From positions 1 to 45,396 of the forward strand of contig DASRES010000014.1 of NCBI GenBank assembly GCA_035651955.1: 45,396 nt of DNA, given 5' to 3'. Below are positions 1 to 45,396 of this stretch, piece after piece. Every line of letters starts with the position of its first letter. The first letter of the stretch is position 1. Under the pieces are notes generated by a model. That model worked only from the letters and a program-made list of their open reading frames with translations, did not search any database and was not told the DNA's origin. The position numbers were made by a program, and so were the translations under genes. The DNA is from Acidimicrobiia bacterium (GTDB lineage: Bacteria; Actinomycetota; Acidimicrobiia; IMCC26256; JAMXLJ01).

Positions 1-89
1 CGCGTCGCGGGGCGTGACGCAGACCTTCCCTCCACGCAGCCCTACCCTCCCCGTGCCCGACGAGCGAGCGCTCGAACGACCGCAAGAGA

Positions 90-206
90 TCAGGAGCGCG
101 ACGAGACGATCGAGAGCCACTTCACGACGAAGCCGAGCCCCAGCGCGACGATCGCCAGCACGATCAACAGGATCAGGAGTGAATCTGTCGTGTGCCGTTG
201 TGTGCC
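90..206 (-). pseudogene. Remnant of a small hydrophobic one-TM protein
   Basis: The reading frame encodes about 35 residues containing one strong membrane segment (LLILLIVLAIVALGLGFVVK) followed by WLSIVSSRS and a stop. Small hydrophobic proteins with a closely similar segment are common in actinobacteria, but they normally continue with a second hydrophobic stretch that is missing here. No convincing ATG or GTG with a ribosome site lies just before the hydrophobic part; the only longer frame starts at 272 with a low-complexity Pro/Arg stretch. I read it as a truncated relic. The rest of 1-415 shows no supported gene. Confidence 0.3.
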
Positions 207-415
207 GTTTCCTCTCGGCGAACCAACGCGGGCGGGCGCCGGTGCGGGACCCCGACCTGGTGCGCTCCACACCGCGTCGCTCTCCGAACCATGTCGGTGC
301 TCGTGGTCGTCGGTCGGCAGCCGTCCCGCGGCCGGGCAGGCACGCGAGAGCTCGCGTCCGCCGGTCCGGTGGACGCGGCTGACAGCGAACGATCGCGGCG
401 TGGTACGACACGGAT

Positions 416-1345
416 GTGCGATTCGACACCGAGATCACGCTGATCGGCCCGTGGCGGGCGCCCGCGCAGATGCTCGCCGACCAGGAGTACGACGGGCACG
501 CGAGCGTGCACGACGACGCGACCGCGGGGTCGCTCGGGCTTGCCGGCGCGCCGATCGAAGGCCCGACGCACTTCAGCCAGGTCGATCCGCTCGCGGTGGC
601 ACTGTGGGGGGACGCGTGGTTCGAGCGTGGCTGTCTCAGCGCGCACTTCCGGACGATGGTGGTCCAGGGTGAAGAGGTGCAGGCGTCGCTCCTCGTCCCC
701 GACGCGAGTGGCAGCGTCGTCGCGCGCGCACACAAGCGCGATGGCGCGCAGGTGTTCGCGGGCACGGCGTCGGTGGGGCCGGACTACGGGACGACGGAGC
801 TCGAGCGGCGGCTCGCGACGTTCGGTGATCCCGGCGAGTTGCACGTGCTCGATCGGCTCGAGGTGGGCGCGACCTCGACGGATCCGGGCGTCGTGCGCAT
901 CACGCGCAGCGAACGCAACGGGTCGGGGTATCCGTTCTCGCTCGACGAGAAGCTCGCGCGCATCACCGAGCCGCACCCCTGGTACACGGACGCGCCAGCG
1001 CGTACGTCGCCGTGGGGCCGTGCGGTCGTGCCCATCGAGATGATCAGCGTGCTCGCTCACAAGAGCGGGCCGTCATGGCCGGTACGCACGCCGTCGCTCG
1101 GACTGTTCCTCGATCTCGAGATCCGACTCGTGGACGGTCCCGTATTCGTCGACCACGACTACTCGCTCGAACGCGAGCTCGTCGCGCTCGGTCAGAGCCG
1201 CCGAACCGAGTCGTACTGGACGCGCACGACGGTCGTCGACGCCGACTCCCACCGGACCACCGCCGTCGTGTTGCTGCACTCGGGCGTGTTCAAGGACTCG
1301 TATCCCGGCTACCCGGGGGCGCAGCCTCCTCGGACGAGCAGCTGA
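416..1345 (+). CDS. Double-hotdog (MaoC/thioesterase-like) protein
   Basis: This 309-residue protein starts at a GTG. The N-terminal half contains a pattern typical of hotdog-fold acyl dehydratase/thioesterase relatives: HDDATAGSLGLAGAPIEGPTHF at about residues 33-54, then an aromatic WGDAWFERGCLSAHF block. The second half has another hotdog-like segment (LFLDLEIRLVDGPVFVDHDYSLERE region, about residues 229-260). Such proteins usually act on acyl-CoA or related thioesters, but no substrate can be read from the sequence and no catalytic Asp/His pair could be assigned with certainty. It converges on the broken NmrA-type gene, whose stop lies 26 bp away. No strong ribosome site is visible before the GTG, so the start is uncertain; an in-frame start further upstream is not supported. 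Confidence 0.6.
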   Translation: MRFDTEITLIGPWRAPAQMLADQEYDGHASVHDDATAGSLGLAGAPIEGPTHFSQVDPLAVALWGDAWFERGCLSAHFRTMVVQGEEVQASLLVPDASGSVVARAHKRDGAQVFAGTASVGPDYGTTELERRLATFGDPGELHVLDRLEVGATSTDPGVVRITRSERNGSGYPFSLDEKLARITEPHPWYTDAPARTSPWGRAVVPIEMISVLAHKSGPSWPVRTPSLGLFLDLEIRLVDGPVFVDHDYSLERELVALGQSRRTESYWTRTTVVDADSHRTTAVVLLHSGVFKDSYPGYPGAQPPRTSS

Positions 1346-1371
1346 CCGTGCTCGGGGGCGAAGATCGGTGC

Positions 1372-2134
1372 TCAGAGGTTCGGAGCGCGGGTGGTCTCGC
1401 GAAGCCACTCCGACCAGATCTTGTGGCCGTCGCGTCGGTCGGGGCAGCGGTGCCGTCCGTCGTCGAAGTCGCGGAGGAAGCCGACCCGACGTACGGGGAG
1501 CAACGCGACCGGGCGACCGGTGATCTCACGGCGCGTCGACGCGAGCGTGCTGATCGGAGCGATCTCCGGTCCGCCGAAGTCCGGAGCGCGTCCCTTGGGC
1601 GCACCTTCTGTCGGCGCGATCAGCCGCTGGGCGACCTCACCCGCATCGACGACCTGGAACGCGAGATGTGGCGTTCGGAGGAACAGCGGCATCGCGAGAA
1701 AGGCGTCGAGCAAGTCGTGAAACTGCGTTGCGCGCTGAATCGTCCATGCGCATCGTGATGCCGAGATGATCCGCTCGGCCTCCCGCTTCACCTTGTAGTA
1801 CGGGAAGCGATGTCGATCGACTCCCACGATCGAGACGTAGAGCAGATGCGCGCCAGTCGCGGTGACCGCATCGACGACGTTGCGGATGCCCGTCGACCTC
1901 GACACGGCCGGCGCCGGGGCGAGGACTCGTCGCAGCGTGGAGCACCACGTCGACGCCCTTGACCACGTCGACGACGCGGTCGCGGTCGGTGACATCACCG
2001 CGCACGGCGTCGATGCTGCCTTGACGCTGTGCGTGACGTGAGAAGACGCGTACGTCGTGACCTCGCGCGAGGAGCGCAGGAACGAGGTACCGGCCGAGCG
2101 TCCCGGTACCGCCGGTGACGAGCACACGCGCCAC
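1372..2134 (-). pseudogene. Frameshifted NmrA-type NAD(P)-binding protein
   Basis: The product begins at a GTG (2134) with VARVLVTGGTGTLGRYLVPA, a Rossmann fold TGGTGxxG motif of atypical short-chain dehydrogenases of the NmrA/NAD(P)H-binding type. It reads on to VVLHAATSPRPGAGRVEVDG and then loses sense. Homologous sequence resumes in another frame with IRNVVDAVTATGAHLLYVS and VGVDRHRFPYYKVKREAE and continues normally to DGHKIWSEWL near the C-terminus. One extra C in the CCC run at 1889-1891 (GGG on the coding strand) explains the shift. The rest looks intact, so this is either a recent inactivation or a sequencing/assembly error. An intact product would be about 253 residues. Confidence 0.7.
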
Positions 2135-2232
2135 GGGCACCAGCTGCCTGCTGGGGGCCCGTTCTGCGGCGGCGGGAGCGCTTCCGCGGTGTTCGGCGAC
2201 GGACCAGCCCGCGTCGCGGTGGCGACGCGGGG

Positions 2233-2375
2233 TCAGTGGTCGACGTTCACGTCGGCGCGCCACCCGGCCAGCGCGTGCAGCGCAGCGTGTGACGGCGAGC
2301 CGGGCTCCGCGGTGTACACGATCAGCACCTGACCCGGGTCGGCGGCGACGTCCAGTGCTTCGTAGGCAGGCTCCG
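2233..2375 (-). pseudogene. C-terminal remnant of an MmyB-type XRE regulator
   Basis: The minus-strand frame ending with the stop at 2233-2235 reads about 45 residues including AYEALDVAADPGQVLIVYTA and EPGSPSHAALHALAGW. This matches, from memory, the extreme C-terminus of helix-turn-helix regulators with an MmyB-like ligand-binding domain (pattern yeaL.v..dpgqxLvvYTAEPGSPs..AL.lLa.W). No upstream part of the domain and no HTH are present; the stretch directly abuts the stop of the exported protein on the same strand. It therefore looks like a fragment left by deletion. The rest of the gap (2135-2232) shows nothing I can assign. Confidence 0.5.
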
Positions 2376-2377
2376 CG

Positions 2378-3778
2378 TCACCGTTCGTCGCTCGCCGCGT
2401 GCGTCGACGACGGTCGCGTGCCGTTCGTGATGCAGCCGTGAGGGATGCCGGCGCGGCGGGCGAATCCGGCTGCCCGTTGCCGGAGCTGCACCTGCCGCTC
2501 CCGCGGCGTGACGTGCGCGCTCCCGGCGGGGAGCACGGCGTCGAGGTTCGCGAGCGTCACGAGACGCGCGCTGATCATCGGCGACGTGCCACCGCGCAGG
2601 TCCTGCCAGCGGGCGAACAGGGTTCCGTCGCGCAGGCCGGTCGTGTCGAGCCAGTTCGCGACGCCAGGATCACGGGTCGACAGCACGAACGTGAAGCTGC
2701 CGTCGGCGTTCGGTCGGGCTTGGTCGTTGGTGAGGCTCGACTGGCGATCCCAGTACGGCGGTGTGATCGTCCACGGCGTCTGGACGGTCACGCCGAGGTA
2801 CGGCGCCTTCGCGGGGTCGGCGGTGATGACGAGCGCGTGACCGTCGTCGAGGTGGTAGTTCGCGAACGCGCGCGCGGTCGTGCCCGTGATCAACGGCGCG
2901 GACCACACGTTCGACGGCGGCGCGTACTGCAGGCCGAGAATGAAGAAGTCGATCCAGTCCTGCGTCTGGATGCCGCGGACGGTGTCGTCGACGAGCTGCG
3001 CGAACGTCTGCGGCGGCGCCGGAGGTGGACCGGCGACGCGGCGGACGGCGAGCGTCGGCGGCGCCTGTGCGCTCCAGTCGCTCAAGGTGTCGCGGACGAA
3101 CAGCTCCACCGTGCCCGGCTTGGTCTGCAGGTGGTTCGCCGTGCCGGTCCCGGCCGTCGGGTCGATCGTGAGCGTGAACGAGCCGTCGGGCGCGACCGTC
3201 ATGTCCTCGCCGTCGAGCTGGCTCACCGTGGTCAGGACGTTCACGTCGGTGACGACCTGGAACAGCGTCGTCGCCGGCCGCCGATACGTGAAGCGACCCG
3301 TCACGCGGTACGTGGACACGCCGTCGATCGGAACGATGCGGTAGACGGTGTCGGGATCGTCGCCCGCGTAGCGGCCGCCGGGAACGCACGTGCCGAACCA
3401 GCGGTGCGGCGGCGACTCGATCCACGACACCATCGGGCGCGCCGGGTCGCCGTTCGCGGCCTTCTGCGCGTACGCGAACGCGAGCTCGCGGATCGCGGGT
3501 GCGAGCGAGGCGTTCGTCCGAGGCGTGAGAGCTCCGAGCTTCGCCGTGAGCTTCGCCCGCCACTGTCGCTCGACCGTGGCGGCCGCCGCCTGCACCTGCG
3601 GCGTCGCCACCAGCCGTTCCGCCAATCGCTCCGAACGCAGCTCGTCGGCGGTCGCGAGCGGGCCGGGCGCGCGCGATCGCATCGACTCGGCGCCCACCGG
3701 TCGGGCCGACATCAGCGTGCCGCCCGTAGCGAGCGCGAGCGTCAGGAGCGCGGACCACGGGAGTCGCCATCCGCGCAC
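2378..3778 (-). CDS. Exported protein with DUF1214-like C-terminal region
   Basis: About 466 residues. The N-terminus (RGWRLPWSALLTLALATGG... then SARPVGA) is a Sec signal peptide. The C-terminal third contains NADGSFTFVLSTRDPGVANW followed by LDTTGLRDGT and FARWQDL, resembling the DUF1214 beta domain found in secreted actinobacterial proteins; its function is unknown. Start choice: AGGAGG touches an ATG at 3784 with no spacer but lies 6 nt before the GTG at 3778, so GTG is preferred. The ATG also overlaps the upstream gene's stop (ATGA), so coupling is possible either way. It is second in a two-gene operon with the beta-propeller protein and probably shares its TetR control. Confidence 0.65.
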   Translation of the reverse strand: MRGWRLPWSALLTLALATGGTLMSARPVGAESMRSRAPGPLATADELRSERLAERLVATPQVQAAAATVERQWRAKLTAKLGALTPRTNASLAPAIRELAFAYAQKAANGDPARPMVSWIESPPHRWFGTCVPGGRYAGDDPDTVYRIVPIDGVSTYRVTGRFTYRRPATTLFQVVTDVNVLTTVSQLDGEDMTVAPDGSFTLTIDPTAGTGTANHLQTKPGTVELFVRDTLSDWSAQAPPTLAVRRVAGPPPAPPQTFAQLVDDTVRGIQTQDWIDFFILGLQYAPPSNVWSAPLITGTTARAFANYHLDDGHALVITADPAKAPYLGVTVQTPWTITPPYWDRQSSLTNDQARPNADGSFTFVLSTRDPGVANWLDTTGLRDGTLFARWQDLRGGTSPMISARLVTLANLDAVLPAGSAHVTPRERQVQLRQRAAGFARRAGIPHGCITNGTRPSSTHAASDER

Positions 3779-3780
3779 CG

Positions 3781-5427
3781 TCATCCTCCTTCGGGGCTCG
3801 GTGTCGAGCGATCGTGCGCGAACACGACGCCGGTCGGGAGGTTCTGGTACACGGCGCCGGTCGGGCCGATGCTCATCGGCGTGTAGTCGTCGTTCAGCGT
3901 GCCGCCAGCGCCCGCGCGCGCCTGCCAGACGACGCGTCCCGTCCGGTAGTCGACGGCGGTGAAGTACCAGACCCAGATACCCGCGCGCGCGAGCGTCGCG
4001 TCCTGCGTGTACAGGTAGAGCAGCCCGGTGCGCGTCGACAGGTACGGCACGGTCTTGGTCCGCACGTCGATCGTCCACGCGGTGCGGCAACGATGTGCCC
4101 CGGGCTCGACGTCCACCCGGGCGACGCCGGGCGCCATCGCCGTCATGTCGTTGTGCGGGCCGTTGTCGGGTGCCGTGAGCCACAGCGGCGGCGCGTTGTA
4201 GTCGTTGGTGACGATGATGCTCGCCCGGTTCCCCACCTGGACGCCGATGGGAGACACGTCGCTCGCGCTCCGACCGGCGTCGAAGATCGGTACCGAGCAC
4301 ACGAGGCGGCGCCCGTCGTCCGGAACGTTCCCACGTCGGTACACGAGCACGTGGATCCGCGGGGACGCGTTGTCCGTGATCGTCACGTAGTCGTCGCCCA
4401 CCAGCGTGACGGTGGCGCCCGAGCCGCGTGCGAAGCCACCCGGCTTGCGCGCCGTCCCCGCGTCGTACTGCTCCCGCCACACCTGGCGCACGCGGCCGTC
4501 CGTCAGCGTGAACGCGATCAGGTACCCGACGTTGCTGGAGGACGTGTCCGGAGGTCCGGTGTCCACGTAGATCGTGTCACCGTCGACCGCGAAGCCGTTC
4601 TCGACCACCTGCCCGTCGAGGTGCACGACGTGGACGCGCCCGTCGACGTCGATCACGCCGACCGTCGTGGACGGCGCCGGGTTGTCGCCCGCGCCGAGGA
4701 TCCCGCCGGTCGTGAACCAGATGCGGCCGCTCGCGTCCGGTGCGGTCGCGAGCAGCGACTCGCCGGGCCGGAGCAACCCCGAGACGTCGACCTCACGCAC
4801 CAGCGTGAAGGTCGTCGTGTCCGCCGTGTCGCTGCGATGCACGACGAAGACGTGACCCTGGGTCGATCCGACGACGACGTCGTCGTGTGCCCGGTCGAGC
4901 ACGGCATACGCGAGTTGCAGCGTCTCGCCGGCGGGCGGCAGCCACCGCGCGTAGGGCGTCATCGTGCGCGGGTCGACGGCAGCGATGCAGCGCACGATCC
5001 CCGACGGCTGCGGCGCGACGCATCCCGTCGTCAACGATCCGTCGCGTCCCCACATCTCGGGCGTGAGCGACAAGGTCTGCGCGCTGATGACGGCGACACC
5101 GTCGCCCGTCGGTGCCGGGCAGTCCGACGTGTCGGTGTTGCCGGCGTCGCCGTGCATCAGGGACAGATCCGGGACGTAGCGCGTGATCGGCCCCAGCGAA
5201 TGGGCCGACACCGGCCGGCCGACGAACAGGGGAGACGGGCCGGGATCCTGCGAGCTGGCGACGGGCCCCGGTGGCGTCTGGACCGCGCGCGGGCCCCCAG
5301 GCCCGGCTGCGCATCGAGTCGTGCGCGCGCGCAGCTCGCTCGCGTGAGCGGCCGGAGGCATCCATGACGTGCCGGCGACCAGGCAAGTCGCCGCCGCGAG
5401 TCCGAGCACCGTGGCACGTGTTCGCAT
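3781..5427 (-). CDS. Secreted beta-propeller-like protein
   Basis: A 548-residue protein with a clear signal peptide (MRTRATVLGLAAATCLVAGT, cleavage near AHASE). The mature part carries repeated beta-strand units of the type xxxVVxGSTQGHVFVVHRSD, DASGRIWFTTGGIL, FTAVDYRTGRVVWQARAG and IGPTGAVYQNLPTG, which resemble PQQ/WD-type propeller blades. No catalytic motif was recognised. The start is supported by GGAGG four bases before the ATG. It is the first gene of an operon reading away from the TetR gene at 5513, with the palindromic operator sites in between, so regulation by that TetR protein is likely. A role in binding or sensing extracellular material is only a guess. Confidence 0.6.
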   Translation of the reverse strand: MRTRATVLGLAAATCLVAGTSWMPPAAHASELRARTTRCAAGPGGPRAVQTPPGPVASSQDPGPSPLFVGRPVSAHSLGPITRYVPDLSLMHGDAGNTDTSDCPAPTGDGVAVISAQTLSLTPEMWGRDGSLTTGCVAPQPSGIVRCIAAVDPRTMTPYARWLPPAGETLQLAYAVLDRAHDDVVVGSTQGHVFVVHRSDTADTTTFTLVREVDVSGLLRPGESLLATAPDASGRIWFTTGGILGAGDNPAPSTTVGVIDVDGRVHVVHLDGQVVENGFAVDGDTIYVDTGPPDTSSSNVGYLIAFTLTDGRVRQVWREQYDAGTARKPGGFARGSGATVTLVGDDYVTITDNASPRIHVLVYRRGNVPDDGRRLVCSVPIFDAGRSASDVSPIGVQVGNRASIIVTNDYNAPPLWLTAPDNGPHNDMTAMAPGVARVDVEPGAHRCRTAWTIDVRTKTVPYLSTRTGLLYLYTQDATLARAGIWVWYFTAVDYRTGRVVWQARAGAGGTLNDDYTPMSIGPTGAVYQNLPTGVVFAHDRSTPSPEGG

Positions 5428-5481
5428 GTCGCCTCCGATCGGATGGCGCGTTCGCGCCCGGCTACCCTTGCCGCGCGCGGT

Positions 5482-5520
5482 TCTATCACTCGATTGAACA
5501 GAGGTCTATCACGTGATAGA
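5482..5520. promoter_or_regulatory. Paired TetR operator sites, one covering the tetR start
   Basis: TCTATCACGTGATAGA at 5505-5520 is a perfect 16-bp palindrome. A second copy of the half site, TCTATCAC, begins at 5482 and is followed by TCGATTGA, which matches the other half at 5 of 8 bases. The two copies start 23 bp apart in the 85-bp space between the divergent exported-protein operon and the TetR gene. The GTG start of that gene (5513) is the centre of the perfect palindrome, which would allow tight autorepression. Confidence 0.65.
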
Positions 5521-6148
5521 AGAGGTCGCGGGCGTCCCCGACCGGCAGTCGGCGTCGACCCGAACGCGGATCCTGCGCGCCGCGGAACGGCTGTTCGCGA
5601 CGCACGGGATCGACGGCGTCTCGTTGCGCCGGATCAACACGGAAGCTGGCACGAACGTCGCGTCGACGAACTACCACTTCGGCACCAAGGACGACGTGGT
5701 GCGCGCGATCCTCGCCGATCGCATGCCGGGGATCGAGCAGCGACGCCGGCAGATGCTCGACGCGATCGATCCCGGCCATCCGTCGGTCGAGAGCGTCGTG
5801 CGCGCGCTGGTCGTGCCGCTCGCGGCCCTGGCCCAGTCAGGTCCCGACGGCCGTGCCTACGTCCGGTTCCTCGGCCGGGTGCGACTCCACGGCGATCCCG
5901 AGATCACGCGCCTCGTCACGAACGAGCTCGCGCCGTCGACGCGGAAGGTGTCGAGACTCCTCGACACGGCACTCCCGGGCGTGCCTCGCGACTTGTTGCG
6001 CGTCCGTCTGCTGCTCGTCGCCGACCTGATCGTTCACGCGCTCGGTGAACCCGAACGCTACGCGGCGCGGTCGCGACGGTCGTTCGTCGAGACCGTGATC
6101 ACCGTCGCGAGCGCCGCGCTCTCCGCTCCGGTCGAGCTCCACCGTTGA
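5513..6148 (+). CDS. TetR-family transcriptional regulator
   Basis: A 211-residue protein with a standard TetR N-terminal DNA-binding domain at about residues 15-62: STRTRILRAAERLFATHGID, then VSLRRINTEAGTNVASTNYH and FGTKDDVV. The C-terminal ligand domain is diverse and gives no ligand. The GTG start is supported by AGAGG eight bases upstream; no other start lies before the HTH. It is transcribed divergently from the two exported-protein genes, and a perfect palindrome overlaps its own start codon, so it probably represses itself and its neighbours. What it senses is unknown. Confidence 0.85.
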   Translation: MIEEVAGVPDRQSASTRTRILRAAERLFATHGIDGVSLRRINTEAGTNVASTNYHFGTKDDVVRAILADRMPGIEQRRRQMLDAIDPGHPSVESVVRALVVPLAALAQSGPDGRAYVRFLGRVRLHGDPEITRLVTNELAPSTRKVSRLLDTALPGVPRDLLRVRLLLVADLIVHALGEPERYAARSRRSFVETVITVASAALSAPVELHR

Positions 6149-6221
6149 CGAGCGCGCGGCGGTCACGGGTGCGCGACGTCAGCGCGCCCGATCGCCCGTG
6201 ACGGCGGCACGGGGCACGTGC

Positions 6222-6892
6222 CGGCGACGGCGATCCGCCTGGTCGTTCGCCGTCGTCTTCATGGACCGCGCCCGCGTCGAGTACCCAACGCTCGCGTGCT
6301 GAGGCCCGGCCGCGTGCCTCCCGACGAGGCCGTCGACCAAGTGGCGTCGCCGATACTCGGTCTTCGTCGCGACGTTCGCCGGCGCGATGCTCGCGACGCG
6401 GAAGGTCCACGATGACACGGTTCCCGCCGTCGCGATCGTCGTCGCGTACGTGCTGATCATCGTCAGCACCGTCGCGCTGATCCCGTACGTGCACCGCGTC
6501 GGTCAGTCGCTCGGGATCTCGTGATCATCGAGTCGTCCGTGATGACACCGTGCGACTCGGGCAAGGGTTCCGACCGATCGGCCCTCGCCGACGACAGGTC
6601 CCCGGGAACCGTGGCGGTCCGGCAGTCGGGCGTGGCGTTCGCGGTGGACGAGCGTGCCTTGGTCGAGATGGCTGGTGACGCGGACGTGATCGTCGAGCTC
6701 GTCCCCGCGGTCGGCGACTTCGTGCCCGTCGAAGGCAACCGGTTCCGCGTCCACGGTGCCGCGACGGGCATCGACGAGGACCGCATGCGACGCACGGTCG
6801 TCGTTGCACGCGAACGCAACCAGGGCCGAAGTGTCGGTGATCGACGAGCTGTGACCCCCGACGCCGCGTCGGTACACAAGTCGCGCCGCTGA
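6222..6892 (+). pseudogene. Multiply frameshifted DUF2254 membrane protein
   Basis: Pieces of one protein appear in different plus frames. Around 6234-6300: SAWSFAVVFM... At 6345-6524: RRYSVFVATFAGAMLATRKV, PAVAIVVAYVLIIVSTVALI and PYVHRVGQSLGIS then stop. In another frame to 6892: GVAFAVDERALVEMAGDADV, IVELVPAVGDFVPVEGNRF. Order and content match DUF2254 predicted membrane proteins: membrane pair, HH/HR..AQSL segment, then the soluble aVD..L...A......GdFVp part. The N-terminal membrane region is largely gone and at least two frameshifts exist. Weak further resemblance (SWTACVERRLSMRTLGEPEH) reaches about 7042. The entire 6149-7123 gap is best explained by this decayed gene. Confidence 0.55.
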
Positions 6893-7123
6893 CCGCGAGT
6901 CGTGCCCCAAACGGTCAGGCTCAGCGCCTGGTGGCGCGCCGTGTCGTGGACCGCTTGCGTCGAGCGGCGGCTCAGCATGCGGACGCTCGGCGAGCCCGAG
7001 CACGTCCCGATCGAGCTCACGGATCGCTCCTCGCAACACTGAGCCGCGCCCATGCTCGGAGACCATCACGCGTCTGCGGCGCGCGGAAGTAGCGTTCCGC
7101 GCCGTGTCGCGGGGAGGAGTGTC

Positions 7124-8620
7124 GTGACCGTCTGGGACCTCGTCGTCGCCGCGGCAGGCGAGCGTCCCGAACGGGTCGTGTTCGCCGACAGCCACGGCCG
7201 GTCGCTGACGACCGTCGAGCTGCGCGACGCGGCCGAGCGTGTCGCGGCCGGGCTCGACGTCACCGCCGGCCAGTTCGTGTCGTGGCAGCTGCCGACCGTG
7301 CTCGAGTCGGTCGTCCTGCTCGTCGCGCTCGCGCGCGTCGGCGCGGTGCAGAACCCGATCATCCCGATCCTGCGCGAACGCGAGGTCGGGTCGATCGTCG
7401 ACCAGATCGGTACGTCGCTGCTCGTCGTCCCCGAGACGTGGCGCGGCTTCGCGCACGGTGACATGGCGCGCGCGCTGGCGACCGACCGCGGGTTCGGCGT
7501 GCTGACGATCGACCTCGAAGGGGCGATCGGCGACGCGCTCCGTTTGCCGGCGGGCGACCCGAGCACGCTCCGCCGCCCACCCGCCGACGACGGCGAGTGC
7601 CGGTGGATCTACTTCTCGTCCGGTACGACGGCGGCACCCAAGGGCGTCCGCCACACCGACGCGTCGGTGATCGCGTCGTCGCGCGGCATGACGGACCACC
7701 TCGGGATCGGCGACGGCGACGTCTATCCGATCGCGTGGCCGGTCACCCACATCGGTGGTGTGACGATGATCGCGTCGGTGCTGCGCGCGGGCGGCCGCCT
7801 GGTGCTCTTCGACGGCTTCGACCCGGCGACGATCGGCGACGCGATGGCCGCAGTGCGGCCAACCCTGCTCGGCACCGGCGTCCCCTTCTTCCGCGCCTAC
7901 CTCGACGCGCAACGGCGTCACGGCGACGCGCCGTTGTACCCCGCGTTGCGCGCGTTCACCGCGGGCGGCGCGCCGACACCACCCGAGCTCGTGCACGAGC
8001 TCGTCGACGTCTTCGGTGTCCACGTCGTCAGCTCGTGGGGCCTGACCGAGTTCCCGATCGCGACCTGCGCGTCGCCGTCCGATCCGGCCGACCAGCTCGT
8101 CTCGACCGTCGGTCGGGCCTCACCCGGCGTGCGCGTACGCGTCGTCGACGGCGAGCTGCGCCTGAAGGGCCCGCAGTGCTTCACGGGGTACGTCGACGCG
8201 ACGCTCGACGCCGGCGCGTTCGACGACGACGGCTGGTTCCGCACCGGAGACCTGGGCGAGGTCGACGCCGACGGGTTCGTCACGATCACGGGGCGGCTCA
8301 AGGACGTGATCATCCGCAACGGCGAGAACATCTCCGCGCTCGAGCTCGAGGACGTGCTCCTGCGCCATCCCGACGTCGCGGACGTCGCGGTGATCGGCCT
8401 GCCGGATGCGCGGACCGGCGAGCGTGTCTGCGCGGTCGTCGTCGCGGTACCGGACCGCACGGTCACGCTCGACGTGATCGCCGCCCACTGCGCCGCGCAG
8501 GGACTCGCGCGTCAGAAGACGCCCGAGCAGGTGGAGCTGGTCGCGGCGATCGATCGCAACCCCATGGGGAAGGTCGTGAAGAGCGACCTCCAGGCGCGGA
8601 TCCTGTCGTCGCGACGCTGA
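7124..8620 (+). CDS. Acyl-CoA synthetase (AMP-binding family)
   Basis: A 498-residue class I adenylate-forming enzyme that would activate a carboxylic acid through an acyl-AMP to its CoA thioester. The phosphate-binding motif YFSSGTTAAPKGV lies at residues 163-175, the hinge region GWFRTGDLGEVDADGFVTIT is near 367-386, and the C-terminal catalytic lysine is K483 in NPMGKVVK. Length is slightly short of typical FadD proteins but no core motif is missing. The GTG at 7124 has a GGGGAGGAG site at correct spacing; the longer frame from 7052 has no such site. The substrate cannot be read; a fatty, cyclic or aromatic acid is possible. It is followed by the convergent bicupin gene. Confidence 0.85.
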   Translation: MTVWDLVVAAAGERPERVVFADSHGRSLTTVELRDAAERVAAGLDVTAGQFVSWQLPTVLESVVLLVALARVGAVQNPIIPILREREVGSIVDQIGTSLLVVPETWRGFAHGDMARALATDRGFGVLTIDLEGAIGDALRLPAGDPSTLRRPPADDGECRWIYFSSGTTAAPKGVRHTDASVIASSRGMTDHLGIGDGDVYPIAWPVTHIGGVTMIASVLRAGGRLVLFDGFDPATIGDAMAAVRPTLLGTGVPFFRAYLDAQRRHGDAPLYPALRAFTAGGAPTPPELVHELVDVFGVHVVSSWGLTEFPIATCASPSDPADQLVSTVGRASPGVRVRVVDGELRLKGPQCFTGYVDATLDAGAFDDDGWFRTGDLGEVDADGFVTITGRLKDVIIRNGENISALELEDVLLRHPDVADVAVIGLPDARTGERVCAVVVAVPDRTVTLDVIAAHCAAQGLARQKTPEQVELVAAIDRNPMGKVVKSDLQARILSSRR

Positions 8621-8648
8621 CGCCGCCGCGACGTCGCGTCACGTCGCG

Positions 8649-9587
8649 TCAGGACAGCGCGAGCATCACGGCCGCGAACTGCACCGGCTCGTCGCCGATC
8701 ACGCGCCAGCGGTGGTCGGTCCCGCGCTGGACGACCGCGTCGCCGGGACCGAGCTCGACCGAGTCGCCGCCGGCGAGGTCGAGACCGAGACGACCCGCGA
8801 GCACGACGTCGACGTCGATGCTGCGCGTCCGGTGCCAGCCCGCCTCGAGCGGCGGGCCCGGTTCCATGTCGACGCGCCGGAACCAGGCGCCGCCGGGCGG
8901 CGGTTCGAGTGCCCACGGTCCGGTCGGATCCCCGCCTTGCGTCGCGCGCGACAACGGGCCGCCGGTGTGCCAGACGTCGACGAGCCGTGTGGTTCCGCCT
9001 TCGAGGCTGCACGAAGGCGGTTCGTCGACGGCGGTGTCGTCGCCGGTGACGACGCGCCGCGCCGACGCGACCTCGCCGACCGACCACGTCATGTCGACCG
9101 ACGGCTGCGACGGATCCGGGCGCAGCATCGCGACGAAGTACGTGCACGGTTCGTCGCCCGCGACGCGCCAGCGATGCGGCGCCGCGCGCTGGACCACGAA
9201 GTCGCCCGCACCGATCGTCGTCTCCCGCCCGTCGCCGGTGCCGAGCACGATCTCGCCGTCGAGCACGACGACGAAGTCGAGTGTGTCGGTCGCGTGCATG
9301 CCTGGCCGCGCGTCGTCGTCTCCCTCGACGCGCAGCCAGTCACCGCTCGGCGGGAGCCGGATCACACGCGCGCTCGCGCCGCCGGGTGGTGGTTCGAGCG
9401 GGAAGCCGCCACCCGTGCGGTCCGTGCCGTCGGCGACGTCGGCAGGCGGCCCCTCGAGCCAGAGGAGCTCCGCGACCCCGATGCCGCCCGCGACGTCGAC
9501 GGTCCGGGGCGGGGGACCGTCGCTCGCGATGCCGTCGTCCGCCGTGACCACTCGTCGCCCGAACGCATTGGGTGTCATGACGAGCAT
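8649..9587 (-). CDS. Tandem-duplicated bicupin protein
   Basis: A 312-residue protein made of two homologous halves. Each begins with RRVVT.DD, has LEPPPGGA (residues 64-71 and 228-234), a cupin strand containing a histidine (H98 and H252) and ends with VVQR...HRWRV.GDEP (about 131-147 and 285-301). This is a small-molecule cupin duplicated within one gene. Cupins of this kind can be isomerases, dioxygenases or ligand-binding modules; the usual full three-His/one-Glu metal set is not obvious. The ATG at 9587 has GGAG six bases upstream; an in-frame ATG at 9578 is the alternative. It is divergent from the D-aminoacylase-like gene 45 bp away, so the two may be co-regulated. Confidence 0.7.
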   Translation of the reverse strand: MLVMTPNAFGRRVVTADDGIASDGPPPRTVDVAGGIGVAELLWLEGPPADVADGTDRTGGGFPLEPPPGGASARVIRLPPSGDWLRVEGDDDARPGMHATDTLDFVVVLDGEIVLGTGDGRETTIGAGDFVVQRAAPHRWRVAGDEPCTYFVAMLRPDPSQPSVDMTWSVGEVASARRVVTGDDTAVDEPPSCSLEGGTTRLVDVWHTGGPLSRATQGGDPTGPWALEPPPGGAWFRRVDMEPGPPLEAGWHRTRSIDVDVVLAGRLGLDLAGGDSVELGPGDAVVQRGTDHRWRVIGDEPVQFAAVMLALS

Positions 9588-9632
9588 GATCGCTCCTGGC
9601 GACGGATGGTGCCGTGTGCCAAGGTCGCCGCC

Positions 9633-11327
9633 ATGCACGACATCGTCATCAGGGGCGGCACGATCGTCGACGGCACGGGCGCGCCACCGCGGAGCGGCGA
9701 CGTCGCGGTCGACGACGGCGTGCTGACACAGGTCGGCGGCAGGGTCGGCGGCGCGGGCCGCCGCGAGATCGCCGCCGACGGCACGGTCGTCGCTCCCGGT
9801 TGGGTCGACATCCACACCCACTACGACGGTCAGGTCACGTGGGACCCGGAGCTGACGCCGTCGAGCTGGCACGGCGTCACGACGGTCGTGATGGGCAACT
9901 GCGGCGTCGGGTTCGCGCCGGTGCGGCCGGGCGACGAGGGATTCCTGATCGAGCTGATGGAGGGCGTCGAGGACATCCCGGGCACCGCGCTGCACGAGGG
10001 CATCGACTGGCAGTGGGAGAGCTTCGCCGAGTACCTCGATGCGCTCGAGCGCATCCCACGCGTGCTCGACGTCGCCGCGCAGGTCCCGCACGCCGCGGTC
10101 CGTGCATACACGATGGGCGAGCGCGCACACGAGGACGCCACGGCCGACGAGGTCCTCGCGATGGCGGCGGTCGTCGAGGACGCGTTGCGCGCCGGCGCGG
10201 TCGGGTTCACGACGTCGCGCACGGTGCTGCACAAGTCGCGGCACGGGCTCGTGCCCGGCACGTATGCGCCGGCGGACGAGCTGCTCGCGGTCGGCGACGC
10301 GATGGGACGGGTCGGGTGGCGGGCCTTCGAGGTCGTGTCCGACCACGTCGGGACCGTGCCGGAGATCGAGCTGCTCGTCGATCTCGCGAAGCGCAGTGGC
10401 GGGACGGTGACCTACGCGCTGGCGCAGTCACCGATCGATCCGGACATGCACCGGCGCGCCCTCGCCGACGCCGCGCGCTACCAGGCGGGCGGCGTCGCGA
10501 TCGTCCCGCAGGTGTCGTCGCGGCCGACCGGGATGCTGTTCGGGCTGCAGTCGTCGCTGCACCCGTTCATCACGCACCCGACGTACCGTGCGTTGCGGGA
10601 CCTGCCGCTCGACGAGCGCGTCGCGCGACTGCGTGACCCGGACGTGCGCGCGCGGCTCGTGAGCGAGTCACCCGCGACGGGCGACCGCATCGCGGCCGGG
10701 CTGATGACCCGCTTCTCGCAGATCTTCCCGCTCGGCGACCCACCCGACTACGAGCCCGCACCGTCGACGTCGATCGCGGCCGTCGCGGAGCGCGAGCGGC
10801 GCGACCCGCAGGAGGTCGCGCTGGACTGGCTGCTCGAGCGCGACGGCACGGCGTTGCTGTTCGCGCCGCTGGTGAGCTACGGCGACGGCAATCACGACGC
10901 GATCCGCGAGATGATGACGCACCCGGCGTCGGTGCTCGGCCTGTCTGATGGTGGCGCCCACTGCGGGCTCATCTGCGACGCGTCGATGCCGACGACGCTG
11001 CTCACGCACTGGGCACGCGACCGGTCGCGCGGCGAGCGAATCGCGCTCGAGGAAGCGGTCCGGCTGCAGACGTCGCGCACGGCCGAGGTCTACGGCTTCC
11101 GTGACCGCGGCACGCTCGCGCCCGGACTGCGCGCCGATCTCAACGTCATCGACGTCGACGGTCTCACGGTGCACGAGCCCGAGATGGTCTTCGACCTGCC
11201 CGCCGGTGGGCGCCGGCTCGTGCAGCACGTCGACGGCTACGAGGCGACGATCTGCGCGGGCCAGGTCACGTTCGAGGCGGGCGAGCCGACCGGCGCCCGC
11301 CCCGGTCGCCTCGTCCGGGCGCGCTGA
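9633..11327 (+). CDS. N-acyl-D-amino-acid deacylase-like amidohydrolase
   Basis: A 564-residue amidohydrolase of the D-aminoacylase group. It opens with [16 protein letters not shown], typical of the N-terminal beta-sandwich, has the metal-binding DIHTHYDGQ motif with H61 and H63, the conserved MGNCGVGF segment, and the catalytic-type aspartate D439 in [10 protein letters not shown]. Family members hydrolyse N-acyl-D-amino acids or other cyclic or amide substrates in the cytoplasm; many actinobacterial copies are uncharacterised. A lysine or cysteine metal bridge was not assigned. The ATG at 9633 is chosen because the family N-terminus begins exactly there. It is followed by a structured 82-bp gap and the aldehyde dehydrogenase gene on the same strand. 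Confidence 0.8.
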
Positions 11328-11334
11328 CCCCGAA

Positions 11335-11379
11335 AGATGCGGCACTGAGCGCCGCATAGCGATACTGAGTGCCGCATCT
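11335..11379 (+). promoter_or_regulatory. Three-segment stem-loop with alternative pairings
   Basis: AGATGCGGCACT (11335-11346) is the exact reverse complement of AGTGCCGCATCT (11368-11379), giving a 12-bp stem. The same left segment can instead pair locally: ATGCGGC (11337-11343) with GCCGCAT (11351-11357), a 7-bp stem with a 7-nt loop. The two right-hand segments form a direct repeat, ACTGAGYGCCGCAT. The element sits between the amidohydrolase stop and the aldehyde dehydrogenase start. It could be a terminator/attenuator or a set of protein-binding sites; there is no run of T after it. Confidence 0.5.
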
Positions 11380-11409
11380 CGCGTGTTCCGACGACCAACG
11401 GAGCTGCAC

Positions 11410-12903
11410 ATGACCGCGACGAGCAGCACGGCCACACCGGTTCGCCATCCCGACCGCCTGTACATCGGGGGCGAGTGGGTCGCGCCGTCGACCGGGTCGA
11501 CCATCGACGTCATCGACTCCGGGACGGAGGAGCTCTACTACCGGGTCGCGGAGGCCCAGGCCTCGGACATCGACCGAGCCGTCACCGCGGCGCGGGCCGC
11601 GTTCGACGAAGGGACGTGGCCGTCGCTCACGCACAAGGAGCGTGCGGACTACCTGCGCGCGCTGGGCGCCGCGCTCGCACCGCGCGCGGACGCGCTGGCG
11701 CAGCTCTGGCCGCGCGAGTCGGGCACGATCGCCAAGATGGCGAAGTTCGCCGCCATGGTGATGCAGAAGGACTTCGACGCCTACGCGTCGCTCGCCGACA
11801 CGTTCGCGTTCGAGGAGCCCGCGACACCGTCGCAGGGCGGCTTCGGTCTGATCGTGCGCGAGCCCGTCGGCACGGTCGGGGCGATCGTGCCGTGGAACAG
11901 CCCGCACGCGCTGATCCCGCACAAGATCGGGCCCGCGTTGCTCGCCGGCTGCACCGTCGTGCTGAAGATGTCGCCCGAGGCCCCCGGCGCGGGGTACGTC
12001 GTCGCGGAGGCAGCCGAGGAGATCGGCCTCCCGCCCGGCGTCCTGAACGTCGTGACCGCCGACCGGGAGGTGTCGGAGCTGTTGGTGCGCGATCCGCGCA
12101 TCGACAAGATCACGTTCACGGGCTCGACCGCCGCGGGACGGAAGATCGGCGCGATCCTCGGCGAGCGGATCGCGCGGATGACGCTCGAGCTCGGTGGCAA
12201 GTCGGCCGCGGTGATCCTCGACGACGCCGACATCGAGACGGCCGCGAAGACGCTCGCCCGGGCCGAGTGCGCGATGACCGGTCAGGTCTGCTCGTCGCTC
12301 ACGCGCATCGTCGTCACCAACAAGCGTCACGACGCGATGGTCGAGGCGCTCGCGGAGAGCTTCGGGCGCGTGCGTGTCGGTGACCCGTTCGACGATCAGA
12401 CGCAGATGGGTCCGCTCGCGATGGAGCGCCAACGCGCCCGCGTCGAGGGCTACATCAAGAAGGGCGTCGACGAGGGCGCGACGCTCGCCGCCGGCGGCAA
12501 GCGGCCCGCGCATCTCGAGCGCGGGTGGTTCATCGAGCCGACGGTGTTCGGCAACGTCGACAACTCGGCGACGATCGCACAGGAGGAGATCTTCGGGCCC
12601 GTCCTGAGCGTCATCCCCGCTGCCGACGAGCAGGACGCCGTGCGGATCGCGAACGACACGATCTACGGGCTCAACTCCGCGGTGTTCACGCCGGACCCCG
12701 AGCGGGCGCGCTCGGTCGCCGCCAAGCTGCGCGCCGGGACGGTCGGCATGAATTCGTTCCGCACGGACTTCGGCATCGCGTTCGGCGGGTTCAAGCAGTC
12801 CGGCATCGGCCGCGAGGGTGGCAAGGAAGGTCTCGTCCACTTCCTCGAGACCAAGACCGTCATCCTCGACGAGCCGCCGGCCGGGTACGACGCGAACGAC
12901 TGA
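11410..12903 (+). CDS. NAD(P)-dependent aldehyde dehydrogenase
   Basis: A 497-residue member of the aldehyde dehydrogenase superfamily, oxidising an aldehyde to the acid. All catalytic positions are seen: N163 in VPWNSPHAL, E260 in LELGGKSA, and the nucleophile C294 in GQVCSS. The NAD-binding FTGSTAAGRKIG and the late EEIFGPVLSV motif are also present. The segment around the cysteine (MTGQVCSSLTRIVV) differs slightly from the common GQVCCAGSR form. The ATG is preceded by GGAG at seven bases. The gene lies behind the three-segment hairpin and ends at a strong stem-loop shared with the convergent GH3 gene. The aldehyde substrate is unknown. Confidence 0.88.
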   Translation: MTATSSTATPVRHPDRLYIGGEWVAPSTGSTIDVIDSGTEELYYRVAEAQASDIDRAVTAARAAFDEGTWPSLTHKERADYLRALGAALAPRADALAQLWPRESGTIAKMAKFAAMVMQKDFDAYASLADTFAFEEPATPSQGGFGLIVREPVGTVGAIVPWNSPHALIPHKIGPALLAGCTVVLKMSPEAPGAGYVVAEAAEEIGLPPGVLNVVTADREVSELLVRDPRIDKITFTGSTAAGRKIGAILGERIARMTLELGGKSAAVILDDADIETAAKTLARAECAMTGQVCSSLTRIVVTNKRHDAMVEALAESFGRVRVGDPFDDQTQMGPLAMERQRARVEGYIKKGVDEGATLAAGGKRPAHLERGWFIEPTVFGNVDNSATIAQEEIFGPVLSVIPAADEQDAVRIANDTIYGLNSAVFTPDPERARSVAAKLRAGTVGMNSFRTDFGIAFGGFKQSGIGREGGKEGLVHFLETKTVILDEPPAGYDAND

Positions 12904-12917
12904 CGTCACCCGTCACT

Positions 12918-12960
12918 CGTGCGTCGCTCGACCGCGTATGGCGCGGTTCGACGACGCACG
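12918..12960. terminator. Bidirectional stem-loop terminator
   Basis: CGTGCGTCG (12918-12926) pairs perfectly with CGACGCACG (12952-12960). The stem continues inward as TCGACCGCG with CGCGGTTCGA, with single-base bulges at 12927 and near 12947, closing on the loop TATGG. This gives about 18 pairs. It fills the 63-bp gap between the convergent aldehyde dehydrogenase and GH3 genes, with no T-run, as is common for high-GC terminators. Confidence 0.7.
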
Positions 12961-12966
12961 AAGGGG

Positions 12967-15267
12967 TCAGCGCGCCGCGGTGAGCTCGACCGCCGTCGCG
13001 ACGACGTCGCGTTGCCGGTACTCGCGGACGCCGCCGCGCAGCTGCACGGTCGCGGACGCTTTCCCGACGCGGAACGTGAACGAGCCTGGCTCGACGACGA
13101 AGCGCATGTCCGGGTCGTAGAACGCGAGCCGACTCGGGTGGACGGTGAAGCGGACCGTCCGCCGTTCGCCGGGCCCGAGCGCGACCTTGGCGAACCCGCA
13201 CAGCGCACGCTCGGGACGCGCCACGGACGCGACGTCGTCGCCGACGGTGAGCTTCACGACGTCGATGCCCGGGCGGTCGCTCGTGTTGCGCGTCTCGATC
13301 GACAGGACGACGGGTTCGGTCGTCGACCCCTCGCGCTCGATGTCGAGCGGGCCCCGCTCGAACGTCGCATACGAGAGCCCGTGACCGAGCGGGAACAACG
13401 GCGTACGGGAGCAGTCCGTGTAGTCGCCGTAGAACATGCTGCGCCCGCCGCCCGCACGCGGTGACCGGTACACCGGCACCTGTCCGACCGTGCGCGGGAT
13501 CGACACCGGCAGCCGGCCCGACGCGTCGATCCGACCGGTGAGCACGTCGGCGATCGCGTTCCCGCCCTCCTCGCCGGGCAGCCACGCGTACACGAGCGCA
13601 GACGCGCGCTCCGCGATGTCCGCCAGCGCGTGGACGCGCCCGCTGACGACGACGACGACCGTCGGCGTGCCCGTCGCGAGCACCGCGTCCACGAGCTCGT
13701 GCTGGACGCCGGTCAGCGCGAGCGAGGTCGCGTCGCGCGCTTCGCCCACCGTGGAGTGCGGTTGGAGCCCGGACTCGCCGCCGACGAACACGATCGCGAC
13801 GTCCGCGCCTGCCGCGACGGACGCGGCCGCGGCAATGCCGTCGGCGTCGTCACCGGTCACCGCGCAGCCGCGCTCGTACGCGACGCGGTCGCCGTAGACG
13901 TCGCGCAACGCGGCGAGCGGCGTCACGTGATGCGTGAAGTACGGGCCGGCCTGGAGCGACCCCTGCTCGTCGCTGGCGGGGACGAGCGCCGACGCCGCAC
14001 CCTCGTACACGATCTCGACGTGGGCGGGGTAGTGGTAGTCGCCCTGCAGGAGGCGCGGGTCGTCGGCTGAGGGCCCGATGACCGCGAGCGACCCGACGTC
14101 GGGCGCGAGCGGCAGCACGCCGTCGTTCGTGAGGAGGACGAGCGACGACGCGGCCGCGCGGCGGGCGACCGCACGCTGCGCCGGCGTGTCGAACACCGCG
14201 GTCGCGGCGGTGGCGTCGACGTACGGCTGCTCGAACAACCCGAGCCGGGCCTTGCTCGCCAGCACGCGCCGCACTGCGCGGTCCACGACGTCCATCGGGA
14301 CGGTGCCGTCTTCGACCCTCGCCTGGAGCGGCTCGCCGTAGCAGTCGGTGGCGGGGAGCTCGAGGTCGAGACCCGCGGTGATCGCGATCGCGGCGGCGTC
14401 CTCGCGGCTCGCGGCGACGTGGTGGTGGGTCATGAGCTGGACCACCGCGAAGTAGTCGGCGACGACCACACCGTCGAAGCCGAGCTCCTCGCGCAGCAAC
14501 GCGGTCAGGATCGACGCGCCGCCCGCGCACGGGATTCCGTCGACCGACGCGTACGAGTTCATCACCGAGCCGAGGCCCGCGTCGCGGATCGCGGCCGCGA
14601 ACGGCTCCGCGTAGACCTCGCGCAACTCACGCGGCCCGAGCTGCACGGGCGCCCAGTTCATGCCGCCCTCGGACAGCCCGTAGCCGAGGAAGTGCTTGCC
14701 CGTCGCGAGGACGCCGTCGCGCAGCCCGGCCTGCAGCGCGCGCACGTACGCCGTGCCGACGCGGCCTGCGAGGTACGGGTCCTCGCCGTACGTCTCCTCG
14801 ACGCGACCCCAGCGCGGGTCGCGTGCGACGTCGAGCACCGGCGCGAGCGCCTGGCGCGCGCCGACCGCGACCAGTTGCTGCCGGATGACGTCGGCGACCT
14901 CGCCGACGAGCTGCTCATCCCAGGTCGCCGCGAGCCCGATCGCCTGCGGGAAGACCGTTGCGTCACGCGCGCAGTATCCGCCGGTCGACTCCTCGTGCAC
15001 GATGACCGGGATGCCGAGGCGCGTCTCCTCGAGCGCGAACCGCTGGATCTCGTTCATCAATGCCGCGCGCTCGGCGGGCCGCAGTCCCGTCGTCGCGCCG
15101 ATCCGCGTCACGTGCCCGATCCCGTGGCGCATCGCGCGCCTCGCCGCCTCGCGATCGAACCCGCGCTCGTCGAGCAGATCGGTGACCCACACACCGCCGA
15201 GTTGGGCCAGCTTCTCGTCGAGGGTCATCTCACCGACCAGCGCGTCGACGTCCGGCGTGTTCGGCAT
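12967..15267 (-). CDS. GH3 beta-glycosidase, possibly beta-xylosidase
   Basis: A 766-residue glycoside hydrolase family 3 enzyme with the (beta/alpha)8 N-terminal domain, the alpha/beta sandwich and a fibronectin-III-like C-terminal domain. Visible marks: DPRWGRVEETYGEDPYL and GKHFLGYG of the substrate pocket, and the nucleophile D271 in VVVADYFAV. There is no signal peptide, so it should act on imported oligosaccharides or glycosides in the cytoplasm. Length is normal for the family. It is divergent from the ROK regulator-xylA-xylB operon with only 45 bp between starts, which argues for release of xylose (beta-xylosidase), but GH3 specificity cannot be read from sequence. A second, only distantly similar GH3 lies at 30824-33196. 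Confidence 0.88.
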   Translation of the reverse strand: MPNTPDVDALVGEMTLDEKLAQLGGVWVTDLLDERGFDREAARRAMRHGIGHVTRIGATTGLRPAERAALMNEIQRFALEETRLGIPVIVHEESTGGYCARDATVFPQAIGLAATWDEQLVGEVADVIRQQLVAVGARQALAPVLDVARDPRWGRVEETYGEDPYLAGRVGTAYVRALQAGLRDGVLATGKHFLGYGLSEGGMNWAPVQLGPRELREVYAEPFAAAIRDAGLGSVMNSYASVDGIPCAGGASILTALLREELGFDGVVVADYFAVVQLMTHHHVAASREDAAAIAITAGLDLELPATDCYGEPLQARVEDGTVPMDVVDRAVRRVLASKARLGLFEQPYVDATAATAVFDTPAQRAVARRAAASSLVLLTNDGVLPLAPDVGSLAVIGPSADDPRLLQGDYHYPAHVEIVYEGAASALVPASDEQGSLQAGPYFTHHVTPLAALRDVYGDRVAYERGCAVTGDDADGIAAAASVAAGADVAIVFVGGESGLQPHSTVGEARDATSLALTGVQHELVDAVLATGTPTVVVVVSGRVHALADIAERASALVYAWLPGEEGGNAIADVLTGRIDASGRLPVSIPRTVGQVPVYRSPRAGGGRSMFYGDYTDCSRTPLFPLGHGLSYATFERGPLDIEREGSTTEPVVLSIETRNTSDRPGIDVVKLTVGDDVASVARPERALCGFAKVALGPGERRTVRFTVHPSRLAFYDPDMRFVVEPGSFTFRVGKASATVQLRGGVREYRQRDVVATAVELTAAR

Positions 15268-15290
15268 CCCAGCTCTCCCGCCATCCAGTT

Positions 15291-15311
15291 AGTTCGGGTA
15301 TCGTACGAACT
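15291..15311. promoter_or_regulatory. Candidate ROK operator overlapping a leaderless promoter
   Basis: AGTTCG (15291-15296) and CGAACT (15306-15311) form a perfect inverted repeat with a 9-bp spacer between the divergent GH3 and ROK genes. Inside it, TATCGT (15299-15304) is a plausible -10 hexamer ending 8 bp before the ROK ATG, which has no ribosome site, consistent with a leaderless transcript. Binding by the ROK protein would then block its own promoter and probably the GH3 promoter. Confidence 0.5.
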
Positions 15312-15312
15312 C

Positions 15313-16455
15313 ATGGCCTCGGGCGCACCCGCGCGACCGCCGATGGACCTGTCCGACGTGCGCCGCCACCATCTCTCCCTGGTGTTGGAGCACCTGGCCC
15401 GGAACGGTCCGCGGTCACGGGCCGCGCTCGCGCAGGAGACCGGCCTCACGAAGTCAACGGTGTCGGCGCTCGTCGGCGACCTGCTCGCGCGCGATCTCGT
15501 CGAGGAGCTCGACACGCCGCGAGCGGGACGGGTCGGCCGGCCATCCGTGGACGTCGGTGTCGCGGGGCGCGGCCTGGGCGCGCTCGGCCTCGCGATCGAC
15601 GTCGACTCGGTCGCCGCGTGCGTGGTGGACGTGACGGGCGACGTGCGAGTGACGCGGCGGCGCAACGCGGCGAACCGTGACGCACGCGCGTCGCAGGTGG
15701 TCGCCCGCCTGCGTACCGTGACGGCGCGCGCCGTGGACGCCGCGGCGCGGCTCGGCATCCGTTGCATCGGCGCGACGCTCGCGCTGCCCGGCCTTGTCGA
15801 CGCGACGTCGCGGACGTTGTTCGTCGCGCCGAACCTCCACTGGTTCGACGCCGACCTGGGCGCGCTCAGGGGCGACCTGCGGCTGCCCTCCGAGCTGCCG
15901 ATCGCGGTCGACAACGAGGCGAACCTCGGTGCGCTGGCCGAGCTGCGCCACGGCGCGGGTCGGGACCTGTCGTCGTTCGTGTACGTGTCCGCGGGCGTCG
16001 GTGTCGGTGCCGGCGTCGTTGTCGACGGGCGGATCCTGCGTGGCGCGCACGGGTTCGCCGGTGAGCTCGGGCACGTCGTCGTCGATCCCGACGGTCGCCG
16101 GTGCGCGTGCGGCGCACGGGGGTGCCTCGAGACCGTGATCGGCGCGGATCGCGACGCGACGCTCGAGCACGCGGCGGACGCGCTCGCCGTCGCGCTGCGG
16201 TCGGTGGTGCACCTCGTCGATCCCGAGGCCGTCGTCCTGGGCGGCTCGCTGACCGCGTACGGCGACACGCTCGCGGCGCGCGTCGAGGACCGGTTGCACG
16301 CGACGACCCTCGGCGCGCGCTGGCACCCGTGCACGGTTCACCTGTCGACCGTCGGCTCGGACGCGCCCCTGTTCGGCGCGGCGACCGCCGCGCTCGACAC
16401 CGTCCTCGCCGATCCCACGCTCGTCCCACCCCGCGTCTCCTCGCGGTCCGCGTGA
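15313..16455 (+). CDS. ROK-family repressor, xylose-type (XylR-like)
   Basis: A 380-residue ROK regulator. An N-terminal winged helix-turn-helix lies at about residues 34-58 ([20 protein letters not shown]). It is followed by a sugar-kinase-like domain with D200 in VDNEAN and the zinc motif H254...[10 protein letters not shown] with C264, C266 and C271. The presence of the HTH marks it as a regulator and not a glucokinase. It heads the operon with xylA (13 bp) and xylB and faces a GH3 gene, so xylose or a xyloside is the expected effector. The ATG is 8 bp from a TATCGT -10-like box and lacks a Shine-Dalgarno sequence, suggesting leaderless translation. Confidence 0.85.
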
Positions 16456-16468
16456 ACGGAGGATCCAG

Positions 16469-17617
16469 ATGTCCGACGACTTCACCCCTCGCCCCGAGCA
16501 TCACTTCACGTTCGGCCTCTGGACGGTCGGCAATCCGGGCCGGGACCCGTTCGGTCACGAGGTCCGCCCACCGCTCGACCCCGTCGACGCCGTGCACCAG
16601 CTCCACGACCTCGGCGCGTACGGCGTCAACTTCCACGACAACGACCTCGTGCCGTACGGCTCGTCGCCGACGGAGCGCGAGCGGATCGTGAAGCGCTTCC
16701 GTGCCGCGCTCGACGAGACCGGGATGAAGGTCCCGATGGCGACGACGAACCTCTTCAGCCGGCCCGTGTTCAAGGAAGGTGCGTTCACGGCGAACGACCC
16801 CGACGTGCGCCGGTTCGCGGTGCGCAAGACGCTGGATGCGATCGACCTGGGTGCGGAGCTCGGCGCGAACGTGTACGTGATGTGGGGTGGCCGTGAAGGC
16901 GTCGAGGCCGACGCCGCGAAGGACATCCGGCTCGCGCTCGACCGCTACAAGGAGGCGGTCGACCTGTGCTGCGAGCACATCCGCGAGCGCGGCTACGGGA
17001 TGCGTGTCGCCATCGAGCCGAAGCCGAACGAGCCGCGCGGCGACATCCTGCTGCCGACCGTCGGGCACGCGCTTGCGTTCGTCCACGAGCTCGAGTGGCC
17101 CGACATGGTGGGCCTCAACCCCGAGTTCGCGCACGAGACGATGTCGGGGTTGTCGTTCACGCACGCGGTCGCGCAGACGCTCTGGCACGGGAAGCTGTTC
17201 CACATCGACCTGAACGCGCAGCGGATCGGCAAGTTCGACCAGGACTTCCGGTTCGGCTCGGAAGGCATTCGCGACGCGTTCTACCTCGTGCGCCTCCTGG
17301 AGGACTCGGGATGGGACGGCATGCGCCACTTCGACGCGCACGCGTACCGCACCGAGGATCCCGACGGCGTGTGGGACTTCGCGCGCGGCTGCATGCGGAC
17401 ATACCTGATCCTCAAGGCGAAGGCGGAGCGCATGCGCGACGACGCCGAGATCCAGGAGGCGTTGCGCGTCGCGAAGGTCGACCGGCTCGCGGAGCCGACC
17501 GGTCCGCTCGCTGCGGTCCGGACGGCGCGCCCGGACGAGGACGCGCTCGCTGCGCAGGGCTACGGGCACGAGCGCCTGGACCAGCTTGTCACCGAGCTGC
17601 TCCTTGGCGTGCGCTGA
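16469..17617 (+). CDS. xylA: Xylose isomerase
   Basis: A 382-residue protein that interconverts D-xylose and D-xylulose (EC 5.3.1.5). It matches the shorter actinobacterial class of XylA. The catalytic H56 sits in NFHDNDL, followed by the MWGGREG segment, the metal and substrate residues E183 and K185 in [18 protein letters not shown], and HIDLNAQ. GGAGG lies six bases before the ATG. Its stop overlaps the xylB start by one base (TGATG), so the two are co-translated. All metal-site regions appear intact, so a functional enzyme is expected. Confidence 0.96.
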
Positions 17618-19038
17618 TGCCACTGGTCGCGGGCGTCGACTCGTCGACCTCGGCGTGCAAGGTCGAGGTCCGCGATGTCGACACGGGAACGATCGTCAGC
17701 ACGGGGCGCGCGCCCCATCCTGCGACCACTCCGCCCCGCAGCGAGCAGCACCCGGCCGCGTGGCGCACGGCGTTCGACACCGCCTGTCACCTCGCGGGCG
17801 CGACCCGGGTGAACCGGCCGGCCGCGATCGCGGTCGCCGCGCAGCAGCATGGGCTCGTCGTGCGCGACGCCAACGGTCACGTGCTCCGCCCTGCGAAGCT
17901 GTGGAACGACACCGAGTCCGCCACTGACGCGGCCGAGCTCGTCGCCGCGTTGCCTGACGGCGCGCGCGGGTGGGCGGCCGCGTGCGGGAGCGTCCCCGTC
18001 GCGAGCTTCACGATCACCAAGCTGCGGTGGCTGCGCCGCTGCGAGCCCGACGTGTACGCGCGCGTGGCGTCGGTGCTGCTGCCGCACGACTGGCTCACCG
18101 CGCAGCTCACCGGTCACGCGACGACCGACCGGGGCGACGCGTCCGGCACGGGCTACTGGTCACCCGCGGAGGGGCGCTACCGCGAAGATCTCCTCGCGCT
18201 CGTCGACGACACCGTCGACTGGTCGGCGATGCTGCCACGGGTGGCCGGGCCCACCGATGTGGTGGGGGAGTGGGGCGCGACGGGAGCGGTCGTCGGGCCC
18301 GGAACCGGCGACAACATGGCCGCCGCGCTCGGGCTCGGTCTCGAGCCCGGCGACCTCGTGCTGAGCATCGGGACGAGCGGCACCGCGTTCTGCGTGAGCG
18401 AGCGGCCGGGCTCGGACGCGACGGGTGCGGTCGCCGGCTTCGCGGACGCGACCGGCCGGCACCTGCCGCTCGTGTGCACGCTGAACGCGACGAAGGTCAC
18501 CGACGCCGTCGCCCGTCTGCTCGGCGTGACGATGCCCCAACTCGACGCGCTCGCGCTCGGCGCACCCGCGGGCGCGGGCGGGCTCGTCCTCGTCCCGCAT
18601 CTCGACGGCGAGCGCACGCCGAACCGGCCGGACGCGACGGGCTCGCTCGCAGGACTGCGCTCCGACGTGACGCGCGAGCAGGTCGCCCGCGCCGCGTTCG
18701 AGGGTGTGGTGTGCAACCTGCTCGCCGGCGCGGACGCGCTCGCCCACTGGGAGCCCGCCGTGACGTCCGGTCGCGTCGTGCTCGTCGGCGGAGCCGCGCG
18801 CAGCGCCGCCTACCGGCAGATCGTCGCGGACCTGACCGGCCGTCCGGTGACCGTCCCCGACAGCGCCGAGCTCGTCGCGCGCGGCGCCGCGGTCCAAGCC
18901 GCGGCGGTGCTGACGGGTGAGAGGTTCGACGCGGTCACGCGCGCGTGGAACGTCCGAGCGGGCGCGATGGTCGAGCCGGACCCGACGGTCGACGCGCCCG
19001 CCATCCGCGCTGCTTACGCGTCGAGGGCGTCGGGCTGA
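17617..19038 (+). CDS. xylB: Xylulokinase
   Basis: A 473-residue FGGY-family carbohydrate kinase phosphorylating D-xylulose to xylulose 5-phosphate. The N-terminal phosphate loop region is VAGVDSSTSACKVEV, a substrate segment is AAQQHGLVVRD, and the catalytic aspartate is D232 in GTGDNMAAALG, close to the position known for E. coli XylB. LSIGTSGTAFCV and VLVGGAARSAAYRQI are the nucleotide-binding motifs of the C-terminal domain. Its start is coupled to xylA, which supports the xylulose assignment over other FGGY sugars. Its last 25 bases overlap the end of the convergent reductase gene. Confidence 0.93.
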   Translation: MPLVAGVDSSTSACKVEVRDVDTGTIVSTGRAPHPATTPPRSEQHPAAWRTAFDTACHLAGATRVNRPAAIAVAAQQHGLVVRDANGHVLRPAKLWNDTESATDAAELVAALPDGARGWAAACGSVPVASFTITKLRWLRRCEPDVYARVASVLLPHDWLTAQLTGHATTDRGDASGTGYWSPAEGRYREDLLALVDDTVDWSAMLPRVAGPTDVVGEWGATGAVVGPGTGDNMAAALGLGLEPGDLVLSIGTSGTAFCVSERPGSDATGAVAGFADATGRHLPLVCTLNATKVTDAVARLLGVTMPQLDALALGAPAGAGGLVLVPHLDGERTPNRPDATGSLAGLRSDVTREQVARAAFEGVVCNLLAGADALAHWEPAVTSGRVVLVGGAARSAAYRQIVADLTGRPVTVPDSAELVARGAAVQAAAVLTGERFDAVTRAWNVRAGAMVEPDPTVDAPAIRAAYASRASG

Positions 19039-19958
19039 TCGAACCGCGCCTCTCGTCCTCGGACGATCGCGCACAGCGTCTCGTCGTACGGCGCGTCGAA
19101 CCCGAGCTCGTGGCTGAGGTCGACGACCGCGCCGTTGATCACGTCGATCTCCGAACGGCGGTGGGCGAGATGGTCGAGACGCATCGAAGGGCTCGCGTGC
19201 GGGATCGTCGACGCGAACTCGGTGACGTATCGCACCGGGTCGTCGAACGAGAACGGGACGCGCTTCGCGACACCGACGCGGTACGCCTCGCGCGTACAGC
19301 CGAGCGCGACACGCCACGCGTCGGCGTTCACCATCAGCTGACCGACGGTCACGTCGAACGCCGCGCACGGCGCGCTGAGCGTCACGTTGCACAGGAACTT
19401 CTCCCACACCATCCGGTCGATGTCCGCGAACGCCTGCACGTTGAACCCGGCGTCCGCGAACGCTCGCTCGATCACGCGCACGCGGGCGGTGAGCCCGCCG
19501 TGCAGCTCCCCGACGCGGATGAGCCGCATGCCCTCGTGATGGACGTGTCCGGGCTCGGGGATCGAGGAGCCGAACCCCTCCGCGATGCCCACGACGACGT
19601 GCTGCTCGGGAACGATCCGCGCGATGCGCGCACCGGAGCCGAGCCCGTTCTGGAACGCCACCACGACGTCGCCGGGCCTGAGCAGCGGGGCGATCTGCGA
19701 TGCGACGGTCCCGACCGCCCACGCCTTCGTCGCGACCAGCCAGACCTCGCACGCGCCGGCGTCGGCCGGGTGTCGCCCGACGTGGAGACCGCGCACGACG
19801 TCGTGCCCGCTCGCTCCCGAGACGGCAAGCCCCGAGGAGGCGATCGCGTCGATGTGCGCGTCCCAGACGTCGATCGCCCACACCTCGTGTCCCGCGCGAC
19901 CGAGGAACGCCGCGTAGACGGAGCCCATCGCGCCGGTCCCGACGACCGCGATCTTCAC
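19014..19958 (-). CDS. Ketopantoate reductase-like (ApbA/PanE family) dehydrogenase
   Basis: A 314-residue NAD(P)H-dependent 2-oxoacid reductase-like protein. The Rossmann motif is KIAVVGTGAMGSVYAAFLG at the N-terminus; VATKAW and FQNGLG correspond to the known KxxD/NG regions; VWEKFLCNVTLS is the conserved segment with the catalytic-type lysine and asparagine. The C-terminal helices are present (MRLDHLAHRRSEIDVINGAV). Many actinobacterial paralogues are not involved in pantothenate synthesis, and the neighbourhood (TetR, SDR, oxygenases) points to a catabolic oxidoreductase. It starts 7 bp after the TetR gene on the same strand, so the two form an operon. Confidence 0.8.
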   Translation of the reverse strand: MKIAVVGTGAMGSVYAAFLGRAGHEVWAIDVWDAHIDAIASSGLAVSGASGHDVVRGLHVGRHPADAGACEVWLVATKAWAVGTVASQIAPLLRPGDVVVAFQNGLGSGARIARIVPEQHVVVGIAEGFGSSIPEPGHVHHEGMRLIRVGELHGGLTARVRVIERAFADAGFNVQAFADIDRMVWEKFLCNVTLSAPCAAFDVTVGQLMVNADAWRVALGCTREAYRVGVAKRVPFSFDDPVRYVTEFASTIPHASPSMRLDHLAHRRSEIDVINGAVVDLSHELGFDAPYDETLCAIVRGREARFDQPDALDA

Positions 19959-19965
19959 GGGTTCC

Positions 19966-20652
19966 TCAGCCCGTGTGCCCCTGCAGCGCGCGCAGGCAGA
20001 ACTGCCAGCTGTCCTCCGCGCTGATCCGCAGCCCCGCGCTCCGCGTCAGGCGATCCTCGAACCAGGTGGAGACCACGCAGCGGAGCAGGAGCGCCGTCGC
20101 GACGCGCGTGTCGGGCCAGTCGATCTGTCCCGCGCGCTTCGCCTCGTTGACGAGGTCGGCGAGCAGCTGCGAGATCGGCGCGAACATCGCCTCGACCTGC
20201 TCGGGGTGACTGCGTGCGAGCTCCAGCGAGAACTCGGAGATCGGCCGCCGATTGTGCGCATCGGGCCGCCGCGCCGCGAGCTCGGGATCGCACTGCTCGT
20301 GGAGCGAGACGACGAACGCGCGCAGACGCGCGAGCGGTGCGTCCTCGGCATCGACGGCGGCACGAAGCTCGTCGACCGCCTCGCGAATCGTCTCCTCGAA
20401 CAGCGCGAGCAGGAGCTCGTCCTTGCTGTCGAAGCACTGGTAGAAGGTGCGCAGCGACTGCTTGGCGCGCGACACGACGTCGAGGATCGTGAACTCCGTC
20501 GTGCCCTTGTCGTCCATGATCTGGAACGCGGCGTCGAGAAGCCGTTGCGCGCGTTGCTCGGCGCGGGTGCGCGCGGTGTCCAGCGTCCGCGACACCACGC
20601 GCCCGCGCCACGTCGGCCCGGGCTCGCGGTCGTTCGCGTCGACGTCCGTCAT
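19966..20652 (-). CDS. TetR-family transcriptional regulator
   Basis: A 228-residue TetR protein. The HTH spans about residues 35-82: RAQRLLDAAFQIMDDKGTTE, FTILDVVSRAKQSLRTFYQC and FDSKDELLLALFEE. The remainder is a helical ligand domain with many acidic and arginine residues. The ATG at 20652 is preceded by GGAAGG. It is divergent from an SDR gene, and the 81-bp gap contains a palindrome-based composite element that recurs at 27377; this protein is the natural candidate to bind both. It is co-transcribed with the PanE-like reductase. Effector unknown; acyl-CoA or a cyclic intermediate would fit the surrounding catabolic genes. Confidence 0.87.
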   Translation of the reverse strand: MTDVDANDREPGPTWRGRVVSRTLDTARTRAEQRAQRLLDAAFQIMDDKGTTEFTILDVVSRAKQSLRTFYQCFDSKDELLLALFEETIREAVDELRAAVDAEDAPLARLRAFVVSLHEQCDPELAARRPDAHNRRPISEFSLELARSHPEQVEAMFAPISQLLADLVNEAKRAGQIDWPDTRVATALLLRCVVSTWFEDRLTRSAGLRISAEDSWQFCLRALQGHTG

Positions 20653-20680
20653 GGGTCCGTCCCTTCCGGCGCACACGTTG

Positions 20681-20718
20681 GTAATCGACGTTACGCTGCT
20701 GCGAGAGCAAGGTTCTCG
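20681..20718. promoter_or_regulatory. Composite operator, copy A
   Basis: GTAATCGACGTTAC (20681-20694, imperfect palindrome) is followed after 8 bp by the imperfect dyad GAGAGCAAGGTTCTC (20703-20717). The same two boxes with the same 8-bp spacing, and the same 53-bp distance from first base to start codon, occur at 27377-27414. It lies between the divergent TetR and SDR genes. Confidence 0.65.
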
Positions 20719-20733
20719 TTCGGCGGGGGGAAC

Positions 20734-21498
20734 GTGCGGCTCGACGGGAAGGTCGCGATCGTCACCGGCGCCGGCTCGGGCATGGGCCGCGCGATCGCGA
20801 GGCGGTTCGCGGCGGCGGGCGCGCGTGTCGTGTGCGCCGACATGAGCGGCCGTGAGGCGGACGTCGCGGAGCTCATCGGCGAGGCGGCGCGCGCCGCGCA
20901 CGTCGACGTCACTCGCGCCGAGGACGTCGTCCGCATGATCGGCGTCGCGACGGGCGAGCTCGGCCGGCTCGACGTGCTGTGCAACAACGCCGGGGTCGGC
21001 GGTCCGCACCAACCGCTCGCCGACGTCGACGACGCGCTCTTCGACGAGCTCGTCGCCGTGAACCTCAAGGGTGTGTTCCTCGGGATGAAGCACGCCATCC
21101 CCGCGATGCTCGACAACGGAGGAGGCTCGATCGTCAACACCGCGTCCGCGGCCGGGCTCGTCGGGTGGCAAGGGCTGTCGGTGTACTCGGCGACGAAGGC
21201 GGGCGTCGTGCAGCTGACGAAGTCCGCCGCGCTCGACTACGCCGAGACCGGCATCCGCATCAACGCGATCTGCCCGGGCATGACGTACACGGGCCTCGCC
21301 GGCGCGGCCCCCGACAGCGAGCCGCCGTCCGGCGCGCACCTGCCGACTCCGATGAAGCGATGGGGGCGTCCCGGCGAGCTCGCGGCTGCCGCGCTGTTCC
21401 TCGCCAGCGACGAGTCGTCGTTCGTGACGGGCGCCGCGATCCCCGTCGACGGCGGGTACACCGCGAGCGGCCCGCCGGTGACACGCGGCCGTGGCTGA
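20734..21498 (+). CDS. Short-chain dehydrogenase/reductase
   Basis: A 254-residue classical SDR. Cofactor motif TGAGSGMG at residues 11-18, NNAG at 84-87, and the catalytic set S138, Y151 and K155 (VYSATKAG). An acidic residue after the second strand (CADMS) suggests NAD(H) over NADP(H). It ends with the usual FVTGAAIPVDGGYT. The GTG at 20734 follows a GGGGGG ribosome site. Its substrate is an unknown alcohol or ketone. Transcription starts under composite element A, and it stands apart from the later oxygenase operon, whose own SDR is a different, only moderately similar protein. Confidence 0.87.
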   Translation: MRLDGKVAIVTGAGSGMGRAIARRFAAAGARVVCADMSGREADVAELIGEAARAAHVDVTRAEDVVRMIGVATGELGRLDVLCNNAGVGGPHQPLADVDDALFDELVAVNLKGVFLGMKHAIPAMLDNGGGSIVNTASAAGLVGWQGLSVYSATKAGVVQLTKSAALDYAETGIRINAICPGMTYTGLAGAAPDSEPPSGAHLPTPMKRWGRPGELAAAALFLASDESSFVTGAAIPVDGGYTASGPPVTRGRG

Positions 21499-21572
21499 GC
21501 CATACGCGCCACGGCGTCGACAACGACGGTTGACGGCGCGGGTCCCGTGTCAGTGACGCTTCAGTGAGCGAG

Positions 21573-21593
21573 GAGTCGGTCCTGAACCGACTC
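21573..21593. terminator. Stem-loop terminator flanked by direct repeats
   Basis: GAGTCGGT and ACCGACTC form a perfect 8-bp stem with a 5-nt loop (CCTGA) between the convergent SDR and LLM genes. Nearly identical 16-bp repeats, ACGCTTCAGTGAGCGA at 21556-21571 and ACGCTTCATTGAGCGA at 21594-21609, lie on each side. Termination in both directions is the simplest reading. Confidence 0.55.
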
Positions 21594-21625
21594 ACGCTTC
21601 ATTGAGCGATGAGCGATCCGATCCG

Positions 21626-22594
21626 TCACCGGCCGGCGAGACGCTCGACGATCGGCGCGAACTGGTCGAGCCTCGCCTGCTGGATCGTCACGTAGTTGAC
21701 GGCCAACGGCTCGCGCCGCTCCTCGAGCTGGTCGACGATCGCGTCGGCCGTGCCGACGAGCACGTTCGGGTGGTCGCGAAGCACGTCCGGTTCGGTCCGC
21801 AGCGAGCGCGCGATCCGGCCGATCGCCGCCTCGCGGTCGGCCGTCACCTCGACGAAGTACGGCGAGCTCTCGACGTCGAGCGCGGCGAACCGCGCGCCTG
21901 CGGCCGCACGTGCGTACCCCACGCGACGCATCGCTTCCTCCGTCGGCGTGAGACCGTCCTCGTTGCGCGCGACGAACGGCACGTTCGAGATGCTCACGAT
22001 GTCCGCCTCCCGCCCGGCGAGCGACAGGACGCGCGCACGCGCGCCACCGATCATCATGGGCGGGTGCGGATGCTGCACCGGACGGGGCGTTCCTGCGTAC
22101 CCGGTGACGTGCACGTGGTCGCCGGAGCAGTCGAGCTCGTCGCCCGACCAGTGCGCCTTGAGCAGTGCGACGACCTCCTCGAGCTTGTCGACCCTTCGCG
22201 CCGGCGCGTCGAACGGGACTCCCATCGCCGTGTACTCGACGTCGCTCCACCCGGCGCCGATCCCGACCTCGAGCCGCCCGTCCGACAACACGTCGAGCGT
22301 CGCGGTCTCCTTGGCGAGCACCGCGGGCAGGTGGTAGTCGACGCAGAAGACCCGGCAGCCGATGCGCAGCCGGTCGGTGACCGCGGCCGCGGTCGCCATC
22401 GCCGCGATCGGGGCGACGTCCTGCCGCGGAGTGTGAGCGGCGCGCTGCGCCGGGCCCGGCCCGAGGTAGTGGTCGGCGAGGAAGAGCGTCGAGTACCCGA
22501 CGTCCTCGACCCGCACGGCGAGCTCGCGCCACTCGGCGGCGCTCGACGCGGTCGTGGCCTGCACCGCGAAGCGGAACGGGCGGGGTCCGCTCAT
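21626..22594 (-). CDS. LLM-class (F420-dependent type) oxidoreductase
   Basis: A 322-residue luciferase-like monooxygenase superfamily protein. Typical blocks: RFAVQATTASSAAEWRELAV at the N-terminus, GYSTLFLADHY, TDRLRIGCRVFCVDYHLPAV, LDVLSDGRLEVGIGAGW and PPMMIGG. This arrangement is that of actinobacterial coenzyme F420-dependent LLM enzymes, which carry out hydride transfer or, for FMN members, oxygenation; which cofactor is used cannot be proven here. It is divergent from the oxygenase operon (68 bp between starts). A -10-like TATTCT lies close to its ATG. A role in the same catabolic pathway is inferred from position only. Confidence 0.85.
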   Translation of the reverse strand: MSGPRPFRFAVQATTASSAAEWRELAVRVEDVGYSTLFLADHYLGPGPAQRAAHTPRQDVAPIAAMATAAAVTDRLRIGCRVFCVDYHLPAVLAKETATLDVLSDGRLEVGIGAGWSDVEYTAMGVPFDAPARRVDKLEEVVALLKAHWSGDELDCSGDHVHVTGYAGTPRPVQHPHPPMMIGGARARVLSLAGREADIVSISNVPFVARNEDGLTPTEEAMRRVGYARAAAGARFAALDVESSPYFVEVTADREAAIGRIARSLRTEPDVLRDHPNVLVGTADAIVDQLEERREPLAVNYVTIQQARLDQFAPIVERLAGR

Positions 22595-22662
22595 CGGGTG
22601 AGAATACCGCTTACCAACGCGGGGTAGCGCCCATTCCGCCGTGCGATTATCGTGTTCTCCGC

Positions 22663-23541
22663 GTGGCGAAGCGAACGAGGTTCAGCGAGTACCGGGACCG
22701 GTACGCGAACTACCGGTTCGAGCTCGACGACGACGGGATCCTGCTGATGCAGTGCCACACGAACGGCGGCAGCCTCGTGTGGGACTGGAAGGCGCACGAC
22801 GACATGGCGGACGCCTTCGCCGACGTCGCCGGCGACCGTGACATCAAGGTCCTGATCCATACGGGCACCGGCGACAACTACAACGCGGACTGGGGCCGGC
22901 TGCCGAACGGCGAGCTGCCCGACCCGCCGCTGTACGACGCGATGCCGGGCGTGCGCGGGCTGCGCAAGCTCGACGAGAAGGCCTGGTACGCGCGCCACAT
23001 GATCCAGAACGTGCTCGACGTCGACGTGCCGATGATCAGCGCCGTCAACGGGCCGTGCAACTGCCACTCCGAGGTCCCGTTGATGGGCGACATCGTGCTC
23101 GCCTCGGAGGACGCGTACTTCCAGGACGCGCCGCACTTCCCGAAGGGGCTCGTCCCCGGCGACGGGCAGCACGTGATCTGGAGCTTCCTCGTCGGTCACA
23201 ACCGGGCGCGCTACTTCCTGCTGACGGGCAAGAAGCTGACCGCGCAGGAGGCCCTCGAGTGGGGCGCGGTGAACGAAGTGCTCCCGAAGGATCGGGTGCT
23301 CGACCGCGCGTGGGAGCTCGCGCGGGAGCTCGTGAAGCGGCCGCCGCTCGTGTTGCGCTACACGCGCCAGCTGTTCACGAACCCGCTCAAGCGCGCGTTC
23401 GTCGACGAGCTCGGCCACGGGCTCGCGCGCGAGACATACGCGCAGCAGGAGTGGTTCCCGTTCGGCGGCGGCATGGCGCCGCTCGACCGTGCCTGGGACG
23501 ACGAGCCGTGGTCCGGTGACGCGACCCGCGACGAGAGGTGA
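22663..23541 (+). CDS. 6-oxocamphor hydrolase-like crotonase (beta-diketone C-C hydrolase)
   Basis: A 292-residue crotonase-fold protein. Segments HTNGGSLVW, FQDAPHFPKGLVPGDGQHV and ARYFLLTGKKLTAQEAL-WGAVNEVL closely resemble 6-oxocamphor hydrolase (OCH), a retro-Claisenase that cleaves cyclic beta-diketones. The catalytic residues I recall for OCH (H45, H122, H145, D154, E244) have counterparts here at H45, H135, H158, D167 and E257, the last four at a constant offset of 13. That supports C-C hydrolase activity over enoyl-CoA hydration. The start is GTG with no Shine-Dalgarno; TATCGT lies 9 bp upstream, so a leaderless transcript is possible. It leads the Rieske operon (4 bp gap). Confidence 0.75.
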   Translation: MAKRTRFSEYRDRYANYRFELDDDGILLMQCHTNGGSLVWDWKAHDDMADAFADVAGDRDIKVLIHTGTGDNYNADWGRLPNGELPDPPLYDAMPGVRGLRKLDEKAWYARHMIQNVLDVDVPMISAVNGPCNCHSEVPLMGDIVLASEDAYFQDAPHFPKGLVPGDGQHVIWSFLVGHNRARYFLLTGKKLTAQEALEWGAVNEVLPKDRVLDRAWELARELVKRPPLVLRYTRQLFTNPLKRAFVDELGHGLARETYAQQEWFPFGGGMAPLDRAWDDEPWSGDATRDER

Positions 23542-23545
23542 CGTC

Positions 23546-24838
23546 GTGACCGACATCCAGGAGCGGCTCGCGACCGGCAAGGGCAAGTTCACGCTGCTGT
23601 ACCCGGAGCTCGGCACCGCGCCGGTCAGCTACGAGGACTGCATCTCGGAGGAGCTCTTCGCCGCGGAGCGCGACGCCATCTTCGAGCGCACCTGGCTCTA
23701 CGTCGGGCGCGTCGAGCGCCTGCCCAGGAAAGGCTCGTACTTCACACGCGAGCTGCCGGGCCGGCTCGCGTCGATCGTCGTCACCCGCGGGCTCGACGAC
23801 ACCGTGCACGCGTTTCACAACGTCTGCGCGCACCGCGGCAACAAGGTCGTCTGGCACGAGCACCCGCAGCAGGAGACCAGCGGGACATGCCGCGAGTTCG
23901 CGTGCAAGTACCACGGGTGGCGCTACGGCCTCGACGGGTGCATCACGCACGTGACGAACGAGTCCGAGTTCTTCGACCTCGACAAGACGACACTCCGCAT
24001 GCCGAAGGTGCACTGCGAGGTGTTCGCCGGGTTCGTGTTCGTGAACCTGGCCGAGGATCCCGTCCCGCTGCGGACGTTCCTCGGCGAACGGATCGGTGAG
24101 CTCGAGGTGTACCCGTTCGAGCGCATGACCCAGCGCTACGGGTTCTCGACGCGCATCCACGGCAACTGGAAGCTCGCGGTCGACTCGGTGTGCGAGTGGT
24201 ACCACCCGCCGTACGTGCACGGCCGGTTCATCGACCCCGACGTGTCGAAGGCCGAGAAGATGGTCCCGCCCGTCGACGCGTACCACTACGACCTGTTCCG
24301 GCCGCACATGCTGACGTCGGTGCCCGGGCCGCCGCCCCTGCCACCGCGCGAGCCGGGAACCGCGGGCGCCGCCCGGCAGGACCAGCGGTGGGTCTACAAG
24401 CTGTTCCGCGCCGGACTGTTCGGGCCGGACGACGTCCCCGACGTGGGCCCCTTGCCCGAGTTCCTGAACAAGGGGCGCATCAACTCCTGGGGCAACGACC
24501 AGTTCTGGCTGTTCCCGAACCTCTCCATCCAGATCTGGGCGCGCAACTACTACATCACCTACACGTACTGGCCCGAGGCGGTCGACTCGCACGTCTACGA
24601 GATCGACATGTACTTCGTGCCGCCCGCCAACGCGCAGGAGCGCCTCGCGCAGGAGCTCGTCGTCGACTCGACGATGGAGTTCGCGATGCAGGACGTCAAC
24701 ACGATCGAGGCCACCCAGTCGGGGCTGTCGACCCGCGCCCAGCACCAGTTCCAGCTGGGCGACCAGGAGCTGCTCATCCGCCAGTTCCACACCGTCGTGC
24801 GCGACACCGTCGCCGCCCACAAGGAGGCGCGCAGGTGA
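23546..24838 (+). CDS. Rieske non-heme iron oxygenase, large subunit
   Basis: A 430-residue ring-hydroxylating oxygenase alpha-subunit. The Rieske [2Fe-2S] ligands are C94 and H96 (CAHRGN) and C120 and H123 (CKYHGW). The spacing from H96 to C120 is 23 residues, longer than the usual 15-17, with the extra loop HEHPQQETSG. The mononuclear iron site is H220 and H225 in CEWYHPPYVH plus D383 in MQDVNTIE. It inserts oxygen using electrons from a reductase/ferredoxin pair, none of which is encoded here. It is the second gene of the operon and overlaps the next small gene by GTGA. Substrate unknown; an alicyclic or aromatic compound feeding the OCH-like enzyme is a reasonable guess. Confidence 0.9.
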   Translation: MTDIQERLATGKGKFTLLYPELGTAPVSYEDCISEELFAAERDAIFERTWLYVGRVERLPRKGSYFTRELPGRLASIVVTRGLDDTVHAFHNVCAHRGNKVVWHEHPQQETSGTCREFACKYHGWRYGLDGCITHVTNESEFFDLDKTTLRMPKVHCEVFAGFVFVNLAEDPVPLRTFLGERIGELEVYPFERMTQRYGFSTRIHGNWKLAVDSVCEWYHPPYVHGRFIDPDVSKAEKMVPPVDAYHYDLFRPHMLTSVPGPPPLPPREPGTAGAARQDQRWVYKLFRAGLFGPDDVPDVGPLPEFLNKGRINSWGNDQFWLFPNLSIQIWARNYYITYTYWPEAVDSHVYEIDMYFVPPANAQERLAQELVVDSTMEFAMQDVNTIEATQSGLSTRAQHQFQLGDQELLIRQFHTVVRDTVAAHKEARR

Positions 24839-25170
24839 GCGAGCAACTGTTGCCCGACGCGTTCGCGGAGCTCGAGCCGTTCGTCGAGGACTGGGCGAAG
24901 CCGACGCGCGCCGAGCGGTACGCGACCCGCCTCTCGAAGCCGTTCGACGAGACGGTCGCCTTTTACGACGCGATCGCGCCACGGGCCGAGGAGGCCATCG
25001 CGTACCTCGACGCGCTCGACCTGAACGCGCTTCCTGACGACGCGACCAGGCTGCTGCACCTCCTCTACTCGATGATCCTCGTGTCGTACGCGGTGAACGT
25101 GTTCAAGCAGCCCCGCATCCCCGACTCGGGTTCGGCGTTCTTCGACACGGTCGCCGAGCCCGCCGTGTGA
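24835..25170 (+). CDS. Small Rieske-associated conserved protein
   Basis: A 111-residue acidic, mainly helical protein (SEQLLPDAFAELEPFVEDWA; ERYATRLSKPFDETVAFYDA; RLLHLLYSMILVSYAVNVFK; QPRIPDSGSAFFDT). I do not recognise a named domain. Proteins of similar size and sequence style, with the pattern LEPFV.WA.PTE.ER...R, sit next to Rieske oxygenases in actinobacteria, from memory. It is not a typical ring-hydroxylase beta-subunit, which is longer and has an NTF2-like fold. GTG overlaps the oxygenase stop, so the two are translationally coupled and likely made in fixed ratio, which suggests an accessory or assembly role. No cysteines are present, so it is not a ferredoxin. Confidence 0.7.
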   Translation: MSEQLLPDAFAELEPFVEDWAKPTRAERYATRLSKPFDETVAFYDAIAPRAEEAIAYLDALDLNALPDDATRLLHLLYSMILVSYAVNVFKQPRIPDSGSAFFDTVAEPAV

Positions 25171-25177
25171 GAGCGCC

Positions 25178-26023
25178 GTGGTACGCGAACGCAACGAGCT
25201 CGGCGAGCACCTCGGTGTGGAGATCGTCGGCATGACCGCGGCCGACCTCGTGAACCGTGAGGCGGCCGACGACTGCCGAGCGATGCTCGAGCGCCATGGC
25301 GTGGTCGTCTACCGCGGCGCCCACCTCGATGACGCCCAGCTCCTCACCTTGAGTCGCGCGCTCGGTCATGTCGTCGTCCCACCGGTGACCGACTCCGGTG
25401 ACATCCCGGAGGTCGCGACGATCACGATGGACCCCGCCAAGAGCAGGCTCGCCGCGGTCCGAAAGGGCAACTTCCTCTGGCACATCGACGGCACACACGA
25501 CGAGCAGCCGCAGAAGGCGACGCTCCTCACGGCGTGGGCGGTCGATCCCGCGGGCGGCGACACCGAGTTCGCGACCACGTACGCGGCGTACGACGCGCTG
25601 CCGGACGACGACAAGGCCACGATCGACGACCTTCGCGTCGTCCACCGGTTCTCACGACCGATGCGCATCACGTTCCCCGGCGCGACACCGGAGCAGCGCG
25701 CCGCCTGGAACCGCGTGCCCGAGCGGGTTCATCCGCTCGTCTGGCGGCGCAAGGACGGTCGTCGATCGCTCGTGATCGGAGCGACCGCGGACGAGATCGT
25801 CGGCTGGTCCGAGAACGCCGGCCGGGCGTTGCTCGACCGGTTGGACGGCTGGGCCACCCAGCCGCGGTTCACGTACCGCCACCGGTGGCGCGAAGGCGAC
25901 CTCGTCGTCTGGGACAACACCGGCATGCTGCACCGCGCGCTGCCGTTCGAACCGACGTCGCCGCGGGTGCTCCACCGCACGACGCTCGTCGGCGAGGAGC
26001 CCGTCACGGGACGGGTCGCGTGA
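25178..26023 (+). CDS. TauD/TfdA-family 2-oxoglutarate Fe(II) dioxygenase
   Basis: A 281-residue non-heme iron dioxygenase. The facial triad is H102 and D104 in FLWHIDGTH and the distal H252 in NTGMLHRALPF; R263 or R267 in SPRVLHRTTL should bind 2-oxoglutarate. Length matches the family. Members hydroxylate sulfonates, aryloxyalkanoates, and diverse carboxylates. Within this operon it provides a second hydroxylation step in addition to the Rieske enzyme. GTG start 7 bp after the previous stop; its own stop overlaps the GTG of the following SDR (GTGA). Confidence 0.9.
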   Translation: MVRERNELGEHLGVEIVGMTAADLVNREAADDCRAMLERHGVVVYRGAHLDDAQLLTLSRALGHVVVPPVTDSGDIPEVATITMDPAKSRLAAVRKGNFLWHIDGTHDEQPQKATLLTAWAVDPAGGDTEFATTYAAYDALPDDDKATIDDLRVVHRFSRPMRITFPGATPEQRAAWNRVPERVHPLVWRRKDGRRSLVIGATADEIVGWSENAGRALLDRLDGWATQPRFTYRHRWREGDLVVWDNTGMLHRALPFEPTSPRVLHRTTLVGEEPVTGRVA

Positions 26024-26787
26024 CCGGCGTGCCCGCGTGGTCCGAGCCGAGAACCGCGATCGTGACGGGCGGCGGCTCGGGCATCGGCGCAGCGATCAGC
26101 CGGCGGCTCGCGGTCGAGGGCGCCGCGGTTGCCGTCTTCGACCGCGACAGCGGAGGCGCGAAGGCGACCGCGGTCGCGATCGAGCGCGCCGGCGGGCGTG
26201 CGCTGCCCGTCACCGTCGACATCTCGGATCGGCCCGCCATCGACCGCGCCGTCGCGCAGGTCCGCGCGGAGCTCGGCGCGGCGACGATCCTCGTGAACAA
26301 CGCGGCGATCTCGCCGTTCAAGCGGTTCCTCGACATCGAACGTTCCGAGCTCGACGCCGTCATCGCCGTCAACCTGATCGGGACGTTCGAGTGCTGCCAG
26401 GCGGTCGTGCCCGACATGCTCGAAGCCGGCTGGGGCCGCATCGTCAACATCGCGTCGTCGAGCGCGCAGACGGGCAGCGCGCGGCAGACGCACTACGCCG
26501 CGACGAAGGGCGCCGTGATCGCCTTCACGCGTTCGCTCGCGCTCGAGCTCGGGCCGAAGGGGATCACCGTCAACGCGGTCCCGCCGAGCTTCGTCGACAC
26601 GCCGTCGCTGCGCGCCGCCGACGCGGACGGCAGCCTCGACATCGACGCGTTCGCGCGGATGATCCCCGTCCGGCGCGTCGGGACAGCGGACGACGTCGCC
26701 GCGATGTGCGCGTATCTCGTCCGCGACGATGCGAGCTACGTCACCGGCCAGGTGCTCGGCGTCAACGGCGGACGGGTCACCACGTGA
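26020..26787 (+). CDS. Short-chain dehydrogenase/reductase
   Basis: A 255-residue classical SDR with TGGGSGIG at residues 16-23, NNAA at 93-96 in place of NNAG, and the catalytic S146, Y159 and K163 (HYAATKGA). D41 after the second strand suggests NAD(H). It closes the oxygenase operon and overlaps the dioxygenase gene by 4 bp. A likely job is oxidation of a hydroxyl introduced by the Rieske or TauD enzyme to a ketone; if that product were a beta-diketone it would be a substrate for the OCH-like hydrolase. This is inference. It converges on the SnoaL-like gene with 15 bp between ends. Confidence 0.87.
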   Translation: MTGVPAWSEPRTAIVTGGGSGIGAAISRRLAVEGAAVAVFDRDSGGAKATAVAIERAGGRALPVTVDISDRPAIDRAVAQVRAELGAATILVNNAAISPFKRFLDIERSELDAVIAVNLIGTFECCQAVVPDMLEAGWGRIVNIASSSAQTGSARQTHYAATKGAVIAFTRSLALELGPKGITVNAVPPSFVDTPSLRAADADGSLDIDAFARMIPVRRVGTADDVAAMCAYLVRDDASYVTGQVLGVNGGRVTT

Positions 26788-26802
26788 TCGACGACCACGC
26801 GG

Positions 26803-27354
26803 TCACCAGCGATCAGCGGCCGTGTCGAGGCGGAGCGGCCGCGCGTACGACAGGTCGGACGAGTCCCAGCGGCCCTTGACGAACTCGCTGAACGTGCCCG
26901 AGCGGAGCAACGACGCGTCGCCCGGCATCGCCCACTCGATGGTGCAGCGCCGGAGCGCGATCCTCCAGGTGCCGTCGCGCCGCTCGAGGCGGTCGACGTA
27001 CCGGCCGGCGACGAGCAGCACCGACGATCGGTCCTTCGCGACCATCGTCCCGATGACGTAGCTCTCGCAGTGCGCGACGTCACCGTCGATCTCGCACGTG
27101 TGCGTCGTGACGTGGTGCAGGTGATCGGCGAACGCCGCCGCGTGCGCCTGATTGGCCCACTCGGCGTACTCCGCGCCGCGCTTCACCGCCGGCCCGTGCT
27201 CGTCCACGGCGTCGTCGTGGTACACGCTCGCCATCAGCGCGACGTCGTGTCGGTCGTGACCGCGCGACTGGGTGTTCACGCAGTCGAGGATCGCGAGGCG
27301 GTCCTTCAGGTACTGGACATCGCGTCGCAGCTCGTCGAGCCCGTCGTCGCTCAT
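26803..27354 (-). CDS. SnoaL/NTF2-like protein
   Basis: A 183-residue protein of the nuclear transport factor 2-like superfamily in its actinobacterial SnoaL_4 form: DRLAILDCVNTQSRGHDRHD, LMASVYHDDAVDEHGP, an inner strand HHVTTHTCEIDGDVAHCESY and RYVDRLERRDGTWRIALRRC. These proteins include dehydratases, isomerases, and small oxygenase subunits, but most are unassigned. The D..H pair in the first helix (HDRHD) is a possible active site. GGAGG sits six bases before the ATG. It is divergent from the HSL-type hydrolase across composite element B, so both genes are probably controlled together. Confidence 0.8.
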   Translation of the reverse strand: MSDDGLDELRRDVQYLKDRLAILDCVNTQSRGHDRHDVALMASVYHDDAVDEHGPAVKRGAEYAEWANQAHAAAFADHLHHVTTHTCEIDGDVAHCESYVIGTMVAKDRSSVLLVAGRYVDRLERRDGTWRIALRRCTIEWAMPGDASLLRSGTFSEFVKGRWDSSDLSYARPLRLDTAADRW

Positions 27355-27376
27355 CGTCGCCCTCCTGCTCGGAGTG

Positions 27377-27414
27377 GTAACGGACGTTACAGTTGCACGA
27401 GAGCCGGGTTCTCG
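27377..27414. promoter_or_regulatory. Composite operator, copy B
   Basis: GTAACGGACGTTAC (27377-27390) has perfect 6-bp inverted arms, GTAACG and CGTTAC. After 8 bp comes the imperfect dyad GAGAGCCGGGTTCTC (27399-27413). Compared with copy A at 20681, 28 of 38 bases agree without gaps, and both start codons lie 53 bp after the first base. It separates the divergent SnoaL-like and hydrolase genes. Confidence 0.7.
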
Positions 27415-27429
27415 ATCCGTGGAGGAGCG

Positions 27430-28362
27430 ATGGCAGGCGACGAGGGTGTCCTCGATCCGTGGGTCGCGGAGTGGTTCGCGGCGAATCCCATGCTCGCCGA
27501 GCCGCGCGACGACTGGTCGCCGGAGATGCTCGCGCTCGCGCGCGGGGACTTCCCGATCGCCGAGGGTCCGCCGGTCGCGAAGGTGAGCGACGACGTGATC
27601 GCCGGCGTCAGCGTCCGCGTCTACGAGCACGAGCATGCGCCGACGGGTGTCGTCGTCTACTTCCACGGCGGCGGGTTCTGCACCGGCAGCATCGGGATGA
27701 TGGACAACGTCGCGCGCGAGCTCGCGCAGTGCGCCGACGCAACCGTCGTCTCCGTCGACTACCGGCTCGCGCCCGAGCACCCGTATCCGTCCGGGCTGGA
27801 CGACTGCGAGACCGTGACGCGTGCAGTCCTCGACGACAGGGCGCGCTTCGGTGCGCCCGGGTTGCCGGTCGTGGTGGCGGGGGAGAGCGCGGGTGGGTCG
27901 CTCTCGACGGCCGTCGCGCTCCGCCTGCGCGACCGGGGCGACACGCGGCTCGCCGCGCAGGTCCTGATCTATCCCGGCGTCGCGGGCGACGACTCGACAC
28001 ATCCGTCGCGGCAGGAGTTCGACGGGATCCTGCTCACCGCGACCGGGATGCACTGGTTCTGGGACTCCTACACCGGAGGGCGTGACGTCAGCGACGATCC
28101 GTACGCGGTGCCGTTGCGCGCCGAGAGCCTGCGAGGCCTGCCGCCCGCGCTCGTCGTGCTCGGCGGGTGCGACGTGCTGCGCGACGAAGGACGCGAGTAC
28201 GCGCGCCGTCTCGCGGCCGAAGGCGTCGACGTCGAGGCGATCTGCTACCCGGGTCAGCCGCACGGGTTCGTGAACTTCGGCTTCCCCGCGGCCACCGAGG
28301 CGTTCGAGCACATCGGCACCTGGTTGCGCGCGAACCTCGCACGCGCCGGAGACGTCGGATGA
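27430..28362 (+). CDS. Alpha/beta hydrolase of the hormone-sensitive lipase type
   Basis: A 310-residue esterase of the HSL family. The oxyanion motif HGGG is at residues 79-82, the nucleophile S153 lies in GESAGG, an acidic residue in GGCDVLRDEG and the histidine in GQPHGFVNFG complete the triad. The segment YRLAPEHPYP is typical. No signal peptide, so it is cytoplasmic, hydrolysing carboxylic esters or lactones. GGAGG lies before the ATG, and composite element B is upstream. Its stop overlaps the next gene (ATGA), forming a two-gene operon with the amidohydrolase. Confidence 0.9.
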   Translation: MAGDEGVLDPWVAEWFAANPMLAEPRDDWSPEMLALARGDFPIAEGPPVAKVSDDVIAGVSVRVYEHEHAPTGVVVYFHGGGFCTGSIGMMDNVARELAQCADATVVSVDYRLAPEHPYPSGLDDCETVTRAVLDDRARFGAPGLPVVVAGESAGGSLSTAVALRLRDRGDTRLAAQVLIYPGVAGDDSTHPSRQEFDGILLTATGMHWFWDSYTGGRDVSDDPYAVPLRAESLRGLPPALVVLGGCDVLRDEGREYARRLAAEGVDVEAICYPGQPHGFVNFGFPAATEAFEHIGTWLRANLARAGDVG

Positions 28363-29618
28363 CGGCGGAGGTCACGATGCCGGACAAGGCTGCGATCATC
28401 TCGGTCGACGGGCACGTGAAGCCGCCGCGGCAGGCGTACCGCGAGTATCTGGACCCCGACTGCCGCGAGAAGTTGGACGAGTGGCTGCGCAGCGTCGACG
28501 GGACGCCCGACGGGTTCGTCCACCCGCGTCTCGACACCGCAAGCCAGTGGGATCCGGCGCGCCGGATCGCCGATCTGGAGACGCAGGGTGTCGTCGCGGA
28601 GGTCGTGTTCTCGAACGGTCAGCCGTTCGACTCGCCACGCGTCGACCACGCCGCCGACCCCGTTCTCGTGCGCAAGGCGAACACGGCGTACAACCGGTGG
28701 CTCGTCGACTTCTGCTCGGAGGCGCCCGGACGGTTCTGCGGTCTCGCCGCGGTCGGCTTCGACGACGTCGACCAGGCCGTCGCCGACATCCACTGGGCGA
28801 AGGAGCAGGGGCTCGGCGGGGTGCTGATGCCGCCGCTGCATCCCGGCGGCCGCTACTTCTTCGACCCCGCGCTCGACCCGATCTGGGCGGCATGCGTGGA
28901 GGTCGGCTTCGCGCTCGGCCAGCACGGCGGCACGGGCGCACCGCAGTACGAGCCGCCGAGCTTCGCGTCGTTCATGGTGCTCGCGACCGAGCACTCCTTC
29001 TTCTCGGGCCGCTCGTTGTGGCAGCTGATCCTCGGCGGCGTGTTCGACCGCTTTCCGACGCTACGCATCGCGTACGTCGAGACGGAGTCGTGGTGGATCG
29101 GTCCCGTCCTGCAGATGCTCGACCGGCGCGAGACGATGGGCGACGACTGGACCGAGTTCGCGGAGATGCTGCGGCGCATCAAGCCGTACACGCGGCTGCC
29201 CAGCGACTACTGGCGCTCGAACTGCGCCGTCGGTCTGTCACCGTTCCGCACCAGCCAGTTCGACCTGGACGCGCTGACGGACGAGACGCAGCGGTACGCC
29301 GTCCACGCGGCCAACGGGATGGTCGGCGTCGACTACCCGCACCCCGAGACCGTCTACCCGGTGCTGTTCGACGAGGTGCGCGCGCTCGTGGAGCACCCCG
29401 CTGTCAGCGAAGCGGACGCGCGCAAGGTGCTCTACGAGAACGCCGCCGCCCTGTACGGCTTCGACCTCTCGCGACTCGCGCCGCACATCGAGCGCGTCGG
29501 CTTCCACCTCGACGACGTCCCACGCGTCACCACCGACCAGCGTGCTGCCTCGTCGCTCGCCGAGGTCGTGCCGACCCTCATGGAGATGCGCGACACGCAC
29601 GCGAACGACGGCGCCTGA
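28359..29618 (+). CDS. Amidohydrolase_2 family protein
   Basis: A 419-residue metal-dependent hydrolase/decarboxylase-like protein (ACMSD-related amidohydrolase_2). It starts with the strand IISVDGHVKPP, where DxH takes the place of the usual DxHxH metal pair; later EVVFSNGQPF, GLAAVGFDDVDQAVADIHWA, GVLMPPLHPGG, GQHGGTG, and the C-terminal VGVDYPHPE with a metal-type aspartate and YENAAALYGF are all characteristic. Members include decarboxylases of aromatic acids and hydrolases acting on ring-cleavage products. It is co-translated with the HSL-type hydrolase and converges on the GH1 gene with 16 bp between ends. Confidence 0.87.
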   Translation: MTAEVTMPDKAAIISVDGHVKPPRQAYREYLDPDCREKLDEWLRSVDGTPDGFVHPRLDTASQWDPARRIADLETQGVVAEVVFSNGQPFDSPRVDHAADPVLVRKANTAYNRWLVDFCSEAPGRFCGLAAVGFDDVDQAVADIHWAKEQGLGGVLMPPLHPGGRYFFDPALDPIWAACVEVGFALGQHGGTGAPQYEPPSFASFMVLATEHSFFSGRSLWQLILGGVFDRFPTLRIAYVETESWWIGPVLQMLDRRETMGDDWTEFAEMLRRIKPYTRLPSDYWRSNCAVGLSPFRTSQFDLDALTDETQRYAVHAANGMVGVDYPHPETVYPVLFDEVRALVEHPAVSEADARKVLYENAAALYGFDLSRLAPHIERVGFHLDDVPRVTTDQRAASSLAEVVPTLMEMRDTHANDGA

Positions 29619-29634
29619 CCCGCGCGCTGCTCGT

Positions 29635-30807
29635 TCAGCGGAAGACGGCGTTCGCCCGGGCAATGCCGCCGAGCCAGCCGAGACTCGCCTTCGGCTGGCG
29701 TTCGAACGTGTCCCGGTCGACCGCGACGAGGCCGAACGTCGGCTCCCAGCGGCCCCACTCGAAGTTGTCGAGCAGGCTCCAGTGGAAGTACCCGCGCACG
29801 TCGATGCCGTCGTCGATCGCGTCGCGGAGATGGTTCAGCGCGGTGGTCGTGTAGGCGATCCGGCGGTCGTCGTCGCGGGTCGCGATGCCGTTCTCCGTCA
29901 CGACGATCGGCACGTCGCCGAGGATGTCGTGCGTGTGCCGAACCGCGATGCCGAGCGCGTCGGGGCGGTACGCCCATCCCATGAGCGTGTTGTCGGGGTG
30001 CTCGGGGTGGGCGACGATGCCGTGCTCGTCGACGAGTTGGCTCGTGTAGGACTGCACGCCCACGAAGTCGTCGTCGCGTGCGGGTCGCAGGTACACGTCC
30101 TCCCACTGCTCCTGCACCTCGGCGTGCTTCGCTTCACCACCCGGTGCCGGGACGAGCGCCTGATTGGCAACCGTCCATCCCACCTTCGCGCCAGTCGCCG
30201 CACGCACGACGGGTGCGGCCGCTCGATGGGCCGCGACGAGGACGTCGCCGATCTCGGGGTCGGGGAGCGCGTCGAACGGATAGGGCTCGCCGGCCGCGAC
30301 ACGGCGGAGCGCGCCGAGTCCCTGCGCGTGCACGTTGGGCTCGTTGATCGTGCACACCCATTCGACGCCGTCGAGGATCGCGCACGCGTGCTCGACGTAC
30401 CGGGTGAAGAGCTCGACCGCGTCCGGGCCGAGCCAGGCACCCGCGTCGTCGAACCAGAGCGGGTGCGTGAAGTGATGCAGCGTGACGACTGGCGTGAGGC
30501 CGAGCCCCGTCGCGGTGTCGATCATCCGGCGGTAGTGCGCGAGCTCGGCGCGTGAGAACCTGCCCCGGCTCGGTTCGATGCGCGACCACTCGAGGCTGAA
30601 GCGGTACGCGTTGAACCCGGCGTCGGCGAGCAGTCGCATGTCCTCTGCGTACCGGTGGTAGCTGTCGACCGCGTCCCCGCTGAACTGCACGTACGGGGCC
30701 GCGTCGTGCTCGAGCTTCCACCAGTTGTTGTTGAGGTTGTTCCCCTCGACCTGGTGGGCGGCGGTCGCCGCGCCCCAGAGGAACCCGGCCGGGAAGGTGC
30801 GTGTCAT
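29635..30807 (-). CDS. GH1 beta-glucosidase (first copy)
   Basis: A 390-residue glycoside hydrolase family 1 enzyme. The N-terminal FLWGAATAAHQVEG is the family signature; the acid/base is E156 in TINEPN and the nucleophile E305 in VTENG. The usual WSLLDNFEW motif is present near the end. It is shorter than typical GH1 enzymes (440-480) with reduced loops, as in several actinobacterial copies. No signal peptide. It is last in the operon binding lipoprotein-GH3-GH1, 16 bp after the GH3, with GGAGG before the ATG. Beta-glucosides or beta-galactosides taken up by the nearby transporter are the likely substrates. Confidence 0.93.
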   Translation of the reverse strand: MTRTFPAGFLWGAATAAHQVEGNNLNNNWWKLEHDAAPYVQFSGDAVDSYHRYAEDMRLLADAGFNAYRFSLEWSRIEPSRGRFSRAELAHYRRMIDTATGLGLTPVVTLHHFTHPLWFDDAGAWLGPDAVELFTRYVEHACAILDGVEWVCTINEPNVHAQGLGALRRVAAGEPYPFDALPDPEIGDVLVAAHRAAAPVVRAATGAKVGWTVANQALVPAPGGEAKHAEVQEQWEDVYLRPARDDDFVGVQSYTSQLVDEHGIVAHPEHPDNTLMGWAYRPDALGIAVRHTHDILGDVPIVVTENGIATRDDDRRIAYTTTALNHLRDAIDDGIDVRGYFHWSLLDNFEWGRWEPTFGLVAVDRDTFERQPKASLGWLGGIARANAVFR

Positions 30808-30823
30808 GTGGTTCGTTCCTCCG

Positions 30824-33196
30824 TCAGTCGAGGATCAGCTCGGGGATCGTGAACGTCACGGCGTCGTGGATGTCGGCGCTCGACAGGCCGAGCAGCAGCG
30901 TCACCTCGCCGGCCTCGACGCCGCGACGGCCGTCGGGCCACGTGTACGCCAGCCGTTGCAACGGGACCGAGAGGTCGACCGCCTCGGCGCCGCCGCTCGC
31001 GAGCGCCAGGCGTGTGAAGTCGACGAGCTGACGGACCGGTCGTACAACAGTGCCGGCCTCGTCACGCGCGTAGAGCTGGACGACCGCGGTCCCGGCGTGC
31101 TCGCCGGTGTTGCGCACGAGTGCCCGCACGCGGAGCACCTCGTCCACGAACGTTGCGTCGTCGAGCTCGAGCCCGAACGACGTGTACGTCAGGCCGTGGC
31201 CGAACGGGTACAGCGGTGAGCTGTCGGCCAGGTCGACGTAGCCGTACCGGGGCAGCGTCGGGTGCTCGTACCCGCTGCCGACCGGGAACCCGTGGTACAT
31301 CGGCACCTGGCCGACGTGGCGCGGGAACGTCGACGGCAGGCGGCCGCCGGGCTCGATGCGGCCGAAGAGCACGTCCGCGACGACCTCGCCGGCGAGCGCG
31401 CCCAGCAACGGCGCGAGCAGCACGGCGGACGACGCGTCATGGACCGCGCCGAGCAGCAGCGGCCGGCCCGACACCACCACGGTCACGACGCGCGTCCCCG
31501 CGCGGTGCAACGCGGTGACGAGCGCGTCCTGGTTCCCGGGCAGTACGGGGTTCGCGACCGTGCGACCCTCGCCCGCGGTGTGGTTGCCGACCCAGCCGGT
31601 GCGCTCGCCGACGACGGCGATCACCACGTCGGCGTCCTCGGTCGCGGTCAGCAGGGCGGCCTGGTCGAGGTCCGCGTCGTCGAAGCTCCCGACCGGGTGG
31701 TACGTCGCGCCCGGATCGACGGCGCGGATCGCGTCGACGACCGTCGTCGCGTCGGGGTTGAGCGCGCGGGCGCCGGCCTCGAACACCGGCTCGATCCCCG
31801 CCAGCCGCGTCTGGAACAGATCCGGGAACACGTCGTCGGCGGCGCGTGCTCTTGCAACCCGACCGCTCGTGATGCGTGCGACCGCGATCGGGATCTCGGT
31901 GTCGGCGACCGACGAGTACGCGCCGAAGTGGATGCGCAGCTCGTCCGCGGCCGGGCCGACGATCGCGAGCTTCGCGACGCCGGGCGCGAGCGGCAGGATC
32001 CCGTCATTGGCAAGGAGCGTGACGGCTGACTCGGCGACGACGCGTGCGAGCGCGCGTGCGTCAGCGCCGTCGATCGCCGACGGCGCCCGCGGCGCGCGGC
32101 CGGATCGAATGTCCGGCACCAGTCCGAGGCGCGCCTTGATCGCGAGCACGTTGGCGACGGCGCGGTCGAGGATCTCCTCCGAGAGCGTCCCGTCTTCGAC
32201 GAGCGGACGGAGTTGGCTGGTGGTGTCCGCGCTCGGCAGCTCGACGTCGATGCCCGCGGTCAGCGCGTCCGCGGCGGCGCGTCCTGGAGTCGCGGCCGTC
32301 CGGTAGTCGCGGTACAGCATCGTGACCGCGCCGTAGTCGCTGACGACGAGCCCGTCGAAACCGAGCTCACCCCGCAACAGCTCCGTGAGCAACCAGTGAT
32401 TGGCGCTCGCCGGGATGCCGTCGATCTCGTTGTATGAGCTCATCACCACGGACAGACCGGCGTCGGCGATGGCGCGCCGGAACGGTTCGGCGTGGACGTC
32501 GGTGAGCTCGCGGCGACCGAGCTGGGTCGCGGCCTGGTTCAGCCCGCCGAGCGAGTGCGCGTAGGCGAGGAAGTGCTTCCCGGTCGCGAGCATTTCGGAG
32601 TCGCCGGCGTCGCCCTGCACACCGCGGATGAACCCGATGCCCATGCGCGCGACGAGCTCGGGATCCTCGCCGTACGTCTCGTGCACGCGGCCCCAGCGCA
32701 TGTCGCGCGCCACGTCGAGTAGGGGCGAGAAGAGGAGGTGGATGCCGACCGACCGCGCCTGGCGCGCCGCGATCTCGCCGACGCGCCGCGACGACTCCGG
32801 GTCCCAGCTCGCCGCCTGCCCCCACGCGGTCGCGAACTGATCGCCCTGCGCGTGGACGAGCCCGTTGATCCCTTCGGCGTGGACGAGCGTCGCGATGCCG
32901 AACGGATTGACGTCGCGCGCGATCTCCTGGAACCGGGCGAGCTCGTCGCGGAGGCGGTTCAGGTCCGAGTCGAGCTGCCACCCGAGCGACAGGTGGCCGA
33001 CGCCGTGCGGCCGTACCGACGGGAGGCGCTCGAGCTCGTACGGGAACCCCTTCGAGAGGTCGGGCGCGCCGCGGCCCGGATCCGCGAACTTCGAGAAGTC
33101 CACGAGATCCATCGGCACGACACCTTGGATCTGTCCGATCTTCTGGTCGAGGTCGAGGCGCGAGACGAGCGCGCGGATCTCGTCGGTGTCCGGCAC
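30824..33196 (-). CDS. GH3 beta-glycosidase (second copy)
   Basis: A 790-residue GH3 enzyme with the same layout as the copy at 12967 but clearly divergent. Marks: DMRWGRVHETYGEDPEL, GKHFLAYAHSLGG, the nucleophile D287 in LVVSDYGAV, and a C-terminal fibronectin-III-like domain with LVRNTGEHAGTAVVQLY. No signal peptide. The GTG start overlaps the stop of the binding-lipoprotein gene by one base (TAGTG), so the long upstream extension of the frame is not used. Tight coupling to a transporter binding protein indicates hydrolysis of an imported glycoside in the cytoplasm. Confidence 0.92.
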   Translation of the reverse strand: MPDTDEIRALVSRLDLDQKIGQIQGVVPMDLVDFSKFADPGRGAPDLSKGFPYELERLPSVRPHGVGHLSLGWQLDSDLNRLRDELARFQEIARDVNPFGIATLVHAEGINGLVHAQGDQFATAWGQAASWDPESSRRVGEIAARQARSVGIHLLFSPLLDVARDMRWGRVHETYGEDPELVARMGIGFIRGVQGDAGDSEMLATGKHFLAYAHSLGGLNQAATQLGRRELTDVHAEPFRRAIADAGLSVVMSSYNEIDGIPASANHWLLTELLRGELGFDGLVVSDYGAVTMLYRDYRTAATPGRAAADALTAGIDVELPSADTTSQLRPLVEDGTLSEEILDRAVANVLAIKARLGLVPDIRSGRAPRAPSAIDGADARALARVVAESAVTLLANDGILPLAPGVAKLAIVGPAADELRIHFGAYSSVADTEIPIAVARITSGRVARARAADDVFPDLFQTRLAGIEPVFEAGARALNPDATTVVDAIRAVDPGATYHPVGSFDDADLDQAALLTATEDADVVIAVVGERTGWVGNHTAGEGRTVANPVLPGNQDALVTALHRAGTRVVTVVVSGRPLLLGAVHDASSAVLLAPLLGALAGEVVADVLFGRIEPGGRLPSTFPRHVGQVPMYHGFPVGSGYEHPTLPRYGYVDLADSSPLYPFGHGLTYTSFGLELDDATFVDEVLRVRALVRNTGEHAGTAVVQLYARDEAGTVVRPVRQLVDFTRLALASGGAEAVDLSVPLQRLAYTWPDGRRGVEAGEVTLLLGLSSADIHDAVTFTIPELILD

Positions 33197-34518
33197 TACT
33201 TCAGCGTGATGGGCGAGCCGATCGCGATGAGCTGGTCCTTGCCGGATCCCTGCTTCCAGGTCGGGTCGATCCTGAAGAGCTGGAACTGGTCCTGCCCGTC
33301 GAACTTGTTCGGCCCGAACGAGCTCTTCGGCGCGGCCGGGAGGTCCACCGCGCCGAGGGACTCGACGCCCTTTGCGAACGTCTCGTTGTTGAGGTCCTTG
33401 CCCGCGGCCTTGGCGGCGTCGACGAAGAGCGTCAACGACGTGCACGCCTCCTCCATCGCGACGAACCCGCTCGACTTGCCCGAGAGGTCCTCCTGGTCAG
33501 GGTTCACGATCTCGTTGCCGGTCGCCTGCTTCCACACCTGCCGGCAGTGCGCGAACGCGGGGTCGTCGAAGTTGTAGTTCTGGTTGGGGACGCCGGTGCC
33601 AGCGACGATCGGGAACTTCCCGAGCGGGTTCGTGTACGCGGCGGCCTGTAGGTTCCCGACGACGGGAGAGAAGATGCGCGGGTGGTAGCCGGCCGCGTCG
33701 AAGTCCGCGCCGGGCGTGAACTGGCCGACGTCGATCACCGTGTCGACGCCTTTGCTCTGGAACCGCTGGGCGATCACCTTGTCCTGCGCGGTGGCCGCCT
33801 GCAGGTCCGTGTCCGGCGCGTCCATGAGCGCGGTGTCGGCGACCTTGTAGCCCGCGTCCTTCAACGTCTTGACGGCGAGGTCGATCTGCGCCTTGTACGG
33901 CGCCTGCGCGGCGTAGACGGCGATCGTGTGGCCCTTCAGGTCGCCGTTCTGGTCGAGCAGCTTCACGAGCGCGTCGATCGACCGCTCGTCGCTCGCGTTC
34001 CAGGTCGCCCACGGCGCCCGCGCCTGCGCGAGGAGTCCCTTGTTGAAGTTGCCACCGACGAGGATCGTCTGGTGCTGCTGCACGACGCAGAGGTTGTTGA
34101 CGTTCAGGAACCCGACGAGCACCGCGAAGACCTTGTCGTCCTCAGTGAGCTTCGTGCACGCCGCGAGCTGGTCGGTGTTGCCGATCGGCGAGTACTTGGC
34201 GATGAACAGCTGGAGCTTGCGGCCGTTGACGCCGCCGCGCGCGTTCACGTCGTTCACGAGCGCGGTGATGATCTGCTCCTCGGGCCCGTGGTCGAGCCGG
34301 ATCACGCCGGACTTCGCGAGCGCCACGAGGTCGATGTACGAGAAGCCGATCTTGATCGTGTCAGCGGTGACGCCCTGACCGAGCGCCTGGCTGCCCGTGG
34401 CGGTTCCGGCCGAGTTCGCGGTGGTGCTCGACGAGCTCTTGCCTCGCGAGGTCGTGCACGCTCCCGCGAGCACCGCGAGCACCGCGAAGACGACGGTCCA
34501 CGACTTCACGCGCGGCAT
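33196..34518 (-). CDS. Liv-type ABC substrate-binding lipoprotein
   Basis: A 440-residue periplasmic-binding-protein type I of the branched-chain amino acid group (Peripla_BP_6). The N-terminus MPRVKSWTVVFAVLAVLAGA followed by C21 is a lipoprotein signal; a Ser/Thr-rich linker follows. Core segments: TIKIGFSYIDLVALAKSG, LVNDVNARGGVNGRKLQLF, GHTIAVYAAQAPYKAQIDLA. Actinobacterial relatives bind amides, aromatic compounds or other small organics as well as amino acids. Position as first gene of an operon with GH3 and GH1 suggests it captures a glycoside. The matching permeases and ATPases are probably the fusion proteins at 36981-42055. Ribosome site GGGGGGAG precedes the ATG. Confidence 0.87.
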   Translation of the reverse strand: MPRVKSWTVVFAVLAVLAGACTTSRGKSSSSTTANSAGTATGSQALGQGVTADTIKIGFSYIDLVALAKSGVIRLDHGPEEQIITALVNDVNARGGVNGRKLQLFIAKYSPIGNTDQLAACTKLTEDDKVFAVLVGFLNVNNLCVVQQHQTILVGGNFNKGLLAQARAPWATWNASDERSIDALVKLLDQNGDLKGHTIAVYAAQAPYKAQIDLAVKTLKDAGYKVADTALMDAPDTDLQAATAQDKVIAQRFQSKGVDTVIDVGQFTPGADFDAAGYHPRIFSPVVGNLQAAAYTNPLGKFPIVAGTGVPNQNYNFDDPAFAHCRQVWKQATGNEIVNPDQEDLSGKSSGFVAMEEACTSLTLFVDAAKAAGKDLNNETFAKGVESLGAVDLPAAPKSSFGPNKFDGQDQFQLFRIDPTWKQGSGKDQLIAIGSPITLK

Positions 34519-34544
34519 GGCTCCCCCCAGCCTCGGCACCGTTG

Positions 34545-34574
34545 ATAACGGTGTTATACCCGTAACGGCGTTAT
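34545..34574. promoter_or_regulatory. Twin palindromes between divergent glycosidase operons
   Basis: ATAACGGTGTTAT (34545-34557) and GTAACGGCGTTAT (34562-34574) are two adjacent near-identical palindromes with centres 17 bp apart, each with TAAC and GTTA arms. They lie in the 113-bp gap between the binding-lipoprotein operon and the second GH1 gene, so a repressor bound here could control both. The half-site resembles that of composite element B (TAACG), but the spacing inside the palindrome differs by one base. No regulator gene is adjacent. Confidence 0.6.
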
Positions 34575-34631
34575 GGTAGCGACTGCGCAACGTCTCTGCT
34601 GCGCGGTCGCCGAGACGCGACGGAGGATTCG

Positions 34632-35807
34632 ATGACGCGTGCTTTCCCGAGCTCGTTCGAGTGGGGGACCGCGACTGCGGCACACCAGATCGAGGGCCAG
34701 AACTGGAACAACGACTGGTGGGAGTGGGAGCACCGTCCGGGCTCGGGCGTGGCCGAGCCGAGCGGCGACGCGTGTGACTCGTGGGACCGTTGGCGCGAGG
34801 ACGTCGCGCTCGTGCGCGAGCTCGGGCTGAACACGTATCGCTTCTCGATCGAGTGGAGCCGGATCGAGCCGGAGGAGGGGGAGTGGTCGCACGCGGCGAT
34901 CGACCACTACCGCCGCATCGGTGAGGCGCTCCGCGAGGACGGGATCCAGCCGGTGGTCACGTTCCACCACTTCACGTCGCCACGCTGGTTCGCGGCGCGC
35001 GGCGGCTGGACGGCGCCCGACGCTCCGGACGTGTTCGCCCGGTTCTGCGAGCGTGCCGCCCGCGAGCTCGCGCCCGTCCTCGGACGGGTGTGCACGATCA
35101 ACGAGCCCGGGGTGGTCGCGATCATGGGCTGCCTGATGGGCGTGTTCCCGCCCGGCGTGTCCGACGAGGACGCGCACCGGCGCGCGACGACGACGCTGTG
35201 CGCCGCGCACCGCAAGGCGGTCGACGCGATTCGCGCCGCGGCACCCGGCGTCCCGGCCGGGTTGACCGTCTCGATGACGGACTACCAGCCGCTCGAAGGG
35301 GGCGAGACGAAGCTCGACGAGATCCGGGCGCTGCTCGAGGACGTCTTCCTCGACGCGACCGGCGGCGACGACTTCGTCGGCGTCCAGAGCTACTCACGGG
35401 CGCGCATCGGACCGGACGGATGGGTCGGGCCCGAACCCGGTGTTCCCGTGCTGCCGCTCGGTTACGAGTACTACCCGCAGGCGCTCGCGGCGACGATCCG
35501 TCGGGCCTGGGAGTACACGGAGCGCGCGGTCCCCGTCCTCGTCACCGAGAACGGGATCGGCACGGACGACGACGCGCAGCGGATCGACTACCTGAAGGTC
35601 GCGCTCGCCGGGGTCGCGGACTGTCTCGACGAGGGCATCGACGTCCGCGGCTACACGTACTGGAGCCTGCTCGACAACTTCGAGTGGACGTTCGGCTACG
35701 GGCCGAAGTTCGGCTTGGTCGAGGTCGACCGGACGACGTTCGCCCGGCGCTCGAAGCCGTCGGCGAAGTTCTTCGCCGACGTCGTCAGGCGCAACGCGCT
35801 TCCATGA
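34632..35807 (+). CDS. GH1 beta-glucosidase (second copy)
   Basis: A 391-residue GH1 enzyme with FEWGTATAAHQIEG at the N-terminus, acid/base E158 in TINEPG and nucleophile E306 in VTENG, and WSLLDNFEW near the end. It shares length and reduced loops with the first copy at 29635 and is clearly its paralogue, but the asparagine after NEP is replaced by glycine and many pocket residues differ, so the aglycone or sugar preference may differ. GGAGG precedes the ATG. It is divergent from the transporter-glycosidase operon across the twin palindromes, implying joint regulation. Confidence 0.93.
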   Translation: MTRAFPSSFEWGTATAAHQIEGQNWNNDWWEWEHRPGSGVAEPSGDACDSWDRWREDVALVRELGLNTYRFSIEWSRIEPEEGEWSHAAIDHYRRIGEALREDGIQPVVTFHHFTSPRWFAARGGWTAPDAPDVFARFCERAARELAPVLGRVCTINEPGVVAIMGCLMGVFPPGVSDEDAHRRATTTLCAAHRKAVDAIRAAAPGVPAGLTVSMTDYQPLEGGETKLDEIRALLEDVFLDATGGDDFVGVQSYSRARIGPDGWVGPEPGVPVLPLGYEYYPQALAATIRRAWEYTERAVPVLVTENGIGTDDDAQRIDYLKVALAGVADCLDEGIDVRGYTYWSLLDNFEWTFGYGPKFGLVEVDRTTFARRSKPSAKFFADVVRRNALP

Positions 35808-35860
35808 CGGCCCGCTCGGGCATCAGTGCACGACGACGCGCACCCTCCCGAGGTTCTGGA

Positions 35861-36820
35861 TCAGCGTGTAGGGCCGTTCAGCGTCGCGTACTGCCACCAA
35901 CCACGGAGCGGGAACCCCAGCCGTGCCGACTCCTGCAGGACCGCCCGCTGCTGCGAGGTGAGGCCGGCGAAGGGGTCGCCGCTCCCGCCGGGCTCGGTCG
36001 CGTCGTCGATCTGCGGCAGCTTGTCGTGCAGCACCCGGAGGGCGAGCAGCTGCACGGTCATGAAGCTCGGGATGGCGTTGGGGACGCCGAACACCATCGG
36101 CACGAAGCCGTCCCAGATGCCCGACGTGCTCTCCGCAGCGCCGACCGTCTGGTACGCGCTACCACTCGCGCCGAACAGGTAGCCGCGCGGGCGCGCGATG
36201 TCGCCGTACACCTTCGCGGCGACGACGCGCGAGTACTTGGCGGTCGCGGCGTTGACGCGATAGCCGCCGAGCGTCGGGCTGTTCTGGACGCCGCCGGCGT
36301 TGTTGCTCACGACCATGGACGCGCCGTGCGAGAGCACGAACGCGAGGGTGCTGGGACCGCCACCGATCGAGGGCGGGTTCTGGAGCGTGTCCTCGTTCCC
36401 GAGCGTCGGGTACGTGGGCTCGAAGAACCGCCCGCGGTACTGCGCCTTCGGCGGGAAGTAGAAGGAGAACCGGGCGTTCGTCCCCGCGAACCCGCCGTGG
36501 ACGTAGCGGTAGGTCACGGTCACGTGTGTCGCGGGGTCCGTCGTCGTCCGCTGCTCGTCGACGTCGGTGTAGGGCTGGGTCAGCGCCGGGTCCTGACAGC
36601 CCGGTGTGACGAACAGGACGCCGTTCGACCCTTGCTGGCACGTCGGCTGCGGCGCGCTCGTGACGCCCGTCGCGACGCCGGTGCAGCCGGCCGCCGTCAC
36701 GACGACGCCGACCGCGCCCGCCACCACCGCGCACCTCGATCGGTTCCGAGAATGGCCCGCATCGTCACCCCCGTTCGTGGGCGATCCCGCGCCGCGCGGT
36801 TGGTCACCCGATTCCGTCAT
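35861..36820 (-). CDS. Exported tannase/feruloyl-esterase-like protein, C-terminally short
   Basis: An alpha/beta-hydrolase-like exported protein of up to 319 residues. A hydrophobic stretch with a possible lipobox (VVVTAAGC) follows a charged N-terminus; the start is unsure. FYFPPKAQYRGRFFEPTYPT, VLSHGASMVVSNNAGG and GYLFGASGSAYQTVGA (a GxSxG-like GASGS) match large secreted tannase-like esterases. Relatives I recall run to about 500-600 residues, but this frame stops just after GWWQYATLNGPTR. In the next frame the text continues as YTLIQNLGRVRVVVH before a stop near 35825, hinting at a frameshift and a lost C-terminal half. It may be a pseudogene. Confidence 0.5.
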   Translation of the reverse strand: MTESGDQPRGAGSPTNGGDDAGHSRNRSRCAVVAGAVGVVVTAAGCTGVATGVTSAPQPTCQQGSNGVLFVTPGCQDPALTQPYTDVDEQRTTTDPATHVTVTYRYVHGGFAGTNARFSFYFPPKAQYRGRFFEPTYPTLGNEDTLQNPPSIGGGPSTLAFVLSHGASMVVSNNAGGVQNSPTLGGYRVNAATAKYSRVVAAKVYGDIARPRGYLFGASGSAYQTVGAAESTSGIWDGFVPMVFGVPNAIPSFMTVQLLALRVLHDKLPQIDDATEPGGSGDPFAGLTSQQRAVLQESARLGFPLRGWWQYATLNGPTR

Positions 36821-36822
36821 CG

Positions 36823-36851
36823 TTGCGCCGGAAACGGGGTTCTCGTATCGT
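36823..36851 (+). promoter_or_regulatory. Putative promoter of the fusion-transporter operon
   Basis: TTGCGC (36823-36828) and TATCGT (36846-36851) are separated by 17 bp, as expected for a housekeeping-type promoter. TATCGT also appears just upstream of two other genes that lack ribosome sites (15299 and 22648). The predicted transcript would start near 36858-36862 and carry a roughly 120-nt leader before the transporter gene. Confidence 0.4.
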
Positions 36852-36861
36852 GATAACCATC

Positions 36862-36918
36862 ATGCCGACCGGCGAACGGGCGGTTGCGGCCGGCCACCGG
36901 ATGTTCGACACTGTGTGA
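36862..36918 (+). CDS. Possible 18-residue leader peptide
   Basis: An ATG at 36862, 10 bp after the putative -10 box, opens MPTGERAVAAGHRMFDTV and a TGA. It could be the leaderless first frame of the transporter transcript. There is no ribosome site and no run of regulatory codons, so it may equally be chance. The remainder of 36919-36980 is unassigned leader sequence ending in the GGGGGGAG ribosome site of the next gene. Confidence 0.2.
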   Translation: MPTGERAVAAGHRMFDTV

Positions 36919-36980
36919 CCGCACAACTCAGCACATCGCCGGGACGGCCGGCGCGCGTGACGCGGTACGGGGGGAGCGAG

Positions 36981-39191
36981 ATGACCGCGGTGCCCGAGGA
37001 CGAGGCCGCGAGCGCGGCGACCCTGACGCAGGCGGTGCTGGACGAGGAGGCGGAGCGTCTCGCGCGGCAGGCCGCGGCCGACGAGGTCGAGGTGCTCGAC
37101 GACGAGCAGCTCCCCGGCGTCGGTGACCAGGCGATGTCGTTGCGGGAAGGCGTGGGCATCGGTGGCGTGACGCTGCTCGCCGTCTTCTCGGCGCTCGCGG
37201 CGGTGGACCAGCTCGACAACGGGGTCGGCGGCGTGCTCGCCCCGGACATCCGCAAGACCCTTCACATGAGCAACGGGGTGATCGCCGTCACGACCGTGGC
37301 GGGCAGCGTGTTCGCGATCGTCGGGGGTCTCGTGCTCGGACGTCTCGCCGACAACACCCGGCGGACGACCATCGTCGGGATCGCGACACTCGCGTGGGGC
37401 ACGGTCTCACTGTTCACCGCGACGGTCGTGAACGCGCTCTTGTACTTCTGCACGCGCGCTTTGACGGGTTTCGGCCGTTCGAACACCTACGTGGTGCAGG
37501 GTCCGGTGCTCGCCGACGCCTATCCGATCGCGGCGCGTGGCCGCGTCTACGCGGTGCAGAGCATGACGGGAACGTTCGGCGGTCTCGTGCTGCCGCTCGC
37601 GGTCGGCGGCCTGGTCACGCTCCTCGGCGGTGGTGACGCCTGGCGGTGGGGCTTCGTGTTCCTCGGCGTGCCGGTCGTCGTGCTCGGAGTGCTCGCGCTG
37701 TTCCAGAAGGACCCGCCGCGTGGCCAGTTCGAGCAGAAGGCGACGATCGGGCAGGTGATCGAGGAGCGCGACGCGCCGCCGATCTCGCTGGGCGCCGCGT
37801 ACCAGCGGATCGCGCAGATCAAGACGTTCAAGAACGCGATGACGGCGTTCACCGCGTTGGGGTTCAGCTTCGTCGCGGTCCCGGTGTTCGTGAGCCTGTA
37901 CCTCGACGAGCACTTCCACGTGAACGCGTTCGGCCGTTCATTGATCGCGATGATCCCGGGGCTGCTGGGACTGCTCCTGGTGCCGCTGGCGGCGCGCCAC
38001 TTCGACGGGTTGTACCGCAAGAGCCCGCCGCTGACGTTGGTGTTCATCGGCGCGCTGTTCGTACCGGCCGGCGTGCTCGTGCTCCTCCAGATGTTGATGC
38101 CCAACATCTGGCTGTTCGCAGTGTTCGCGACGCTGTCGGGCGCGATCCTGCCGATCGAGCTCGCGATGCTCGGTCCGCTGTTCGCGAACGTCAGCCCGTA
38201 CTACCTGCGCGCGCAGGGCGCCGCGATCGGCATGGCGATGGTTCTCGGGATCGGCGGTTTCGGTGGCGCGTTGCTGGGCGGACTGATCTCGGACTCGTTC
38301 GGCCTGCGCGCCGCGGTCATCGCGGTCGCCCTGCCGGCGAACCTCATCGGCGGGCTGTTGCTGATGAACAGCGCGCGGTTCCTGCGCAACGACCTCTCGC
38401 TGATCGTCGAGGAGATCCACGAGCTCGAGGCGGAGCAACGCCGGCTGCGGGACAACCCGGGTGACGTCCCGGTGCTGCAGATGCGCAACATCGACTTCGC
38501 GTACGGCCCCGTGCAGGTGCTGTTCGACGTGAACCTGGACGTGCGGCGCGGCGAGACGCTCGCATTGCTGGGCACGAACGGCGCGGGCAAGTCGACGGTG
38601 CTGCGGGTGATCAGCGGGCTCGGCATCCCCGCGCGCGGCGTCGTTCGTCTCAACGGCCAGAGCGTGACGCTGTCGTCGCCCGAGACGCGCGTGCGCTGGG
38701 GGATCCATCAGCTGCCGGGCGGCAAGGCGATCTTCGACCCGATGTCGGTGCGGGAGAACCTCGAGATGGCCGGGTTCATGTACCGCAGCAACGGCAGCGA
38801 GCGGCGCGGCCGGATGGAGCGCGCGCTGTCGATCTTTCCCGAGCTGCGCGACCGGTTGGACGACGAGGCAGGCCGGCTGTCGGGCGGGCAGCAGCAGATG
38901 CTCGGCCTCGCGATGGCGTTGATGCACGACCCGGAGATCTTGCTGATCGACGAGCTGTCGCTGGGGCTCGCGCCGGTGATGGTCGAGAACCTCTTGGGTG
39001 TCGTCGACCGGCTGAAGCAGGCAGGGCAGACGATGATCATCGTGGAGCAGTCGTTGAACGTCGCGCTTGCGATCGCGGACCGCGCGGTGTTCATGGAGAA
39101 GGGTCGCATCCAGTTCGAGGGCCGCGCGGCGGATCTTCTGGAGCGTGACGACCTGGTGCGCGCGGTCTTTCTCGGCAGCGAGCAGGCATAG
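36981..39191 (+). CDS. MFS permease fused to LivF-type ABC ATPase
   Basis: A 736-residue two-domain protein. Residues 1-52 are an acidic, Ala/Glu-rich cytoplasmic tail. Residues about 55-475 are a major-facilitator permease with the loop motif GRLADNTRRT and many membrane segments (GVTLLAVFSALAAV; VITVAGSVFAIVGGLV style; GLLGLLLVPLAA). Residues about 495-736 are a complete LivF-like ATPase: Walker A GTNGAGKST near 530-538, signature LSGGQQQ near 633, Walker B ILLIDELS near 652, and a late switch region IIVEQS. No frameshift joins them; the reading frame is continuous through a helical linker (ELEAEQRRLRDNPGD). GGGGGGAG precedes the ATG. It is followed 2 bp later by the LivHMG fusion. Function: probably import energised by ATP, with the MFS half of unknown role. 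Confidence 0.85.
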   Translation: MTAVPEDEAASAATLTQAVLDEEAERLARQAAADEVEVLDDEQLPGVGDQAMSLREGVGIGGVTLLAVFSALAAVDQLDNGVGGVLAPDIRKTLHMSNGVIAVTTVAGSVFAIVGGLVLGRLADNTRRTTIVGIATLAWGTVSLFTATVVNALLYFCTRALTGFGRSNTYVVQGPVLADAYPIAARGRVYAVQSMTGTFGGLVLPLAVGGLVTLLGGGDAWRWGFVFLGVPVVVLGVLALFQKDPPRGQFEQKATIGQVIEERDAPPISLGAAYQRIAQIKTFKNAMTAFTALGFSFVAVPVFVSLYLDEHFHVNAFGRSLIAMIPGLLGLLLVPLAARHFDGLYRKSPPLTLVFIGALFVPAGVLVLLQMLMPNIWLFAVFATLSGAILPIELAMLGPLFANVSPYYLRAQGAAIGMAMVLGIGGFGGALLGGLISDSFGLRAAVIAVALPANLIGGLLLMNSARFLRNDLSLIVEEIHELEAEQRRLRDNPGDVPVLQMRNIDFAYGPVQVLFDVNLDVRRGETLALLGTNGAGKSTVLRVISGLGIPARGVVRLNGQSVTLSSPETRVRWGIHQLPGGKAIFDPMSVRENLEMAGFMYRSNGSERRGRMERALSIFPELRDRLDDEAGRLSGGQQQMLGLAMALMHDPEILLIDELSLGLAPVMVENLLGVVDRLKQAGQTMIIVEQSLNVALAIADRAVFMEKGRIQFEGRAADLLERDDLVRAVFLGSEQA

Positions 39192-39193
39192 CC

Positions 39194-42055
39194 ATGGCGT
39201 CAGCGCTCGCGCTCACGATCACCCGCCAGACCGTCTACGGCGGGTTCGTCGACGGCCTGTCGATCGGTCTGCTCGCGCTGGGCATCGTGTTGATCTACCG
39301 CTCGAGCCGGGTGATCAACTTCGCGGTCGGGGCGATGGGCGCGCTGTCGGCCGCGCTGCTCGCGCTGCTGGTCGTGAAGTACCACTGGAACTACTGGCCC
39401 GCGGTGCTCGTCGCGCTGGTCGCGGGTGGGGCGTTCGCGGCGGCGTGCGAGGTCACCGTCATCACTCGACTGTTCCGGGCGCCGCGCGTCATCGTCCTCG
39501 TCGCGACGATCGGCATCGCGCAGCTCGCGCTCGCCGCGCAGACGGCGTTGCCGCACATGGACGCGAGCATCGACACGCCGTACCCGAGCGCGGTGCTCGG
39601 GACGTGGCACGTCCTCGGCTTGCGCGTCCGGGGTCAGGAGCTGTCGGTGCTCGTTGCGGTCCCGGTGATCACACTGCTGCTCACGTGGTTCCTGACCCGC
39701 ACGGACGTCGGCAAGGCGGTCCGCGCGGCAGCCGCGAACCCGGAACGGGCGCGCCTGTCCGCGATCAACCCGAAGATCCTCTCGACGCTGGTGTGGACGA
39801 TCGGCGGGGCCGTGTCGGCGGTGTCGATCATCCTGCTCGCCGGGACCTCCGGGAGCGTGACGGGCCTGACGACGATCGGGCCGAACACGTTGAGCCGCGT
39901 GCTGGCGGCGGCGTTGATCGCCCGGATGGTGTCGTTCCCGCGGGCACTCGCCGCCGGTGTCGCGATCGGGATCCTCGAAGCGGTCATCAAGTACAACGCG
40001 CCGACCCAGGCCGGCCTGACCGACGGTCTGTTGTTCGTCGTGGTGGTCGTCGTCACGTGGCTGATCGCCCGGCGGGAGAGCGCGGACGACGACGCGTCGT
40101 TCTCGTTCGCGCCGCGGGTGAAGCCGATCCCGGAGCGGCTGCGCGAGATCTGGTGGGTGCGCCAGTTGCCGCGGCTCCTCGGCGTGGTCGCGTTGGTCGC
40201 CGCGATCGCGTTGCCGTTCATCGTCACGGCGCCGTCGCGGCACTTCCTGTACGCGCGGATGCTCCTGTTGGCGATCGTCGCGCTGTCGCTCGTCGTGCTG
40301 ACCGGCTGGGGAGGGCAGGTGTCGCTCGGGCAGGCCGCGTTCGCCGGGCTCGGCGCGCTCGGCTACGCCGCGCTCGTGAACGGCCACTCGCTCGGCCTCG
40401 GGTACGGCACCCACCGTCTCGAGGTCAACTTCCCGACCGTCTCGCCGATCGTGGCTCTCCTCGTCGTGACCGCGGTGGGAGCGCTCGTCGCGACGTTGAT
40501 CGGCGCGGGAGCGTTACGCGTCCGGGGTCTGCTCCTCGCGGTCGTCACCTACGTGTTCGCGCTCGCCGCGCAGCAGTACATGTTCCAGCGACCGTTCCTC
40601 TCCGGCGGCAGCAGCGGGTCGGTGTTCGTGCAGCGGCCGATCGTGGGAGGTCTCGACCTCGCGTCCCAGCGCAACTTCTACTTCGTCGCGCTCGTCGCGC
40701 TCGTGATCTGCATGCTGCTCGTCGCGCGGTTGCGGCGTTCGGGTGTCGGCCGCTCGATGATCGGCGTGCGCGACAACGCGCACTCCGCGGCGGCGTACAC
40801 GGTGTCACCCGCACGCGAGAAGCTGCAGGCGTTCGCGCTCGCCGGCGGCATGGCCGCGTTCGGCGGCGCGCTTCTCGGCGCGCTGCTGTCGACGATCAGC
40901 ATCAACGAGGTGTTCACCGTCGGCGACTCGCTGCAGGCGGTGTCGATCGCGGTGATCGGCGGCGTCGGCTCGGTCGCGGGGCCGATCCTCGGGTCGCTGT
41001 GGGTCGTGGGCCTGCCCGCGTTCTGGCCGTCGAGCACGTTGGTACCGCTCCTGACGAGCAGCATCGGCCTGCTGCTGCTGTTGATGTACTTCCCGGGCGG
41101 GCTCGTGCAGATCGGCTACTCGGTGCGCGACGCGCTGTTCGCGTGGCTGGATCGGCGCCTGCCCGAGACCGTCGTGGCACCGAAGTCCACGGAGATGCCG
41201 CGCGCACGCGTCGCACGGCCCGCCGACGTCGTCCTTCCCGCGGACGTGATGCGCACCGACGGGGTGTCGGTCCACTTCGGCGGGCGGGTCGCGGTCGACG
41301 ACGTCAGCGTCAGCGTCGGCGCGCGGGAGGTCGTCGGCCTCATCGGCACGAACGGTGCGGGCAAGACCACGCTGATGAACGCGATCGGTGGGTTCGTGCC
41401 GTCGACGGGCCGCGTCGAGCTCCTCGGCCACGACGTCACCCGGCTCACACCAGCGCGGCGCGCCCGCCGCGGGCTCGGTCGCACGTTCCAGGCCGCGCGC
41501 CTGTTTCCCGACCTGACCGTGCGCGAGACCGTGCAGGTCGCACTCGAAGCCCGTCACCGCACCCGCTTCAGCACGACCGCCCTCTTCCTGCCCGCGGGAT
41601 ACAAGACCGACCGCGCGCAGCGCGCGGAGGCGGAGGAGATCATCCACTTCCTCGGTCTGGGCCGCTACGCCGACCGCTTCATCGCGGAGCTCTCCACCGG
41701 TACGCGCCGCATCGTCGAGCTCGCCGCGCTCCTCGCGCTCGACGCGCGCGTGCTGTGCCTCGACGAGCCGACCGCCGGTGTCGCGCAACGCGAGACCGAG
41801 GCGTTCGGGCCGCTGCTGCTCCGGATCCGCGACGAGCTCGACGCGTCGCTGCTCGTCATCGAGCACGACATGCCCTTCATCATGGGCATCACCGACCGCG
41901 TCTACTGCCTCGAGACCGGTCAGGTGATCGCGGAGGGAACACCGGCCGAGCTGCGCGAGAACGCGGCCGTCATCGCGTCGTACCTGGGCACCGACAAGCG
42001 CGCCATCCAACGCAGCGGGACCGCCGACGTCGCCAGCGTGACCGGCAGCGCCTGA
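39194..42055 (+). CDS. LivH-LivM-LivG triple-fusion ABC transporter
   Basis: A 953-residue protein containing both permeases and one ATPase of a branched-chain-amino-acid-type importer. Residues about 1-295 match LivH (VDGLSIGLLALGIVLIYRSS; INFAVGAMGALSAALLALL). Residues about 340-635 match LivM (LTGWGGQVSLGQAAFAGLGA; the loop RDNAHSAAAYTVSP). Residues about 690-940 are LivG, with Walker A GTNGAGKTT near 717, signature LSTGTRR near 833 (a variant of LSGGQ) and Walker B VLCLDEPTAG near 852. Together with the LivF domain of the preceding gene (2 bp upstream) this would be a full transporter lacking only a binding protein, which the lipoprotein at 33196 may supply. Substrate unknown; not necessarily an amino acid. 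Confidence 0.9.
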   Translation: MASALALTITRQTVYGGFVDGLSIGLLALGIVLIYRSSRVINFAVGAMGALSAALLALLVVKYHWNYWPAVLVALVAGGAFAAACEVTVITRLFRAPRVIVLVATIGIAQLALAAQTALPHMDASIDTPYPSAVLGTWHVLGLRVRGQELSVLVAVPVITLLLTWFLTRTDVGKAVRAAAANPERARLSAINPKILSTLVWTIGGAVSAVSIILLAGTSGSVTGLTTIGPNTLSRVLAAALIARMVSFPRALAAGVAIGILEAVIKYNAPTQAGLTDGLLFVVVVVVTWLIARRESADDDASFSFAPRVKPIPERLREIWWVRQLPRLLGVVALVAAIALPFIVTAPSRHFLYARMLLLAIVALSLVVLTGWGGQVSLGQAAFAGLGALGYAALVNGHSLGLGYGTHRLEVNFPTVSPIVALLVVTAVGALVATLIGAGALRVRGLLLAVVTYVFALAAQQYMFQRPFLSGGSSGSVFVQRPIVGGLDLASQRNFYFVALVALVICMLLVARLRRSGVGRSMIGVRDNAHSAAAYTVSPAREKLQAFALAGGMAAFGGALLGALLSTISINEVFTVGDSLQAVSIAVIGGVGSVAGPILGSLWVVGLPAFWPSSTLVPLLTSSIGLLLLLMYFPGGLVQIGYSVRDALFAWLDRRLPETVVAPKSTEMPRARVARPADVVLPADVMRTDGVSVHFGGRVAVDDVSVSVGAREVVGLIGTNGAGKTTLMNAIGGFVPSTGRVELLGHDVTRLTPARRARRGLGRTFQAARLFPDLTVRETVQVALEARHRTRFSTTALFLPAGYKTDRAQRAEAEEIIHFLGLGRYADRFIAELSTGTRRIVELAALLALDARVLCLDEPTAGVAQRETEAFGPLLLRIRDELDASLLVIEHDMPFIMGITDRVYCLETGQVIAEGTPAELRENAAVIASYLGTDKRAIQRSGTADVASVTGSA

Positions 42056-42117
42056 CTCCGAGCGGCCGCCGGCCGTCGCCGTTCGTCGTCCGGTGAAGCC
42101 GTCCCGGGACCGCCCTG

Positions 42118-43224
42118 TCAACGGACCAGGCCGGGAACGTCATCGAGTGCGCCCTCGTCGCACACGACCACGACCGTCCCGCCGCACCCACCGCCGCTCG
42201 AGCGCGCGCCGTGGACGCCCGGGCGGTTCAGCACGTCGTCGACCACGGCGGTCGCGGCCGCGTGTCCCAGTCCCATCGCGTCGTACGCCCGGTGGCTCGC
42301 CGCGAGCGCCGGCCCGAGCGCGCCGAGCTCACCGCGGCGCAGGTGCGCGAGTGCCTGCTCGCAACGCGCGTGCTCCTCGATCCCGAAGCGCGTCGCCGCA
42401 CGCACCGGGTACACCTCGCCGGGCTCCACGGTCGTCATGTCGTCGTCCGTGCCCACCCAGCGCTCGCGGAACGACGCGCCGTCGAGCTCATCGGGGAGGG
42501 CGTCCGTCGCGTGCAACGGGAGCTCGCTGACCCACGCGCACGCCTCGCCCGTCGCATCCTCGGCGATCCGCTTGCCCATGAACGCGGCAGCTCGCGCGCG
42601 GCGATAGGGCGCGCCGCTGACGTCGTGACGCGCGCCCGTCGGCACACCGACGACCTCGACTCCCGGTGGGAGCGCGACCGGCGGCTCGATCGTTGCCGGC
42701 CGGCACAGGATCGGCAGCAGGGCGCCGGGCACGCCGAGCGTGACCGCGACCTGGTCCATGATCCCGCACGGCGCGCCGACGACCCGGTTCTCGGCTTCCT
42801 GGCAGAACGCGGCGAGACGGAGCCCGTCGAGCGTGCCCGCGCCCAGTGCGCGCGCCGTCGCGACCTCCAACGCCGCGCTCGACGAGACACCGACGGACTG
42901 CGGGACGTCGGACGACACGGTGAGCCGCGCGCTCGGTACGTCGACCACGTGATGGCGGGCGAGGACGATCGCGACCCCGAGCACGTAACGCGTCCACTTC
43001 GGGAACGCGGCGACCTCGGTGCGCACTGCGAGATACGGCAGCGACGCGAGCCGTTGCACCTCACCCGCCGGTAGCGAGACGGATCCGACGGAGAACGCGC
43101 TCTCGGGCTCGGCGACGACCGTTGTCGTGACGCGGGTCGGGATCTCGAGCACGAGCGCGCCCGAGTAGTCGGCGACGCCGCCGAGGAGGTCGAGCCGTCC
43201 GGGCGCGCTACCGAGCGAGGTCAT
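42118..43224 (-). CDS. GHMP sugar-1-kinase, arabinokinase/galactokinase-like
   Basis: A 368-residue GHMP-family kinase phosphorylating a sugar at C1. The N-terminal motif is PGRLDLLGGVADYSG (8-22), which resembles the plant L-arabinokinase form and not the GRVNLIGEHTDY of standard galactokinases. The ATP loop is PQSVGVSSSAA (109-118) and the catalytic aspartate D157 is in VGAPCGIMDQ. It lies last in an operon with GH2, galT and a phosphatase-like gene, overlapping the latter by 17 bp, so galactose is the likeliest substrate and it may act as the GalK of the pathway. The gap to the convergent LivHMG gene (42056-42117) holds only the palindrome GTCCCGGGAC. Confidence 0.75.
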   Translation of the reverse strand: MTSLGSAPGRLDLLGGVADYSGALVLEIPTRVTTTVVAEPESAFSVGSVSLPAGEVQRLASLPYLAVRTEVAAFPKWTRYVLGVAIVLARHHVVDVPSARLTVSSDVPQSVGVSSSAALEVATARALGAGTLDGLRLAAFCQEAENRVVGAPCGIMDQVAVTLGVPGALLPILCRPATIEPPVALPPGVEVVGVPTGARHDVSGAPYRRARAAAFMGKRIAEDATGEACAWVSELPLHATDALPDELDGASFRERWVGTDDDMTTVEPGEVYPVRAATRFGIEEHARCEQALAHLRRGELGALGPALAASHRAYDAMGLGHAAATAVVDDVLNRPGVHGARSSGGGCGGTVVVVCDEGALDDVPGLVR

Positions 43225-44140
43225 CGACGAGCTGCGCGAGGACGGGACCGACGCGCGCCGCGAGCGCGCCGTTCGCGTACCCGGCCCACGCCACGGGTGA
43301 CGTCGTGTCGAGGGGGACGTCGAGCGGGCCACCCCACGGATCGGTCACGACGCCGCCCGCCACCTCCAGGAGCATCGCGGTGCACACGTCGTACGGGTGG
43401 CATGCGAGCGCGCCCGGGTCGACGAGCGGCCGCAGATCGGCGACAAAGCGGTCGTGCCCTGCGATCAGCTCGTGGAGCTGCCCGCCGGACGAGATGTACT
43501 CGTCGTCGAAGACGACCCGCGAGCCGAGCCGCCGGAACAGCTCGCTCTCGAGGTGGGCGAGGGCCGGCTTGCCCGGCACGAAGAACTTCGCGATGCCGGC
43601 GAAGCCATGCTCGAGGTCGGTCGCGGTCGACGGACGCACGGGCAGGGTGTGGCGCGCACCGTCGCGCAGGTCGACGCGCTCCGCCACGACGGCGTCCGCG
43701 CCACGCACCGCGCTCAGCTGGTCGGCCGCACCCTGCTTCGCCGTCGGCAGCTCGGTCATCGCCGCGGTGACGACGTCGCGCAGCGAGCCACCGCGCGGTG
43801 CGGCCGCCGCGAGCGACCACGCGGGCCGCTTGTCGTACATCAGTCCGCGCGTGCCGTCGATCGTGTCGACGATCACGGTCCATTCCGCGTCGGCTGCGAG
43901 CACGGCCGGTTCGTCGAGACCCTCCGACACCAGCTCCACGCCCGGCCAGTGGCGCGCGAACCATTCGACGAGCGCGTCGTCGGCGACGCGGTCGATCGCG
44001 TAGATCGTGTCGGCCGCGGTCGAGCCGTCGATCGCTGTCATATCCATCCCGCGAGCCCCGACGACGACGTCGCGGATGTGGTCGCCGAGCGCGCACAGCA
44101 ACCGGCGCGCGTCCTCCGGCGTGTCAGGCGAGCGCGCCAC
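43208..44140 (-). CDS. Inositol monophosphatase-like sugar phosphatase
   Basis: A 310-residue member of the lithium-sensitive phosphatase superfamily. The metal motif is DTIDGT (D92, D95) in WTVIVDTIDGTRGLMYDKRP, with VSEGL where a GEE motif would be and YDVCTAMLLEVAGGVVTDPW in the C-terminal half. The first glutamates of the metal site are less canonical than in IMPases. Position between galT and the GHMP kinase with overlaps on both sides (17 bp each) indicates a role in sugar-phosphate handling, perhaps dephosphorylating a galactose or related sugar phosphate. The GTG at 44140 has GGAG upstream; an ATG at 44047 would trim the N-terminal helix. Confidence 0.75.
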   Translation of the reverse strand: MARSPDTPEDARRLLCALGDHIRDVVVGARGMDMTAIDGSTAADTIYAIDRVADDALVEWFARHWPGVELVSEGLDEPAVLAADAEWTVIVDTIDGTRGLMYDKRPAWSLAAAAPRGGSLRDVVTAAMTELPTAKQGAADQLSAVRGADAVVAERVDLRDGARHTLPVRPSTATDLEHGFAGIAKFFVPGKPALAHLESELFRRLGSRVVFDDEYISSGGQLHELIAGHDRFVADLRPLVDPGALACHPYDVCTAMLLEVAGGVVTDPWGGPLDVPLDTTSPVAWAGYANGALAARVGPVLAQLVDDLAR

Positions 44141-45107
44141 GCAGCTCCGCCGCCTTCTCGTCGGGGTCGGACTCGTTCGTCATGGAGCCGCCGCCGATCT
44201 CGGGCCCGGCCAGGTACTTGAGCAGGCCGGGCGCGCGCAGCGGCGGGTGCAGCTCGACGTGGAACGGGTAGTGCGGGTGGTCGCCGACGGGGGCCTGGTG
44301 CACGGCGAGGACGTACGGCATGCGGATGCCCCAGAGCGCGTCGTAGCGGCGAACGACCTCGCGCAGCACGAGCGCGAGCGAGCGACACGCGCCGTCGTCG
44401 AGGTCGACGAGCGACGTCACCGGCCCGCGGGGCAGGACGTGCACCTCGTACGCGTACCGAGCGAACCACGGGACACACGCGAAGAACGCGCCATCCTCCG
44501 TCACGACGCGCGGGCCGTCGACCTCGCGCGCGACGACGTCCGCGAGCAGCGAACGTCCCGTGCGCGCATGGTGCTCGCGCGCGACCTCGGCTTCGCGGGC
44601 CATCGTCCCGTAGACGAGGGCACCCGCGTAGATCTGGCAGTGGGGGTGGGGGTTCGACGTCCCGACGGCCGCGCCCCGGTTCTCGAAGATCAGCACGTGC
44701 GCGACGTCGTCGCGCGCCTCCAACGCGCGCGTTCGCTCGCGCCACGCCGTGACGACCGCGGTCACCTCGTCGTCGTCGAGACCCGCCATCGACCGCGTCG
44801 GGTCGTGGTGGTAGCAGACGACCTCGGCGGTCCCGGCCGCGCGCCGCGTCCGGTACAGGTCGTCACCCGACGACGGCTCCGGCGCGTCGGCCGAGAACAC
44901 GGGCAGGTCGTTCGTGAACACGAACACGCCGCGGTAGTCGGGGTTCGTCGTGTCGATCCGCTTCCCGAGCGGCGCGAGCGCGTTGTCCTGTGGCGCGCGC
45001 GGCTCGTCGTCCGCGACCGTCGCGCCGATCCACGGCCGGGCGTCACGGTGCGACGTGAACAGCACCCACTCGGCGCGGAACGGGTGCCAGCGCAGCTCCC
45101 AGGTCAT
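44124..45107 (-). CDS. galT: Galactose-1-phosphate uridylyltransferase
   Basis: A 327-residue HIT-superfamily enzyme exchanging UMP between UDP-glucose and galactose 1-phosphate in the Leloir pathway. The active-site triad region is NPHPHCQ with H154 and the nucleophile H156; NPDYRGVFVFTND and HDPTRSM are typical. The C-terminal half has VHQAPVGDHPHYPFHVELHP. The cysteine pair that binds structural zinc in E. coli GalT is absent (ALAPLGKRID at that place), as in many other bacterial GalTs. The ATG overlaps the stop of the upstream GH2 gene by one base. No galE is seen in this window. Confidence 0.93.
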   Translation of the reverse strand: MTWELRWHPFRAEWVLFTSHRDARPWIGATVADDEPRAPQDNALAPLGKRIDTTNPDYRGVFVFTNDLPVFSADAPEPSSGDDLYRTRRAAGTAEVVCYHHDPTRSMAGLDDDEVTAVVTAWRERTRALEARDDVAHVLIFENRGAAVGTSNPHPHCQIYAGALVYGTMAREAEVAREHHARTGRSLLADVVAREVDGPRVVTEDGAFFACVPWFARYAYEVHVLPRGPVTSLVDLDDGACRSLALVLREVVRRYDALWGIRMPYVLAVHQAPVGDHPHYPFHVELHPPLRAPGLLKYLAGPEIGGGSMTNESDPDEKAAELRGALA

Positions 45108-45396
45108 CAGCGCGCGACGACCCGCACGTGCTGCGGCTCGCACCCGTCCGCGACCGCGGTGAGCGTGATCACGCCCGGGCCCGTCGGCCGCACCACCGCG
45201 AGCGCGCGGCCGCCGAACGTCGTGCACCAGGCGTCCGTGAAGCACTCCTCCGATCGAGGGTCCGCGCTCGCGAAGCCCTGGAGCGCGGCGGGACCGTCGA
45301 GCTCGACCGTCACCTTCCGGTCGGCGCTCGTGTCCGTCGTTCCCTGCTCGTCGACGAGCGTGAGCGTGACGAAGGCCAGGTCGGACGGGTCCGCGC
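45107..45396 (-). CDS. GH2 beta-galactosidase-like protein, C-terminal end (partial)
   Basis: The frame is open from the window edge to the stop overlapping galT and encodes the last 96 residues of a larger protein. DLAFVTLTLVDEQGTTD, ADRKVTVELDGPAALQGFAS and RALAVVRPTGPGVITLTAVA match the C-terminal immunoglobulin-like domain of GH2 glycosidases (the pattern vr.Lvd..G.....ad..V...l.GpG.laG...). With galT directly downstream, beta-galactosidase is the best guess. The catalytic domain lies outside the window. Confidence 0.65.
   Translation of the reverse strand, partial: ADPSDLAFVTLTLVDEQGTTDTSADRKVTVELDGPAALQGFASADPRSEECFTDAWCTTFGGRALAVVRPTGPGVITLTAVADGCEPQHVRVVAR

Follow-up and report, generated by a model that had tools for sequence, protein, structure and literature searches.

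An MFS carrier fused to the LivF ATPase of a Liv-type importer in Acidimicrobiia: an apparently unreported architecture that may combine two energy modes

Described relatives and composition of the locus

Primary (ATP-driven) and secondary (gradient-driven) transporters are held as separate mechanistic classes. In this study, we analyzed a stretch of 45,396 nucleotides from an Acidimicrobiia bacterium (assembly GCA_035651955.1, contig DASRES010000014.1; hereafter the window), in which a carrier of the major facilitator superfamily (MFS) and the ATPase subunit LivF of an ABC importer share one reading frame. On the ABC side, the closest described systems are the Liv/HAAT importers, including UrtABCDE, which have the same two permease domains, two ATPases, and Peripla_BP_6 binding protein, whereas here (i) an entire MFS carrier sits at the N terminus of LivF, (ii) LivH, LivM, and LivG are one chain, and (iii) neither ATPase domain reaches the LivF, LivG, or Urt cut-offs. 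Fused Liv subunits lacking an MFS part also occur in the window’s genome (L054, L055, and L057). On the carrier side, a structure search with a profile of 22 fused MFS halves placed nearest the solved structures 6e8j (E = 1.1e-38), which we take to be HnSpns, DgoT of the anion:cation symporters (E = 4.9e-26), and human SPNS1 (E = 4.6e-23).

MFS carriers extended at the C terminus are known: PMC10710835 describes CBS, cyclic-nucleotide-binding, PAS, and UspA domains, some of them ATP binding. Those fusions share with ours an added C-terminal domain, but theirs is regulatory, whereas the one found here serves as catalytic subunit in a second transporter. A table in PMC3924187 also lists a family of sensor kinase-MFS fusions. 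The architecture reported here appears undescribed and may be one transporter combining two energy modes. Our searches of a library of open-access papers yielded no description of an MFS-ABC fusion; the survey by Willson et al. (2019) of bacterial MFS carriers with fused C-terminal domains, which is cited in PMC10710835, may list it. Sequence-based names of MFS-LivF transporters describe one half only. A recurrent, paralogously expanded union of this kind lets the coupling of two mechanisms within one complex be tested, as well as the gain from fixing carrier and importer one to one.

The coordinates, 2-bp gap, and domain content that a first-pass annotation had read from the letters of the window were all reproduced by reading frames and Pfam (Table 1). 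Its two-gene inventory stood but left out the binding-protein gene, the paralogous sets C1 and C23 that this genome also has, and a second gene layout. The ATG of the fusion gene is preceded by a GGGGGAG run, its frame closes with TAG at 39189-39191, and the ATG of the LivHMG gene follows after the gap. Within the fusion chain, MFS_1 covers residues 74 to 368 with 107.5 bits against a cut-off of 33.4, which places the chain in the MFS, and ABC_tran covers residues 515 to 658; residues 1 to 60 gave no Pfam match. The top NCBIfam names for the ATPase half, UrtE (180.9 bits; cut-off, 285.8) and LivF (169.3 bits; cut-off, 441), both fall below their cut-offs, as does LivG, the best NCBIfam model for the last third of the 953-amino-acid chain, relative to its curated cut-off. 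As in Liv/HAAT importers, this second chain carries two BPD_transp_2 domains, with LivH and LivM assigned using the sequence of the window’s own parts; ABC_tran is present in both chains, and BCA_ABC_TP_C is above its cut-off in the LivG part. The Peripla_BP_6 gene upstream on the opposite strand completes the set and, from its location, is the probable binding-protein gene of this importer. Between it and the fusion gene lies a gene for a 319-amino-acid protein with a hydrophobic N-terminal stretch (35861-36820, minus strand), for which no Pfam or NCBIfam match was found at E = 0.001.

TABLE 1 Coordinates of the MFS-LivF locus and of related genes in other stretches
Feature	Stretch	Position	Strand	Remarks
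MFS-LivF fusion gene	Window	36981..39191	+	736 aa, ATG to TAG
MFS carrier half	Window	37161..38390	+	Residues 61-470; MFS_1 E 8.6e-31
Linker	Window	38391..38468	+	Residues 471-496; Asp471 is the first residue
LivF ATPase half	Window	38469..39191	+	Residues 497-736; ABC_tran E 8.2e-27; 1ji0 TM-score 0.90
LivH-LivM-LivG chain	Window	39194..42055	+	953 aa; BPD_transp_2 E 2.1e-47 (2 stretches), ABC_tran E 4e-29, BCA_ABC_TP_C E 1.7e-9
Solute-binding protein	Window	33196..34683	-	Peripla_BP_6 E 1.1e-13; 495 aa counted from listed GTG; probable partner
Decayed-MFS chain	L181	6805-9111		LivF intact
Decayed-MFS chain	L180	6578-8995		LivF intact
Decayed-MFS chain	L096	6940-9141		LivF intact
Decayed-MFS chain	L105	6512-8710		LivF intact
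560-615-aa protein gene	L051	10804-12498		Second layout
560-615-aa protein gene	L053	8991-10667		Second layout
560-615-aa protein gene	L097	3913-5604		Second layout
560-615-aa protein gene	L101	4306-6150		Second layout
560-615-aa protein gene	L103	9906-11675		Second layout
560-615-aa protein gene	L126	4177-5901		Second layout
560-615-aa protein gene	L132	4287-5987		Second layout

AlphaFold models were weak for the whole fusion chain (mean pLDDT of 60, with much of the MFS half below 50) and for the MFS half alone (mean pLDDT of 55). A Foldseek search with the whole chain returned good matches for the ATPase half only, which resembles 1ji0, a Thermotoga maritima ABC ATPase (the TM-score in Table 1 is by target). 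A helix predicted at residues 442 to 491 (block pLDDT of 66 to 86) extends TM12 through the linker; it gives the sole structural sign that the two halves could be mechanically coupled.

Gating and charge residues of the carrier half

Residues 41, 42, 122, and 129 of 6e8j fit the numbering of the HnSpns paper (PMC9440201). The profile alignment places window residue D79 at HnSpns D41 and DgoT D46, N80 at R42 and R47, D124-R128-D179 at the HnSpns relay Asp87-Arg91-Asp142, and R159 at HnSpns Arg122. In TM4, window R166 falls at HnSpns Glu129, presented there as the protonation master switch (PMC9440201), and at DgoT Glu133; mutations D46N and E133Q each abolish active transport by DgoT (PMC6532931). 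The window’s carrier therefore shares the Asp41, Arg122, and relay positions with HnSpns and the Asp46 position with DgoT, but arginine replaces the TM4 glutamate of both, so that it lacks the proton switch of Spns carriers and the Asp46/Glu133 pair of DgoT; its score against TIGR00893, the D-galactonate transporter model, is 70.9 bits, against a cut-off of 395.

These positions were counted in 89 distinct fused sequences, unthinned, of which 67 carry LivF alone and 22 carry LivF-LivG. Motif A residues Asp124 and Arg128 are both kept in 82, as in the window (Asp124 is missing in 7), the relay residue Asp179 in 88, and R159 in 71. In TM1, at least one of the acids at positions 76 and 79 is present in 85 sequences and both in 66. 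Unlike in HnSpns and DgoT, an acid at the TM4 proton-switch position is rare: 3 of the 89 have one, and the other 86 have lysine, glutamine, arginine, or another residue, which makes ordinary proton coupling unlikely. Since only 1 of 10 unfused relatives has the acid, its loss is not tied to the fusion. R319 is invariant in the fused set (89/89) and found in 1 of 10 unfused relatives, and D471, the first linker residue, occurs in 89/89 and 8/10, respectively. The inferred topology would put R319 on the outer side of the membrane at the end of TM8, from which it could contact the binding protein or LivH/LivM. Four fused sequences have lost both TM1 acids (L096, L105, L167, and L181), L181 lacking TM1 in the alignment. 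Chains with a decayed MFS half and an intact LivF (Table 1) could serve as natural tests of the carrier’s role.

A pair of positions picked after viewing the alignment, and hence exploratory, links TM1 to TM4: an acid at position 77 and a lysine or arginine at position 166 occur together in 38 sequences and are both absent in 34, leaving 17 discordant (72 of 89 concordant). Across 10 independent tree pairs that differ at position 77, position 166 shifts the same way in a mean of 5.5 and never the opposite way (median P = 0.03). In a like-for-like comparison with 201 other positions, each coded by majority residue, position 166 ranks first, narrowly (4.45, with position 309 at 4.11). This covariation speaks for a continuing interaction of TM1 with TM4 in most members. 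The window protein itself, with Gln77 and Arg166, departs from the pattern but does have Asp76 and Asp79.

Possible roles of the tethered carrier

We favor, with about even confidence, a complete ABC importer to which a carrier with its own altered coupling is tethered, ahead of a regulatory role for the MFS half and then of ATP gating. The ABC core needs nothing from the MFS half to be complete, and relatives manage without one, so the carrier is an addition and not a replacement. A complete Liv-type importer made of binding protein, LivH, LivM, LivF, and LivG has gained an MFS carrier covalently at the N terminus of LivF. The ABC core would import a solute delivered by the binding protein, and the TM12 helix running on into LivF would seat the carrier beside LivH/LivM, one per complex. 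The carrier itself would still work by alternating access, on that organic solute or a related one, with a charge switch between TM1 and TM4 that differs from that of Spns and DgoT. With stoichiometry and place set by the tether, the complex could use both ATP and an ion gradient or exchange; alternatively, the carrier may move a product as the substrate enters through the ABC part. The complete ABC core in the window and the gating residues kept in most members favor the tethered-carrier reading and fit the hybrid with two permeation paths proposed in the first-pass annotation, and they suggest that the carrier probably still works with an altered charge network. The TM1/TM4 covariation, the inheritance of the halves as a unit, and the fact that the nearest solved structures, HnSpns and DgoT, belong to proton-coupled carriers also favor it. 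Against it stand the rarity of the TM4 acid (3 of 89), the 4 of 89 sequences with neither TM1 acid, the 7 without Asp124, the window’s departure from the 77/166 pattern, the faster divergence of the MFS half, and the weak structure models.

A less probable but still serious alternative is that the MFS half does not transport but acts as a membrane sensor, regulator, or anchor, gating the LivF ATPase or recruiting the binding protein, much as transporter-like receptors do. The first-pass annotation had offered a sensor or anchor as its second guess, and the non-acidic TM4 position in 86 of 89 sequences agrees with it, as do the four carriers without TM1 acids, which still keep LivF and the LivH-LivM-LivG chain. 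Arg319 and Asp471 are also conserved as docking sites would be. However, most members keep motif A and the TM1 acids, the TM1/TM4 covariation would be unexpected for an inert anchor, and close relatives (L087 to L091) have the same ABC core and no MFS half.

That LivF drives the MFS half, with ATP hydrolysis relayed through the helix from TM12 into the linker so that the carrier would be ATP powered or ATP gated, seems improbable to us. In the layouts seen, the carrier has the ATPase subunit as its fusion partner and never LivH or LivM; the canonical proton switch is gone, and the predicted 442-491 helix would offer a path for the relay. Yet LivF keeps its usual partners LivG, LivH, and LivM, and the TM4 glutamate is missing in unfused relatives too. 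The powering of ArsB by ArsA is a loose precedent for an ATP-driven carrier, and to our knowledge an ATP-coupled MFS carrier has no described counterpart. If LivF did drive or gate the MFS half, one ATPase pair would power two different permeation modules in one complex.

Spread, layouts, and origin of the fusion

The first-pass annotation supposed that similar fusions may exist in other actinobacteria, and our surveys support this. A scan of contigs from one genome per species, which reaches close relatives only because it used exact peptide patterns of the query, returned 20 loci, comprising 13 full-length fusions, with titles naming Acidimicrobiia, Acidimicrobiales, Actinomycetes, Actinomycetota, or marine group Sva0996 MAGs, and 7 matches within the ATPase half only. 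Of the 296 genomes in the sample of the class, which these titles suggest is Acidimicrobiia, 82 gave matches at E ≤ 1e-70; with G142, G194, and G209 dropped, since their rows span the ATPase part alone, MFS-LivF was counted in 79 (the rows of G127 and G290 span only part of the MFS half). Copy numbers in this sample are lower bounds, because scoring was limited to the top three candidates in each genome. A sample of 396 genomes from the phylum, Actinomycetota, gave matches in 19; of these, 6 lie outside the class, and all 6 span both halves. In one small class of the phylum all 3 genomes carry the fusion, in 6, 2, and 7 places. Paralogous expansion is strong in G329 (7 MFS-LivF places in ∼3.3 Mb) and G301 (6 in ∼2.6 Mb). 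Among the matches listed for plasmid records, at least one place covers ≥80% of the query; it belongs to Embleya sp. NBC_00888 (identity of 47.6% over 94%) and has the gene order MFS-LivF, LivHMG, binding protein. The window’s genome has three fusion copies (in C14, which is the window, C1, and C23). The nearest relative of the window’s copy in the class sample is 66% identical to it, and the fusions of the one congeneric genome examined are only 45% and 37% identical, which speaks against wide conservation of this particular copy.

The fusion was said at the outset to stand or fall with two possibilities, an assembly error or separate halves in close relatives. Full-length matches in many other assemblies exclude chance and assembly error, and we found no relatives in which MFS and LivF are separate neighboring genes. 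An error or frameshift merging two neighboring genes has a negligible probability and is refuted for the family. In its favor, the window comes from a draft genome of 92 contigs, the one congener examined lacks a close counterpart, and G033:C48, the sole apparent split, has its halves in two frames. Against it, that break is a run of 10 N, a single frame covers both halves in the 79 class genomes, including the single-contig assemblies G003, G004, G110, and G190, and the Embleya frame is continuous. A separate LivF translated from a conserved internal start was likewise rejected, as Met501 of the window is valine or leucine in the other 13 aligned sequences.

Layouts were compared for 56 MFS-LivF entries in long stretches, which amount to 55 places because L039 and L092 are one contig. 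LivH-LivM lies in the same stretch at 52 of them; the 3 without it are second copies truncated where the stretch ends. In 29 places MFS-LivF stands beside a one-chain LivH-LivM-LivG (first layout) and in 18 a LivH-LivM chain stands beside MFS-LivF-LivG (second layout), the rest being variants or cut; the window’s genome has both (C14 and C1, first; C23, second). A recognized binding-protein gene is near 43 of the 55 places. At 7 of 8 gene-called second-layout loci, a downstream gene encodes a protein of ∼560 to 615 amino acids with an N-terminal hydrophobic stretch (Table 1); given this stretch and a Peripla_BP_6 score in 2 of 5 tested, it is likely a membrane-anchored binding protein. Neighboring genes gave no consistent substrate hint: the window has sugar-type genes at 12970-45245 (GH3, xylose-isomerase-like, two GH1, GHMP kinase, and GalT-like) and its closest relative has acyl-CoA ligase, thiolase, and epoxide hydrolase genes.

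Relatives with only one half bear on the origin of the union. In five genomes, a Liv system has a LivF closely resembling the fused ones but no MFS part, namely, G114 (L087), G194 (L088), G218 (L089), G284 (L090), and G209 (L091); G114, G218, and G284 carry fused copies besides. Unfused MFS relatives comprise 10 full-length proteins in 5 genomes of a 40-genome sample, a fragmentary eleventh (L165) being excluded. No LivH or LivM was found in their stretches, L150 lying at a contig end with its upstream side unseen, and L172 has a distantly LivF-like ATPase ∼3.6 kb away. In quick trees, MFS presence requires 3 changes on the LivF tree and 2 on the MFS tree. Holding the fused rows together gave log-likelihoods higher by 9.3 for LivF (p-AU = 0.70; 77 versus 9 rows) and by 6.3 for MFS (p-AU = 0.68; 70 versus 10 rows, thinned at 85% identity), so a single fusion event is compatible with the trees of both halves. 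Pairwise identities of the two halves correlate at 0.89 across 77 proteins; this, together with the one-clade trees not being rejected, indicates that they are inherited as a unit. Mean identity is 32% for the MFS half and 57% for LivF, the MFS half thus diverging faster. The Walker B form DELSLGLAP was considered as a marker of the fusion and rejected, as it also occurs in unfused LivFs, and a DEL form in two paralogs of the same genome (L004 and L005). Finally, an unfused MFS protein of 506 amino acids at a contig end (L170, 8529-10046) lies nearest the fused ones in the MFS tree and is a possible sister of the carrier that preceded the fusion.
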